Part shown: positions 1-64,000 of the stretch, in pieces
Layout: each line of letters begins with the position of its first letter
How positions within the stretch are numbered: the stretch's first letter is position 1
Source: Ceratodon purpureus
Lineage: Eukaryota > Streptophyta > Bryopsida > Pseudoditrichales > Ditrichaceae
Direction: 5' to 3'
Assembly: GCA_014871385.1 (NCBI GenBank)
Contig: CM026429.1
Location: 6,161,080 to 6,225,079, forward strand
Length of the DNA: 64,000 bases
The notes under the pieces: model-generated
The model's input: the letters and a program-made list of their open reading frames with translations, nothing else
What the model was told of the DNA's origin: nothing
Databases searched by the model: none
Position numbers and translations under genes: made by a program

Positions 1-242
1 AAACGAACATACACGTAGTAGGTCATGGTTTTAATAATCAATACGTTGCCCTAAGCTTTGATAAAACCAGCCATGGTGGCCGGAAACTTTGGATGCTCAA
101 AACATGAAAGAAGAAAAAATGCAGGCATATTGACAGTAATTCATTGACTGTTGTTGATATTACATTGACTACTTCGGACAAAATCACCCATGTTCTAGTG
201 TATCCATATTACACAATAGAAAAATAGCACGAAGAAGCTAAC

Positions 243-1015
243 CACAAATTCCGTCATTAACTCGTGAGGCATACACCAATTTCGGAGCTGATCCAATATT
301 TTGGCAGTAAAACTTGCCATTAGGACAGGCCGAGGTTCCTGAACGACAACAATACAGAAGTTCGAATTAGACATGTTGCAATCTTGTGCACCATATTCTC
401 ATCCTGGCGCAGACTCGAGCGAAATTGAACGAGGATTGCCTGACTATGGACAGACCATACACATCTCAAACTGTTGGGACTGCATTTGTAATCGCCAAAG
501 TTCACTGGCAATGGGTGATCAAACAGTAACTATCTTGCTTTGAATAATTTAGGTTTGTTTTGTTCAAGACAGTTGCAGCCCTTGGGATTGGTAAGAGGGA
601 CTTGGCTTAAATTCCAAGCAATGAGACTCAAAATGAAGATAAGTGGGTTTTCAAACATTGCTTATTTCATTGCAATTGTTGATGATTGGAAGATGATTGA
701 GAGATCATTCAGAGAGATCAACTAAGTTTTAGCTTGAACCCCCTGTCAAGAGAAAACGTGAGCATACTCACCAGGCTCGTCTGTCCCATCTGCACAATCA
801 CAGAAATTGTCGTTGAGCCGCTCCCGAGGAAACGACTTGGACCCATCCTTGCACCAGATAGTCTCACCCTGGTAATGAGCCAAATCTGTGTCCAAAACCT
901 CATCCATGTCAACACCCCACCCATCGTTCCACGACCACCGAAGACCCATCCCGCAGACAATATTCCATTCCGAACCCACACAACATAACCCCCAAATACT
1001 CTCCTCCCAAAACAA
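243..1015 (-). CDS. Glucosidase II beta subunit-like protein, 5' part (runs off the left edge)
   Basis: Two exons are visible. One ends at a GT donor at 771-770 and encodes [20 protein letters not shown] followed by ADGTDEPG. The other (338-243, acceptor AG 340-339) encodes [18 protein letters not shown] followed by [13 protein letters not shown]. Joined in phase 1 they give the Cys-rich, Ca-binding LDL-receptor-A-like N-terminal domain of the PRKCSH/glucosidase II beta family. That family's full-length members anchor the ER enzyme trimming N-glycan glucose; plants also have short paralogues carrying only this domain, and the [12 protein letters not shown] wording resembles those. Further exons must lie left of base 1. 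The N-terminus is unclear: the open frame reaches 1015, but no convincing signal peptide is seen, so the start may be the Met at 907, an unseen upstream exon, or damaged. Family assignment is solid; functionality is unknown. Confidence 0.72.
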
Positions 1016-1484
1016 TCAAATCCTTCATGATCCTCCACCCTAATCTCATACACAACTGTTTAATACTCTCCTACACCATGCAACCACCTGAACCTGATCA
1101 TAACTCCAACACATACCAACTTGAATTCACCGCATTTCCTCCACAATTCCGATCAAGGCAGTTCAAGTACGTTCATCTGAACCCCCATCCTAACCCATCT
1201 CAAATCAAACTCCAGTAATATAACTGTCAACCGCTAGATCATGAGAATCTGTAACTGAAACTGAGTGATGAGTTCTGATCCTAAAGATGAAGATCGGATC
1301 AGGTGAGCTTGATTACTTACCTCGAGGATCGATTCCACGGATCGGTGAAGACTGGTCTGCTATGGTGAAGCATGTCACGGACGTCGACAGTATGATTGCT
1401 AGCGTGAGGTGGAAGCTCCGGCATTGTGGAAGGTGGAGCATGATGGATGATGAGGTTTCGATGAGGGATGAGTTGGTCTAGTAG

Positions 1485-2580
1485 ACAGTGGAGTGCATTT
1501 CGGAGTCACGGCGATCCTCGTGCAAGACGATGATCATGATGATCATCGGAGGTCAGACATCGCCATCGCCGGAGTGTTTGTTGCCAACAGTCGCAGCTTT
1601 CGTGCCAACAGTCGCAGCTTTCGTGCCAACAGTCATCACTCATCATCATCGTCATCGACTCTCCTTTTCATTCATCATTCGATCTGGTGCTTTCATCCCT
1701 CTGGGATGCTTCTTCCCAAGTTGGACGGAGTTTAAGTTAGTTTGTGAATTCCAAGGTATTTTTTTTTCAACTAAGATTCACACTGAGCCAGCCACCAAAA
1801 ACCAGGGGCAAGGTAACTTAGTGGTGCATATTTTTGACTGAATTTCAGCTTTGCATACGTAGGCATGTGATACAAAAAGTTTGTAAGTTTCGGATGCTCT
1901 GCTTAGTGCAAAGGCATTTAAAAATTTAAAAAAAATTAAAAAAAATAAATTAAAAAAAAACACGTTATTTGAGCATTTCTATAATTTGTGTGAGTTTTAA
2001 GCTTTCAAGTATTGAGTGGCCATTAATTGCCAAGTCTTGGTTGTCACAAGAGGTTGGATTTTGAAAATAGTGCGCTTACTGTGCTAATATGCACTCAACT
2101 TTTCCAAGCACATAGATAATGAGAATATTATTTGACACTTTTGAAACTATGTTGGGTGGTTTTTGGAACACAAATCCTTAATTTTAGGAGTTGGAGATAT
2201 ACATTGATACTTTAATATGAGTTGGCTAGAGTGGTTGAAGGGATGGGGTTAAGATTACATCTAGCCTGCTTGGCTAAACTTGGCTCGCTCCCACTACATC
2301 ACCTTATTTGAGTTTAACATTTTTTTTTTTTTACCTCATTTATGCTTATAGTTGAAGAAAATACTTGAATAAAACAATTGTAGACCTCATTTGATTAAAA
2401 TTTGTTTTGAATTGAATTTTGCGAAGATATTGACAAGAGTGGTATTAAATACAATAGTGACAATATGTTGCCAAGAGAATAGTTTTATACTTCTTTTAGC
2501 ATGAGTAAATTATGGGGCACTCATTTGGTGCTAATGCACAATCATTTTTATAAGCTCTTATTAATCTTCATTGTAAAAAG
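1485..2580 (+). repeat. Dispersed 1.1-kb repeat, copy 1 (direct repeat of 6392-7560)
   Basis: Starts at ACAGTGGAGTGCATTT and can be aligned with 6392-7560 over its whole length. Shared blocks include GGAGTCACGGCGATCCTCG near the start, GTTGGATTTTGAAAATAGTG in the middle (about 2051) and TTTTATACTTCTTTTAGCAT near the end (about 2480). Copy 1 has a tandem duplication of about 23 bp (GCCAACAGTCGCAGCTTTCG units at 1585-1630) where copy 2 has a single unit. No TG...CA termini are seen, so it is not an obvious LTR. The family is not recognised. Confidence 0.75.
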
Positions 2581-2651
2581 AATTGTGCCAGTCATTTTTG
2601 TGGCTCTATACTCATCAAAAGCTTAGGTCAGTGACTCAATGATTAACTTAC

Positions 2652-3751
2652 CATAATTTTGGCATGATCATTAGGAGTAAGATCACCATTCACATCAACC
2701 ACAAGTGGCTCAAGAGCCCATTCATGGTTGATAAGCAGATGAAGAAACCTACATGGTTACAAGGATTTCTGACATGTCAGAACAAATAACAAGCTCTCAA
2801 ACCCTCTTGCAGCAAAAGAAACATATAGAAATGCTGAAAATTTTTGTGATTTATTTGGAGAGATCCAAAAAACAGACGCAATAATAATTGATCAGACTGG
2901 GAAAAATCTCAACATCAATTGATTTCCACCAATGATCTAATGGTAACAAAAATATCCATTCTTGCTCAACTAAAATCAGAGCTTAACCTCTCAACATTGA
3001 AAAAAAGTGAATTGTAAGACATAAACCAAGCCACCTTAAGAACCCGGTAACACTTGACGATGGAGGGAGATGTGGAAAGGGATGCACACAAACATATGTC
3101 ACCAGTAATTCAATAACCTCCTTGGTCAAAACACCTGAAAAGAAATGAGACCATATCCATCGCTTTGCAAGACGAACAGTTGGCCCAAATGCCGGATATG
3201 TACCATACAAGCCCTGTATTAAACTTGAATGTGAACTTTGAAGCAATAGGTCTTGAGTAGAAGAGACTGTCCCCAACTGCTCATCATCCTTGGAAGTCAT
3301 GGCTCTTGTAGGATCCTTGTCGTACATGAGTAACAGTCTGAAGACATAACCCTCCATTATGATATCAACCGCATCCTCAGAGGCAATGCACCCAACACCG
3401 TATTTCTTTCGCAAGCTGTACAGAAATTATGAAGAGCATTTATCAGTCCAGTACACTCTTCGTCATCAGAGTTTACAATATGAACAACAAGCTAGTGTCT
3501 GGTAAGACCTGAGGGTTTCGGCATTTCAGCGTTCCATATCTCTCTAAGCAATAAACAAATCTATGGGGTAACTGCAGTCACATTAATGATCATTTTATAT
3601 CAGCAAACGACTAAAAACAGGTAATAGTTGAAGCCCTCCGGGAATGTAATCAGTTGGGGCCATTTTACCTTTGAGCAATCTGTAAGCAAAAAGCAGCCTT
3701 TGTTTCCCTTATAGCAACTGGAGCTTCAGGCCAATTTCCGGAACCTTCCAG
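2652..3751 (-). pseudogene. NOL6/Nrap (nucleolar protein 6) gene fragment
   Basis: Three exons splice in frame: 3751-3669 (EGSGNWPEAPVAIRETKAAF), 3415-3035 (ASEDAVDIIMEGYVFRL, SSHSSLIQGLYGTYPAFGP, VRLAKRWIWSHFFSGVLTKE, TGFLR) and 2748-2652 (FLHLLINHEWALEPLVVDVN GDLTPNDHAKIM in two parts). Each has GT-AG borders (for example donor at 3034-3033, acceptor at 2750-2749). The order and wording match the C-terminal half of Nrap/NOL6/Utp22, a nucleolar pre-rRNA processing protein of the small-subunit processome. The N-terminal half is not found upstream, and the last domain is missing because a dispersed repeat begins about 70 bp past the last exon. Reading frames are intact within the fragment, so the truncation may be recent. 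A distant continuation outside the window cannot be excluded but is unlikely given the opposing gene at 4938 and the glucosidase gene at 243. Confidence 0.72.
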
Positions 3752-4937
3752 CTGCAATCACCAAGTTGACAACAGGAAAGTCATGCACAAGATATTCTTT
3801 GTAGAAATTTTCATTTCAAAATAAAACTCTCGAACAATGGCCACAGTGGTAGTGAGGTAGAAACACTTTTGCAAAATGGAATGTGAACAAATGGAAAAAA
3901 GTGCACATGGAACCAATGCACACAACAACCAACTACCAGGCGCATGATCAAAGAGAAACAGCAGAAACACAACAAATAACAATATCCACGCAGTTTATAA
4001 TAAACACGCACAAAAACGAGCCTGAAGGCGCACAGAACAGTGACCTTGTGGTTGCTAATCACTCATGGCACTCTCTTAAAAAATTAAAATTTCAAAATTT
4101 ACCAATACCGTAAGCCTCCAGACCATTACCGATAACAAGCGTGTGTTGAAGTACCTGGTTCCCATGCATACACCCTGAGCATTGTTTTGAGTTTGTAGCG
4201 GAATGGTTTTTGCAATCGATATGGATTTAGGGTCAGGGTTCGGTCGATGACCAAACCGTAGTTGGATTTTCGGTTTTGGAGGGGTCTGACTACCCCCCGA
4301 GGGAGGGCTCCCATATGTGCTCATAGCTCTCTCACGCCATGACTTGTCGTTCCCGCTTGCACCTCTCTTTATCTGGGTTCGATCTGGTTGGGAGGTGGGA
4401 GGCTGGTTTGGATGCGTAGCTTCGTGCTCTTATCTCTCTCGCTTATGTTATCTCTGCTGGAGTTTAGGGGTTCTGTTTAGGTTCGTCTTCTAACATGTTT
4501 GTGAGGTTTGGTTGTCCGGTGTCGAGTCTCGTACGCTTTTTGTGTAAGTTTTTTGACTGGTGCTCTGAGGCTGTGAAGCCTGGTGGAACCTTAATAAGCT
4601 CAAATTCTAAATCTGACATATAAGGTTTAGTGGATTAAGAAAGAATGTTCTCTCGCCTGATAAGGACCTTTGTGATCTGTGCCCACAGAAATGTTCGATG
4701 TTGTTGCATGATTTCTTTATCGAGATAACAAAGTTTTCAGCTGTTCCTTGTGGTGGATTGCGCACTTGCGTGATAAGGTGTAGGTGTTGCAGTTGCAATG
4801 GGTGACTGGAAAATTGCTTGGGAAATTTTAGAGGTTTGTTGTGGTGTTTTCAGCAGTTCTTTTGTTTTACTACTGCCGGTATTGTTGTGAAGCATTCTAA
4901 GAGGTGAAGTTGCATGTTTTGTTGCTGCCAGAGCTCC

Positions 4938-6443
4938 ATGATGGCCTCCATAGACCTGGACACGTTCTTTGAAGGTTTTGGACTTCGACCTGAAACCGTT
5001 CGTAAAATCAAGGAGACGGGATTGACTGCAACAACGCTCATATCTAACGTTGATGAGCTCCCGTCGTTATTAGAGGCGATTAATCGACATCACCAGCTGA
5101 CGCTTGCGGAGGAATGGGGCATCAAAGGCGCTGCGAAGAAGTGGCTACGAGGTGGGAACTGTGACCTTTTGCTAGAATTTTCACTTCTAAAACTAGTCAA
5201 GAAGTAGGGTATCATGCGGTATGATTTTATTTTTTTGCGACCTGACAGGGTTTAGGGTTTATGGTGTGAAGTCGTATCATATTAGAAAGAGCTACTACTT
5301 GTTGGATGCTCTGGCCTTTTTTTAGGTGTCTTGAAATTTTTTGGATTGTTTTTCATTTGTTGTTTGATTGAATCCGTCCTCTCGTACTTCAAGGTTTTTG
5401 TTCTTCACCTTGTGAACTTGCGCTCTTTTGGCAATGCTGGTTTCTTAAGGTTTCTTCAATGCACTGATTGCAAACCTAGAGATTGTTGTATTGATTCCTA
5501 TCTCGTCTTTTTGCTTAGAATAGCGGGTTAGGGTAGTACCTCATTTAATCGCCCAACATTGACTGTGACCGTTGTGTTTGCAGAGGAAGTGCGAGCTTCA
5601 AAGAAACCAACGGTGCCAAAACTGGATTCAGCTGCGATATTTGCTAAACAATGTGCGTATATGCAGGACCTGTTGGCGCCCCCTGATGAGCTCCCCATTG
5701 CAGCCGCAAAAATTAAGGAATTTTTGGCCACAATACAAGGACCGCTTCCAGTTCAGAATCGTCACACGATGGAATCTGTAAAGGATGATCGGTTGGTCAA
5801 GTTATGTAGTCCAGGGGAGCAGAAAATTGCAATGCAAGTGGACATTATCTTGTCTCATTATTGCAAGATTCCTGTACGCAATGAGACAGATAGCTTGCAC
5901 ATTTTGCGGCTACTCACTGGAGATTTTCTGCTATTCATAAACTCCTTTGCCCCAGCCAAATGCGAATTGCCGTCCTTAGAGACGTCAATGGATTCAGGCA
6001 GAATTGTCACTTCCGCTGCCGTTTCGGCACTTGTTCACCTCATGCGTCCACATTATACGCTGTATCTGAGGAACGCACTCATTCTCCGGTGGAAGAATAA
6101 GTTAGACGAAGGAGAATTTCAAACAGCTTTGGAAGAAAACACCAATAAATTGAAGGTATGGAGCCCTCTTTACTATGGTGAATTGCCGTATGTGATCGGA
6201 GGCTGCAGCACTGGAAGATCATTTCAGTGGTTAAAGCTGTCACCAAAAGATAGGAAGATTATTGCTGAACCTATCTCACAGATCTTTGATACACATCGGG
6301 AGACTAGTGTAGCTAAATTGCTGCATAGTGTAGTTCAAATGCATCGGCTCTTACAAAAGCTGGAGCAAAAATTAACCACACCTATCCCTATACAGTGGAG
6401 TGCATTTTGGAGTCACGGCGATCCTCGTGCAAGACGATCATGA
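4938..6443 (+). CDS. Unknown two-exon protein, 3' end replaced by a repeat
   Basis: Exon 1 (4938-5151) starts with MMASIDLDTFFEGFGLRP and ends at a GT donor. Exon 2 begins after the AG at 5582-5583 and is open to a TGA at 6441-6443, giving about 357 residues. The first 70 residues look like a small helical SAM-type bundle (inference). Residues 75-340 are a well-formed globular sequence (for example LVHLMRPHYTLYLRNALILRW and WSPLYYGELPYVIGG) that I do not recognise. The frame runs into the dispersed repeat at 6392, so the last 15 or so residues (WSAFWSHGDPRARRS) are repeat-encoded and the native C-terminus is lost. A short uORF-like Met in the same frame lies at 4914. It could be a host gene truncated by insertion, or a transposon-borne gene. 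It diverges from the NOL6 fragment on the other strand. Confidence 0.5.
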
Positions 6444-7560
6444 TGATCATCGGACGTGGGGCATCGCCATCGCCGGAGTGTTTGTTGCCAACAGTCGCAG
6501 CTTTCGTGCCAACAGTCATCACGGCTGAGAGTCATCATCATCATCGACGTACTCTCCACTTTCATCCATCATTTGGTCTGAAACTTTCATCCTTTAGGAA
6601 GATCCTTCCCTTTAAATTTGTGAATTTAACCCTCTTTTTTTTAACCAAGATTCACAAGGGGCACACTGGACCAGCCACCAAAAACCAGGGGTAAGGTAGT
6701 GGTGCATATTTTGGATTTCAGCTTTGCATGTGTAGTGCTCCTACAAGGTTAGTGCAAAAAGGTTAGTGCACATACAAAAAGTGCAAAGCATCCAAAACCT
6801 TTATAAACTTTATATGTTTGCTCATACACACACAAAATGTTTATAGGTTTTGGATGCTCACCAAGGTTAGTGCAAAGGTTTTTTTATAAAAATTTAAAAA
6901 ATAATAATAATAATAAAAATTAAAATTAAAAACCAGGATTTTTGAGCATTTTTGTAAATTTTTATGAGTTTTTTTAAGATTTATGAGCGTCCTAGTTGTT
7001 ATGAGAGGTTGGATTTTGAAAATAGTGCGCTTACTTTGCCAATTAGATGGACTCAATTTTCACCAAGCATAGAAGTAATTAGAACATTCTTAGAAATTTT
7101 TGGAAACTAGATAGGGTGGTTTTTGGAACCCAACCCCTGAATCTTAAGAGTTGGAAATTGGGCTTAGTTAGAAATGGACATTGCTACTTTAATATGAGTT
7201 CGCTAGAGTCGTTGAAGGGATGGGGTTAACATTACATCCAGGCAATTTGGCTAAACTTGGTTCGTTGGCCTATACATCATCCTATTTAAGTTTAATACCT
7301 TTACTTTACCTCATCGATGCTTAGATTTGAAGAAAATACTTGAATATAGCAATCGTAGACTTCAATTGTTTTAAATATATATTTTGCAAAAATATTGACA
7401 ACAGTGATTATAAATACAATAACGACACAATAACAACAATAAATTGCTAAGAAAATAGTTTTATACTTCTTTTAGCATGAACAGATTATGCGGCCGCCAT
7501 TTGGCCCTAATGTACAAGCATTTTTATAAGCCATTATCAATCTACATAATCAAATAAAAG
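6392..7560 (+). repeat. Dispersed 1.1-kb repeat, copy 2
   Basis: Second copy of the 1485-2580 repeat, same orientation, visibly diverged by substitutions and small indels. It begins ACAGTGGAGTGCATTTTGG at the point where the unknown 4938-6443 frame loses its own sequence. The end is near TTTTTATAAGCC followed by a short A-rich tail (about 7540-7560). I see no clear target-site duplication around either copy. Confidence 0.72.
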
Positions 7561-8810
7561 AATGTACATCCATTCTATCATGATATTTTTAGATTAACAA
7601 AATAATTATGACTTTCCAATAAATAACATGTATATGTATGTTTGATTATATACACATACATACATAAATTTCATTGTATATCTTTGGTATGGACTATATT
7701 AGTTTAAAGTTCAAAAAATTATTTAGAAAATATAAAACACAGTCATTTTTCAATATTTTAGATTTTTTTATTTTTTTTAAATCACGAATTCATTTATAAC
7801 GTACACTATGTGAAAATATAGATAAATATATAAATGTAGATTGTATCAAAAGATGCTTAGAGGTATTTCAAACGACATGTAAAAAATCCTTAAGTGGTAG
7901 AAAATGTTACATGTTTTGAAAAGACATTTAGATTGAATTTCATGTAGGGATCCTATCAAATTGATTTAAGATTGAATGAAAAGGACACAATTTTTTTACA
8001 TTATGCATTTAAAATCAAAAATACTAAATCTCACGATGTGTTGAAGCTCTTATATATAAAACATATATTAAAAGAAAAGAACCATTGTTACATTTCTTTA
8101 GCTATAGACAAATTACAATTGATTTTCAATGACTTTTACGGAAGGAGTAATTTATTATTTATGTATTGTATCTATTATATTTATTATTGTAGTTGTTATG
8201 GAATTTGCAAGTTCATCATGAAAACCATAAATACAATGTAAGATATCTGAAGCAAATGAAATTAAGAACGTAAGACAATCTTAGTTTTATGTTAAAAAAT
8301 ATATTTATTATATACTATAAGAATTTGTTTAGTTTGCATTAAAAAATTGTTTTGCAAAGAATTCATGTCTACAACCTTGTTAAATTCTACAAGTATTCTT
8401 TAATTGGTTTTTTCACTACGCTCTTATCTAGATTTTTGGCATGTATTTTTAGATATAACTTTCATTTATTTTTTTATTTATTGAAAATGGTTTTCACCAG
8501 TAATTTACTCACTTTTTGAAGAAAATGTATTAGATGAGTGAAAGTTAGTACTACATATCATGGACATAGAAGAACATATATAACAATCTTTAAATATGAA
8601 ACATACAACTACAATAATATCTATTTTTTTTATAAAGTACATTGGTCAACTTTTCAATGGAATGATTATAAAAGTGCACCACACCAACTTTTAATGGTCC
8701 CACAATTACACTTACACATCACAAATCTATCCACAAATGAAGGAATCACACAACATCCTCCTCAAGTCTACCAAAATATTATCAAAGCTTTGTGGTAGAA
8801 TGTCATAATA
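7561..8810. other. AT-rich intergenic DNA, no gene seen
   Basis: Long A and T runs and simple TATATA/CATACATA patches (7625-7680). Open frames here (for example 7972-8241) have low-complexity Lys/Ile/Tyr composition expected by chance in such DNA. Nothing functional is recognised. Confidence 0.6.
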
Positions 8811-9065
8811 CCGCACGTTGATAGCAGGTTTCTTCACCCTTGAACAAATATTTATTTTTAGAAAAATAAGTTCCATCTCCCAAAAAATCAATTCCTTGGG
8901 TTTTTGGTTTTTTTCAAAAAAACACAAAAATATCCTTACATGGATTAAAAATAAAGAATTTTCACATGAAATAATTTCTCACGTTTTTAATTTCCCATCT
9001 TAAAAAATTTCTATTTGTTTTGTTTTTTAGAATTATATATGAACAAACCTGCTATCCACGCACAG
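8811..9065. mobile_element. Candidate MITE with imperfect terminal inverted repeats
   Basis: The left end CCGCACGTTGATAGCAGGTT (8811-8830) matches the reverse complement of AACCTGCTATCCACGCACAG (9046-9065) with a few mismatches, concentrated at the outer end; the GATAGCAGGTTT core is identical. Both ends are flanked by TA (8809-8810 and 9066-9067), which would fit a TA-targeting (Tc1/mariner, Stowaway-like) element, but a 2-bp duplication is weak evidence. The interior is AT-rich and non-coding. Confidence 0.45.
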
Positions 9066-9841
9066 TAAATTATCATGAAATCTCAATGTACTAGCTACTT
9101 CAAAAATTCATACTAACTTCAATCTCCAAAATAAAAATGTACAAAATCACACATTGGTCATTAAAATAGAAGTATAGAGTACAAACTTCTAAGTTACCTC
9201 GGTGTTACTATATTCAGAGGTCAAAAAAAACTTGACTACTTCTGTGATTGGAAGAGAGCTCCAAAAGAGGTGGAAAACCCTCACATGATTAAGGTTAGAA
9301 ATGACTCAGGCCCATTGCCGCTTTATAGACTCATACCCCGATTTAATCCTACTAAAAAGAGATTTCTAAAAAAATCCAAAGACGGACCTATTAAAAAACA
9401 CATGGATCTTCTAATTTAAGGAAAAGATGGGCATTCCCGTTAGGATTCTAATTCCATTCCCTAGCAGTACACCAATATTTGAGCAGACAGCACCTGACTA
9501 CCACACTTAGCAGATTGTATAACAACCTATCATGTTCTCCATGCAAGAATCTTCGTATTGCATATTGCATATGCTGTTGCACTTCATATATTCATGAAAA
9601 TTTGATAAATTTCCGAAAAAAAAGTTAAAAAATCAGATTTGTAATTTCTGGCCTAACATCAATTTGTATAAATTTTATCCCCATATTTTTCTCAATCCCA
9701 AATATGCTGAATGGCTTAAACTGACGGGAATACTCATCTCTACCTTAGTTGCTTGTTTCATGGCAATCAACGTCAAAAAGCAAAGCACAGTGTTCATGGG
9801 TCGGAAATGCAGAGGCGTTGAGAACGCCATGGGAACCCGGA
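9066..9841. other. Intergenic DNA, no gene seen
   Basis: Moderately AT-rich sequence between the MITE candidate and the minisatellite. Only short shadow ORFs (for example 9664-9873) are present. Presumably the distal promoter of the RPN1 gene. Confidence 0.45.
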
Positions 9842-10336
9842 AAACAGATAGAGAACAGATAGGGAACAGGTAGAGAACAATTGGGGAACATGTGAGGAAC
9901 ACATGGGGAACAGATGGGGAACAGATGGGGAACAAGAGGGGAACAACTGATAGAGAACACAAGGAACAAGAGGGGAACAAGAGGGGAACACGAGAGGAAC
10001 AAGAGGGGAACACGAGAGGAACAAGAGGGGAACAGGATGGGAACAAGAGAGGAACAAGATGGAAAGAAGAGAGGAACAAGATGGGAACAATAAGGGAACA
10101 GGAGGGGAACAAGAAGGGAACAAGAGAGGAACAAGAGAGGAACAAGAGGGGAACAGGATGGGAACAAGAGAGGAACAAGATGGGAACAATAGGGAACAGG
10201 AGGGGAACAAGAAGGGAACAAGAGAGGAACAAGAGGGGAACAGGATGGGAACAAGATGGGAACAATAAAGGAACACGGGGGAACAAGAAGGGAACAAGAG
10301 GGGAACAAGAGGGGAACAAGAGGGGAACAAATGGGA
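9842..10336. repeat. GGGAACAAGA minisatellite upstream of RPN1
   Basis: About 500 bp built from variants of a 10-11 bp unit (GGGAACAAGAG, GGAACAAGAT, GGAACAGGAT, GGAACACGAG). Higher-order blocks of about 110 bp recur, for example AACAAGATGGGAACAATA at 10077, 10167-10190 and 10253-10268. The tract ends about 215 bp before the RPN1 start codon, so it sits in the promoter or 5' UTR. Its periodicity keeps several frames open, notably Pro/Leu/Phe/Ser/Cys-repeat frames of 200-380 codons on the minus strand; these are artefacts. Confidence 0.9.
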
Positions 10337-10552
10337 AAGCAGAGTACGAGGATGCGAAGACGACGCCATCGACGCAGGGCAGCCTGAGCAATCGCACACT
10401 CCGAACCCACCACCACAATCCTCCGCAAACGCCCGCAGGGGCTGCGATTACACTCCCCACGCCACGCCCATCGCCACCCCTGCCTCCACACCTCTCCATC
10501 GACCCCCGCCTCGCCCCATTTGGCACACGGGCGAGCATTTCCGCCCCCCGCC

Positions 10553-13500
10553 ATGGCGCCCGACCCCAAGGAGAACGGAGGAGCGCTCGGGGAGCACATG
10601 GACCTCGACGCAGGCGCGCTGCCGCCCTCCGGAAACAAGGACGCCGTGAAGCCGTCCAGCAAGAAGAAAAAAGACGAGAAGAAGAACAAGGACGATGACT
10701 TGGTGAGTCTCCCCTCAGCTCGAATTTTCGGTAGTTTTTGTGTTGGGGAGTGGCTCTGGGGTGTGTTGTGAGTGTTCGATTGCGTGTTCGATTGCGTGTT
10801 CGATTGAGTTTCGGCACTGGGAGATTGGTGGAGTTTGGAGAGGGTGAGCTGCGGGTTGCAGGTGTGGTCGGAGAGGAGAATTGCGGTGAAACCCTAGTTT
10901 TGGTGGTTTTTGGGTGCGTTGATCGGGGGATTGGGAGGAGGTTGGGATTGGTGTCGGTATGAGGTTTTGGATTGGAGTGCGATCGTGATTAGGTTTTTGG
11001 GGTTTTTGATGGGGTGAGTGGTGAGGTTGGAGAGAAGACGAATTGGGGTGAAACCCTAGTTTGGGGGTCGTTTGATGATGTGGGAGGTCAGTGGTGGTTG
11101 TAATTTGCTGTAGCTGTGGTTTTTCGATTGGGTTCTGGTGGTAGTAGCTCGTTGGAGTTCAATTGGAGGGAGCTCTGGTGAGAGACGAGGTCGGAGTGAA
11201 GAATTGGGGATGGAACCCTAGTTTGTCAGTTTTGATTGTGTTGATCGCGCGATGGATAGTATCGTACGAGGTTTGTAGATGGAGATGTTGGATTGGAGCC
11301 CGATGATGCCAGCTCAACGGAGTTTCAACAGGGTGCAGATGAGTCGTGAAGACAGAATTGAGCCAAAACCCTAGTCTGTGTATTTGACTGTGTTGATTGC
11401 GCAATGGATAGCAGCCTAGGAGCCTTGAAGATTGAGATAAGCTGCACATACAGTAGGTCTTTGGTGCGGTTTTAGTGCGATACTCTGTAGTTATGGAGCT
11501 GACTGGTTGGGGATCATGGGATAGTGTCTTTTGTTGTTAGGTTGGTTTATTGTAATTTGTTGGCTCGTTGAGTTAGAATGGGTGGCTCTGGTCGAAGCCA
11601 ATGAAGTGAACCGAAAGCCTAGATTTTTAATTTGATGATGCTGGAAGTCAGTGGTGATCGCAGAATTGATCGCACAATTTATAGATTTAGATTATCAGGT
11701 TTTTGGTGTCTCTTTAGTATTCAAGCTTTCATCGGGAGGATTCTGGTTTTGGGATGAGATGTTTGCGAATTTGACGCTGTTGCCAGTCATGGAGCTGATT
11801 GGTTGGGTAATCATGTTGTGGAGGTTCAATAGTTTGCGATTGTCGGTTGATTCAAGAGGAGCCCTTGAGTTGGGCTGTTGTTTAAATTGTTGATTCGGAG
11901 TGAGGCCTATGGAGTTGAAGGAAATGTTCTTGGTTACGAAAGCCATTTGACGGATTAGATTGTCATGGTTCTAAGTTATGTTCTATTTGAATGACCTGCA
12001 GTCGGAGGAAGATCTTGCTCTTAAGCAGCAGTTGGAACTATATGTCGAAAGAGCTCAGGATTCAGATGAGGGAATTCAACGAGTTGCTTTGGAAGCTATG
12101 AGGTACACTTTGCAGAGCATAGTATGTGATCAAGTTTTAATTGCAATCTCCACAAGAGTGGCTTGATTCGGACTGACAGCTAAGAATGATACGTTCGATT
12201 GTGAATGCTGCTGGTTTTGTGCCTGGATATGATATTGCACGTAGATGGGAGTGGAGTCGTATGAAGCAGATAGTGTCTCATTTTGTGGAATGCTTGTTGC
12301 AGGCAAGAAATCAGGACAGCTACCAGCTCCATGACTTCAGTTCCTAAGCCTCTTAAATTTCTTAGACCGCACTACAAAACCTTGAAAACACATTACGAAA
12401 AAATGCCCGAATCTGAACTCAAGGTAATACATCATATCTTGATTCTCTAAGTGGTGTTCTCTTGGGTTTCTTTCATTCACATCGTATGAAAGATGTTTTC
12501 TGTATCCTATGACATTTCTGCGACATTTTGAGGACGCTGAGTGTTTTATTTCGACTTTTATTTTGCAGAGATTCATGGCGGATATTATATCAGTGCTTGC
12601 ACTCACTATGTCGGAAGAGGGTGACAGAGTAAGTCGTTTCCATCATTCTAGTTGTATCTAGTCGCAATGTCTTTGGGTTTGCAATGTAATCTGTGTGAGT
12701 GAGTTGATGTAAACCTCGGCGTTATACCTTGTGCAGGAAAGTTTGCGCTTCAGATTGCAGGGTACAGTCGGAGATATTGGTTCTTGGGGTCACGAATATG
12801 TCAGGTGTGTATAAGTTATTTCTTTTACTAAAGGAAGAATAGGCGTGTATGGTGATATCACACTAGAAACCTAAGCCATTACCTTTGGAATATGCTAGTC
12901 CGGTCGCCAGTTTTTTTGGTGGAAATCATGACGGGACTTAATGGGTAACTTGCACTTTGATATTCTGCAGGAACTTGGCTGGAGAGATTGGCAACGAGTT
13001 TCAACAACGGCAGGTATTTATTTTATACTCAAGGCATTCATTTTCTTGTTGTCTATTGCTTAGTTTTGACGTGTTTAGTTTCCCTTCAAGTTTTATTAAA
13101 ATGAATTCTAGTCGGACTTAATGGACCCTTTTGTATTATTATATTGATAGTTAATTATATAAATATGTTGCCCTTTTTGTTGATATCCTTGCAGGCTGCT
13201 GAGGAACCTGTCGATGACTTGATGGATCTGATTAAGCAGATTGTTCCATTTCATGTGAAGGTAATTATGGAATCACATGTTACTGTTTTTTACACCAGTT
13301 TGGTACGTCAGCTCGTAATAGTTGTTGCTTTGTCTCAGCAACAGAAGACTTCACTGTGGTGCCTTAATTAGATAAAGCGTGCATATCTGACAAGGTCTTG
13401 GTGCTATCTCTGCGCAGCATAATGCAGAACCCGAGGCTGTGGATCTTCTAATGGAGGTTCGTTGCTTGAATCTTGACAATTTGGTTCAAATATGAAATAT

Positions 13501-16500
13501 GGCAGAATATCACGGGGAATGTTGGTACAGGATTATTAATATTATATCTTAGTTCATCGTTCTCGTTTGCGCTTTCCTTGTCTTTTACTTTGTATTTTGT
13601 TTGTTTTTGTTGTTGCTAGCACAGGATGCTCACAATTTCTGTCTACTATGACTGAGGATTTTTCCATGGTTACGAACTCTTTCTACAGGTAGATAAGCTT
13701 GAAATGCTTATCGACCACATTGACAAAGCCAACCACAAGCGTACCTGTTCCTATCTTACCAGTTTTGCTAGGTATGAGCTCCTTCAGCATACTCTTTTTT
13801 TTGCTCGTAAGTTCCGTACTTTAAATGCATCTTTTGGGTGCCTATTTGGAATATCTTTCAGAAGGGTGCAATCGAGTGATTGTGAATGGACATGCAGTTA
13901 TGTCCCAGAACCAGATGATATGGCGGTTCTGAGAATTGCGTATCAGTTGTACTGCAAGTTCAACAAATTTCCAGAGGCCTTGCGAGTTGCTCTGCGAATG
14001 GGAAATGCACAAGTATGTCATCAAAACTTGAAATAGTGGTTTTGGTCTTTCTGAAACATTTTTGTTAGCTAGTATGCAGTCAAAGTTCGAGTTACATATT
14101 CAATCACGAACCCTCATGGTTCGTTGTCGTTGAGCACTCAAATGATTGCAAGAGTTGGGCAAGTGCTAATGGTTATGTTGATTGTGCAGTATGTAAAAAC
14201 AACATTTGCGGCTTGCAAAGATCCACTAGAAAAGCAGCAGCTTTGCTACATTCTAGGCAGACAGGTGAGCGTCTCGTTATTTTCTTACTTCAAATGTTTC
14301 TGATTAGTCACTGTTGGTCGTGTAGGATAATAGGTCTTGATTTTAGATATTCGATGTTTTCACAGGTATCATTTTTGTAAAAGTAGTTATTCAAGCGTGT
14401 TTGTCTTCATTAGGGATATCATGTTTAGGCACTGTTGAGCATTTCAACGCCTTGCTTTGTGATTTGTTTTAAATATCTGCAACTCTTATCTCTCTTACGA
14501 AATGGTGGTTTGATGCAGGGTATCTCTATTGAGCTTGATGAGGAAATGACCGATAATGAGGAGCAACGGGAATTGCTTCAAGAACTAATAAGTAATAGCA
14601 AGTTGAGCGAGGGCTATCTCACTCTAGCTCGTGATCTTGATGTGATGGAGCCTAAAACCCCTGATGATTTGTACAAGGTGAAGATAGTCTTTGACATACA
14701 ATTTTGTCAGAGTTTACCGGAGTATTGAGATTGAGCACCTTATATTTGGGCAACCAACTAGGTAGAAAAGTTTCCTCATGTGTGGTCTTAGTTATGTCGG
14801 CGAAGATTTTGTGATGGTCGCGCGGGGGAGTTAAAGGTGTTGCTAATGAAGTTTATTTCACTAAGCAGTGAGAACCTAGCCACACACACTTCTTTTGATC
14901 TAGTAAGGTGTGAATGTCCTGGCTTGTACCAACACTGTGTTTCTGTGTGTCTCAGGCTCATCTGGTGGATGGCCGTGCAAGTGCAGGAGCCAGCGTAGAT
15001 TCAGCTCGTCAAAATTTGGCTGCCACTTTTGTAAATGGATTTGTAAATGCTGGCTTTGGAGTGGTATGTTCTTGAATGGAACTTATTTTAATGAGCTGGT
15101 GCTGGGCCTGTTTGATGTTTAGCTGCCTGTAATCTAACGCTACAGTAGTTTTACTGTCTTGTTCATGCCACTTATATTTCTTCATGTACTTAACAGTTTT
15201 CTCTGCTTAGCTTGTTTAATATTTCTTTCTTGTCTTTCAGGACAAGTTAATGACCGCTCCAGTTACTGAAGGTAGCTCTGGGGGCTGGCTTTTCAAGAAT
15301 AAGGAGCATGGAAAGGCCAGTGCAGCAGCAAGTTTGGTAATGATTAAGTTCATACTCTATTTATTTGAAGATTGACATGATCAAATTTATCCTTCATTTG
15401 TGGAGAGTTATTGCTAATCCTTTGACTTTTACCTGTGCTTGTTTTATCAGGGGCTTATTATGCTGTGGGATGTTGATGGAGGTCTTCCGCTTGTTGACAA
15501 GTACCTGTACAGCAATGACAACCATGTGGTAGCTGGGGCCCTTCTTGCTGTGGGAATCATTAATTGTGGTGTTCGCAATGAGTGTGACCCGGTAGACTCC
15601 TCACACTCCAATTCTTTTGCAAGTTGTTGTATATTCTGATAGACTTGCCTTGTGGTAGGTAAATTGCAAAATCGACTTGAAACATTGAACTCTTGCAATC
15701 TTTATTTCGTTGGTCCTAGTGATTATGCGGATTGATTTATGTGAAGCGGATGTTAGGGTGTGTCTAGTCATCTTTCTGACTAGAAATGTGGACATGTACT
15801 CACCTCTCTGAACGGGGTACTCGCTGGTGGCAGGCTTATGCTCTTCTCTACGATTCTGTCAACAAGGAAGATGTAACAATCCGCATTGGAGCTATCTTGG
15901 GTCTTGGATTAGCATATGCTGGCTCACAGAAAGAGGAGGTCAGAAACTATTTTTCAGCTATCTTTTTGTTCTTCCGGGTTTTGTGACATCAAAGAATTAC
16001 AGTATTCTTCTACAAATGTGCTCATCTTTTAGCTCTTGGTTGGGGCTTTAATTCTTGGAGGATGAACGGTGAGTACATGGTAGCAGGTGAAAACCTGGTT
16101 GTGGTTTTTCGAGCCAGTATGAAAATTGTGTTTATATTTTGTGATGGTTGCTGTTTATATGCAGGTGTTGGATCTACTTACACCAATAGTGCAGGATTCG
16201 AAGGTTGGAGTTGATTTAGCAGGGTTTGCTGCTGTAGCTCTGGGTCTTATCTATGTAGGTTCTTGCAACGAAGTTGTTGCACAATCTATTGTACTTGCTT
16301 TGATGGAACGTAGCGAAGCTGAGCTTGGAGAACCACTCGCCCGCTTTTTGTGTCTTGGGCTGGGTCTTCTCTACCTCGGAAAGCAGGTATCCGTCTGATT
16401 CTTGTTATTCCTGATGTTCCGCTTTCTTCTAGTAGGCTTTCTGGAAACCTTTAGTTGTTGCATTCTTAACTAGTTTCGAGTCCTTAAATCAACAAGTGAT

Positions 16501-16931
16501 TTAAGAAGTCTGATTTTGTGTAATATTGGGATTATGATGGTAACAGACGTCTCTATTGTTGATATATAGTAAAAGGATTAAGTGTTGAGCCTGAGGTTGA
16601 TAAGTTACTTGAATTGGAATCTGCTTTTGGTCTGCAGGAGGCTGCGGATGCAACCATGGAGGTGGCGAAGACATTGAATGAGAAAATTTCCAAGTATTGT
16701 CTTGTCACGATAGAAACTTGTGCGTATGCAGGCACAGGCAACGTCCTTAAGGTCTTCTTTCCTTTTCCTCTTTTATGACCAGTGTAAAGCATCGACAGTG
16801 TGCCTGCTCAATAATTGATGCTACAATGACATCGATGATTTTCTTTGTTGGAAGAGATGGCTGCTTTGCAATTAGTAGTACATTTCTTGTTAGAAAACTT
16901 ATTTTAGAGTATCTGTTATTTGTTCTGATCT

Positions 16932-16981
<50 letters not shown>

Positions 16982-19033
16982 CAATGCAGGTACAAGCCCT
17001 GCTTAGCATGTGTGGTGATCATTTGGAGAAGGGTGATAACCACCAGGCTCCTGCTGTTTTGGGCATTGCTTTGGTAGCAATGGCTGAAGAGCTGGGCTGT
17101 GACATGGCCATTCGATCTTTAGAACATCTGCTTCAATATGGTGAGCAGAACATCCGGCGAGCAGTGCCGCTTGCTCTTGGGATCCTATCCATCTCAAACC
17201 CGAAGGTAAATCAGAGGTTATTCTTGCGGCATTAGTTTTAAAATATAGCCCCGTTTTTTCACAAGTACTTTCGAGCTAGCTCTCCTTTCCAATGTTCTTT
17301 CTAGTTCACTCAAGACTCATCTTGTCATCGAATGTTGCATTTGTTTGTTTTTCTACATTAATTGCTCACAACATTAAACTGCTGTCTTTGTCCAAGGCTT
17401 GTTTACATGTTAATTTTTCATTTCTGGTTACAGATAAGTGTCATGGATACATTGAGCCGACTCACTCACGACAGCGACTCTGAAGTAGCCATGGTATTAT
17501 TTTTCTCCTTCGTGGTTCCTTCGTCATGTCATTCATTAATGTTGTACTCAAGCTTTTAGTAGTTCTTGTAAGTGCATATTGCCTGCTTATGGAAATGGAT
17601 TGTAGCACACGCAATCTGTATGTACTGACTCAGATTTGTTTTTGTTACAGTCGGCTACAATTTCTTTGGGACTTATAGGAGCAGGGACCAATAATGCTCG
17701 TATTGCTGGCATGCTTCGCAATTTGTCTAGCTACTATTACAAGGACGCAAGCCTTCTCTTTTGTGTATGATGCTATCCTTCATCAATAGAATACTTCTCA
17801 GTTTCTTCGTTGCTTTCGATAATTTTGGTCTATAGCTTCTTCCTTTTCTGATAACGTGTTGACGACATGCAGGTCAGGATTGCACAGGGGCTTGTTCACA
17901 TGGGAAAAGGGCTGATGACTCTCAACCCTTACCATTCAGATCGATTTCTGCTATCAAAGTAAGCCACCAAGCATCCCAGGCATAACCTTGTCTTAGCTGC
18001 CCATCTTGCAAATGTGTATTAGAAATTTTTCTGGGGCGAATTTTACTTCATTCCTCTTATATGATTGTGTAAATGTTTACAGACTTGGGCTAATTAAATG
18101 TGGATTTGATGCTTTGATCTTTTGGTTTAGTATCTGTGGGTATGGCAACCCAATTCTGACGGAGTAAATTTCTCTGGTCTGCAGTGTGGCATTGGCAGGA
18201 TTGATTACATTTTTGCATGCAAGCTTTGATATGAAATCTTTCATTCTTGGCAAATACCACTATGTTATGTATTTCCTTGTCCTTGCGATGCAGGTAACTT
18301 TTCAACTGTCTACCAAATGCTGACTTGCCTACAATTTAATTCCAAGGCTCGCTTGTTAGAAAAATTATTCTCCATGCTTTTTACAATGAGATTGTTCTAC
18401 CTCTTTCTGTCTTTGTATGTATCCTTTACCTGAAGGTGCGTTTTTTTAATAATATGTTTTGTTATGGATGACAGCCTCGGATGTTGATAACTCTTGATGA
18501 GAATTTGAAACCTCTTCCTGTTCCCGTACGAGTGGGTCAAGCTGTGGATGTAGTTGGCCAAGCTGGTCGTCCTAAGACCATTACTGGGTTTCAAACACAC
18601 ACTACTCCAGTCATTTTGGCCACGGGTGACCGTGCAGAGCTAGCTACCGAAAAGTAAGAATCTTAGTCAACCTGACGCATTGTTATTGCATTTCATGTTG
18701 AAGTAAGTTTGAACCTGCATCTGTAAAGTAGCACATGGAACTCCATTTACTGTGGTTACGGTGCCCATAGCGGGCTAGGCAAATATTGTTGCGAGCTATT
18801 TACATCACCGAATTCGGTATTTTTTGTTCACATCTGGTAATCTTAATCAGTAAGTAACGCAGTTGTGTACTGGATATAGTAAGTTGAGATCACTTAAAAT
18901 GAATTTGCGAAATTTCTCTGACCTGAACTCGTGGTGGATGTTTTGCAGGTACATTCCTTTGTCAACGGTGCTAGAAGGTTTTGTGATTTTGAAGCTGAAT
19001 CCCGATTACCAGCATGACCATTTGAGTAGCTGA
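10553..19033 (+). CDS. RPN1: 26S proteasome regulatory subunit RPN1 (PSMD2)
   Basis: Twenty-five exons join into a 904-residue protein, close to the size of plant RPN1 (about 890): 10553-10702, 12002-12102, 12303-12423, 12569-12628, 12737-12804, 12971-13013, 13195-13260, 13418-13456, 13689-13771, 13898-14012, 14190-14264, 14519-14677, 14956-15063, 15241-15336, 15451-15591, 15834-15938, 16165-16386, 16638-16751, 16990-17205, 17434-17493, 17651-17764, 17873-17958, 18185-18293, 18475-18653, 18949-19033. All junctions are GT-AG and in frame. RPN1 is the largest 19S-base non-ATPase subunit and docks ubiquitin receptors and shuttle factors. Visible hallmarks are the Lys-rich acidic N-terminus ([13 protein letters not shown]), [20 protein letters not shown], the proteasome/cyclosome repeats ([37 protein letters not shown]) and the C-terminal [20 protein letters not shown]. 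The ATG at 10553 gives the expected MAPDPKE start; the open frame extends slightly upstream without an ATG. Intron 1 is long (1.3 kb) and repetitive; another intron carries a 49-T run. Confidence 0.96.
10880..11640 (+). repeat. Degenerate ~160-bp repeat ladder with teloboxes in RPN1 intron 1
   Basis: Within RPN1 intron 1 the phrase AAACCCTAG or a near variant recurs at about 10890, 11051, 11214 (GAACCCTAG), 11366 and 11615 (AAGCCTAG). Each is preceded by a GAGA-GAATTG-GGTGAA-like segment and followed by TGTTGATCG(C)GCGATGG or a related phrase. The first four are about 150-165 bp apart. AAACCCTA is the plant telobox, a known cis-element in 5' regions and first introns of growth-related genes. 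Whether it acts here is inferred. Confidence 0.6.
16933..16981 (+). repeat. Poly-T run (49 nt) just before an RPN1 3' splice site
   Basis: An uninterrupted T tract ends 8 bp before the AG (16988-16989) of the exon at 16990. It is an extreme polypyrimidine tract and also a likely sequencing-length-error site. Confidence 0.9.
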
Positions 19034-19774
19034 TTTTGTAGAAATGTCTCCTTTTAGTCTCATATTTTCAACCAAGTTCGCAACTCAGAGGTCCTCGATA
19101 TTTTTTCTCTCCATTGGTGGAGACTTGTTCTTACCAGGTTGAGTGTATATGAAGTGTATTTCTGCTATGACTCTGTTGCGGCTTCTTTATGGTGCTGGTC
19201 CTTACTAATGTTCAATTATTTTTTTGAACATGAAGTGCTGTTGTTCCAGGTTTCAAGTTTTGGCTTTATTCATATGACTAGGCTGTAACTGTTCTGGTTC
19301 TTGGTAGTTGCTGGAAATGGGTGCAATAATTTGCTATTGGTGCACCTTGTAATCAACCTGTATATTTGGATAAAACTAGTGTCTATTTTGTTTAACCAAC
19401 TCCGATCTCAACAAAAGCGTCTACAAACTAGTGACTACTAAATAAATGTCCTTGAGCTCGAAAATGACATGAACTCTGTGTGGCACATGTGAAACCTAAA
19501 ATGATCAACCCTGCTAGACTGTATTCTCTTTGTGACTGCCGTCGAGTGCTCCTAAATGACGTTGGTTGCGACCTTGCAACTCTCCGTGTAACCGTCTTCC
19601 AAAATTTCTCTGCAAGGCTCATCTGTTAGGGCTTCTCCTCAACACAACTAACATCTTGGTTTCTGTCTTCCAGAGTTTGCATAAATCTGTGTCTTGACAC
19701 TCCTTCACCTCCGTGTAGCTCCTTAATTTCCCGAGTGACTTATCATACCAGCAGCAGTGTGCTTTCTGTGAAGC
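19034..19774. other. RPN1 3' UTR and QCR9 promoter
   Basis: Non-coding spacer between two genes on the same strand. It should hold the RPN1 polyadenylation site and the QCR9 promoter and 5' UTR; no distinctive motif was recognised. Minus-strand ORFs here are shadows. Confidence 0.5.
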
Positions 19775-20209
19775 ATGGGGCGTTTCCAGACTGACTCTGT
19801 CGCAGAGCAAATCTATCGAGCTTTCACTCGGAAAAACTCTGTTTATGTCTCGGTCATTATGGTTGGTGCCGTCGTCATGGAAAAGGTTAGCATGAAATCA
19901 TCCAAAATTGCAATAGTTTGACCCTTTCTTAGCTCTTTTGGAGATCGTCAGGACGTTGCTATGACATGACTTTGATTTCGGTTTCGTGAACGCAGATGGT
20001 GGTGGATTTTGTAGATGGATGTTGGCAGTCGAGCAATCAAGGAGTAAGCCGCTCATTCACTGATCTCCATTCTGTTTCGCATCTGCTTCTGCAAGTAACC
20101 TAATGACTCTTTTAAATAACTTTTCCTTTCTCTGAGCAATGTAAGTGATGTGCAGAAATTCTATGAAGACATTCCCGTTTTAGGACAACTAGCCGAAGGA
20201 GAAGAATGA
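19775..20209 (+). CDS. QCR9: Cytochrome b-c1 complex (complex III) subunit 9
   Basis: Three small exons splice to 70 residues: 19775-19885, 19996-20043 and 20156-20209, all phase 0 with GT-AG borders. The product begins MGRFQTDSVAEQIYRAFTRK and continues NSVYVSVIMVGAVVMEKMVV, ending GKFYEDIPVLGQLAEGEE. This fits the QCR9/UCR 7-8 kDa family: a short matrix-side N-terminus with the RxNSVYV entry into one transmembrane helix, then the conserved YEDI.VLGQ tail. QCR9 is a single-pass inner-mitochondrial-membrane subunit associated with the Rieske protein and cytochrome c1. The gene is too fragmented to show as a long ORF. It lies 740 bp downstream of RPN1 on the same strand, as a separate transcript. 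Confidence 0.88.
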
Positions 20210-21189
20210 AGAAGAAGAAGAAAACACTCAATCCAATCTGCACATGTCGGAAGTTGGAACTCAAATCCAATGTTCTGATAAAAGCTATGTCCTGTGTGAG
20301 GATGCCAAGATCACAGACTAGAAGAATAGCCTGCCTAACCATGGTCTTCTTCACCACAAGCCTGTGCGTTTGTGGGTGGATCATGAACCAATGTAAACAA
20401 CAAAACAAGAGAATAAAAAGCAGCGAATTAACTTGACATAATCTCTTCATCAAATCACGGTATCAACACAAAATCACTACCACTGCACATGCTACACGCT
20501 CACGTAACATCATCGCAACCATGACAAAACCTCACAAAAAATCACGTGAGCATGTAGCATCAGAAACACGGCAGTTTAGTCACCGTATGTCGAATGCTCA
20601 CAAACATGCTTCAACACCATGAAAGAACTCACTCAGGGCTAAAATACGCACACAAACCGAATTCCAATCCCTTCCTCCAAACCAAAACCATCACTCCCAA
20701 CACAGACAGAAACTATCCGAACAATCTCCCGAAGAAGCTCCCTCATGTGCACCGGGAAAGCAAACCCTAAAAGACGGCCAAACCTGGAGCAACCTCAAGA
20801 AAAGGATGAAAAGCTAGCCCCCATCTGAACATATGCCATGTGATCATGTGCATTATCCACATATATGCAACCAATTCATGTTTCTCTGGATCACAGTGAG
20901 TATTTGCAATGAAGCCAACATCAGTAGAGCAGCAGAAATCACACATAGATGAGATGTCCGATGTGAGATAAGATGCTCATCTCTCAGTTCTCGGATTCAT
21001 GTGTTGTTCTTCTTCGGATGGGATAACTTGAGGTGGTGGAATTCACTCTGGGCTGTTGTTTGCATGAATTTTCAATGGTGGCGTTTGCAGATGTGTGCTT
21101 GAGTTTGGGGATGTGCCCAGTTTGTGGAGAGTGTGGGTTTTGGTTTGCATGGTGAGGAGGATTTGAAATTTGGAGGATTAGGTTTGGAG
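20210..21189. other. Intergenic, QCR9 3' side and Ycf20-like promoter
   Basis: About 1 kb with no supported gene. The stretch 20206-20436 stays open on both strands but is Lys-rich and unrelated to anything known. Upstream of the Ycf20-like ATG the frame is open to 21124 without an ATG. Confidence 0.5.
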
Positions 21190-21681
21190 ATGGCGGGGTT
21201 GATGGTTGCTGGGACACCGTTTTCTGGTGTTAGCTATGGGGGATTGAAGAGCCAGGGATTAGGTTGCATGAGCTTGCGAGATGTGGGAGTTGGGAGAGTT
21301 TCAAGGCGAGGGAGGGGAGTTGTGGGGTTGAGAGTGAGTGCGACGCTGGAGAGTGATGTGGGGAGCAGGAGGCTGGTGGATGTGGTGCGTCGGCTGCCTC
21401 GGATTGCGAGGACTTATTTCAAGGACCCAATGCGGCGGGCGCTGTTCGGGGGGATTGCAATTCTGGGTGGGTTTTATGTAGCGCAGACGATCTCCTTGTC
21501 TTTCGGTGCGTTGGGTGTGAACGATGTCATTGCAGCCGCCATGTGTGTGTTGTTCACGGAGTATATTACGCGCTTCACCCGCACCCGGAAGAAGATTTCG
21601 TTCTCTGTGGCGCTGGTTAACAACTTCAAGATGGGCTTCACTTATGGCCTCTTCATCGACGCTTTCAAGCTGGCCAGCTGA
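21190..21681 (+). CDS. Ycf20-like chloroplast protein (NPQ7 type)
   Basis: Single exon of 163 residues. Residues 1 to about 55 are Ser/Gly/Arg-rich with few acidic residues, as expected of a plastid transit peptide. The C-terminal 100 residues carry the Ycf20 domain: RRLPRIARTYFKDPMRRALF, a first hydrophobic segment GGIAILGGFYVAQTISLSFG, a second around DVIAAAMCVLFTEYITRFTR, and the closing NNFKMGFTYGLFIDAFKLAS. Ycf20 proteins are encoded in some algal plastids and in plant nuclei; the Arabidopsis NPQ7 relative affects non-photochemical quenching. The ATG at 21190 is the first in-frame Met and gives a plausible transit peptide. Confidence 0.9.
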   Translation: MAGLMVAGTPFSGVSYGGLKSQGLGCMSLRDVGVGRVSRRGRGVVGLRVSATLESDVGSRRLVDVVRRLPRIARTYFKDPMRRALFGGIAILGGFYVAQTISLSFGALGVNDVIAAAMCVLFTEYITRFTRTRKKISFSVALVNNFKMGFTYGLFIDAFKLAS

Positions 21682-24288
21682 GAATCCTGGAGCTCTCAAG
21701 TATTAGGGAAGCAACTTCGTTTGTGTGCGTCTTCGCACGCGCTGCCCTGCTCTCTCAGTCATGGGGCCCACTGCACGCTTTCAGGGACTCTTCGAGATTT
21801 GTCGAGGGGTTGAATGGGATTGATCTCTTCTGGGAGACTAGCAGTGGATTCCATTACAAGGGGAAGCGTTTCACTACACCATGCCGTCTGGCTACTGCAT
21901 TAGCTCGCCAATCTCTTTGAATCTTCCGGGTAATGTGAACCGAAACTTCTGTATATAGTTTACTTCATGCTCTTTCAGGTATCGGTATTCTCATATTGTG
22001 CTCTTTCGTAGACCCAGGTCATAGAATACGAGAACTGCGTTAGTCTTGTACTCATATAAATTTTCCACGGATGAGAGATTTTAGGTGATTGAGCTTGTGA
22101 TGAAGTTTTAAATTAAGCTCGCAGTCAGTGGACGCAATGGCTTGATAGTTTCTGGTGATGAAATGAGATTTTAACGTCCAGTGAGACACCACGGTTCATC
22201 CTGTTTTAGACGACCTGGTCCATGGGTTTTAAATTTTCAGTGATGGTATTGGGATGAGTTACTCATGCCATGATGCTCTTGCAAGTTATAAGCAAGCAGC
22301 TTGTATTGCAATTCTGATTACATTTTAAATGGCAGCATCTGGATACAAGGAGAAGTTGCTTGATATCTACTGCAAAGAGAGATGCAATTGATGGTTCAAT
22401 TTTGGGGTGTGATTCTTCAACGAACGTAACTTGGTATTATATTAGGACTATTGGAAGGCACTCAATGGTTTGAGTTGAAATACTCTCAAGTAATGATGTT
22501 GAGAGTTATTTAATGGAGTCATGCGGGGTTTTTTTTTTGGGCACATTGATGGTGTAGATGTCATCCTTGTCATGGTTCATAGTAGCTGAGATTAGCTACT
22601 TGTAGTTGAGAACACGTCTTGAAGTGTTGTAACAGGTTGTTAGTGGAAAGAATGCACGTAGTTTGTGGATAACTGGACCCGCATGGGGCTCCGGTTGATG
22701 AGTGTTAAGCTATTAACCACATGTAATACTACAGCATCTGAAGTTTTTTCAAGTTATGTGCATTTTATGCTTCGTTTCTTCTTGCTCTCTCTGTCTTCGG
22801 CTGTAGTTTGAACTCCCCCAAAACGGTCGGTTCCTTGGTTCTGAACAGTGATGTGACCGGGCCAATTTGTCTGGCTGTCTGAATCTTATAAGCATCTAAC
22901 GTACGTTTTTGGACACTTTGCTGTGGAGAGATGAGATAAAGTGACGGTGAAGTTGCAGGGAAATGAAAAGCCCAAGTTGAACATCCCAGTCGTGGTTTGC
23001 CCAACGCCAAGATTAACGAGCTCTTTCTAGAAGAATGTTAACCTCTACTTAACTTACTGTTGCAGACATGAATACCAAGACTTTGGTAAGTTTCCTGTTA
23101 GAAATATCTTGTATTTTTCGCCATTTCCAAAACGTGGAAACTTTGCAGCAAAAGCTGGATGATTTCACTCAGCATCCTTGCCAAGATGCTTGGAATCTCG
23201 TGAATTGCGATTCGCATGCCAGGAAGCACGCAGGCAGCTTATCGCTTGTGAATTTGATAGAAATAGGCGTTCTCGCTGAGTCGACTTACAGTATTAAGGT
23301 TGTCTGTTTAGTATTCATTTTTAATGTATATTGTCTAGACTTTCTCTATATCTGGAAGGCGTACGGTACACATTGAATTCGTCACAGCCTTACAGGAGCA
23401 CCACGCCTAGAAGCTGCTTTTGTTGTGGCGTACTCATTTGGACTCATTTTTTTATTGTTTCTGCTCTTGACTTTGTTATCATGACTTGACTGTTGGGTAC
23501 AGCAGAAACTTGAGGCGTCAGCAACAAGATGGTTGGATTAGTTTCTGTTCAGACTATTAGAGTCTAATAACGTGCTTTGGTTACGGACTGTCGGTATTCA
23601 CCACGCTGAAGTTCCGGACCGCGACACTTTGGTCCGTTGAGGTGTCCGCACAACATGATATTTAAACTTCGTGGCAGCTTGGAATCATGCAGACTTTTGG
23701 GTATTAACTGAGTGGCACCCAAGTTGCAGACGATGGCGTGTGAAGAGAGCAACTAAAGCGTTGCTACATAACTTATGAACTACACTCGCATGTGACGGTG
23801 GTCGATTTTGCGAGGTGAGATTCCTAACGTACATCAATTCATGTCTTCGCACATGGGTCTGTAACCCGAGTTATCCTTTTCTATATCTTCAGAATTTTCG
23901 AAGCCATGTTAGGTTGTCTCTACTGCTCCCATGTACTGATTTCTCTTGCCTCGAATTTGTTTGGACTATGGTCTTAGGGTTTCATCTCCTTACCTTTTTT
24001 TTGATGCGCTCATCACTCATAGCGAGCTCCTGCCTTCGGCGGATAATTAGGGTATTACAGGCTCGCTCATGCCAGATTGCTCACTTACCTGGTTCCATTT
24101 ACTGACTGTAGAAAGAGCTAGACCAGTTCACAGCTATTCCAAAAACCTAGTCTAGTTCTCCAAACCTTCTCAGTTCATTGATTCGAAGTCGGCAGAACTT
24201 TAAAAGGCTAGGAGATTTCTCACAGTTGCTAATTTTCAATCAGGGCCTTCGATTGCGTTCTACTCATTTGTGCTCAAGAGACATCTGT
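21682..24288. other. 2.6-kb intergenic region, no confident gene
   Basis: Contains the 3' UTR of the Ycf20-like gene and the kinase upstream region. At 23068-23293 a possible spliced frame (MNTKTL joined to QKLDDFTQHPCQDAWNLVNC) has plausible GT-AG borders but matches nothing I know and has no clear continuation, so it is not called. The rest looks non-coding. Confidence 0.45.
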
Positions 24289-26781
24289 ATGTTACACCAC
24301 GGAGCGAGTGCATCCGACGATTATTCACTGTGGAAAATGGCATTAGAAGGTACTTCTCAAGCTAGCGTGCCTGTTACAGACGAGGAAAACTCCAACGAGG
24401 ATGAGCACAGAGATTTGGGAGTAGATTCGTCGTTGAGATTAGGGCGGCGCCGAAGTAACTGGCCTACTCAATCCCAGCTTCGTGTGGCAGTTCTTAAGTT
24501 AAACAGAGATTTGGAAGAGTTACATACCCCGGTGCTAGTTAGAAGAGATCCACCAGGTGAGGAAGGTGTGTCACCAAAGGTAGACGAATCGAATCGGCTA
24601 ATGAACTCTCCGGGGCCTCTTGGTTTTTATCACCGGGGTGTTGCAGAGCGGATGCTGAGGGACTATCTGCGGGATCTCTTAGCACTGAACGCTCGACAGC
24701 TTGCAAACGATCCTGAAGAAAAGCGGCAGATACGAATTACTAATGTGCAGAAAAGAGTGGAGAAGTATCGTTTGGCCTTGGCGAAGATGGAAGAGGCGAA
24801 CGCTAAGGAACCCAACGGGACGCTCTCGTGGGAAGAGCGCAACATTTTGAAAACCATGCTGGAAGATTACACGCGCGGCTTGGAGGATTTCTTAGAGGAT
24901 CCGGATGAGCATGGAGGGCGAGACAAACTAGAGGCTGAACTGGACGAGGTGCGGGCCAATATTGATATGGTGGACGAGGGGATACCGTTGGATTTTTCGG
25001 AGACACGATTTGATATCATGATAGAGTCTTTAACTGCGTCACTTGAAGGAGTGGAGGGACAAGTCGAAGAATTTTCCCGTCTGCACTCGTGTGGATCAAT
25101 TAAAGTGTTCAATCTGCTGTGTGGGTATGTCGTAGATACATTGTCACTTGCTATACACGATCGACTTCGCCGCTACAAAGAGACACTCGAACTAGCCATG
25201 AAATTGGAAGTTGAAGATTACTTAGTCAGCGCTAGGCAGCCAATTTTCAAGAGCGTAGCATTCTGCATTGAATCTCTAACCGAGCTAGCTCGACAGTTCC
25301 AGTCCGTGGTGGAACTCCTCACCACGTGCAGTAAGGATGATTGGTGGATAGCTGCTCTGGAGCTTTCTAATGCTCTTCCTCATTTCTCTATCCCTAGATG
25401 GTCTCGTTTCTCCCTCGCAATCCGAGCCTGTGAATGGAGTATGGACATAGTTGACCTCGCATTTCATGCATTGAGGCAGATTTCAAGCAATGGTGTGTCA
25501 ACCTTGCTCGACGTTGCGTTCAAGTGGTCCGAGGAGAAGAGTAGGATGGTGCTTCTAATCGATGGTAAACCCTTATACGAAAAGGACGAAAGAATTGAAG
25601 TGAGACCACCAGGGATACCACCAGTGGTTACTTATCTTCAAGACACCTGCAAAGCCTTAGAAGCCCAAGATGTCTCTGCTCTCGTCACGAAGCTCGTTGA
25701 GCTCAGTGCGAGGCCCAAAAAGATTTTCTCTTCTGCAGATGCCAACATGCACGCTATCGCAGATTTCTTGAGTCAGAAGTTAGATGGACCCATACCCGAA
25801 GTGAATTCTTTACCTTGGACTTTCAGGATAAACCCTTCTACTTTGACGTACGTCCAATACATAGCTTCGGGGGCTTCAGGGATGGTTGCTAAGTTCAAGT
25901 GGCTGGGGCGAGAGGTCGGCGTCAAAACCGTGAAATCTCCAGGTTTGAGCAGGAGACGATTCGAGGAAGAGGCGGCGATCTTGGCCACAGTCCAGCATCC
26001 CAACGTCGTGCGCATGATAGGCTGCGCTTTCCAAGATAATTCAGAGACAGGCTCCTTGGTCATGGAGCTCATGGAACACGATCTGCGGACCGTGATTGAG
26101 ATGCGGTGTCCGAACCCCGAGCCAGGACTGAGCCCATTTCCTTTGATAGTGGCCATTGATATTATGTTGCAGATCGGGGAAGGCATGCAGTATCTCCGAG
26201 AGCACAAGATTCTGCACCGAGATCTGAAGGCGAAGAATATCCTCCTCAACCGAGCCAGACGTGTACGCCGAACTTTGAGTGGCGCTTACCGAAAGTTCCC
26301 AGACTTGGCATCGCTGCTTCACACTGAGGAGTATTACGTTGCAAAGCTGGCTGATTTTGGGATAGCCAAAGCACGCCGACAGCAAACAAACTTTTTGACG
26401 ATGATGGCAGGGACAACCTCGTGGAGGGCGCCAGAGGTGTACAACGTCCCTGATTTGGAGACGGCGAATAACTACCAGTGGCCTGCGGATGTCTATAGTT
26501 TTGCCATGGTATGCTATGAAATCCTCACCGGTAGAATACCTTTTGATGAAGTCCCCAACACAAAAATATACAAAGGGATTATGGCTGGGGACAGGCCTTC
26601 TCTGAAGGAGTACAGCATGCCACTAGTTTTGAGGGATCTTATTGAGCGGTGTTGGGCAACCGATCCAGATTCGCGACCTAGTTTTGCAGAGATCTGTAAA
26701 ACCTTGTGGCAATGCAAGGTTGAGAATATCTTGCCTGTGTTCAAGCTTCACATTTCGTCACCAAGACAAGGCAGTATGTAA
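24289..26781 (+). CDS. TKL-type protein kinase with long helical N-terminal region
   Basis: Intronless frame of 830 residues from the ATG at 24289 (a second candidate at 24337 gives 814). Residues 1-510 are mostly charged and helical, with Glu/Arg-rich stretches of coiled-coil character (such as KRVEKYRLALAKMEEANA), and match no domain I can name. Residues 515-805 are a kinase domain: glycine loop IASGASGMVAKF, catalytic Lys in VGVKTV, HPNVVRMIGC, catalytic loop HRDLKAKNILL, DFG in LADFGIAKA, TTSWRAPEVY, and DVYSFAMVCYEILTGRIPF. All catalytic residues are present, so it should be active, and the APE/DVYSF region is tyrosine-kinase-like (TKL). An insert of about 27 residues (RRVRRTLSGAYRKFPDLASL and after) sits between the catalytic loop and the DFG. 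The architecture recalls plant kinases related to MLKL/DUF1221 but I cannot confirm that. The open frame upstream of 24289 has no ATG. Confidence 0.85.
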   Translation: MLHHGASASDDYSLWKMALEGTSQASVPVTDEENSNEDEHRDLGVDSSLRLGRRRSNWPTQSQLRVAVLKLNRDLEELHTPVLVRRDPPGEEGVSPKVDESNRLMNSPGPLGFYHRGVAERMLRDYLRDLLALNARQLANDPEEKRQIRITNVQKRVEKYRLALAKMEEANAKEPNGTLSWEERNILKTMLEDYTRGLEDFLEDPDEHGGRDKLEAELDEVRANIDMVDEGIPLDFSETRFDIMIESLTASLEGVEGQVEEFSRLHSCGSIKVFNLLCGYVVDTLSLAIHDRLRRYKETLELAMKLEVEDYLVSARQPIFKSVAFCIESLTELARQFQSVVELLTTCSKDDWWIAALELSNALPHFSIPRWSRFSLAIRACEWSMDIVDLAFHALRQISSNGVSTLLDVAFKWSEEKSRMVLLIDGKPLYEKDERIEVRPPGIPPVVTYLQDTCKALEAQDVSALVTKLVELSARPKKIFSSADANMHAIADFLSQKLDGPIPEVNSLPWTFRINPSTLTYVQYIASGASGMVAKFKWLGREVGVKTVKSPGLSRRRFEEEAAILATVQHPNVVRMIGCAFQDNSETGSLVMELMEHDLRTVIEMRCPNPEPGLSPFPLIVAIDIMLQIGEGMQYLREHKILHRDLKAKNILLNRARRVRRTLSGAYRKFPDLASLLHTEEYYVAKLADFGIAKARRQQTNFLTMMAGTTSWRAPEVYNVPDLETANNYQWPADVYSFAMVCYEILTGRIPFDEVPNTKIYKGIMAGDRPSLKEYSMPLVLRDLIERCWATDPDSRPSFAEICKTLWQCKVENILPVFKLHISSPRQGSM

Positions 26782-28057
26782 AGACTGGATTGGTAGGGCG
26801 TGTGGCGTATGCTTAAGGTTGCTGTAGATTTGTCCGTTTTTATGATTCGTTTTCTAGGACGCATGAAACAGAGAAACAATGCACTGTGTCGCAATCTGTG
26901 CTGCGAACTTTAGAAAAAATAGTTCTACACTTTGTTGCTTTATTTGGCTACTTTCCTTGTCTGCAATGGAGTTGCCGCTTGTATCAAAACTTGTTTTCCT
27001 GTACAGATTGCTTCATCTGGGAACCGGACTCTATTTTCTGGACCTGTACTGTGAACATGAGCTGATGAACATGTTTAATCTCCTAAATCATGTGCTCTTT
27101 ATATGTTGGGTATCATTGGACTGACCAGTACCTTCTGGGATGCCCTGAATGGTACTCCAAGCATTCTTTAACTTAGGAGTATGACATAGTCATGGCAACT
27201 AAAAGCAACACCAAGACCGCTCTGCGACAGCAAGGCAACCACCATACTTGGAAATTTCTCCCATGATACCACGAAGGCACACTACACGTATTGAACTTGC
27301 AGCATTTACAGCAATAAGACGACCTTGCAGGATTGGCTTCAATTGCAAAGATATATTTCATTAAGTGGAGAATCGCAGTCTCATATACGGAGGAGCTATT
27401 ATAGCAATATGCTTTACAACCCATCACAGTTCCAGGGGTAAGCTAAGACAAGCATGTTTGTTTAAATCATGAATATCTTTCATTATCGTTCAACAAGTCG
27501 TCACAATGGAACATTACCTTGATCATAACTAGATCAAGGCTGGAACAGTAAGTTGACAAATGTTCAAGCACCAAAACATGTATCATTCACGTATTAATAT
27601 TTATTCATCAGCATGAAAAATTCACTCAATATCATCAAACAAGAAAGATAATAAAGTAGGCCCATACAAACCATCAAAAAGATCCCAGGCACATACAGAT
27701 CTCCAGACACATAGACGTGGATTTGACTGAAAGCTAGTCAAACTTGAGATATGCACAAATGATAACCAAAGAATATTTCGAAGGTGCCTAGATTTGATTA
27801 AATTGGTCATCTCGCCCCCGATTACAGTAGAATTATATACTTGTCAGCAGAAATTGTCAACCTCACGACCACAACTCGGGCCGGCCCATTCATAGAATTG
27901 TAGCATATTGCAATTCTGAAACTAAAAAAGGCCGGTGCACCGAACGAGGTTTTCACCATGTACAGTTGACATCAGCATCTAGAAAATAATCTAGAATTCA
28001 CAATGAATTTGGATAATAATCAAACGAAGATAAGGCGGTCATTATTTTATGACCAGC
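26782..28057. other. Convergent 3' intergenic region
   Basis: Lies between the ends of the kinase gene (plus) and the GDSL gene (minus). Only shadow ORFs are present; no repeat or RNA gene was recognised. Confidence 0.5.
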
Positions 28058-29901
28058 TTAAGTAGAGGAGTCCCAGAATGTGAAGTCAGGTGAGCAGCCG
28101 AAGCCACCCGCGGGAGTAATGTGCTTGCCAGTCAAAAAATCCGTGACGGCAGCCTTGTTGAAGGTGTTGGAGGTATGGATGCCGTCCCAGCTCAAGTGCG
28201 CAGATGGGTTTGCACAGGGCAGCGCCGGGAGCGACGTCGTCAGGTTCAAAAACTTCCCGTCCACCAAACCTGCGTGCCCGCATGTGACTTTGGGGTTGAA
28301 ATTGTAGGATCCTCCCACTCCGCAGCATGCCTTCAACGGCGCTGTCACATCTGCGGATAGCCACCAAGGCAGATATATAATTAGTATATTGATTATCACA
28401 AGTCATCTAAACAATCCGTGACTTGTGAACATCGACGACGAAGTTTTGCGGAGGGAGATTAGAATTTGGAGAACGTACTGTATTTGGAGGGGTGCTTGAG
28501 GATGTCGGTGTACACTCCATGGGCATCGCCGTAGAGCAGCTTGGCATCAGGGTACTTGACCCGGAGTGCTTCCATCCTCTCTCCGAGCAGTTTGTTGTGA
28601 TGCTTCGTGATTGAGTTGAGGTTCTTCAAACAACCATGGATGTCGTATTTAGCGTCGGGGCCACCGTAGAGGGTGAGCATGGCGGGGATGCATCCCAGAG
28701 GAGGCAGGTTCACGACTAGAATTGTGTTGGCGATGGGCATGATCATTGAGGGAGTATTAGGAGGGATGTATACTACGGGTGTCAACATTTTCTGCATTGG
28801 GTAACATCAGAGGATTAGATCGGACGTGGGCGGAAGTGTAGTTGAAGAAAGAAACTTTGAAAAGTGTAGTGATGTATCGGGTAGCGAAGTGGAGGAGGCT
28901 CACCTCAATGTGCTCTTCGATCGCTTTCACAACATCAGGCACGATTTTCCTTGTCTGGGAAACGGTGAGTTTCTTGTCGTAGAGACTGTAGAAGTAGTCT
29001 TGGTAACCAGACCACACCATGAACAAAGACTCGTTCCAGGTGGCCAATTTCGGAAGGCTCTGCACAAGTCCTGAAACAAGCAATACAGCAGAAGATTAGA
29101 TTCTGGAGTACTGAAGAGAGATCAGGATATGCAAGTCATGCGAAACGACGATCAAATTTGCACACCACGGTGATTGTGATCAGGGTTCAACACAATACTG
29201 GAGCGCCTACATAGGTAGATGAGCACTTACTGCCGGGTGGGTTGAAGATGGGGCTCTCGTAGAACCAGACACGGATTTTGTATCGCTCCGACCATTGGTG
29301 CTGCACATCCAAGGAGAAAGGGCTGTTGAATCCAGCATCTTTGCGCCACACTTTCACGGTTCTAGCCGGGGCACCGTAGGCCGCGAAGTTGGTACCAAAT
29401 GTGAAGTCTCCACCAGTTCCTCTCAACACTGGGTAGATCGGCCGTCTCCTCACTCCGAAGGCTGAAAATAAAGAACAGAAACATCAGGACACATCATTCA
29501 GAGACAAAGTTGACATTGTGATCATGTCATAGATTCAAGAACAAGTCAACGGCACTCACGAACTGTACGTGGTGACTTAATACTACGCACCCAAACCAGA
29601 AGATACACAAACTTTACCACTTACCAAGAAAATCTAGAAGCAATTTTCCGTCGGTGTATCGGTCAGCAGCATGCGTCGGGAACAGAACGCCATTGGGATC
29701 AAGCTCAGCATTCGCAAACTGCTCCGGAAACGCAGCGATGCTGTTACCAGTATCAGATAGCGAGTCTCCGAACGCAAACACTGCAGGGTAAGAGCAGTTC
29801 GGCAATGCCGTCGTTGCTGCTGTCAACCGAACACACTGCAGCACGAATAAAACCACGACACTGGACCAACAGAGTCCCCGCTTGAGTCCCATCACCACCA
29901 C
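28058..29901 (-). CDS. GDSL esterase/lipase, secreted
   Basis: Five exons (29901-29625, 29461-29231, 29070-28904, 28791-28479, 28350-28058) join in frame to 426 residues with GT-AG borders. Residues 8-30 form a signal peptide (VVVLFVLQCVRLTAATTA). GDSL family blocks follow: block I FAFGDSLSDTGNS with nucleophile Ser47, block II GTNFAAYGAPA, block III MVWSGYQDYF, and block V SWDGIHTSN with the catalytic Asp/His pair. Plant GDSL enzymes hydrolyse acyl esters, often in the cell wall or cutin. Oddity: in block III the usual Gly-x-Asn-Asp oxyanion-hole Asn appears as Gln (G-Y-Q-D), which may change activity or be typical of this subfamily. The C-terminal extension (TCGHAGLVDG, CANPSAHLSWDG) resembles alpha-fucosidase-like plant GDSL proteins. 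Length is slightly above the family's usual 350-390. Confidence 0.93.
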
Positions 29902-30783
29902 CAGATCCTACTCAACAAACTCTACAACGTCCAACTTGCAAATCACTGATCGATCAAGAAGAATGGGAAGCTAGCAAACTGAAAGAATAGGCTGCCGATC
30001 AACTGCACTGCAATCCCTTTTATACGACTCGATCACAGCACTAGCCTCCGATAAGAGCCGTTAATAATTTCCTTCAAGCTAGACTGCAAAATATAGTTGT
30101 TTAATCCAACTAGAAGCAATTTGCGCTGGCCTGACTTTAGATCCATGTGCCGATCGAACATCCACTTCAGATGATGCGACTCCGCGTATTATTGCGTCGT
30201 CGATACGTTGACAAGTTGACATATACAAGGCTAGCGACAAGCTACCGAACAGGATACTGTCAACGCCGATGTCAATAGTTGAGACATGTACTCATCGTGT
30301 ACACTTTGGATGATTCAGGTTGCTGCAGGGAAATGTTTTTGTGTATCGATCGTCTTCCATTTGCGTGTGCTCGTGTGGACGGCGAGTTGCTTGGTTTGTG
30401 TTCGGGAGTCCATTAAAAGGAGGTTTCGACAACGGCGAGAACTTTGTCGTTGAAATCTGTGTCATGTAGAATATTATAAACGATGTAACGATCATATTTT
30501 CAATGTTCAGATTAAAATATGGATAGTGTTTGGAACATCTTGACTCTGATTCTTATTCCTCCGGGAGATCTGGATTGGGCACGGTTACTTTGGGTAAGTT
30601 TAGCCGTGGGACTGAATTAGACGGTCGCACGGTCATTTGTTTTTTATTTTTTATTTTGTTGTTTATTTTTGGGGAAAACAATCATAATAGGTTTAAGAAA
30701 ATTATTGTGTATGCTTTACAGTATCCGTTCCCACTGCTTGCCATGATGAACCTCAGCCACCTGCAAAAAAGATTGTGGGAGTA
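29902..30783. other. GDSL promoter and intergenic DNA
   Basis: Upstream of the minus-strand GDSL gene; TTTTATACGACTCG at about 30017 (TATAAAAG on the minus strand) is a possible TATA box about 120 bp before its ATG. No other gene is seen. Confidence 0.45.
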
Positions 30784-31214
30784 AGGTGGAGGCACCCATA
30801 ACCGACCAGGTACCCATAACTAATCAGTAGACTTCTCCATTTCCGACCTTCATTTCCAACCACTTACTGTTCAAAATCTTGGGAGATCTAGAAGAAAGTA
30901 TCAAGCATGATTGGTAGAAAGGGAATCAAAGGGAATCAAAGGGAATCCTGTGGGAATATTTTGGCAGTAGCAGAGTGATCAAGTTTTGGTGTCATGGTGG
31001 TCGGTTTTAGGTGTGCCTACATATCGGTTGTATGTATTACAAAAAAAATGTCTTTCAAAATTCATAGTAAATAAAATATTGAAGTAAACATGACATTTAA
31101 AGTTGCATTCCTTCTTAAACCTATTTCCCCTTCAAAGAAAAATCTCCCTCAACTTATACACCTTCAATCTTAGTGGCAAATCTCTTAACTTGTCGGTTAT
31201 AGGTGCCTCCACCT
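30784..31214. mobile_element. MITE with 24-bp terminal inverted repeats
   Basis: The left end AGGTGGAGGCACCCATAACC (from 30784) is matched at the right end by the reverse complement of GGTTATAGGTGCCTCCACCT (31195-31214), with a single mismatch. TA flanks both sides (30782-30783, 31215-31216), as in TA-targeting (Tc1/mariner/Stowaway-like) elements. The interior is AT-rich and non-coding and has an 11-bp triplication (GGGAATCAAAG) at about 30921. A diverged, inverted relative of its left half lies at 60512-60718 inside the hAT-like element, which supports a multicopy family. Confidence 0.72.
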
Positions 31215-31788
31215 TATTCCAGCGGAGTGGAGTGTTTCCATGTGAAGACAAAACTCACCCAAGTAAAATACAAGATAATATATAAAACTTAGAGAAAGGT
31301 TGAATAACAGAAGTTTACACAACAAAAAAGATATCATAATCCCTAATCAGCCATGGTCTTAGAATGGGTTTTTCAAGTGGCACATTTCTGCTTTGTTAAT
31401 TTTGAATGTAAATTTATGATTTTTTTTGTAGACGTAGGAAATTGCAACTTTGAGGGAATATAAATATAGGGACTTCGAGGGAATATAATTATAATTTATC
31501 CAAAGACTTAGTATTAAACACACCATGTTTCTTTTTAAACACTATATTAGTATTTTGTATACTTTTTAGACATGGCAAATGTGGAAAATATTTCCCAGAA
31601 TCCTTGAATGAAAAGAGGTCTATAATATAAAAAGTCATTTACTATTTTAATTCAAGTACGGTCTTTTGCTATCATGTCTAAAATAGACATTCTCATTATG
31701 GCCTACATACTTGTATGCATTTATGATATCATGAAATTTTATCATATTACAATTTTAAAATAAAAATAAAAACTTAAATAAAATGTCT

Positions 31789-32341
31789 ACTCATTCCTCA
31801 TTCCACCAGTGAGAACGGATTGCCCTCTCGAAAACGGATTGCCCTCTCGAATGCGAATTCCTCATTCCACCAGTGATCTAGGTTAAGGTAGCATAACCTT
31901 AACCTGCCAGAATAAGGGAATTGGGAACCTGGGAGTGCAGAGAGCATGAAGTGAAATCATGAATGTGCTAGCAAATTGGAGAGGAAGTGCTTGGTCTTGG
32001 AATCAGAATTTTTGGAGGTAAGAGCAATTTTACACAAATTTTTGAAGTGAAGGTGTTGTAGACACCTATTCATAACTGTAGACTTATCCAAAAGAAACCC
32101 TGACAAAACTTGTCAATACTCTCATCTCATTGGTTCCATCTCATTGGTTCTAGTGAAATTTCAGTAAAGTTGTGTTCAAGTTTAGGTTCACAACCAAGCA
32201 CTTTCTGGTGATATTATAGCTGGCAGAATTGGGTAGTGGTCATGAATGGGTGTTTCTACCTTAGTGGTATATACCGTGAGTTACTCATTCCTCATTCCTC
32301 ATTCCACCAGTGACCTAGGTTAGTGGTATATACCGTGAGTA
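31789..32341. repeat. Cluster of short direct duplications
   Basis: TCATTCCACCAGTGA recurs at about 31798, 31863 and 32300, twice followed by (T/C)CTAGGTTA. ACGGATTGCCCTCTCGAA is tandemly doubled at 31815-31851. TTAGTGGTATATACCGTGAG occurs at 32263 and 32320. This looks like scrambled, templated duplication DNA rather than one repeat family. Confidence 0.65.
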
Positions 32342-32493
32342 CTCCAAAGGGGTTAAAGTCAAAACTTACTCCCTCGGCCAGGATGAGCCTGGGCCCTGGG
32401 GGAAATGGAAAAATATCTTCTTCAGAATACAAGAGCTCCCTGTGGCATCAATAGATATATGCAACCTGGAAGTAATCTGGCATCAGTAAATTC

Positions 32494-32499
32494 AAAAAA
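32494..32499 (-). terminator. RNA polymerase III T-stretch terminator of tRNA-Ala
   Basis: Six T residues on the minus strand, 6 bp after the tRNA 3' end. Confidence 0.75.
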
Positions 32500-32505
32500 C
32501 GTACT

Positions 32506-32578
32506 TGGAGATGGGGGGCATCGATCCCCCTGCCTCTCGAATGCGAATCGAGCGCTCTACCATTTGAGCTACATCCCC
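32506..32578 (-). tRNA. tRNA-Ala (anticodon CGC)
   Basis: The minus strand reads GGGGATGTAGCTCAAATGG at the 5' end (A box) with acceptor stem GGGGATG pairing CATCTCC. The anticodon stem is CTCGA/TCGAG with loop TTCGCAT, giving anticodon CGC. The B box GGGATCGATGCCC forms the T arm. The acceptor stem contains the G3-U70 wobble pair, the alanine identity determinant. There is no intron; the discriminator base is A at 32506. Confidence 0.96.
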
Positions 32579-33065
32579 GTACGGAAGAATTTGCTTCAGC
32601 CAGAAAAGTTGAGTTTCAGATCAAATCTTTGAAGGCACGCTGTGAAATTCTACTTAAAACAGTAACTACATCTTTTATGTGAATGGGTGTGCTCTGTGAC
32701 TCCTCAACCTTTTGCCATCACTTAGTACAGACATGACCCTGTCACTCGGCCACTACACATAGCCCTGGTCAAACCCTCCTGCAATTAGGTTAACAAAAAC
32801 TACTCGAAACCATCGCATACACAAGTTCATACGAACTTCAGGCAACCATCAGAGACGCAAATCTACAAATTCGGCATACGCATCGCATACACCAGTTCCC
32901 ACATCTACCGCACATAACCCTCATGATCATTTCGCAAGCCAAGATTGTCAAATGCCATTTCTACCCGATGAAGATCTGGATTTGCACAACCTTGCCAACT
33001 TCAAGTTGTCTGGCTGATATACAAACTTCACATCTAACCCTAACGATCTTCACACCGCTCTTGAC

Positions 33066-33308
33066 TTGCCAGCCAACTTTAATCTCATTCCGAGACGGAC
33101 TCATATTCTAGATGTAGATATATGGCACCAATCAAATCGATGCCTTCCTGGAATGGGTGAAAAGAGAGAAAGTGCAGAGCTTTTCTTCATTGCTCAGCTT
33201 GAATGTACTTCGGTTGAAGGCTCTGCCTTAACAATGGTTTTAGAACGTCACGGGTATAAATTTGTTTCAAAAGGAAAAGCTGAAACTAACTTTAAAATTG
33301 AATTATAG
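33066..33308 (+). pseudogene. Degenerate coding-like fragment, function unknown
   Basis: A frame reading PANFNLIPRRTHILDVDIW, then FFIAQLECTSVEGSALTMVL and ERHGYKFVSKGKAETNFKI, has ordinary protein composition. It continues upstream in the same frame (PFLPDEDLDLHNLANFKLSG) but is interrupted by a TGA at about 33017. The general shape vaguely recalls methyltransferase C-termini, but I do not claim it. There is no start codon or promoter, so it is likely a decayed gene fragment. Confidence 0.25.
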
Positions 33309-33758
33309 CGGCTGTTTGATGAATGCATTGAAGATGGAGATGCTTTAAAAGGTCTGAAGGTAGACACTGTGCACTTGATGTGTTGCTTCCAGTGTTGCTT
33401 CTTCTGTATGCTCCGTATGACGTTGCTTCTTGTGGTGCTTCTTTTGCGTACTTTACTAAGTACCACCGAAATTTGACTGTAAACAGTGTTTAGAGGGCCC
33501 TCACGATTTTGATTGGAGAGCCAAATTGTTTTTTTCCATTCTGGAGGGCTCTAGGTACTTATTTGGACAAATCCAATTCTAACAATAGGGTCCTTGATGA
33601 CAAGTCAGTCAGGGAGACGTACCATGGTAGTTTAGTCATGGAATGGAGGGTTTGGTCTTGAGGCGTGCTCCTTATGTATATATAATCACATGTTAGGATT
33701 ACGGACTATTCACTGGAGTGCTGTAAGCACAAGCTCTTCTGATTATGCAACTACCATA

Positions 33759-34731
33759 ATGGCCTCTTCTTCTGTAGTTATGGCTTACACCTTGTACGCA
33801 CTCTTCTGCATCTGCACCCTTCAGAAAATGGCTCTGGGTAAGCACTCTCTTCTCGAAGTGATGTCTTGATCTGCAGAAGTTTCATACTTGCGGATCCCAA
33901 TGCTAAACAGAAAAATGAGACAGATGCTTCAAAATAAGTACTAGTTCAATGCTCACGGTACACCTAATTGCTTCGTGTCCATATAGCTCACTATGAAACG
34001 AATTAATCAAATCTAGTCCTCAAGTTTCGTTTTAATTTCTAGATATTACTCTCTTAGTTCTGAATCATATATTGGAGGAATGTATTATCCACCAGACTTT
34101 ATGAAAGTTCGGAGTAGTAAACTAGTGCTAAGCCTAGAGAGATGGGGATCATCACCATAGTCATCATCATCGTCTGTCAGAGTATATGGTTGGCCGCACT
34201 TACCAATTCGTTTTTCTGAACTGGTGACTGTTCTGGTGAAATCCACTTTGTCTCGCAGCACAAGATCAGCCAGCGTCCCTCCACCTCACGTACTACGTCC
34301 ATGAGATTCGATACGGTCCCAATGCCACACTCTTGGCAGCAGCAGGGACAGGGCAAGGCAACTTCTCGGCGGCAGGATGGGGGACCTTCTCCGTTTTCGA
34401 GAATGCTCTCAAGGAAGGACCTACTGCAGACAGCAAGCTGGTGGCCAATATCACCGGGACGGGCGTAATTACAACCATAGGTGGTCTTCCCAGCGGAGGT
34501 ATACAAATCTCAGCTGAACATATCTTCAACGAGGCATCCGGGTACAACGACTCCAGCCTCACCATCACAGGCACCCTAAGTTCCCCTCGGGGACCGCCGT
34601 GGGAGTGCATTGTACCGGGAGGAACTGGCTATTTCAGAGGATACCGCGGCTATGTATTGGCGGAACCTTATGCTGCAACCACCGTCCCTCCCCTGTTTGT
34701 GGATAAGTGGGACATCTACATCTCCAAATAG
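33759..34731 (+). CDS. Dirigent protein
   Basis: Two exons (33759-33837 and 34259-34731, GT-AG, phase 1) give 183 residues, the normal dirigent length. Residues 1-27 are a signal peptide (SVVMAYTLYALFCICTLQKM). The body shows the dirigent beta-barrel pattern: LHLTYYVHEIRYGPNATLLA, AAGTGQGNFSAAGWGTFSVF, and the conserved GGTGYFRGYRGYVLAE near the C-terminus, with N-glycosylation sites such as NATL, NITG and NDSS. Dirigent proteins steer phenoxy-radical coupling in lignan and related phenolic biosynthesis in the apoplast. The first exon ATG is preceded by a 4-codon uORF (ATG at 33744, stop just before the start). A 421-bp intron separates the signal peptide from the domain. Confidence 0.9.
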
Positions 34732-35699
34732 CAGCGTTGATATCATTAAGGATTTCAGTGTGTAACAAGGAGTAGGCTGACGTTTTGTTTGGCCAAACTC
34801 AGTACACACTGTTTACAATCATTTGAATCTTATAGAATTGGATGAATCAGGAGCAGGGCATTGATTTACCAGGCTAATTAGATCACATGACATGCACTCC
34901 GTGAGGATTCATTTCACAATCTTTGATCACCACTGCAGCAAAGGTTAATCTATTCCATGCTCTTGAATACATGACAATAAAACACGACTTGGATGGCACG
35001 ATTCTAGTCTTCTATTTGTTTCGACAACTGCAATCAACTATTCGCTTCTAAATGGACCTCTTCATCACCATTATCTGCTTTTTGTCATCAATTGATATTT
35101 TCTTTACCGATTCTTGCTGACTGCCATTGAAGAACATGGCCAGGTGTAAATCTCAAAATGCCGACTAACTGTGGAGCAATCGCCTGACTGCAGACCAGTC
35201 CGCTGCAGACATAAGAAGGCACAGATTGTATCTAGAGTCAGTCACCGGCGCTTGTGTGCATACTTTCCTCAAATTGTTCGTTCCAAGGGGGTTCTGTTTT
35301 GTATTTGGGAGTCGTGTCCAGCTTAATGGATCTCTTTATAGTGATCACCTAACGTTTGGAACAGCTAGAAATATGGCAAGGAGATGAAGTAAGAAGCAGA
35401 AATTCACGACATGAGCAGGTCAAACACGAAATCTCAAACTGGGTACGGGGGGCACCTGGATCTTGGGGCGTCAACAACGTCGGCGCAGTTGAGAGTATTC
35501 AGACGTCATCCCCGTCACTGTAGCACCATTAACCCAAGTTAGTGCTTATAAAATCCACTTAGGACTTATGTAATCTGATTTAGTATAATGCTCATCGTCG
35601 TCCGTGGATGATATGGTGTACGTCATACTCTGACAAGTGAAGGCCTCATTGCATTTCCACACAACTAATCAGACCATGGCAATAATTAGGATCATATTG
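34732..35699. other. Intergenic, dirigent 3' side
   Basis: No gene or clear repeat recognised. Confidence 0.45.
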
Positions 35700-36840
35700 C
35701 AATGTCAGGACGGAACCCGGCACCAATTCATATTCACTGCGACCAGAAACAACTTGCGCTGCTCTCTTGCTTCTCCATCTTAGAGCGCATACGGGTAGTC
35801 AGTTGCATTGAAATTTTTTACTCTCCCCTTAGAACTAGCTTCAGATTAGGAACTAAGAGGATCACTTAGACAGGAAAAGCGTTTGTAGAAACAAGAGAAG
35901 AAACAGCCTAGCTTTAAGGTAATACTCCCTACGAGCCAAAAGTACTTGCACAGTTACGCATTTTTACTGGCATTAGAAGCAGTATCGCCTCGATCTACCT
36001 GAGCAGTCCTTGCAGCATCACTTAGCAGTGAAAACGACGTTTTCTAGGCAATATCAAGCTTCCAGTATCACGTGATGATTTCTGCGCCAGAGCCACAAGA
36101 ATCACGCACAGTACTGTTCTGTGAGGTGACGGTAGCTACGCTTGTCCATCTCGAAGTCAGCCTAGAATCCTACACTCAGTTCCACTTCCCGTACACAAGA
36201 TAGTCCTCCGCCATGGCCAAGTGCAGAAAGTGCCTACCGTAAGGCGATACTCACTGCAACCAAAAACAACTTGCAACAAGTTAATTACGCTGCCCTCTTG
36301 CTCCGTCAGCATTGAGCGCATGTTCAGCTGGAACACTAGAACCAGTACTTAGTCTTCGAACTACCCGCAGCTTTTGGGCAGGACTTGCATCACGCAGCCA
36401 AGACACGATATCTCCTCGTTCCAGTGACGATGCTATCTAGGCATGTCAAGCTTCTGGTCAAATTCGGTAATCTCTGCGCCATAGCCACAACAGCAGAGGC
36501 TAACTCGGTAGTAGCTGCGCTTGTTCATCTTGAACTAGCCTACTTTCAGCTTCAGTTCGCCAAAACGAGATAGTCCTCCGCCATAGCCAAGTCCAGACTA
36601 ACCAACTCACTGACGTTCTAACATAGGTCTTTTTCAGGTTATCAAGTACATTCTTCTAGCTAGACATTGCAATCTTCCACTCGCACTAGTTCATTTCTGC
36701 ACCATAGCCACAGGATCGAAAGCTCGCACGGCGGTGACTCTACTCATCCATCTCGAAGTCATCTAAGAAGCCAGGCTACTCTCAAGATAGTACTCCACCA
36801 TAGCCAAACGCAGACTAATCCACTTCTCACCTCCACTTCC
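35700..36840 (+). repeat. Three diverged tandem copies upstream of the four-TM gene
   Basis: Anchor 1 TCTGCGCCATAGCCACA occurs, with changes, at 36081, 36473 and 36696. Anchor 2 GATAGTCCTCCGCCATAGCC occurs at 36199, 36569 and 36786. A third anchor AACAACTTGC...GCTGC(T/C)CTCTTGCT is at 35749 and 36269. Order is constant, with spacing of about 370-390 bp then about 220 bp, so the last copy is shortened. The last copy runs to within about 20 bp of the ATG at 36852, so the repeats are probably duplicated promoter/5'-UTR DNA. Confidence 0.7.
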
Positions 36841-36851
36841 TGCAGGTAACA

Positions 36852-37295
36852 ATGGCGTCGTCAACCTCAGCGAAGATCATCTACTGGTCATACGCCACGA
36901 ACGCGATCCTCCAGATGGTCGATGTAATCGCGTGGCTGCACCCGCCACTGCTGTGTCCGCAGGCGCGCGAGCCAGTGGCGAAGATGTTCGTGCGGAGCCA
37001 GAGCGTGCTGCTGCTGCCGCTTCTGATCATCTTCTGGCTATTCCGGACCGTGCCGCTGCAGGTCCTGGCCGGGGAGCACGACCAGGCGGCGCGGACGCTG
37101 TCCGGCATCGCGCGAGGCGTGGCCGTAAGCTTCGTGGTGTTCCATGTCGCGACGATCGTGTGGTGCGCGGGCGAGGTTTATTTGCTTCGCACCGAGATGA
37201 CCAAGACACATCTCATCTTCTGTTTCCATGGCTTCTACGCCGTCGCCGTTGCCTGCGCTCTTCGTCTCTCCGAACTCGAGCTCAAGCGCATCTAA
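36852..37295 (+). CDS. Small four-transmembrane protein, unknown function
   Basis: Single exon, 147 residues, GC-rich third positions unlike the AT-rich flanks. Four hydrophobic segments are visible: about 8-28 (YWSYATNAILQMVDVIAWLH), 50-70 (SVLLLPLLIIFWLFRTVPLQ), 88-110 (ARGVAVSFVVFHVATIVWCA) and 122-140 (HLIFCFHGFYAVAVACALRL). The C-terminus is basic (ELELKRI). The compact length and even TM spacing suggest an integral membrane protein such as an organelle or ER DUF, but I do not recognise the family. High GC and a clear ATG in a CDS-like context support it being real. The overlapping frame at 36932-37309 is a GC-rich shadow. Confidence 0.65.
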   Translation: MASSTSAKIIYWSYATNAILQMVDVIAWLHPPLLCPQAREPVAKMFVRSQSVLLLPLLIIFWLFRTVPLQVLAGEHDQAARTLSGIARGVAVSFVVFHVATIVWCAGEVYLLRTEMTKTHLIFCFHGFYAVAVACALRLSELELKRI

Positions 37296-37299
37296 GTGC

Positions 37300-40200
37300 A
37301 GAAAATTGACGAGAGATGTACATTTGCGTATTTGAAATCTATAATGTATATAGATATTGTCAATTTGGATTAGACTGTCGCTTTATTGTGTATGTATCAG
37401 TTTGGAGTAGCCTGGCGCTTCGGGAATGAGATACAAAAGTTTTTGCCCAAACTCCTTTCATACACATACAGTCATTAAATATCAATAAATGAGAGTTTTA
37501 GAGTGAATTTTTGATATGATATTATGGACATGGTGCATTACAATATTTTTATTTTTTTTATTATTTTTGTAGAGTAAAAAGATTTTAACTATATTGAGAT
37601 CAAAGAAAGAATCATAGTTTCAAGATAACAAATCGATTTTATAAATTATTATTGAAGAAAAAAAATAAAATCTACCTTGTTAATTTAGAGGTGTTTTTAG
37701 TGAAAATTTGTTGTTGTATAACTTTGAATTAAATCTTTAATTTATATAATCTTTAATTTTTTACCTTAGTAAATTGGTGGGAAGTATGAAAAACATGCAA
37801 AAATATAAAAGAGGACAAATATGGTTATATTATAAAAATATATATAAAATAGTTGAAGAGATTTATGAAGTTTATAATTGTAGTTCATTCAAAATATTTT
37901 AATTTTATAATGTGGGAATTAATATAAAGAAGCTTGCAATCAATCTATTTATGAGCTTTAATAGTTACAATGAGATTTCTAAGAGCACCTCGCATCCAAT
38001 CATGGCAACATTTTTCAATTGCGTCTTAGACATCAAACCATTATCTTTGACGTGAATGTTCCGGCCAAGTATCTAGCTGCTCTATCACAACCAATGTAAA
38101 TATATAAGCCCGGCAAAGGCCTTCAAGATAAGAAAGTCATTTGCTTTTTATAATTCCAAAAATTAAGCATGTCTTATAGGAGGCCTCACACTCCGGCCTC
38201 TTCAAATGCTTCCCAAGAAGTTCCCTCTTCTGAGGTCTCATCATTTTTCCAACCGCACTTGAGAAAGAATAAGCCCTCACTCTTTTGTGAAAAATCATAA
38301 GGACTTACATATATTTGTCTTCTTCAATAAGTTCGTACTTGTATGGTATACACCTTACAACAAAGCGATGACCATTACGCCTTATGCGGAAAACTATGAT
38401 CGTCATCTAGTCTATAGTATTATAGTAATTCTTTAGATTTGTTTGTAAAGAATAAAGACCACTTCGTAATCGACAATTAAGAATCAATATATGAAAAAGT
38501 TGTATGAAGGGACAACTTGGCATAAAAGCCAAATTCTAGAATGAATTTGTTGATTTTCCTTTTATACTTAATCCAAAGTTTTAAAGTAAAAGCAAAGTGA
38601 ATTAGGTTCTAAAGCTAAAAATAAATAAAAAATTCTAAAGTATAGTGTCAAAAATAATAGCAAGTTTAAAAGCAAAAGGAATTAGAAGGTTCCATATGTC
38701 AAGTTTGTAACAATTTTCCAAGAAAATGTATGTTATTCCAACTAATGACTTGTAATAGACTTAAAGAGACAATACATGACCATCCATAATACAAGAAAAA
38801 ATGAATGCAATTATCCATCCATGAGGCAGAGTCATCAAAACATTCTATTAAACAATCAAAATTTAATATTTCTCTTTCACTGAGAAATGTACTTGACTGA
38901 ATGATCATCAATAAGTATGATTTGAAATAGTTGACGTAAAAACTTTGATAAAAAATTTAAAGATGAATTACTTTGTCTTTGATAAAAAAAATTAATAATT
39001 TTAGTGTGGATTGCCTCCTGAATTGGAGCCATCAAATTTTAGAGATAGCAGGTGTTATTATAAATTTTTTGGGACATCAATGTAACATAGTTGTCACTTT
39101 TAAGTAGACTTCTCAAAATGATACATTAACGGTATGGAGGTTTGTGCATAGGAGACGAGGTAAGGTTATGAGCTCACCATTATAAATCATTCAAACAGTT
39201 GGATCAATTTTAGAAATTCAATTTGATAAGTATCATTATTTTGAATGTTAAAACAACAACGCGGTAAAAAAATTATATAAAGTCTTAAGACACGTTAAGA
39301 CAAAGTCTTGTGGTTTATGTAATGCTTAAAATTATAATTTATATTTCTAAATTAAAATTCATTGCTGTATGTATTTCAATTGACTTATTTAAGTGCCTTT
39401 TTGTAAAGATTACTCCAGAGAATCTTTTGGCAGTGCTATAAGACCTTGAAGGGGGGGGGGGGGGGGGGGGGGAGTGGGGGGGGTTGAGACTTGTAATTTG
39501 CATATTGAAGCGTTCATTCACTAACTCAAGTCTTTGGGCAGAATGCAGTGCCGAATAAAAAGGAATGTTACAGGATAATTTAGAAAATTTATTTTATTGA
39601 AGTTATGTAAAACAAAATGATTGAAGTTGTCTATTATATTTTAACAATGAACTGAGTAATTTTAAAGCACAAAAATTAAGTTTGTAATTATTACGCCAAC
39701 TGGCATTTCTAACTTTATACTTTGTATTGATTTCAGGTATGCTTGAACAAATATAATCTATGAAACCTTAGCCCATTCAGTGATTTAGAAGCACTGAGGT
39801 GAGTACTTAGCTATAACCACATTTCCGTATTCATGCACTTGTTACTAATATGCATGTATATTACAATTAGCGCAGACTTAATAAACATACTGAAGGTTGT
39901 AGTAATTATTTTTATAATGTTGATTATTGACATTTGATAAATCTTCATTAAAATCATCCAAATACTTATTGGACATTCTATAGGTGCTTTAATTATTAAA
40001 GTTTCTAAAATTTCTAAAAAGGTATTAATTTTGGTTGACTAACTACAATATAATGTGATTAAATATATTGCATTACGAGTTTCCAAATTAAAAAAAACTG
40101 CTATAAACTTCCACCTATTACAAGTTTTTATTTGAAATGATCCACGTTGCATTTAATATTAATACATGATGAGCAAGCCATGTATATCTTTAACATGTAT

Positions 40201-42360
40201 AAACACCTCACGAATATCATTTTCTCAGAATTGCAGAAACTACAATCCTGAAGACCAATAAAATTATAATATTAAAGATGATTCATAAATAATATGGTAA
40301 AATATATACATATAAAATATAAATTCGAATATCAACTCTTAAAAAAACCATTTTATTTGAAAACTTATTATATTCTAAATCTATATCTCCCTTCTCTTAT
40401 TGGCTCCATTAACTATCTTCATTTTGGTATATACACAAGCGCCAATTTGTATATATCCAATATTTTTCCTCGTGCCATGATAAACAATATTAGCTTCGAA
40501 GCAGAGAATTGTACAATGCTTGGATTGCATGTACATTACGAATTCTCCTTCAATACATAGACCAAGACCTTTATATTGGGTTTTGCTAAAAATCCAAGTA
40601 AGAAAACCAAGTACCTAATCTTTGTCAGTATGTGGCAAACTGACAAAATTTTAAGTAATTCCCGTACCTGAAAACGGATTATGACTCATCCTACCATGTC
40701 CAGTGCAATTCTTATGTAAGTAGCATAAGCCTTTGTAAGTATTTGGAAAATATTTCTGTAAATGCTTCGAGAAATCCTTAACGAATCCATTGGCTGCAAG
40801 CTCCAACTCAAAACCGTTTGCAATCTTGGTCTCCTCTTTGTCTTCAGCAAATTTTTGTAGCTTCACTTTCAGATGTACATATCTAAAAAACGAATATAAA
40901 AATCCAAGAAACAAAATTAAATCTTTATCCCATAGCATACACCATGAGCTTCAAACAACTACTCAACACAAGCCGAGGTAGAAGTCTTTATCCCATGGCA
41001 CAAGATTCAAAGGTAATGAACAAGATGTTGTGCCTCCCAATCTCAGCCCTATTGAATTTCAGTGCTCACTAATAATTTTCCTCTGCATCTAAAATAAGAC
41101 AAGAAATTGTTAATTCCACGGAATTGCTCAAAACTTCTTCAAAATCAAACTCTTTTCATATTTCCTTATAGCTAAAGATTTTGGAAACCTTTACTACAAA
41201 TTTCATACAGCTAGGAATATCAGCTCTCTCTTTACGATATCTATTAATTATTATTACTGTTTTTTCTCCCATTAAAATTAATAAAAGTGAGGATTTCACA
41301 TTCTGTTCTTCCACCTTGCAGTTTTCTCTTACATATGCCACATTAGGTAGGGGAGGATGAGGACATGCGCATGTGCATGGATGAAGGATGGAGTTAGGCA
41401 TGAGTAAGTGGATTAGTGAGAATTAAGTAGGAGACTTAGTGGATGAGAAGAAAAGTTAGGTTAGAGGGGTGGAGTGCATGTAGCCGCAGTGGTGTATGTT
41501 AGTTTTGAAAGCTTGAGAATTAGGTTGGTTGGAGGTTTGAAAGTAGAGAGATTGTTGGCTGGTACATGTGCTAACGAGGTAGGATTTACGAGATTGGGCT
41601 TACTTAGGAATCGTGAGTGTGGGTTTAGTGGAAGATAGTTAGTTTTGGATTAGATAGAGGCTGCTAGAGCGGTATGAAGAAAGACGGCGAGGAAGATTTA
41701 CGGAGTTGGAAAAATTTGGTCAAGGAGGCGTCGGCAGTTTTAGCTGCGGAGTCTACGCTTGGTGGAAGCTGCATTCGTGTGGGAAGAAGCTGCTATTTGA
41801 AGGATCCAAGGCGCTGGTGGCGATCAAGCCGGTAATTGTTTTTTTTTGTGGTGGTCGTACTTGGTGCAAGCTGGTTCGAGGTGCTGCTGGACGCTCGGCA
41901 TTAGAGAAGCCAAACGAAGGCGGTTGGGGTTTGAGCGGTACGTACTGGAGCGCTGAATGGTACTTTTAAGTTTTGTATCATATGTAGTGGTATATGACTA
42001 AATGTAATGTAAGAATGTTGTTTAGGTCCTTAGAACCTATGGAAAGTGGAATCAACTTACAATTCATTAGTAGAGAAAAGGAATTGCTTTCTTGTCGACA
42101 AATCCAACAGAACTATAGAATTTATGTATTAGTAGGTTTTAATGGATGAATATCAGATACTGATATTGTTATCCACAAAACCTACAAAATACCCCTCCCA
42201 GATTTTTACACCTCTAACAACATCTTTATATTAATTCAATCCTATACAACTACATATGATATAACCCCTCTAAAAGCCATATGAAATAAGTTTTATACAT
42301 AACAAACCTTAACTATGTCATGAAACTAAGATTTCATTTCAATACCTCCTCTCAGACGAA
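37300..42360. other. 5-kb AT-rich gene-poor region
   Basis: AT-rich DNA with no confident gene. At 39451-39480 there is a run of G residues interrupted only near 39473 (GGAGTGGGGGG). A minus-strand frame at 40651-40938 with Lys-rich globular-looking sequence (YLHKNCTGHG) and a plus-strand frame at 41706-41966 (WWKLHSCGKK) could be fragments of decayed elements. An imperfect hairpin lies at 42135-42188 (GTAGGTTTT...AAAACCTAC). Confidence 0.45.
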
Positions 42361-43345
42361 GCGGCTATTAAACCACAGAAGCTAAAACACAAAGTGAAGT
42401 TATTGAAGAGCATTGACGGATTTTTGGCTGATTATATTAAGCTACTTAAAGTCGAACTAACTCCCGTATTCAAAGCTCAAAATTCACACTATGTGCAGTA
42501 TTGGACTAGTGTGCGTGAAGCAATCATATCAATAGGATTGGAAGGAGTGTCTTCTGATGTAGAAATCACGCCGGAAGAAAGTGATAGACAAGAAAATGCG
42601 GGGTCAATTGCATCCGAGGTAACTGAAGATGATGATAATCCGAAGGAAAACAATGAAGAGGAATACAGTAGAAGAGGTGAAGTATCCATAAATTTGGATT
42701 CATCAATTGCTGTAGGATTGCATGGAACTCCTGTGGGATTGCATCGAATTGATGACGCATGCTAGAACAATTTCCAGGACATCCTTCTAAGGTTTGGATT
42801 CTGGCTTAGAACAAAGCTCCCAATTCTTATGGAAGCATACAACCTTACGAGACATGTTTCTCAGTAGCGAGCGCCACTTTATGATTGTAATCTAATTTCC
42901 CATGACGAGGCATATATTGGTACAGCAAATGGTAGACCTCCTCCTTGATTTACAAACGTGAGAGACATAAGAAAGGATTTTTTGATATATGTTAGAGTAG
43001 GAGAAGGATGTTTTGAACCGATTTGGCTTGGAAAAGTCATAAAGCATCCACGATTGAATGCTTCTTCGATTAATTTTTATAGAATTCAAGGCTTGGTGGG
43101 AGATTCCAAATAATGCTAATGATTCTTCAGTTGACGCATACATTGGGTGGAATACGGTTTCTATGTTTTCCTACAAACTTGACCTTAGAACAAAAACCCA
43201 AGATTATATTTCAACCAACAACGTTCTCGCTTCATGGAAACCAGAGAAGGGTCGATTCCAAGTTACTCCATCAATTCAAATTCAGTTTGTAGATGACAAC
43301 TTACGTCAAATCATTGAGCATGAAAGAAGGTTCATTCAAAGTTGA
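42361..43345 (+). pseudogene. Decayed ORF cluster, probably transposon-derived
   Basis: One frame (about 42361-42765) encodes a basic helical segment (KLKHKVKLLKSIDGFLADYI) then an acidic tail. A second, frame-shifted part (about 42900-43345) reads RKDFLIYVRVGEGCFEPIWL, GKVIKHPRLNASSINFYRIQ, then, after a shift at about 43085, WWEIPNNANDSSVDAYIGWN and NNVLASWKP. The F.PIWLGKV...FYRIQ..WW pattern recalls the small barrel domains near the C-termini of some plant transposon proteins, but no DDE catalytic region is visible. In-frame stops (about 42936) and the shift argue for decay. Confidence 0.35.
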
Positions 43346-43904
43346 GCTTGAAGCATTATTGGAGCATTATTGGAGCAATAGAATCCAATTGTTAGAATAT
43401 CCAACTGTTAGAATATCCAACTGTTAGAATCAGAAACTAATGATTTTTTAGTCATTCATGTTTTTTACAATGGAAATGGCAGTTTTGGAGTGTTTTTTGG
43501 TGAAACATAGTCAAGAAACGTCAAGGATACATTTCTTTTACAGTGAATACCTTCTCTTCTGAAAATATACTTTTCCTTCATTGTTTATACTTTTCGTTCA
43601 TTCTCAAAACTTTTCTTTATTAATTTACTTTTCTTTCACTATTGATAATTTTCTTTATTTAATATGTTTTTCCTTTACAACTAGTACTTTCTTTAAAAAA
43701 TGTACTTTTCTTTTAACCTCCCATCATATCTTTAATGATGACACCATTTCTTTTACTGAAATGTATTTTCTTTCTAGATTTCTCACTTTTGTTAGGATTT
43801 TTAATTCTTTTCCATGAGATAAATTTTCAAGCCTACCTATGGCCAACGGTATGACTAATTTTCATGCCCGCACTAATGAGAACCCCAATTTGCATTACCT
43901 TTAA

Positions 43905-44765
43905 CCCCTAAACGGCCAAGGGTGTTTTTCATCAAAACTGCCTGAAAACAGCCTCTCTTCAAAGCAAGGTGGATTTTACAAACTTGGGGTCTTAATTAGT
44001 ACATCTAACCGTAAGATCTTGTAGCTAACTTCTATGTCTACATGTCCACCAAATCTTACACACTCATTCCTCACCAATTGCAAGATCATAATGTTCAAAG
44101 TTGAAAAACAAGTTTTTTTTCCCTGCCAAAAAGGGATCAGCAGAGTTTTGAAGGCCCAAAAAACCTTTTTTTTCCATTATGGATTTTGGGGGTTTTGATG
44201 CACGTCAAAGAAGACTGAGTTAGCTAATTGTGTTACAACATTTATATTCAAAAAAGTTGTAGAAGGTTGCCAAAACAATCATTTTCCGCTAGGGGGTATA
44301 CTGAAATTCACAAACAAAGGCCGTTTTTTGACAATAATAATAGCATATGAAATAAATTTTGATTAAAAATCCGAACGGTGAGAACATGCTCTACTACTTT
44401 ATCAATACATAGAAATTTTTATTTTTGAAAAATATTAAAATCTCAATTTTTGGTGGAATTTCAAAGTTTCGTCTTTAGGGCAGATTTGGGCAGATTTGGG
44501 CAGATTTGGGCAGTTTTGGGCAGTTTTGGGCAGAAATTGCTGCATTCACAGTGGCTGAGAGCCTGCCCGCGGAAGGGCGTTTTATGCTCAGAGGAGCATA
44601 ACTTTTTCTCACTTCATCCAAAAATAAATAAAAAAATATCCCCATAAATCTCTTGAAAAAACCTTTTACCACAAAAAAATTCAAAAAATTTCGAGTAAAT
44701 TTGAATTTTTAGGAACCTGCCCAAATTTCAAAAAAGCCCATTCTAGGACAATGGCCGTTTAGGGG
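43905..44765. mobile_element. piggyBac-like MITE with TTAA target sites
   Basis: The left end reads TTAACCCCTAAACGGCCA (43901-43918) and the right end reads TGGCCGTTTAGGGGTTAA (44752-44769), a perfect 18-bp inverted match. Taking TTAA as the duplicated target leaves 14-bp inverted repeats starting CCCC, an 861-bp element. TTAA targeting and CCC-starting ends are hallmarks of the piggyBac superfamily. No transposase is encoded. The interior has a six-fold 10-bp repeat (TTTGGGCAGA/TTTTGGGCAG) at 44482-44535 and partial inverse CTGCCCAAATTT near the right end. Confidence 0.78.
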
Positions 44766-45206
44766 TTAACAAAATAGCCAAATAGTATGATGCACAAGAT
44801 AATATGGACTGGCCATTTTAATGAATATGCCAATTAAAGTTTTGTAATAGATTATTGGACTTTTGGGTGAGTCGATGCGTAAGTGCACATAGTCTCTGCC
44901 CCAAGAGGACAGAGACAACAAACAACACCTTATTCACACTGGTCTCCAAAGGAGGCCAGATTTACTACTCTCCTTCTACGAGAAGGTGGAGAAGCATCTT
45001 TGGGAGAGCAAAGCGAGATCGGCGTTACTGGAAGTACGAACTCCGAACCCCACGTTCCCACGTTCCCACCTCCCGTTCCCCACAACCAAACTCCTCCCCT
45101 CACTCCGCCCACCTCCGCCACCGTCAGATCCCCCGACCCCACCACATCGACGCCTCACCGTCCCACCACCCCCCAAACCCGTCAAACCCCACAACAGCAC
45201 AACAGC

Positions 45207-45646
45207 ATGATACCATTCCGATACCCGGCCCCTCCCCCTCCCCAAAACCCTCACACCACCCAAAACCATCATGAATCCACGAAAAACAAACATCTCACCG
45301 TCCCAAGTCTACAAAAACCTGAAATCCCAAACCCCTTCCACGCAAAGTGTCGCATTTGCATGCGCTCCCCGCACGAGGAAACGCCGCGAGCACCAACAGC
45401 AGTGGAGGCGCTGTTGTGCGCAGAGTGCGACTCAGTGTTGGTGTTGCCATGTCCTTGTTGCACAGAGATCGAGGTACACACCCACCCTCCACAGCACACT
45501 GTAGTCCTCCACATGCTAACCTCAGTCTCCCGAGTCTTCTGGCTCATTTTCAGTGACTGAATCAGACATTCGACATAGTAGTGAGCTTCGAAGTGGAATG
45601 GATCATTGACGAGCATGTGATCTCTGTCACCATTTGCAAGGTTTAG
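45207..45646 (+). CDS. Small Cys-rich (zinc-ribbon-like) protein, unknown
   Basis: Two exons (45207-45473 and 45566-45646, GT-AG, phase 0) give 115 residues. After a Pro/Asn/Thr-rich N-terminus, residues 48-85 hold Cys pairs CRIC, CAEC and CPCC that could bind zinc. The second exon ends with a regular strand-like tail (FDIVVSFEVEWIIDEHVISV TICKV in two parts). The family is not recognised. The frame is open upstream to 44883, so an earlier start is possible, although that stretch is Pro/Thr-rich and promoter-like. A good donor (GTTCAG/GTATGTG at about 45677) lies just after the stop and the next 3' splice site precedes the FAP2-like ATG, so both frames might share one transcript. Confidence 0.5.
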
Positions 45647-45679
45647 GCATTAGTGGGAGCCTCTGCTGGTGTTCAGGTA

Positions 45680-46927
45680 TGTGATCACTCTCTCTGTGGC
45701 ATCCATCGTGTGTCATGTTGTTCACACCGCCCTGTTGTTGTTTTTTTTTCTTTCCTTGAGAGTGTTTTTGAGAGAAGGCATTAAGGGTGTTGGCTGGATT
45801 ACGCTTGTTTGTAGAGCAACAGGTACTTGTTTCTTAATTGTGCTCTCTGTGGGTTGGTTTCAAGTTGAGAGTGACGCTGTTTGTTGGTTCACTGGATCGG
45901 TTGCTTTCTGGAGCACGCTCTGGTGTGTAGAGTTTGTTCTTTGAGAGGAGGCATTGAGTGGTGGTGGCGTTTTTAGTAGCACTTGACTTACCCTAACAGG
46001 CTCTGGATTCACGTTGCTCTGTAGGCGAGACTGATTCTTCGTGTTTAGTTAGTGTGGTCTTTGAATAAATGACGCCTACTGTGCTGCTTGTTGGTTTCCA
46101 TTGTCCTCTATGTCATGGGTATGGTCTGTTAACACGTTGCAGTCGAGTTTGCTTTGCCTGGTCAGGTCGTCGCTCATTTCTCTGGATCGGAACGTACAGC
46201 AGGCGGTTTCTGGTTTCTGGTCTCGGGGTTTTGTGTAAATTTGGGTTGTTGCCGGAAGACCTGGTCAATTTTTATTTTTTTTCCTTGTGTGCTGGCATTT
46301 GGGGTTTGGTGGATCGTTGGTTTTTTGTGCAGTTGGTGTGGACTTCAATAAGTAGGAGTTGATTCTTTGTGTTACAATTCTCGCTATTGCGTCATCGAGG
46401 TTTTAGGTTTTTGGAACAACTAGGTAATGGAAGGCAATGGGTCGTGAGAGATCAGTGAGGGTGTTTTTGGAGATTCTGGCTGTCTCGTTCTGTTAACATC
46501 GACGAGTTGATCATTGACCGTTTAGGTTTTTATGATGTGGTTTGGAAAAGAGTTTGGAGTATTGGGAGTGCTACTTGGTAGCATTTAACAGGCGATTCTT
46601 AGGGTTTTCCCGATGTTTTAGCGGCTGGAATCTTAGTTTGGAATCAATTGGGGAGAGTTTGCTATGTGTTTGTTATGTGTTTAGAGTTATTGTGTTAATG
46701 TAAATCGTCTTGGGATCTAGAGGCATCTCCCCTGTTTTCGTTGCGTGGTTCGATCTTTCGAGCAATGGTGTGTTTGATTGTTGGAATGAAGGATGTGTAT
46801 CTTGAGGCTTCGTTTGTCTACTTGTCTCTGAGTTTTTGCTGCATGTGTGCAGATTGGACGAGTGTGTCGGGTTGTTGTGTGACCAAGCTCGGCTCATCGC
46901 ACTGGCATTGATGTAAAATCTTTGCAG
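45680..46927 (+). other. Probable long 5' intron of the FAP2-like gene
   Basis: TG-rich, pyrimidine-rich DNA without coding character, bounded by a donor-like GTATGTG at about 45678 and an acceptor TTTGCAG just before 46928. Frames inside (for example 46069-46362) are shadows. Confidence 0.4.
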
Positions 46928-46932
46928 ACGCA

Positions 46933-49900
46933 ATGCAGGGAGGATGGCCGGATTTCCGGGCGTTGGTGTTTAATGTCACTGCCAATTCGGGAACCTCGCA
47001 TTCATCGTCTTCCTGGAAAGTACCCAAAGGAGGTGCAGATGGTAGCAACTTCTGTAATCAATCCTCCAACTCGATTTCAGCTTCAAGTTCTGGCCCCTCT
47101 TCTTTCTCAGATGTTACGCCTTTATCGTCTTCGTCGTCATACTCTCCAAACAGTATCAGCCCTATTCCTGGAAAGTTAGCCCTTGGAAATGGAATGGCTG
47201 CTGTTCTTCATGCCGCAGGGGCTTTCTTACGGTTGCTAAGGCATACGGATGGTGAGAGAAGGTCTAGACGACGGCATAAGAACAAAGAGAAGATCAAAAC
47301 AGGAAATGACCTCAAGATAGTCAGTTGTGTGCCTGGTGGTATTACCCCTGAGACCCGTATGTTTGCCATATGCACTAATGGGGGTCTAACATCCTTGTTT
47401 TTCTCTCGCATTTCATCCGTTCTTAAAGGCGGGTGGAGCAAGCTGAAATGTCATGATGCACTGCTACCTACTATGATGGCTGCATTACTTCCTCCATCGT
47501 AAGTCTCCATTAGTTTTAAGGCTTCAGGATGATGCAGTTGACATTTCGTTTCTTTTTGTTGGGAAATGAGTTCTTGTGCAACGTTGGTCGGTTCCAATTG
47601 ATAGTCTTCTTATCGGTGGAAGGATATGGTATTTAATATACATAACACGCTCGCCATGTTAAGTGATCGTTATATCATAAGCTCTTCTTGCATTTCTGAG
47701 AATGTGGTTAACTTTATGCCAGATCTCTTGCATTATCCCAGCAAGGGCAAGAGGCCTTCGGGGTTGACATTTGTGATGGAGCAGTCTTTGGCCTACCGAG
47801 CTGCAACTCTCCAACAACTGTTGTTGAGCCCAAAACAGGCTTGGAATTTCCAACGCAACTCTCTTGCAACAATGTCGATGAACAAGCGGGAGACGCAAGT
47901 CCTTCTTGCCAGGTATAGCTCATCCTATAAGCATGGGCTTTCTTTTACTTAGCCTTTCGGTTTATGTTCGTTCAATACAGCTGGATGTAGGAAGTTTTAT
48001 TCACTTTTAGACGTAAATACCAGAGTACAATCTGCTGAGTCAATGCATAATACTGTCGAATGGCAACATCCAAGAATTTTAATTTCATGTTGTTGCTGCT
48101 GACGTTTGGGTCGTATTTTAATAACCTGGGTTTTAAATATGCAGATATTGGCTGGTGTTGGTGCCCGGAGCAAAGAAATCATGAAGTTCAAATCAATAAA
48201 AATTTACGCATTCGGGCTATGTAAGGAATTTCTTGTCCCCTTCGCTGCATGATGTTGATTGTGCCTGATGGTGTCCATTAGCTTTTTTGGGACCTTGCCA
48301 AGGAGTCCCATGCATGTGGATGCCATCAATGTCGTTGAATCTTCGAGCGTACCGTTGTTTAGGAATTGAATCGGGAAAGGCACAGGTTTTTCTCTATCCT
48401 GGAATATATGCGTGGATTTACTTAGCATACTGTTTGATCACAACAGATGTCCGGCCTGATCACTTGCGTGGCCAACTTGGTGACAAGTATAAGGGTTTTA
48501 CTGCTGAAGAACTCAAGGACCGGCCAGACTTCTTGGATGATCTTCTCAGGTAGTCTTTTGAAGCTTGGGTATCAATCCCCAAACGTCCCTGCACTTCATG
48601 TACCTTTTTGATGAACATTAGATCTACTCAGTAGTCGCATTAATGGTCGGCACTTGTACGTAACGTGTGGCTTAGGTTTGTGGGTTGACCTTCCGTCATT
48701 GCCCTACTAAAGCTGAAGTTTGTATTTCCTGATCTACTTGTTTTACAGGCGTCATGAGGTGGAGATGACTCTTCGTTTGGTAGTGCATTACAAAGGCCTG
48801 AAAATCGGAATGGTCCGCAAGTATGTTCTATTTTCAACTCTTCAATATCCATTTTTGTTGCACTAATCTGAACGCACAAAGTTTCTAGTATTTGTATATA
48901 GGTTTGACAATAAAGTAACAATATTAGAAAGAAATTTCAGTACTTTTTGTATTGCCGTAAATATCTTTATCAGATTCATAGACGGGGGAACCGGCTCTTC
49001 GATGCTCCTCCATTTTGATTTCTTCATCTGTGATTTTGCAGTGCTTTCCAAGATTCTCTTAAGAACAGGCTGAACAAGGTTCTTTCCTAAAACTCGTCAT
49101 TCATCTTCCTTAATCGTCAAAATTATCAAAGCAAGGAACCGGGTATATTAATTGTTTTTGGTACAGTTACCTATTTATTGACATCAAGTTTTGTGATACC
49201 GACAGATTGAAGGTGGGGAAAATGACGAGGGGCTGCAGACGTTCTGCTCGTACTTGTCCGACGATATTCGTCTCCATCAGGTGTGTTCTGAAATAGTTTT
49301 GGCATCTGATTTCCCTGTGTGTACGGTACTCATATCGCTTGGCAGACTGATGCACAAGAAAGAGCCTGCCACGGTCCTTTAACTTTCATGGCCATGATGG
49401 ACTGCAGGGTAGCACAATCGATATCCGGTGGCAACGAGGTGGTCGACTGCGAACTGAAAGTAAGTTCTTACCAGCATCCTTCTTATTCAGTTGTGCAGCC
49501 AGGCGTCATTCAGTATCATTCATCCAGTGGGTCTGTAAAAGATGCTCTGCACTCAGACCTTATACTTCATAAGTCCATTCCGGGTCCTCTTCTCTTACCT
49601 GACAGAAATAGTCTGCTGGGGTTGGGTTTGTTAAGCGTTTGGGGTATCCATCCTGCAATGTTATTTGAGTCGCTGACGATGGTTAACTGATGTTTGGAAT
49701 GCAGTTGAGGGTCGCCGTGTTGGTGTTATACACAGCCCTCCGCTTTGTCGTAAGTCCAATTTTAAATCACTTGTGCCCCTCAGCTACGTGAATTTAAGCT
49801 GAAATATATTTTTGTACAAATAGATTCATGTTTCAAGCCTTCTCCGTTATGCCTCACTAAATGTTTGTTTATAGAGCTTCTGGATAGAACAAACTTAGAT

Positions 49901-50069
49901 GAATTATTGGTTTATAAATGCGGAAATTGTTATGCTGATACATGACATGGCTTGTTTATGTACAGAGGCATTCTTTGATCTCTACATTGGGGATCCACCT
50001 GTCTCTGCAATTGCAAAGCAAGAGATTGGAGCGAATTTTGCACGCATACTTGGGGAGCGAAGCAGCTAG
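46933..50069 (+). CDS. FAP2: Chalcone isomerase-like fatty-acid-binding protein FAP2, chloroplastic
   Basis: Ten exons join to 439 residues: 46933-47498, 47723-47912, 48145-48220, 48447-48549, 48749-48820, 49042-49078, 49206-49280, 49408-49459, 49705-49749, 49966-50069. Junctions are GT-AG and in frame. The N-terminal 190 residues are Ser-rich and basic, as in a plastid-targeted leader. The C-terminal domain follows the chalcone-isomerase fold of plant FAP proteins: VVEPKTGLEFPTQL, SIKIYAFGLYVRPDHLRG, KDRPDFLDDLLRRHEVEM, TLRLVVHYKGLKIGMVRNAF, GSTIDIRWQRGGRLRTE, IEGRRVGVIHSPPLCQAFFD and LYIGDPPVSAIAKQEIG. The wording fits the FAP2-type rather than catalytic CHI; FAP proteins bind fatty acids in plastids. 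The second exon reads in a frame different from the longest ORF there, which the splice phases require. Confidence 0.85.
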
Positions 50070-50891
50070 AGTTTGAGCCAAGATGTGGCCACTTTACTCT
50101 TCGTATACATTCTGAATGATTTTTTGTATATACCCATAACTTGAACACTAGATTTTTTCCAGATGCGAAGCTCTGCCCACCTTTCGTCATACTCTATCCA
50201 GCTCAACTTTATAGCTGTAACAAAGCCTTACCCATACTAAGGGTCAAGGATTTTGCCCTTCTGGTGGCTAGCTAGCGGATTCCTTTAGGAACATGTTCTG
50301 CTTCCTTTTTTTTTTGATTTTCTGTAAATGTTGCTCGCAAGCCCGAACTCACTGGTTTATGTCCGTGTTTGAGACGAGATTGGACGAACAATAATTCCTC
50401 ACCTTCACAGGACACTGGTACTTCATTTCGATGGACATGCCAAATCTTGTATTCCAATCAGTTTTACATCCCGCACTGAGGACACTAATCCACATCATTC
50501 ATTTTGCTTAATTGTTAAAAGCTACATCTGTTGGACCATGTCCAGACTTTATTGATAATATGGTTCTAAACAATGAATAATGATCAATCTGTACAATCGA
50601 GGAAACGAAATCTGAGTGTTCGAGACCAAGCTGCGTGCAACTCACTACCCACAGCTCTCTACCTATTCTGCTTATTGAAAAAAAATGGACTCTGTAATCA
50701 CTACAAGAACTACTTGAATTCATCACAGATATCTACTCTTATCTTTCACCTGCACGATATGTACACTACATCATTAGCGGATCCACAGCAGGAGCTAGAA
50801 CAGAGTAGTATTTAGTGATAATTAAATCACTCTCCCTCAAGTCACCCTGAAGATTATGATACAAGAGCCACTGGACTTCGAGAGTAGCAGT

Positions 50892-51215
50892 TCATCGTCC
50901 GTGCTGGCAGATTGGGCAAGGAAACCTTCGGCAAGTGTGGCCACCGTCTCCGAAGGAGAAGTGAAGTGGAGTGTCATTGTCATCATGCCCATGGGGACGA
51001 CGCAGCACCGCATCAACTTGATCGGGATTTGATCGTAGCATGATTTGTTGAGAGCGACCAGGGTTGCAAATAGGGCAAGGAAATCTCTTGCACCGATGGC
51101 CATCTGGAAAGCTCGCAATCTCTGGATGTTCTTCCAAGCGTTGTGACTTCATTGCTGAGAGCTCCACATCTGCCTGAATGCGGTGAGAGTTGCTGATCAT
51201 GCCGCAGTGTCCCAT
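50892..51215 (-). CDS. Small Cys-rich protein with duplicated C-x4-PCPIC motif
   Basis: Frame of 107 residues from the ATG at 51215; the frame is open to 51257 and an AG (TTTTTCAG) at about 51273 suggests an upstream exon. Near the middle and at the C-terminus it carries two copies of a near-identical motif, GHRCKRFPCPICNPGR and GHTCRRFPCPICQHGR, each with three Cys and one His. They are spaced by about 40 residues including a His/Asp-rich stretch (RRPHGHDDND). Such spacing could bind a metal ion. I do not recognise the family. A similar but not identical Cys-rich frame lies at 54053. Confidence 0.45.
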   Translation of the reverse strand: MGHCGMISNSHRIQADVELSAMKSQRLEEHPEIASFPDGHRCKRFPCPICNPGRSQQIMLRSNPDQVDAVLRRPHGHDDNDTPLHFSFGDGGHTCRRFPCPICQHGR

Positions 51216-51492
51216 GAGTCCAATCAAGTGTTGAAAGATCAATGTCCTAGTGACCACGGACCAGAACTGAAAAAGTACCGTAGAACAGTATCTTCAGAAA
51301 CACCAGAATGAGATGTTGAATTCTCTTCAGCAGAACTGGCACACAACTTTGATGTGTAGAGAGCTGGTGTATGTACTGGGCAGAAGTACAACCGAGAGAG
51401 AATACTGAAGTGCTAGGATACTCTAGATGGGATTGCAAACTGCGGATGGAATTAATCTTGTCAATAACCTCAGACTTATAGTGACAGCAGCT

Positions 51493-51620
51493 CTCCATTT
51501 GTCGGGAATTGGAGGTAGATCATATTGATCAGGAGCTCTGGACATTGGCAAGTTCAGCTCTCCATTTTGTCGGAATTTGGAGACAGAAGTCGATCGGGAG
51601 CTGTGGACGTTGGCAAGTTC
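51493..51620. repeat. ~64-bp tandem duplication
   Basis: CTCTCCATTTGTCGG...GGAGCTCTGGACATTGGCA (51493-51558) is followed by a diverged copy CTCTCCATTTTGTCGG...GGAGCTGTGGACGTTGGCA (51559-51620). Confidence 0.7.
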
Positions 51621-51989
51621 GGGAGAGTCTGTCCTTCCCCAATCACCGAGTCACCGGCTTCGGAGCATTTGGCTTGAGGAGTAGGTCCAAATCGTTAACA
51701 TTCAGACATCTCTTGATGTCCAAAGAACACACCACCACTTCACTTTTCAGGTTTGCACAGACAAGGCGGGAGACCGGGTTCAGGTGTACCAATAATTTGG
51801 TCGACTGCCGACTTATGGGTGATCTGAGGTACCTCAGGTATATTACCTTCGAAAGTAGATGGACTTTTGCGAGGAGCGTTCCTCTGTGGCTTAAATTGGG
51901 TTTAAATCTGGTTGCAAGCACGTGAACGGTCTCGTCAGTGCAGTTCCTAACAGACAGAGCCAACCATGTTGTGCATGAACACACTTCTG

Positions 51990-54050
51990 TTTCGTACTGA
52001 TCTGATAGAGGTTGAAATTAAAGCAAGAATTATGTCGGTAAAGTTACATTTTTACTCAATAAAAAAACCACCAGGTCTTCAAAAGGAATTCACAGTTGAC
52101 CGGGTAACCGCCCCAAATTCCCGTGGTCAGGCGGCGGATTCCAACTGCGTAACCGTAAAATTCTACCAACACCATTCTACTGTAGGTGCACAGAATGCGG
52201 TTCAGTTCTTACCCAATTCGGAGTCGTTACTGTTGTGATGCATGGATTTACATGAGTTAATTAATTGAATTGTCGGCTCGCAGCCAGAGTCTATTCATTC
52301 CGGGAATGTTCTCGCAAACAGACGCTCATACTGGACATCACAATATGGACAAACTTGCTGTAAATCTCACCATCGATAACGACAATTCGACTGAAACTCC
52401 GCCATATTCTCAACCACGGCACGTACCAGTGCCGACAACTTATCACCAGTCTAGCAATCCTAATTAAAGACGATAAGTTGTAGAGGTCAAGCGACAGACC
52501 CGCCATCTTTGTAGCCACTTCTCAAGGGCTCTCATTAATGTTGTCGTCTGCATAAGTGTTCAAGTCTCTACTCTGATTTGGTCTGCGTGCACTCGTGGAG
52601 GTACGTGGGCGTGAACTTTCGAATCCCTGAAGAGGCGGCCTGCGTCGCCAGAGTCGACGCTGCGCAAGAGTGACGAGCTGTTGCAGACAAATCTACCACC
52701 AGCCTTGCCGCGTGGCGCAGCGTCTGCTCTAACTAGCCACGACGGTGAGGGCGAAGTAGTCCCTTAGGACTGTAATTGAGCGAGGCTTGGAGCTATCAGT
52801 TCCTGGAACCGGATCGAGGTGGTGGTAAGTGGTGATGATCTTGAGCTGCTGGCATGTCGTTGATGTGCACAACACGTCGTAACGAACATGTCTACTGACG
52901 GAAAGGGAGTTCCAGCTGGCTATCAGATTTCTTCAAGGGTGGGGGGGATGCATGGTTAGTTAGCTGGTCGACCAGATATTATCAGTAGAAGTTTCGACGG
53001 ATTTTCAATTTGGATTAGTCTGCAAGGTGTTGGACAGTTTTGTGGCAGACCTGTGAAGGGCAATGACTTAATTCTGCGAGTTCGGTTTCGTAGAGCATTG
53101 GAGGTGTATTACTCAATTGAGTTCAATGTGGTCGCTCTTGTATGCATGCATGTGTGGATGTGCTGCTCAGGCGACGTCAATCATACACCCGAGAGTGATA
53201 TCGACAGAACATATTTCGGTAAGGGTCTTTCAATCTTGGCTGGAACAAAAAGAAGATAAAACCTTACGGATCACCTAGTTACCCCACTGTTTGATTGCAG
53301 CATGATTCAGCCACACGTGTCAACAATTTGCTGACGTTTCCAAAATTGCATACTAGAGTGCGCCATAAAAAATAAAAAAAAGTTGATGACAGACATTCAC
53401 TCATGTGATGGATGCTTGAGAAGACTCATATTTTATCACCATTCAATCTCAGCACTTATTCTTCGAATCATGGACTACAACAAAATCACAATTAAAATGA
53501 AAACAATTTCGGGTGCCATTTTCAATAAAACATTGATTTTAATGTTTCATTAAAAATAAAATCTGTCATGACATTTTATAATAGAAAATGGAACCCGGCA
53601 GCAGCCTTGACAAGAATCATACCAGAAATCGTAATCTTTTGAATTCAAATTAATAATCAAGTGACTTCAGATTCTGGAACTTCATTTATTCATCTCAATT
53701 ATAGATCAACACACGGTATAATGTTTTTGTGCAAGTCGAAAGACATTGCACCGATGGACATTAAGCTCTCAGGCCTACGCCAGGCCATCTAAGGTCTACT
53801 CCATCAGTCTTATTTGAACATAGATTAATCGAAGAATCATAAGCCTAGCATCCCGAACAATTCGACTCATTAGAGTAGTGAGCTGGCTGTAATTCTATAC
53901 TGCAAAATTCTATAATATATCCGCAGTCTGAACTCTAAATACAACACTATGGGTGAAGGACGTTGTACATATGCCCCCCACTAGAAATATAATAGTTCTC
54001 AGTTCAACTTCAGAACACATAATTGGTTCAGCAGCTCTTCCAGTGCACGA
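51990..54050. other. 2-kb intergenic region
   Basis: No supported gene. Frames such as 52270-52467 are short and lack family features. The 53340-53600 part is AT-rich. Confidence 0.45.
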
Positions 54051-54052
54051 GC

Positions 54053-54403
54053 TCATTTGTTGCAGTCAGGGCAGTTCCATTTCTTGCACCCACAAGGAAA
54101 TTCAGGAAAGGAGATAAACTTTGGTCCTCCATCATTGAGAGCTGATCCATGACTCGCTGCTTGGTCTGTCAGTTGACAATCATCCACAAACGTCATGATG
54201 GAAGTCTCAAGGTTGCCCAATTTGGAGCATGAACACTCGTCGCCATGACCATGGCAGCGGTTTAGCTGCTCGCACTTAGCAATGCGTCGTGTAGCAGGTA
54301 CCATGGCGCTAATCCGGCTGCTCACCATCTTGAGTACAGTTTCCAATTCTTGAATGGTCTGAGTCTGAGAACTACTTGCAGTGGATCCGACACAAGCTGT
54401 AGA
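54053..54403 (-). CDS. Hypothetical Cys-rich small protein (exon)
   Basis: Exon of 116 codons after a TAG acceptor (54405-54404). It reads ELETVLKMVSSRISAMVPAT, then a Cys/His cluster CEQLNRCHGHGDECSCSKLG and ends FPEFPCGCKKWNCPDCNK. The final Cys pattern resembles the FPCPIC motifs of the frame at 50892, so the two may be distant paralogues. A TATAAAT box (minus strand, 54531-54536) and a plausible first exon with a hydrophobic stretch (LTIALTYLLARTK) lie upstream, but that first exon shows no ATG in the right frame. Either the start is unusual or the gene is damaged. Confidence 0.35.
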   Translation of the reverse strand, partial: STACVGSTASSSQTQTIQELETVLKMVSSRISAMVPATRRIAKCEQLNRCHGHGDECSCSKLGNLETSIMTFVDDCQLTDQAASHGSALNDGGPKFISFPEFPCGCKKWNCPDCNK

Positions 54404-54530
54404 CTAAAGATGATAAGAACGAAACACCCGACTGCTGATCACCTTTGTGCGGGCAAGAAGGTAAGTTAGAGCAATGGTGAGTCTTTCATAAACTGATATT
54501 GTTGTGAATTCATGTTCGGACTTGTCTCCA

Positions 54531-54536
54531 TTTATA
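54531..54536 (-). promoter_or_regulatory. Possible TATA box for the 54053 Cys-rich gene
   Basis: TATAAAT on the minus strand, upstream of the candidate first exon. Confidence 0.35.
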
Positions 54537-54679
54537 CTGAACGAGAGATTGCAGACTTGTCCTGAAATGGGAAATTTGAAGTCCGTGAATTCACGTTCTC
54601 CAGCTTCCACTCCTTAAGCTCGGATGAGAGTTCCACACAAACTGTCCTTTCACAAGTTGAGCTGGAGGCAGATCCAGCG

Positions 54680-54714
54680 CATTTTACTTCCGACCGCATT
54701 TTACTTCCGACCTG
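54680..54714. repeat. 17-bp tandem duplication
   Basis: CGCATTTTACTTCCGAC occurs twice head to tail. Confidence 0.8.
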
Positions 54715-55949
54715 AATTGGGCTTGCACATCCCCCGGACATGAATGACAGTTATTACTGTTTGAGCTGAGTGGACCCAACTAGACTTACTGACGGTTGCT
54801 AGCAGTTGCTTATACCAGTCTCCCACAGGACCGGGTATTGTGGAAGCCCAGTTCTAAGAAAATGGTCTTGATTCAGCTACATGAGTGGTCAACCAGGTCG
54901 ATTAAAATGGTAAGATAATTTCCTTTCATGTGTTTAGTTGCATGGATTTGGGAATACCTTCACTGACTCATCAAAGGTCCTGGACCAAAGTGTCACAATG
55001 ACGTGAAATGGTAGATGATCTTCACTTGGTCGCCAACCACCAACATAGATGTGGTAAGAGCAATTGCAAGACAACCACTTGTGATTAAGAACTGTGTTTG
55101 AGTAGATGACATGTTTGATCTTGCCACCAAATTAACTTGATCAACACGGATGAGTGGAAGCCATCTTGCCACCATTTGGGAAGTAATTGCGCGGTTCAAC
55201 CCGGAACTCCACTACCGACTAACCTCTATCTCGACACACGTCTAGCGCTTAGTGGAGAATATTCTACCTGAGCTCGTGCTGAAGACTCCAGACTAATCTT
55301 TCGTCATTTAAATCTGCGTCGACTGTTCAATCACGGAATTCACTGTCAATTGCCACCGTGACAACACGTTCTCACTAACTCGTAATGGCATCAAGGAATT
55401 TTTGAAATGATTGGCTTCAGCCACCAGACCTCAAGGAGTTCTCGGTGCTTAGAATGCGCTTAGAGTTGTTTTGCTGACGTTTCCCGTGCCCTTCGATGTA
55501 AGTAACATTAGATGGATCATGTGGTCTGAAGTTCAGCATCTACAGTTTAGACTTCTACGAGTTTTCTTCATTATAGAGAAGATAAAATTTATTAATGTAT
55601 ATACAACTTAAAGTGCATCACATCATTTAATAAACTATGGGCCAAACTATAAACTCTAGTTGTACGCGCTACATTACGCTGTACTTTGTCCAGACTGAGT
55701 ATGAAGTACTTATGATATTCACTACCTAAACATCCAATTAGTTTCTAGTTTCTGGGAAGGATCTAGAAGCATCACAATTACTGTAAAAATAAACAATCTA
55801 ACATTGTCTTACGTCTGACATAACACACAAATCTGCAAGAACTCAACTTCAGAGTTCTTGTGAGTCACATTTTCTCTTGTATTCGAATTTCATCTGCCCT
55901 TGAATCCATTCATCAGAACTGTTACAGTTTTGGTGATTAATATTGGAAT

Positions 55950-58900
55950 TCAGTCCAAACGCTTGGTTATCTCGACATGCAGACCATGGGCCAGCAGCAA
56001 GGTAGACATCTGGCGGTATTTTACAACAGAGCCGGGCACCAACTGGAATTTGAAGAACCTGCAAAGTATAGCAAGAGACATCCGCAGCTGCAACATGGCC
56101 GAGTCCTTTCCAAGGCAAATCCGAGGTCCTGCCTGCATTTGAACACCCACAGCAGGCAAATGATTAAAGGTCTCAATCTACTGTGCACTTAAGAAACCAA
56201 TAGTGAAGTTTGGTCTGACCTCCTGGTCCCTAAGAGAGGAACAGAAAATTCACACCAAAACAGCTTTGCATTCAGGTCTAAAAGAATAGGAAGTACTGGT
56301 TGGCCATTACTTGAAAAGCAGTGAATTTGAATGGAGATTCTGGCTGGACAACTCCATTTACAATCCACCTCTCTGGCCTAAACTCGGTTGCATCAGGGCC
56401 CCATAAAGAAGGCATTCTTCCCATCGAGTAGGGTGCATACATGATCATGCCGCCTTTCTTTACTGCTGTGCCATCAGGAAGAATGTCGTCGTCCACAATA
56501 CTTTTGGGATCCTGCACACATGTATGTTCTTCTCTACTAAGCAATTTGGAATGATCATCTTTCTAATCTGGAAATAAAAATTAAAAAACACGTACCATCT
56601 CTTCGTCTCCCTCACCCAATGGATCAGGAAAATTATAAAAAACCTCCAGAAATTGCAAGACCTTGTCACAGAAATCAGAGCGCATGTATTCAAATGAGTA
56701 AGAGCCATTACCATTGGCACAGCAGGATAAAGGCGCAAGGTCTCCAGGATACAGGCATGCAGATAGGGTAGCCTGAGAAGGGAATCAAAATTGAACAACC
56801 CCGAAAACTTCAGAATCCTTTGATTGAAGTGCTCGTCCCCCATGGACTCCTTGCTGTTGATGTCGACTCTGCTCACTGCATTTTCGGATTCCTCAAAATT
56901 AAGCAGCTCCTCCAAGATCTTCTGAGCTACGTGAGGGTGCAACGTCATCATGTATACAAACCATGATAATGTGACGGCAGTGGTATCTCTACCAGCGATC
57001 AGAAAATTCAACAGAGTATCACGGAAATTCTTGTCTGTGAACTGCTGGTTTCCTTCCTCATTTAAAACCATGAACCTGGTGAAGAGGTCGCCTTTCCCCT
57101 GCATGGAGGAGTTGATGTTAGAGATAGTGCACAGAGCATAAGTTAACGCGGATATCATTTTCGAGGGTATAGTAAATAGATTCATCGAAATATAGGACTC
57201 AAGAAATTGTTGCTCAAGCTGCAAAGCATCATCTAATTCCTTGACATGATGCCATTCACATCGTTAGTCGTAGTAGTTCTATGATAACCATACATATCAC
57301 AATCCTGCATCGTAAACTGTAACTTCCTTCCAAGTCTCACGAACAAATAACATATCATTTGCATTTTTGCTTCAAATTTAGAAGGAAGGGTCACTTTAAT
57401 TAAGGTAATAGTAATCTACTTACGGGACTTTGTAGATCTCCCTTCCCAAAACCTTTCGTAGAGCTCATCATCTCTGCTTTTCTTGCCTTGATAACACTGT
57501 AAGTAAAATCGTCCACTTCCTTTGCACTCTTAATCACAACTGCCTCTGAGCCAATCTTGAGTGCTCGCTGCAGCTTCCAAAATGGATTCATGAACCTGCT
57601 GGATGTGACCTCATTCGTGATTTCGAAAGCCTTGGCAAAAGGGATGTCAGGGAGCCCAGGCTTCAGAGTTCCAATCTCGTAACCGAAAGCTATCTTGAAG
57701 ATAGAGTCCAGAGTGAACCTCATGAATAAGTCCTGTCAACACGATTTTTAGCTGAATCGGGGAATTACGAATCTCCTTCATACCAAATCCGCTATATAGG
57801 GTTCATTTTTAATAACTTTACCGGTGAGAAGAAATTCATAAGAAGCAGGGCTCTGAGGTTCTGGAGGTAACCAGGTAAATTTTAGTATCAGATCCGGGAG
57901 GTTCACTTAACAGAATCGCTTAGATTATTCTTAAACCATACTCTCAGTGACATAACTCAGAGAGATGAAAAGCTCACCTGCATGTCCATAGCCTGATGCT
58001 GTGAGGAAGCATCGGTGAGTATGGAAGCCAATTTCACAGAGTAATCACGAAAGACAACAGTACTGTATTCACGCAGCTTTCGAGAAGCGAATTCAAAACT
58101 CGCCGTCTTGCGCTGCTTTTTCCAGATTTCGCCATCCACGTTGAAAATACCATCTCCAAGGAACGCATCAAAATTTTCGTGAAAAACTTTTCCCTGAAGC
58201 ACCATCGACACCCGCAACGTGATTGCAGACTCACTACTAAGAATTAAGGTGAAGGTTGTAGACACAGTTTGAAGCAAGCGAGACTTAAGAAAAAAATATT
58301 CAATTATTTGTCTATAATGCAGCAATTCAGAACAAAGTAGTAATAATTAGACATGAAAATGGACATGTTGCAACAAATAAATGAATGCCAGAGACATACG
58401 GTACACAGTTGCAAGTACAGAACAGAAAGTGATGAGTCCTGCGACGTCAAGGCCAAGTGTTCATACTTGTGAATAATTATATCAACTGTATGTCCACTTC
58501 GACTCTACGTACCTTCGGGTAGTTGGCGAAGTTGGTTTTGAGGATATGTTCCACATTCGCTGGGTCAGCCGTGAAGGTGTAGGTCAAGTTCGCCATTTTA
58601 CAGGAAAATGTGAGCCCATCTCTGAGAAAATATTGCACCGGCCAGTCATTGAAGAAGCCGTAGTTTTGTAGAATTTCCGGCGTTGCCCCTGTTTAGTGAA
58701 CAAATGTACCAAATGAACCTGTCAGAATGAAGTCTATTTTAGCATACAGTGAAGCATTCCATTTCTTTCAGACAATTGATAAAAAAAGTGTTCGTAATCA
58801 CGACCTTTTATGACCACGAAACAACATGAATCGGCTTTAGAACGACAAATTAACAGGAAACGAGATGACGTAATTTTCATCAAAACAAGACATGCTGAAA

Positions 58901-59177
58901 AATTTCCTAATATATACCTCAGCTATGAAGCATAACAGTTTAAAAAAGGGGTTGAAAAGGGAGAACAAAAACTTGAAGAGGGCAAGGCATTGAAATCGAT
59001 ATCAAGCTTACCTAAGATGGGCCACTGAACTGGACCTTTTCTTCCTCGTTGTAGAACCCACCGATCCACCAGGGCCAACACAAGGTAGGCCACGATCATA
59101 CTTAAAAAACCCCATAGCACTGTCAAACTGGTCATCCCCCGCACACACTCTGATCCCCAGGCTGGAATATCCATCAC
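55950..59177 (-). CDS. Cytochrome P450, CYP704-like (CYP86 clan)
   Basis: Seven exons (59177-59012, 58688-58513, 58193-57978, 57732-57424, 57098-56712, 56511-56311, 56132-55950) join in frame to 545 residues, a full-length P450. An N-terminal membrane anchor is present (residues 15-37, TSLTVLWGFLSMIVAYLVLA). Hallmarks are I-helix AGRDTTA (about residue 324), the ExxR motif in LETLRLYPAVPM, the PERF-type FRPERW, and the heme loop FQAGPRICLG with Cys491. FGYEIGTLKPGLPDIPFAKA, AFEITNEVTSSRFMNPFWKL and RALKIGSE are typical of CYP704, whose plant members omega-hydroxylate long-chain fatty acids, some for sporopollenin. An ER monooxygenase is expected. The exon 4/5 join gives a slightly repetitive KGDLQSP-GKGDLF that should be confirmed by cDNA. 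Exon 7 contains the whole heme-binding end. Confidence 0.92.
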
Positions 59178-60291
59178 ACAAAGTCACTCAGGAGAACTTC
59201 TACCTAAAACTCTCAGCACGTCTTCCAGATCATGCTGTGGAACTCACCAAGTTGTAGCAACTCTGAAAGACAAGCAGTTTGATGGAAGAGAAGTTACAGT
59301 ACTGCAATATGATGATCTCAAATGCGGAAGTCTGCAGGCTGCTTTATAGATATGCGTAGCTCCTAACTTTTCCGGTTCGGGCGCCTTTAGGTAGGAACGG
59401 ATCACCGTTCAATGCCGAAGCTCCTGACCCGCACCTGAATCCTGTGACCACCTTGTTCTAAATCATGACATAGAATACTGAAGTATCAAAGATCTAACAA
59501 ATTATTCTCACCAAACTCTAACGCTTGCTAGAAAAAGCGATAGTGACAGAGTCACAGATGCTACTATAAAATGCCGAAATGGGACCCAAGTCTTAATACG
59601 ATCAGGCGAAGTCACCTGCCGAATCGCCACTCAAACAGCCTTCTGACTTTCCCTGTTGCAAAATAATTACACCACTGTCTACAAGCAAAACACGTGGACT
59701 AGAGAGACAATTACAGATCAATGAGTCAACCTGATCATCCATGACTAAAGGGAGAGAGAAGTGTTTTCACGGCGTTAAAAGAATGGATGCAGCATCTCTA
59801 CGCAACTGGAGTTGGTGGAGTTGGTGATCACCATTCAAGGAGATTCAACTCCTGCTCATGAGTCGTCCCTTCACCAGATTTCCAAGCACGATCCCTGTAG
59901 ACGAAAGTCGCTTCGGAATTATCGAGCTCAAAAGAAACTTTGGCATTGAATGTGAGGTTCACTCGGCACCTGATTGTGTATGAAATGAAGGAACTGTTGC
60001 AAATGACAACCGCACTTAGTCTAGCTTTGTGAATAATGTGACCAACTAACGTTTTGTGCGGTTTCTGATGCTAGCACAATTGAAAATGACGGTGTAACAA
60101 GTTGAGAAACGTTGATGTAAAGCTAGTTGAGGAACAACCGAGGACAGTCAGGCTGTCTTATCAGCCGCATGGAAATGGTAGTCTACAGCAACCAAAGAGA
60201 AACTTGATTCACACTTGGGAAAAAAGATGCATACATTGTTCTAAGTATCACTTGATCTGGATATGTAGTGTTAAGGAGAATTGGATGTGGT
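59178..60291. other. P450 promoter and intergenic DNA
   Basis: CTTTATAGATATGC at about 59341 contains TATAAAG on the minus strand, a possible TATA box about 165 bp upstream of the P450 ATG. No other gene is seen. Confidence 0.4.
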
Positions 60292-60299
60292 ATGAAACC

Positions 60300-61175
60300 C
60301 CCAGGGTGGCAACTCCTAAGGTCAAGACACCTAAAACCAATCATTTAAGAGAGTTCGCAATGATTCCTCGGGAGAAATTCTGAATGGTTATTTTTCATGG
60401 AAGGGGAAATAGAAATCATGAAGAATGCCAATTTTTTGGAAATTTTTGAAGCATTTTCTGAATTGATACAAATTTTCTAATGAACATTTTTACTTTTACA
60501 CACAACCAACATGTAGGTTTCCCTAAAACCGACCACCATGACACCAAAACTTGATCACTCTACTACCACCAAAATATTCCCATATGATTCCCTTTCTACC
60601 AATCATGCTTCATACTTTCTTCTAGATCTCCCAAGATTATAAATCTGAAAACTTGTCGGAATTGGAGAAGTCTAGTGATTGGTTTTAGGGACCCGGTCGG
60701 CTATGGGTGTCTCGACCATAGCTCCCGGTTTGCACATTATTATTTTTTCTAATGCTTATAATTGCATTACAAACAGGTTTTATGCACTTCATAGGATACC
60801 AAAAGAAAGTAGAGGATAGTAGCTTTCTACTGACACCACATTTGTTCTGATCAGACCACATTTGGGGTCTGAAATTTGGTTTTGAGAACTTATAATAAGG
60901 ATTTTTCTTATGCAGGGGTCACCGTCCAGACCCCCCAGCTTTTTTTTGGGGTTTTAAAAACTTATAATATCGTTTCACGCTTATTATATCGTATAATAAG
61001 CTTTTCCAAGCTTATCCAAGCTTACTATATCGTATAATAAGCTTTTCCAACCTTTTCCAAGCTTATTATATCGTATAATAAGCTTATTATATGTTATTAT
61101 TTTTCCATTTTCAGCTTCAATTCCCCTTCTTAAGTCGGTGACCCCTGCTTATCATACAGGAGTTGCCACCCTGGG
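60300..61175. mobile_element. hAT-like MITE with 8-bp target-site duplication
   Basis: The left end CCCAGGGTGGCAACTCCT (60300-60317) and right end AGGAGTTGCCACCCTGGG (61158-61175) are perfect 18-bp inverted repeats. Both are flanked by the direct 8-mer ATGAAACC (60292-60299 and 61176-61183). An 8-bp duplication plus CAGGG-GGCAAC-type ends is diagnostic of the hAT superfamily. The element is 876 bp with no transposase. Inside it are an inverted relative of the 30784 MITE (60512-60718) and a hairpin-prone array of TTATTATATCGTATAATAAG units (about 60961-61095), both probably nested insertions. If the ends are set at CAGGG rather than CCCAGGG, the flanks no longer match. Confidence 0.82.
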
Positions 61176-61183
61176 ATGAAACC

Positions 61184-62197
61184 TCATGAGAGAATTACCA
61201 AACTGTATCCGATCACTGTTAGGTGGCTAATTCCTCGTTCACACCTTTGGCTATTCAAGGGCTCTACTGGATACAATATTAGAAAATGAAACAAGACGAT
61301 AAATTGAGCATAGTCACTAGTTTAGTACTCCAAATGTTGAGTATCTCGGTAATATACGTACAGTCGCCTACAAGATGTTTACATAATGCTTTTTTGAGGC
61401 ATTCAAATATTTGTATATAATATACAATAAAATTGGTCCATTTTATCTTGCAAAATATCACTCAATTCTTAGCCAACCTCACTCAAGCATACCAAGTTTC
61501 AATTTCAAAAAAATATAATTCTGATTTTTGGTGGATATCATTTTTAAAGCCAATTTTTATGAATTTATTATTTATAATATATTTTATTGATAATAATTGG
61601 TGATGACTTTTTTAAATTTGATTGCAAAGATATGTAAGGAACATGAATACATACACACATCTTTTGCATTAAAAATCACCAGGAATGCTATCTTGTGAGC
61701 AGCGAGCAGGAGCAGCGAGCAGGGAGCACTGTTTTTTTTTTTCAAAATTTTTCGCTTTTTTTGATTTTTTTTCCAATTTTTTTTCGTCGCAAACTAATAC
61801 AGTGTGTATTACCGCGGAATCTTTAAAGAATCTTTAGAGAATATTTAGGTTAAATCTTTTGAAGATCCCGGGAATATTCTTTTCAGAGGAATTCATAAAG
61901 CCGAGTATAGGTAAATTACCTTAAAAAACATATTCGAATTCAAAAAACTGTAGCAACGGCTACTGAATTTAATTACACCAGTAATTTACAAAAATGGGTC
62001 ACAATACATGATGTGAGTAGATGACCATTTGCTCTATCTATACATATATACGGTCTAAGATTAATACTATATAAAATGCAGTCCAACATACACGATCATA
62101 CAGTATGCGCTACGATATCCAGGTATATCCAAGTAAAAATACCTAAACAACACACAAAATGTGAAAACAGGCCTACAAATGATCTAGAAGGTAAAAT
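61184..62197. other. AT-rich intergenic DNA
   Basis: No gene seen. A short GAGCAGCGAGCAGG duplication is at about 61697-61725, followed by T-rich runs. Confidence 0.45.
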
Positions 62198-62797
62198 CTA
62201 GAAGTGATAACCACGCATGTGAAGACCCTCACTATCAGAGGTTTCACTCTCTCCCAGGTAAATGGGCATATCCTCAGTATCGCCCCAACCATTGGACTCA
62301 TACGAGGCTCCTTCATCATCAGAGGAAGCTCCATTGTAAAAAAGGCGCTCCTCTGGTGCTGGAGGGTGGTACCTGTAGTCAATCTGGCCGCCAAAGAACT
62401 CCTCTAAACCGTCGGAGTGGTAGCCATCACCAGGAGAATAGTCATCACCAGGGGCGCCATGAACATCCAGCCCCCAGGGATCCTTGGGCTTCGAATCTCC
62501 ATGGTCTGAGTGGGGAACCTCAACACAGATGTTGGTGTTCCCCACTTCAACCACCTGGATGGTGAGTTCATCGTCGCAGCCTCCAATGTCAATTCCTGCC
62601 TCACGAAGATAGTCCAAAGCTGCGACTGGCTTACGGACTAGAGGTGCCTCTGGATGCACCTCCGTAGCCTCCTCTCCGTTCTCTGGCATTGATAAAGGGG
62701 TCTTCAAAGGAGTGCGATCCGATGCAACGCCTGGGAGGAGTTCCAGAGCCCATCCAGACTCAAAAAGCCTCCTCCTTTGAGCCCGTGTGAGCACCAT
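62198..62797 (-). CDS. Acidic 199-residue protein, function unknown
   Basis: One coding exon begins with ATG at 62797, 6 nt after an acceptor (TTTTTTCCACAG), so a 5'-UTR intron is likely. The N-terminus is basic (MVLTRAQRRRLFESGWALEL LPG), the middle is regular (REAGIDIGGCDDELTIQVVE), and the last 100 residues are very rich in Asp, Glu, Gly, Ser and Tyr (FYNGASSDDEGASYESNG), ending MRGYHF. I see no known domain. The acidic C-terminus suggests a nuclear or chromatin-associated role, but that is a guess. Upstream there is a 5'-UTR exon (about 63655-63630, donor AAG/GTTAGT), a repeat-filled intron, a TATA box and a palindrome, so it looks like a real transcription unit, though a mobile-element origin is possible. 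Confidence 0.55.
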   Translation of the reverse strand: MVLTRAQRRRLFESGWALELLPGVASDRTPLKTPLSMPENGEEATEVHPEAPLVRKPVAALDYLREAGIDIGGCDDELTIQVVEVGNTNICVEVPHSDHGDSKPKDPWGLDVHGAPGDDYSPGDGYHSDGLEEFFGGQIDYRYHPPAPEERLFYNGASSDDEGASYESNGWGDTEDMPIYLGESETSDSEGLHMRGYHF

Positions 62798-63019
62798 GTT
62801 GGGCTGTGGAAAAAATCTACAAGTCAAAACAAAGAATTCAATAAGTTCAAAGTGGTGTATATTAGTTCACAATAAATATTTACAGAATGACATTGAAGAA
62901 ACGCTTTGAGACTGTTGACTCAAAGAGATAAGTAGAGAACAAGTTTAGACTCACGTTGATAGAGGATTCGTGAGTTTCACAAGTAGAAGACAAAAAAACT
63001 GCGCATAAAAACAAAGTGA

Positions 63020-63545
63020 CTATCAGTAAACCTGAAACCCAAAACTAAGACAATCGGAAATTAGCAAAAATCAGAAACAATGCAATCTTCAGTAAACATC
63101 AAGCATCGTAACCCAAAACTAGCACAGTCGGAAATTAGCAAAACCCGAAACTAATACAATTGAAAACCAACACATTACAACCCAAAACTAACACATGACA
63201 ACCCGAAACTTACTGATTTCGAAACCAACTAACAAACACCATATAAACATAAACTAACATAGTCGGAAATTAACAAAACCCGAAACTAACACAATTGAAA
63301 ATCAACACATTACAACCCAAAACTAACACATGACAACCCGAAACTTATAGATTCCGAAACTAACTAATAAACACCATATAAACATAAACTATCATAGTCG
63401 GAAATTAGCAAAACCCGAAACTAACACAATTGAAAATCAACACATTACAACCCAAAACTAACACATGACAACTCGAAACTTACAGATTCCGAAACTAACT
63501 ACCACGAAAATTAGCAAAATCCGAAACTAGCAAAACCCGATACCA
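63020..63545. repeat. 135-bp tandem repeat in the 5'-UTR intron of the acidic gene
   Basis: ACAATTGAAAA occurs at 63156, 63291 and 63426, exactly 135 bp apart, with phrases GTCGGAAATTAGCAAAACCC and AACATAAACTA recurring in step. About three near-full copies are present plus degraded edges. Confidence 0.88.
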
Positions 63546-63683
63546 AGATAAAAAGAAAAACAAACCCGAAACTAACACAAACTTTAAAACTAACTAAAAA
63601 CTAACACAAAACAATAAGAAGTTACTAACCTTGAAGGTTAGAACTTGAGAAAGAGAGGGAGAGAGGAGAGCCGCACTCTCCCT

Positions 63684-63689
63684 CTTATA
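63684..63689 (-). promoter_or_regulatory. TATA box for the acidic-protein gene
   Basis: CACTATAAG on the minus strand, about 30 bp before a likely transcript start and a 5'-UTR splice donor at 63629-63628. Confidence 0.55.
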
Positions 63690-63692
63690 GTG

Positions 63693-63710
63693 GCTCTCGG
63701 ATCCGAGAGC
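63693..63710. promoter_or_regulatory. 18-bp perfect palindrome upstream of the TATA box
   Basis: GCTCTCGGATCCGAGAGC is self-complementary. A related but imperfect site, GTGTCTCAAATCCGAGACAC, lies at about 63779-63798. Two dyads next to a TATA box suggest a binding site for a dimeric factor; this is inference. Confidence 0.45.
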
Positions 63711-63811
63711 GAGTGTAGAGGGGGGGGAGAATGCGGCTCTCCCTTTAAGGTATGAGCAGGGTTAGGGCAAAGAGAGAGGTGTCTCAAATCCGAGACACGT
63801 ATTCAGGGGGG

Positions 63812-63813
63812 TA

Positions 63814-63862
<49 letters not shown>

Positions 63863-63938
63863 TGAGAGAGAGAGCGAGAGCGAGAGAGAGAGCGAGAGAG
63901 AGCGAGAGCGAGAGAGAGAGCGAGAGAGAGCGAGAGAG

Positions 63939-64000
<62 letters not shown>
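63812..64000. repeat. GA dinucleotide tract, running off the right edge
   Basis: GA repeats with interspersed GC (GAGCGAGA) from about 63812 to the end of the window. Pure GA resumes from about 63943. Confidence 0.95.

Follow-up and report, generated by a model that had tools for sequence, protein, structure and literature searches.

A TTAA-bounded non-autonomous piggyBac element, and transposases between matching ends, in the moss Ceratodon purpureus

Known piggyBac systems and the moss host

piggyBac transposons target TTAA and end in short terminal inverted repeats that begin with CC, and typically CCC. The ends are given as 5'-CC..GG-3' in the accessible portion of PMC10045372, and the superfamily is used in genome engineering, including in rice (PMC10905368, in excerpt). 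In 2022, a review of transposable elements in land plants distinguished six TIR superfamilies, and the available piece of its table names Tc1-Mariner, hAT, Sola, MULE, PIF-Harbinger and CACTA, with piggyBac absent (PMC9033089). For angiosperms, an extract of PMC10004981 counts PiggyBac as one of seven MITE superfamilies, and the repeat table of the fern Ceratopteris, as excerpted from PMC6890710, holds 1230 PiggyBac pieces amounting to 122,417 bp, or ~100 bp each. The portions of these last three sources at hand describe no plant piggyBac transposase. The word piggyBac is absent from a paper on moss transposons (PMC7466625), and the only listed match that combined Ceratodon purpureus with piggybac was discarded because the word there is 'piggybacking' (PMC10619864). 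No report of endogenous moss piggyBac transposases appeared among the matches listed in the open-licence literature, a body of text that lies apart from the main Ceratodon genome paper. That paper reportedly names a new DNA-transposon group 'BryCo', and no paper carrying this name together with Ceratodon was found in the open-licence literature.

The locus described here lies in a 64,000-nucleotide window, by which we mean the whole stretch of DNA that was analysed (C9:6161080-6225079), in an assembly of 362,488,568 bp and 151 contigs. With very high confidence, the segment at 43901-44769 of this window represents a non-autonomous copy of a piggyBac transposon in the moss nuclear genome, presumably mobilised by a transposase that elements of the same genome with CCCCTAAACGGCCA ends encode. 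Its mechanism and family are those of an ordinary piggyBac; the surprise is the host. The moss system resembles Trichoplusia ni piggyBac (6x67) and piggyBat (9c0f) in its TTAA target, CCC-starting ends, sequence alignment and predicted fold, whereas the moss transposase core is ~27% identical to theirs and is accompanied by a long low-complexity N-terminal region, probable introns and a moss host. Like the angiosperm PiggyBac MITEs, the window element belongs among short non-coding elements assigned to piggyBac; those were grouped by terminal repeats and duplications, as far as the extract of PMC10004981 goes, whereas the moss element is also assigned through a transposase between the same ends. 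The Ceratopteris hits likewise come from a non-seed land plant, but in the excerpt of PMC6890710 they are ~100-bp pieces in a repeat table with no transposase gene described, in contrast to the moss transposases. Judged from these comparisons, the window element would be a new member of the piggyBac superfamily in a host group for which the matches listed included no transposase-backed report.

The LEAFY gene of this genome reads KMRDYVHCYALHCLD and ENVGAWCQACY in its DNA-binding part, and we take D at 312 together with C at 345 to be the moss type (type II). The type of a LEAFY gene depends on positions 312, 345 and 387, and Bryopsida genes are type II, according to the available part of PMC6588583; Ceratodon purpureus is described, in the accessible part of PMC8000587, as a species with a 360-Mb genome whose U and V chromosomes exceed 100 Mb. 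The sequence-only reading had placed the locus in plant nuclear DNA, and the moss-type LEAFY gene and a 110.5-Mb contig, the size anticipated for a sex chromosome of Ceratodon, support that placement. Within the window, a SAM_LFY profile match (31 bits, over the cut-off) lies at 4953-5135 on the + strand (C9:6166032-6166214); the genome holds seven such matches, one of which is the LEAFY gene.

The window element, its copies and its empty sites

The element measures 869 bp and is bounded by perfect 18-bp inverted ends, TTAACCCCTAAACGGCCA, that is, TTAA followed by CCCCTAAACGGCCA (43901-43918 on the + strand and 44752-44769 on the - strand, 0 mismatches). When the window was shuffled 100 times with its dinucleotides preserved, no shuffle gave two end matches at up to 3 mismatches, which confirms the perfect TTAA-bounded ends that had been proposed, and the repeats are short and start with CC, as in piggyBac. 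No open reading frame of at least 150 aa, the threshold of the listing, overlaps the element. It is thus short, non-coding and multi-copy and has its ends in common with a transposase-bearing element on C1 (L009, below), as befits a MITE or non-autonomous element; 869 bp is long for a MITE. GGGCAG or CTGCCC occurs 8 times within it, whereas letter-shuffled versions average 0.1, and the GGGCAG array may be a transposase-binding or spacer repeat. Coordinates are collected in Table 1.

Table 1. Features of the element and its surroundings (window positions).
Feature	Position	Strand	Basis
MITE-like non-autonomous piggyBac element, both TTAA copies included	43901..44769	.	Inverted ends, full-length copies, empty paralogous sites
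TTAA target site duplication, left copy	43901..43904	.	Single TTAA at four empty paralogous sites
TTAA target site duplication, right copy	44766..44769	.	Single TTAA at four empty paralogous sites
Terminal inverted repeat CCCCTAAACGGCCA	43905..43918	+	Perfect pair
Terminal inverted repeat CCCCTAAACGGCCA	44752..44765	-	Perfect pair
Right terminal region resembling 5' end of transposase-bearing elements	44587..44769	-	81-84% identity
Six GGGCAG copies, 10-bp spacing, inside the 869-bp element	44478..44533	+	Repeat finding
Left flank, an older low-copy repeat, source of the empty-site comparison	43601..43900	.	Paralogues on C6, C2, C7

Other copies with the same TTAA-flanked ends, whose presence the sequence-only reading had made a check on itself, are abundant. 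The 15-mer TTAACCCCTAAACGG has 473 exact occurrences in the genome (215 + 258), compared with 1 for the reversed control, and the core CCCCTAAACGGCCA, queried without TTAA, has 487, compared with 0 for its control. TTAA directly precedes the core in 91 of the first 100 of these 487 places; among the other nine, one reads TTAA plus an extra C and eight read one-base variants of TTAA, three of the eight having one common flank. Within the 50 ends listed for each chromosome, C1 holds 15 inward-facing end pairs of 815-870 bp and C2 holds 16 of 758-869 bp. When the whole 869-bp element was used as the query and the best 40 of 3842 first-look candidates were scored, at least 40 places (the window included) matched at 93-100% identity, 39 of them end to end, with two fragments in addition; these best copies lie on twelve of C1 to C13. 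The 300-bp flanks of 20 elements gave no mutual match except for loci retrieved twice, a single 46-bp match, and L028, an element nested inside another of the same kind. Sixteen non-autonomous copies, being the fetched loci that passed a filter on end motif and orientation (which left out L019, for one), were aligned, and 10 of them form the subfamily of the window copy under our own chosen cut of less than 12% difference from it. These lie 1.8-4.0% from their consensus, the window copy at 2.4%.

Two loci with unusual arrangements of ends were also recorded. At L010 (C1:27229727-27237845), the arms of an inverted repeat extend over at least 1763 bp at 99.9% identity, ~4.6 kb apart, and each arm carries one diverged element copy. 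At L012 (C1:7173636-7176253), two TTAACCCCTAAACGG ends lie within 310-bp perfect inverted repeats that reach ~60 bp into the flanks, so that the flanks are mirror copies.

The left flank of the window element made it possible to read the insertion site in its unoccupied form. The 304-bp segment on the left that ends with the first TTAA has 13 matches in the genome, itself included, and four others reach the insertion site, at C6:17207600 (93%), C6:8206603 (89%), C2:4836793 (83%) and C7:7114489 (79%). These sites are paralogues within the same genome. Aligned to the joined window flanks, all four lack the element and have one TTAA; the bases that follow are the same in three and diverged in the C2 copy. 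The window copy is therefore an 865-bp insertion with duplication of TTAA, the target behaviour of piggyBac, and no other target duplication was seen in the sites read, which bears out the TTAA duplication first proposed. L028 offers a second, weaker insertion case: when its flanks are joined across one TTAA, they give a gap-free alignment to 100 bases of the window element, and its relatives lack TTAA at the site, reading TTTA there.

A further site concerns L052, a transposase-bearing locus on C10. Its left flank (C10:16356570-16356973) is a low-copy repeat whose relatives on C4 and C3 keep GGTTAA where the transposon begins; there are six relatives in all, and in the three that were read the matches end before, at or 3 bases after TTAA. 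The arrangement looks as though L052 had inserted at the TTAA terminus of a different element.

Transposases between the same ends

The sequence-only reading had called for a DDE_Tnp_1_7 transposase with matching termini, and L009 on C1 provides one. This 5871-bp element (positions 1001-6871) has 18-bp ends identical to those of the window element and contains between them a stop-to-stop frame of 1050 aa that matches DDE_Tnp_1_7 in Pfam at 1.4e-80. Searched against PDB sequences (E 0.001), the frame found only T. ni piggyBac 6x67 (7e-28) and piggyBat 9c0f (2.7e-27). D656, D743, D860 and D863 are invariant in all 12 moss transposases of one alignment (A1) and fall on the DE, DN and GVDxxDQ motifs when aligned to T. 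ni piggyBac, whose catalytic aspartates are D268, D346, D447 and D450 in its own numbering; the catalytic aspartates of piggyBac thus have their counterparts in the moss. All 18 sequences of a second alignment (A2) share six invariant cysteines in the C-terminal domain, in keeping with the cysteine-rich domain of piggyBac transposases, while L030, which belongs to the 12 rows of A1 and stands outside A2, is without five of the six. A predicted model of the core (mean pLDDT 74.8) had 6x67 (E 6e-24) and 9c0f (E 1e-23) as its best PDB matches, at TM 0.59-0.70 with a high rmsd of 11.6-14.2, and Tn5 followed at E 3.5e-6. The 5' part is complete in four elements (L009, L032, L035, L043). All four keep a short exon MPRRGARSW(R/K)GKE followed by GT, as well as a TAG acceptor before the long exon, and in three of them GTAAGT stands close to where the long exon ends. 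The transposase gene probably has introns near both of its ends, as these splice-like signals suggest.

The relation between the window copy and the transposase-bearing elements is extensive at one end. Its right end is 84% identical to the 5' end of L009 over 185 columns and 81-82% identical to the 5' ends of L070-L072 over 158-209 columns. Its left end has at most ~20 bp in common with the 3' ends of the 11 transposase loci compared, and nothing in some of them; a direct autonomous parent was not found among those 3' ends. Because only one end is extensively similar, the 869-bp copy is no simple internal deletion of the transposons sampled. By the likeness of its sequence, it belongs with these transposase-bearing elements.

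Our profile search of the genome with PF13843, in which 116 of 999 candidates were scored, found at least 116 places, all 116 of those scored lying over the cut-off, compared with 0 of 14 control genomes. By our own count, 54 of these places combine an open frame of at least 900 aa with a match free of stops. Ceratodon purpureus has 13 chromosomes, and transposase domains are present on each of C1 to C13, contigs whose matches or lengths all reach past 16 Mb. The sequence-only reading had argued that a non-autonomous copy would point to an active or past autonomous element in the lineage; this expectation is supported by the shared ends of L009 and by the number of domains. Among the copies examined, core identity is 74-89% within the L009 group, 57% for L048 and 34-43% for further lineages. 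The ends found beside transposases consist of TTAA followed by CCCCTAAACGG, CCCCTAATCGG, CCCCTAAAGTT, CCCCTAAAATTC, CCCCTAATTGACC, CCCCCTAACGTCC or CCCTTAAACGTC, variants on one theme; L009, L051 and L052 were each read at both ends, the two ends of L032, L035 and L043 were assembled from two stretches each, and the others are represented by one end. The 3' end of L032, L035 and L043 is CCCCTAATCGG, and all 11 of the further L009-like loci fetched there have an end reading TTAACCCCTAA on their 3' side.

Evidence on age comes from L051 on C9 and L052 on C10, two 3.9-kb elements with 1073-aa frames and TTAA-bounded inverted ends. They are 99.1% identical over 3904 columns on two chromosomes with no match in their flanks, the match starting at TTAA and stopping 2 bp beyond the other TTAA, and this near-identity reads as a sign of recent movement. 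L049 and L050, paired by their equal domain scores, are 83-94% identical in three pieces, and the end finder detected no inverted TTAA ends at either. A transposase tree that included the two PDB chains had very long outgroup branches, with a program warning of long branches meeting, and therefore gives no position for the moss lineages relative to animal piggyBacs. Viral contigs scanned with A1 gave 74 pattern matches and 0 transposase relatives, and thus no viral carrier or outgroup.

These observations lead to a conventional mechanism. A piggyBac transposase made by elements of the same genome with CCCCTAAACGGCCA ends would bind the ends of the window element, would excise it, and the excised element would be joined into a TTAA site with duplication of that TTAA. 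We infer that these transposases moved this particular copy. The moss piggyBac transposases may be expressed and active, and, by analogy with other piggyBac elements, excision of the window element would be seamless.

Competing explanations and wider meaning

The initial reading of a piggyBac-like MITE is upheld jointly by the ends, the copies, the empty sites and the same-ended transposase element, and it has to be weighed against two other superfamilies that could mimic its termini. If the element were a Stowaway-like MITE of the Tc1/mariner superfamily that duplicates TA, TTAA would be composed of that TA, a preceding T and the first A of the inverted repeat, and the inner TA is indeed a direct repeat on both sides; Stowaway MITEs are, moreover, a plant class in the available parts of PMC9033089 and PMC10004981. 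The exact TTAA, with its outer T and A, stands at 91 of the first 100 core ends, with eight of the other nine one base off. It is in the main the piggyBac transposase encoded by the same-ended L009 that refutes this reading, which we consider very improbable. A Tourist-like MITE of the PIF/Harbinger superfamily, which would duplicate the 3 bp TTA or TAA, is suggested by the presence of both triplets in TTAA, but no 3-bp direct repeat can be placed, the left TTA/TAA being the reverse complement on the right, and both the empty sites with one TTAA and the DDE_Tnp_1_7 nature of the transposase refute it, leaving it a negligible probability.

The host and the state of the family raise two further alternatives. 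Since piggyBac is best known from animals, the sequences could derive from contamination of the assembly by a piggyBac-carrying animal or protist; no evidence in support was found, and the explanation, rejected here as scarcely credible, is opposed by the spread of transposase domains over each of C1 to C13 and of the best window-element copies over twelve of them, by the protein kinase, DUF565 protein and P450 fragment encoded in the same 64 kb, and by the occurrence, in the same genome, of both occupied and unoccupied sites within one family of repeats. It is also unlikely that the transposases are domesticated host genes or dead and the elements relics. Stops do interrupt some transposase frames (for example L033, L034, L036 and L043, the last within its domain), but L009, L051 and L052 lie inside TTAA-bounded elements with inverted ends, about half of the at least 116 dispersed domain copies have long open frames, and L051 and L052 are near-identical from TTAA to TTAA. 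The piggyBac family is more than a relic because of these at least 116 transposase domains and the one near-identical pair on two chromosomes.

Taken as a piggyBac family of the moss, these elements bear on the range of the superfamily as a whole. Our broader proposal, tentative and in our estimate somewhat short of an even chance, is that piggyBac constitutes a large superfamily of DNA transposons in mosses that has gone unrecognised and was recently active, and that the several deeply separated lineages in one genome could reflect long cohabitation or repeated horizontal acquisition. If so, a plant lineage hosts TTAA-specific, possibly seamlessly excising transposons. A land-plant genome with hundreds of piggyBac ends, at least 116 transposase domains and a sign of recent movement would alter the known host range of the superfamily. 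The origin of plant piggyBac, whether by old inheritance or by horizontal transfer, is now directly testable, and piggyBac vectors introduced into mosses might encounter endogenous transposases.

Two minor observations concern distribution and neighbouring sequence. C6, the sex-chromosome-like contig of 110.5 Mb that makes up 30% of the assembly, holds 1 of the 40 best window-element copies (binomial 9e-6; best 40 of 3842) and 19 of the 116 scored transposase domains (binomial 4e-4; 116 scored of 999 candidates), which is only suggestive of avoidance or loss on that contig. Elsewhere in the window, positions 9675-10817 hold an apparent long GTTCCC-type repeat array with overlapping open frames on both strands.
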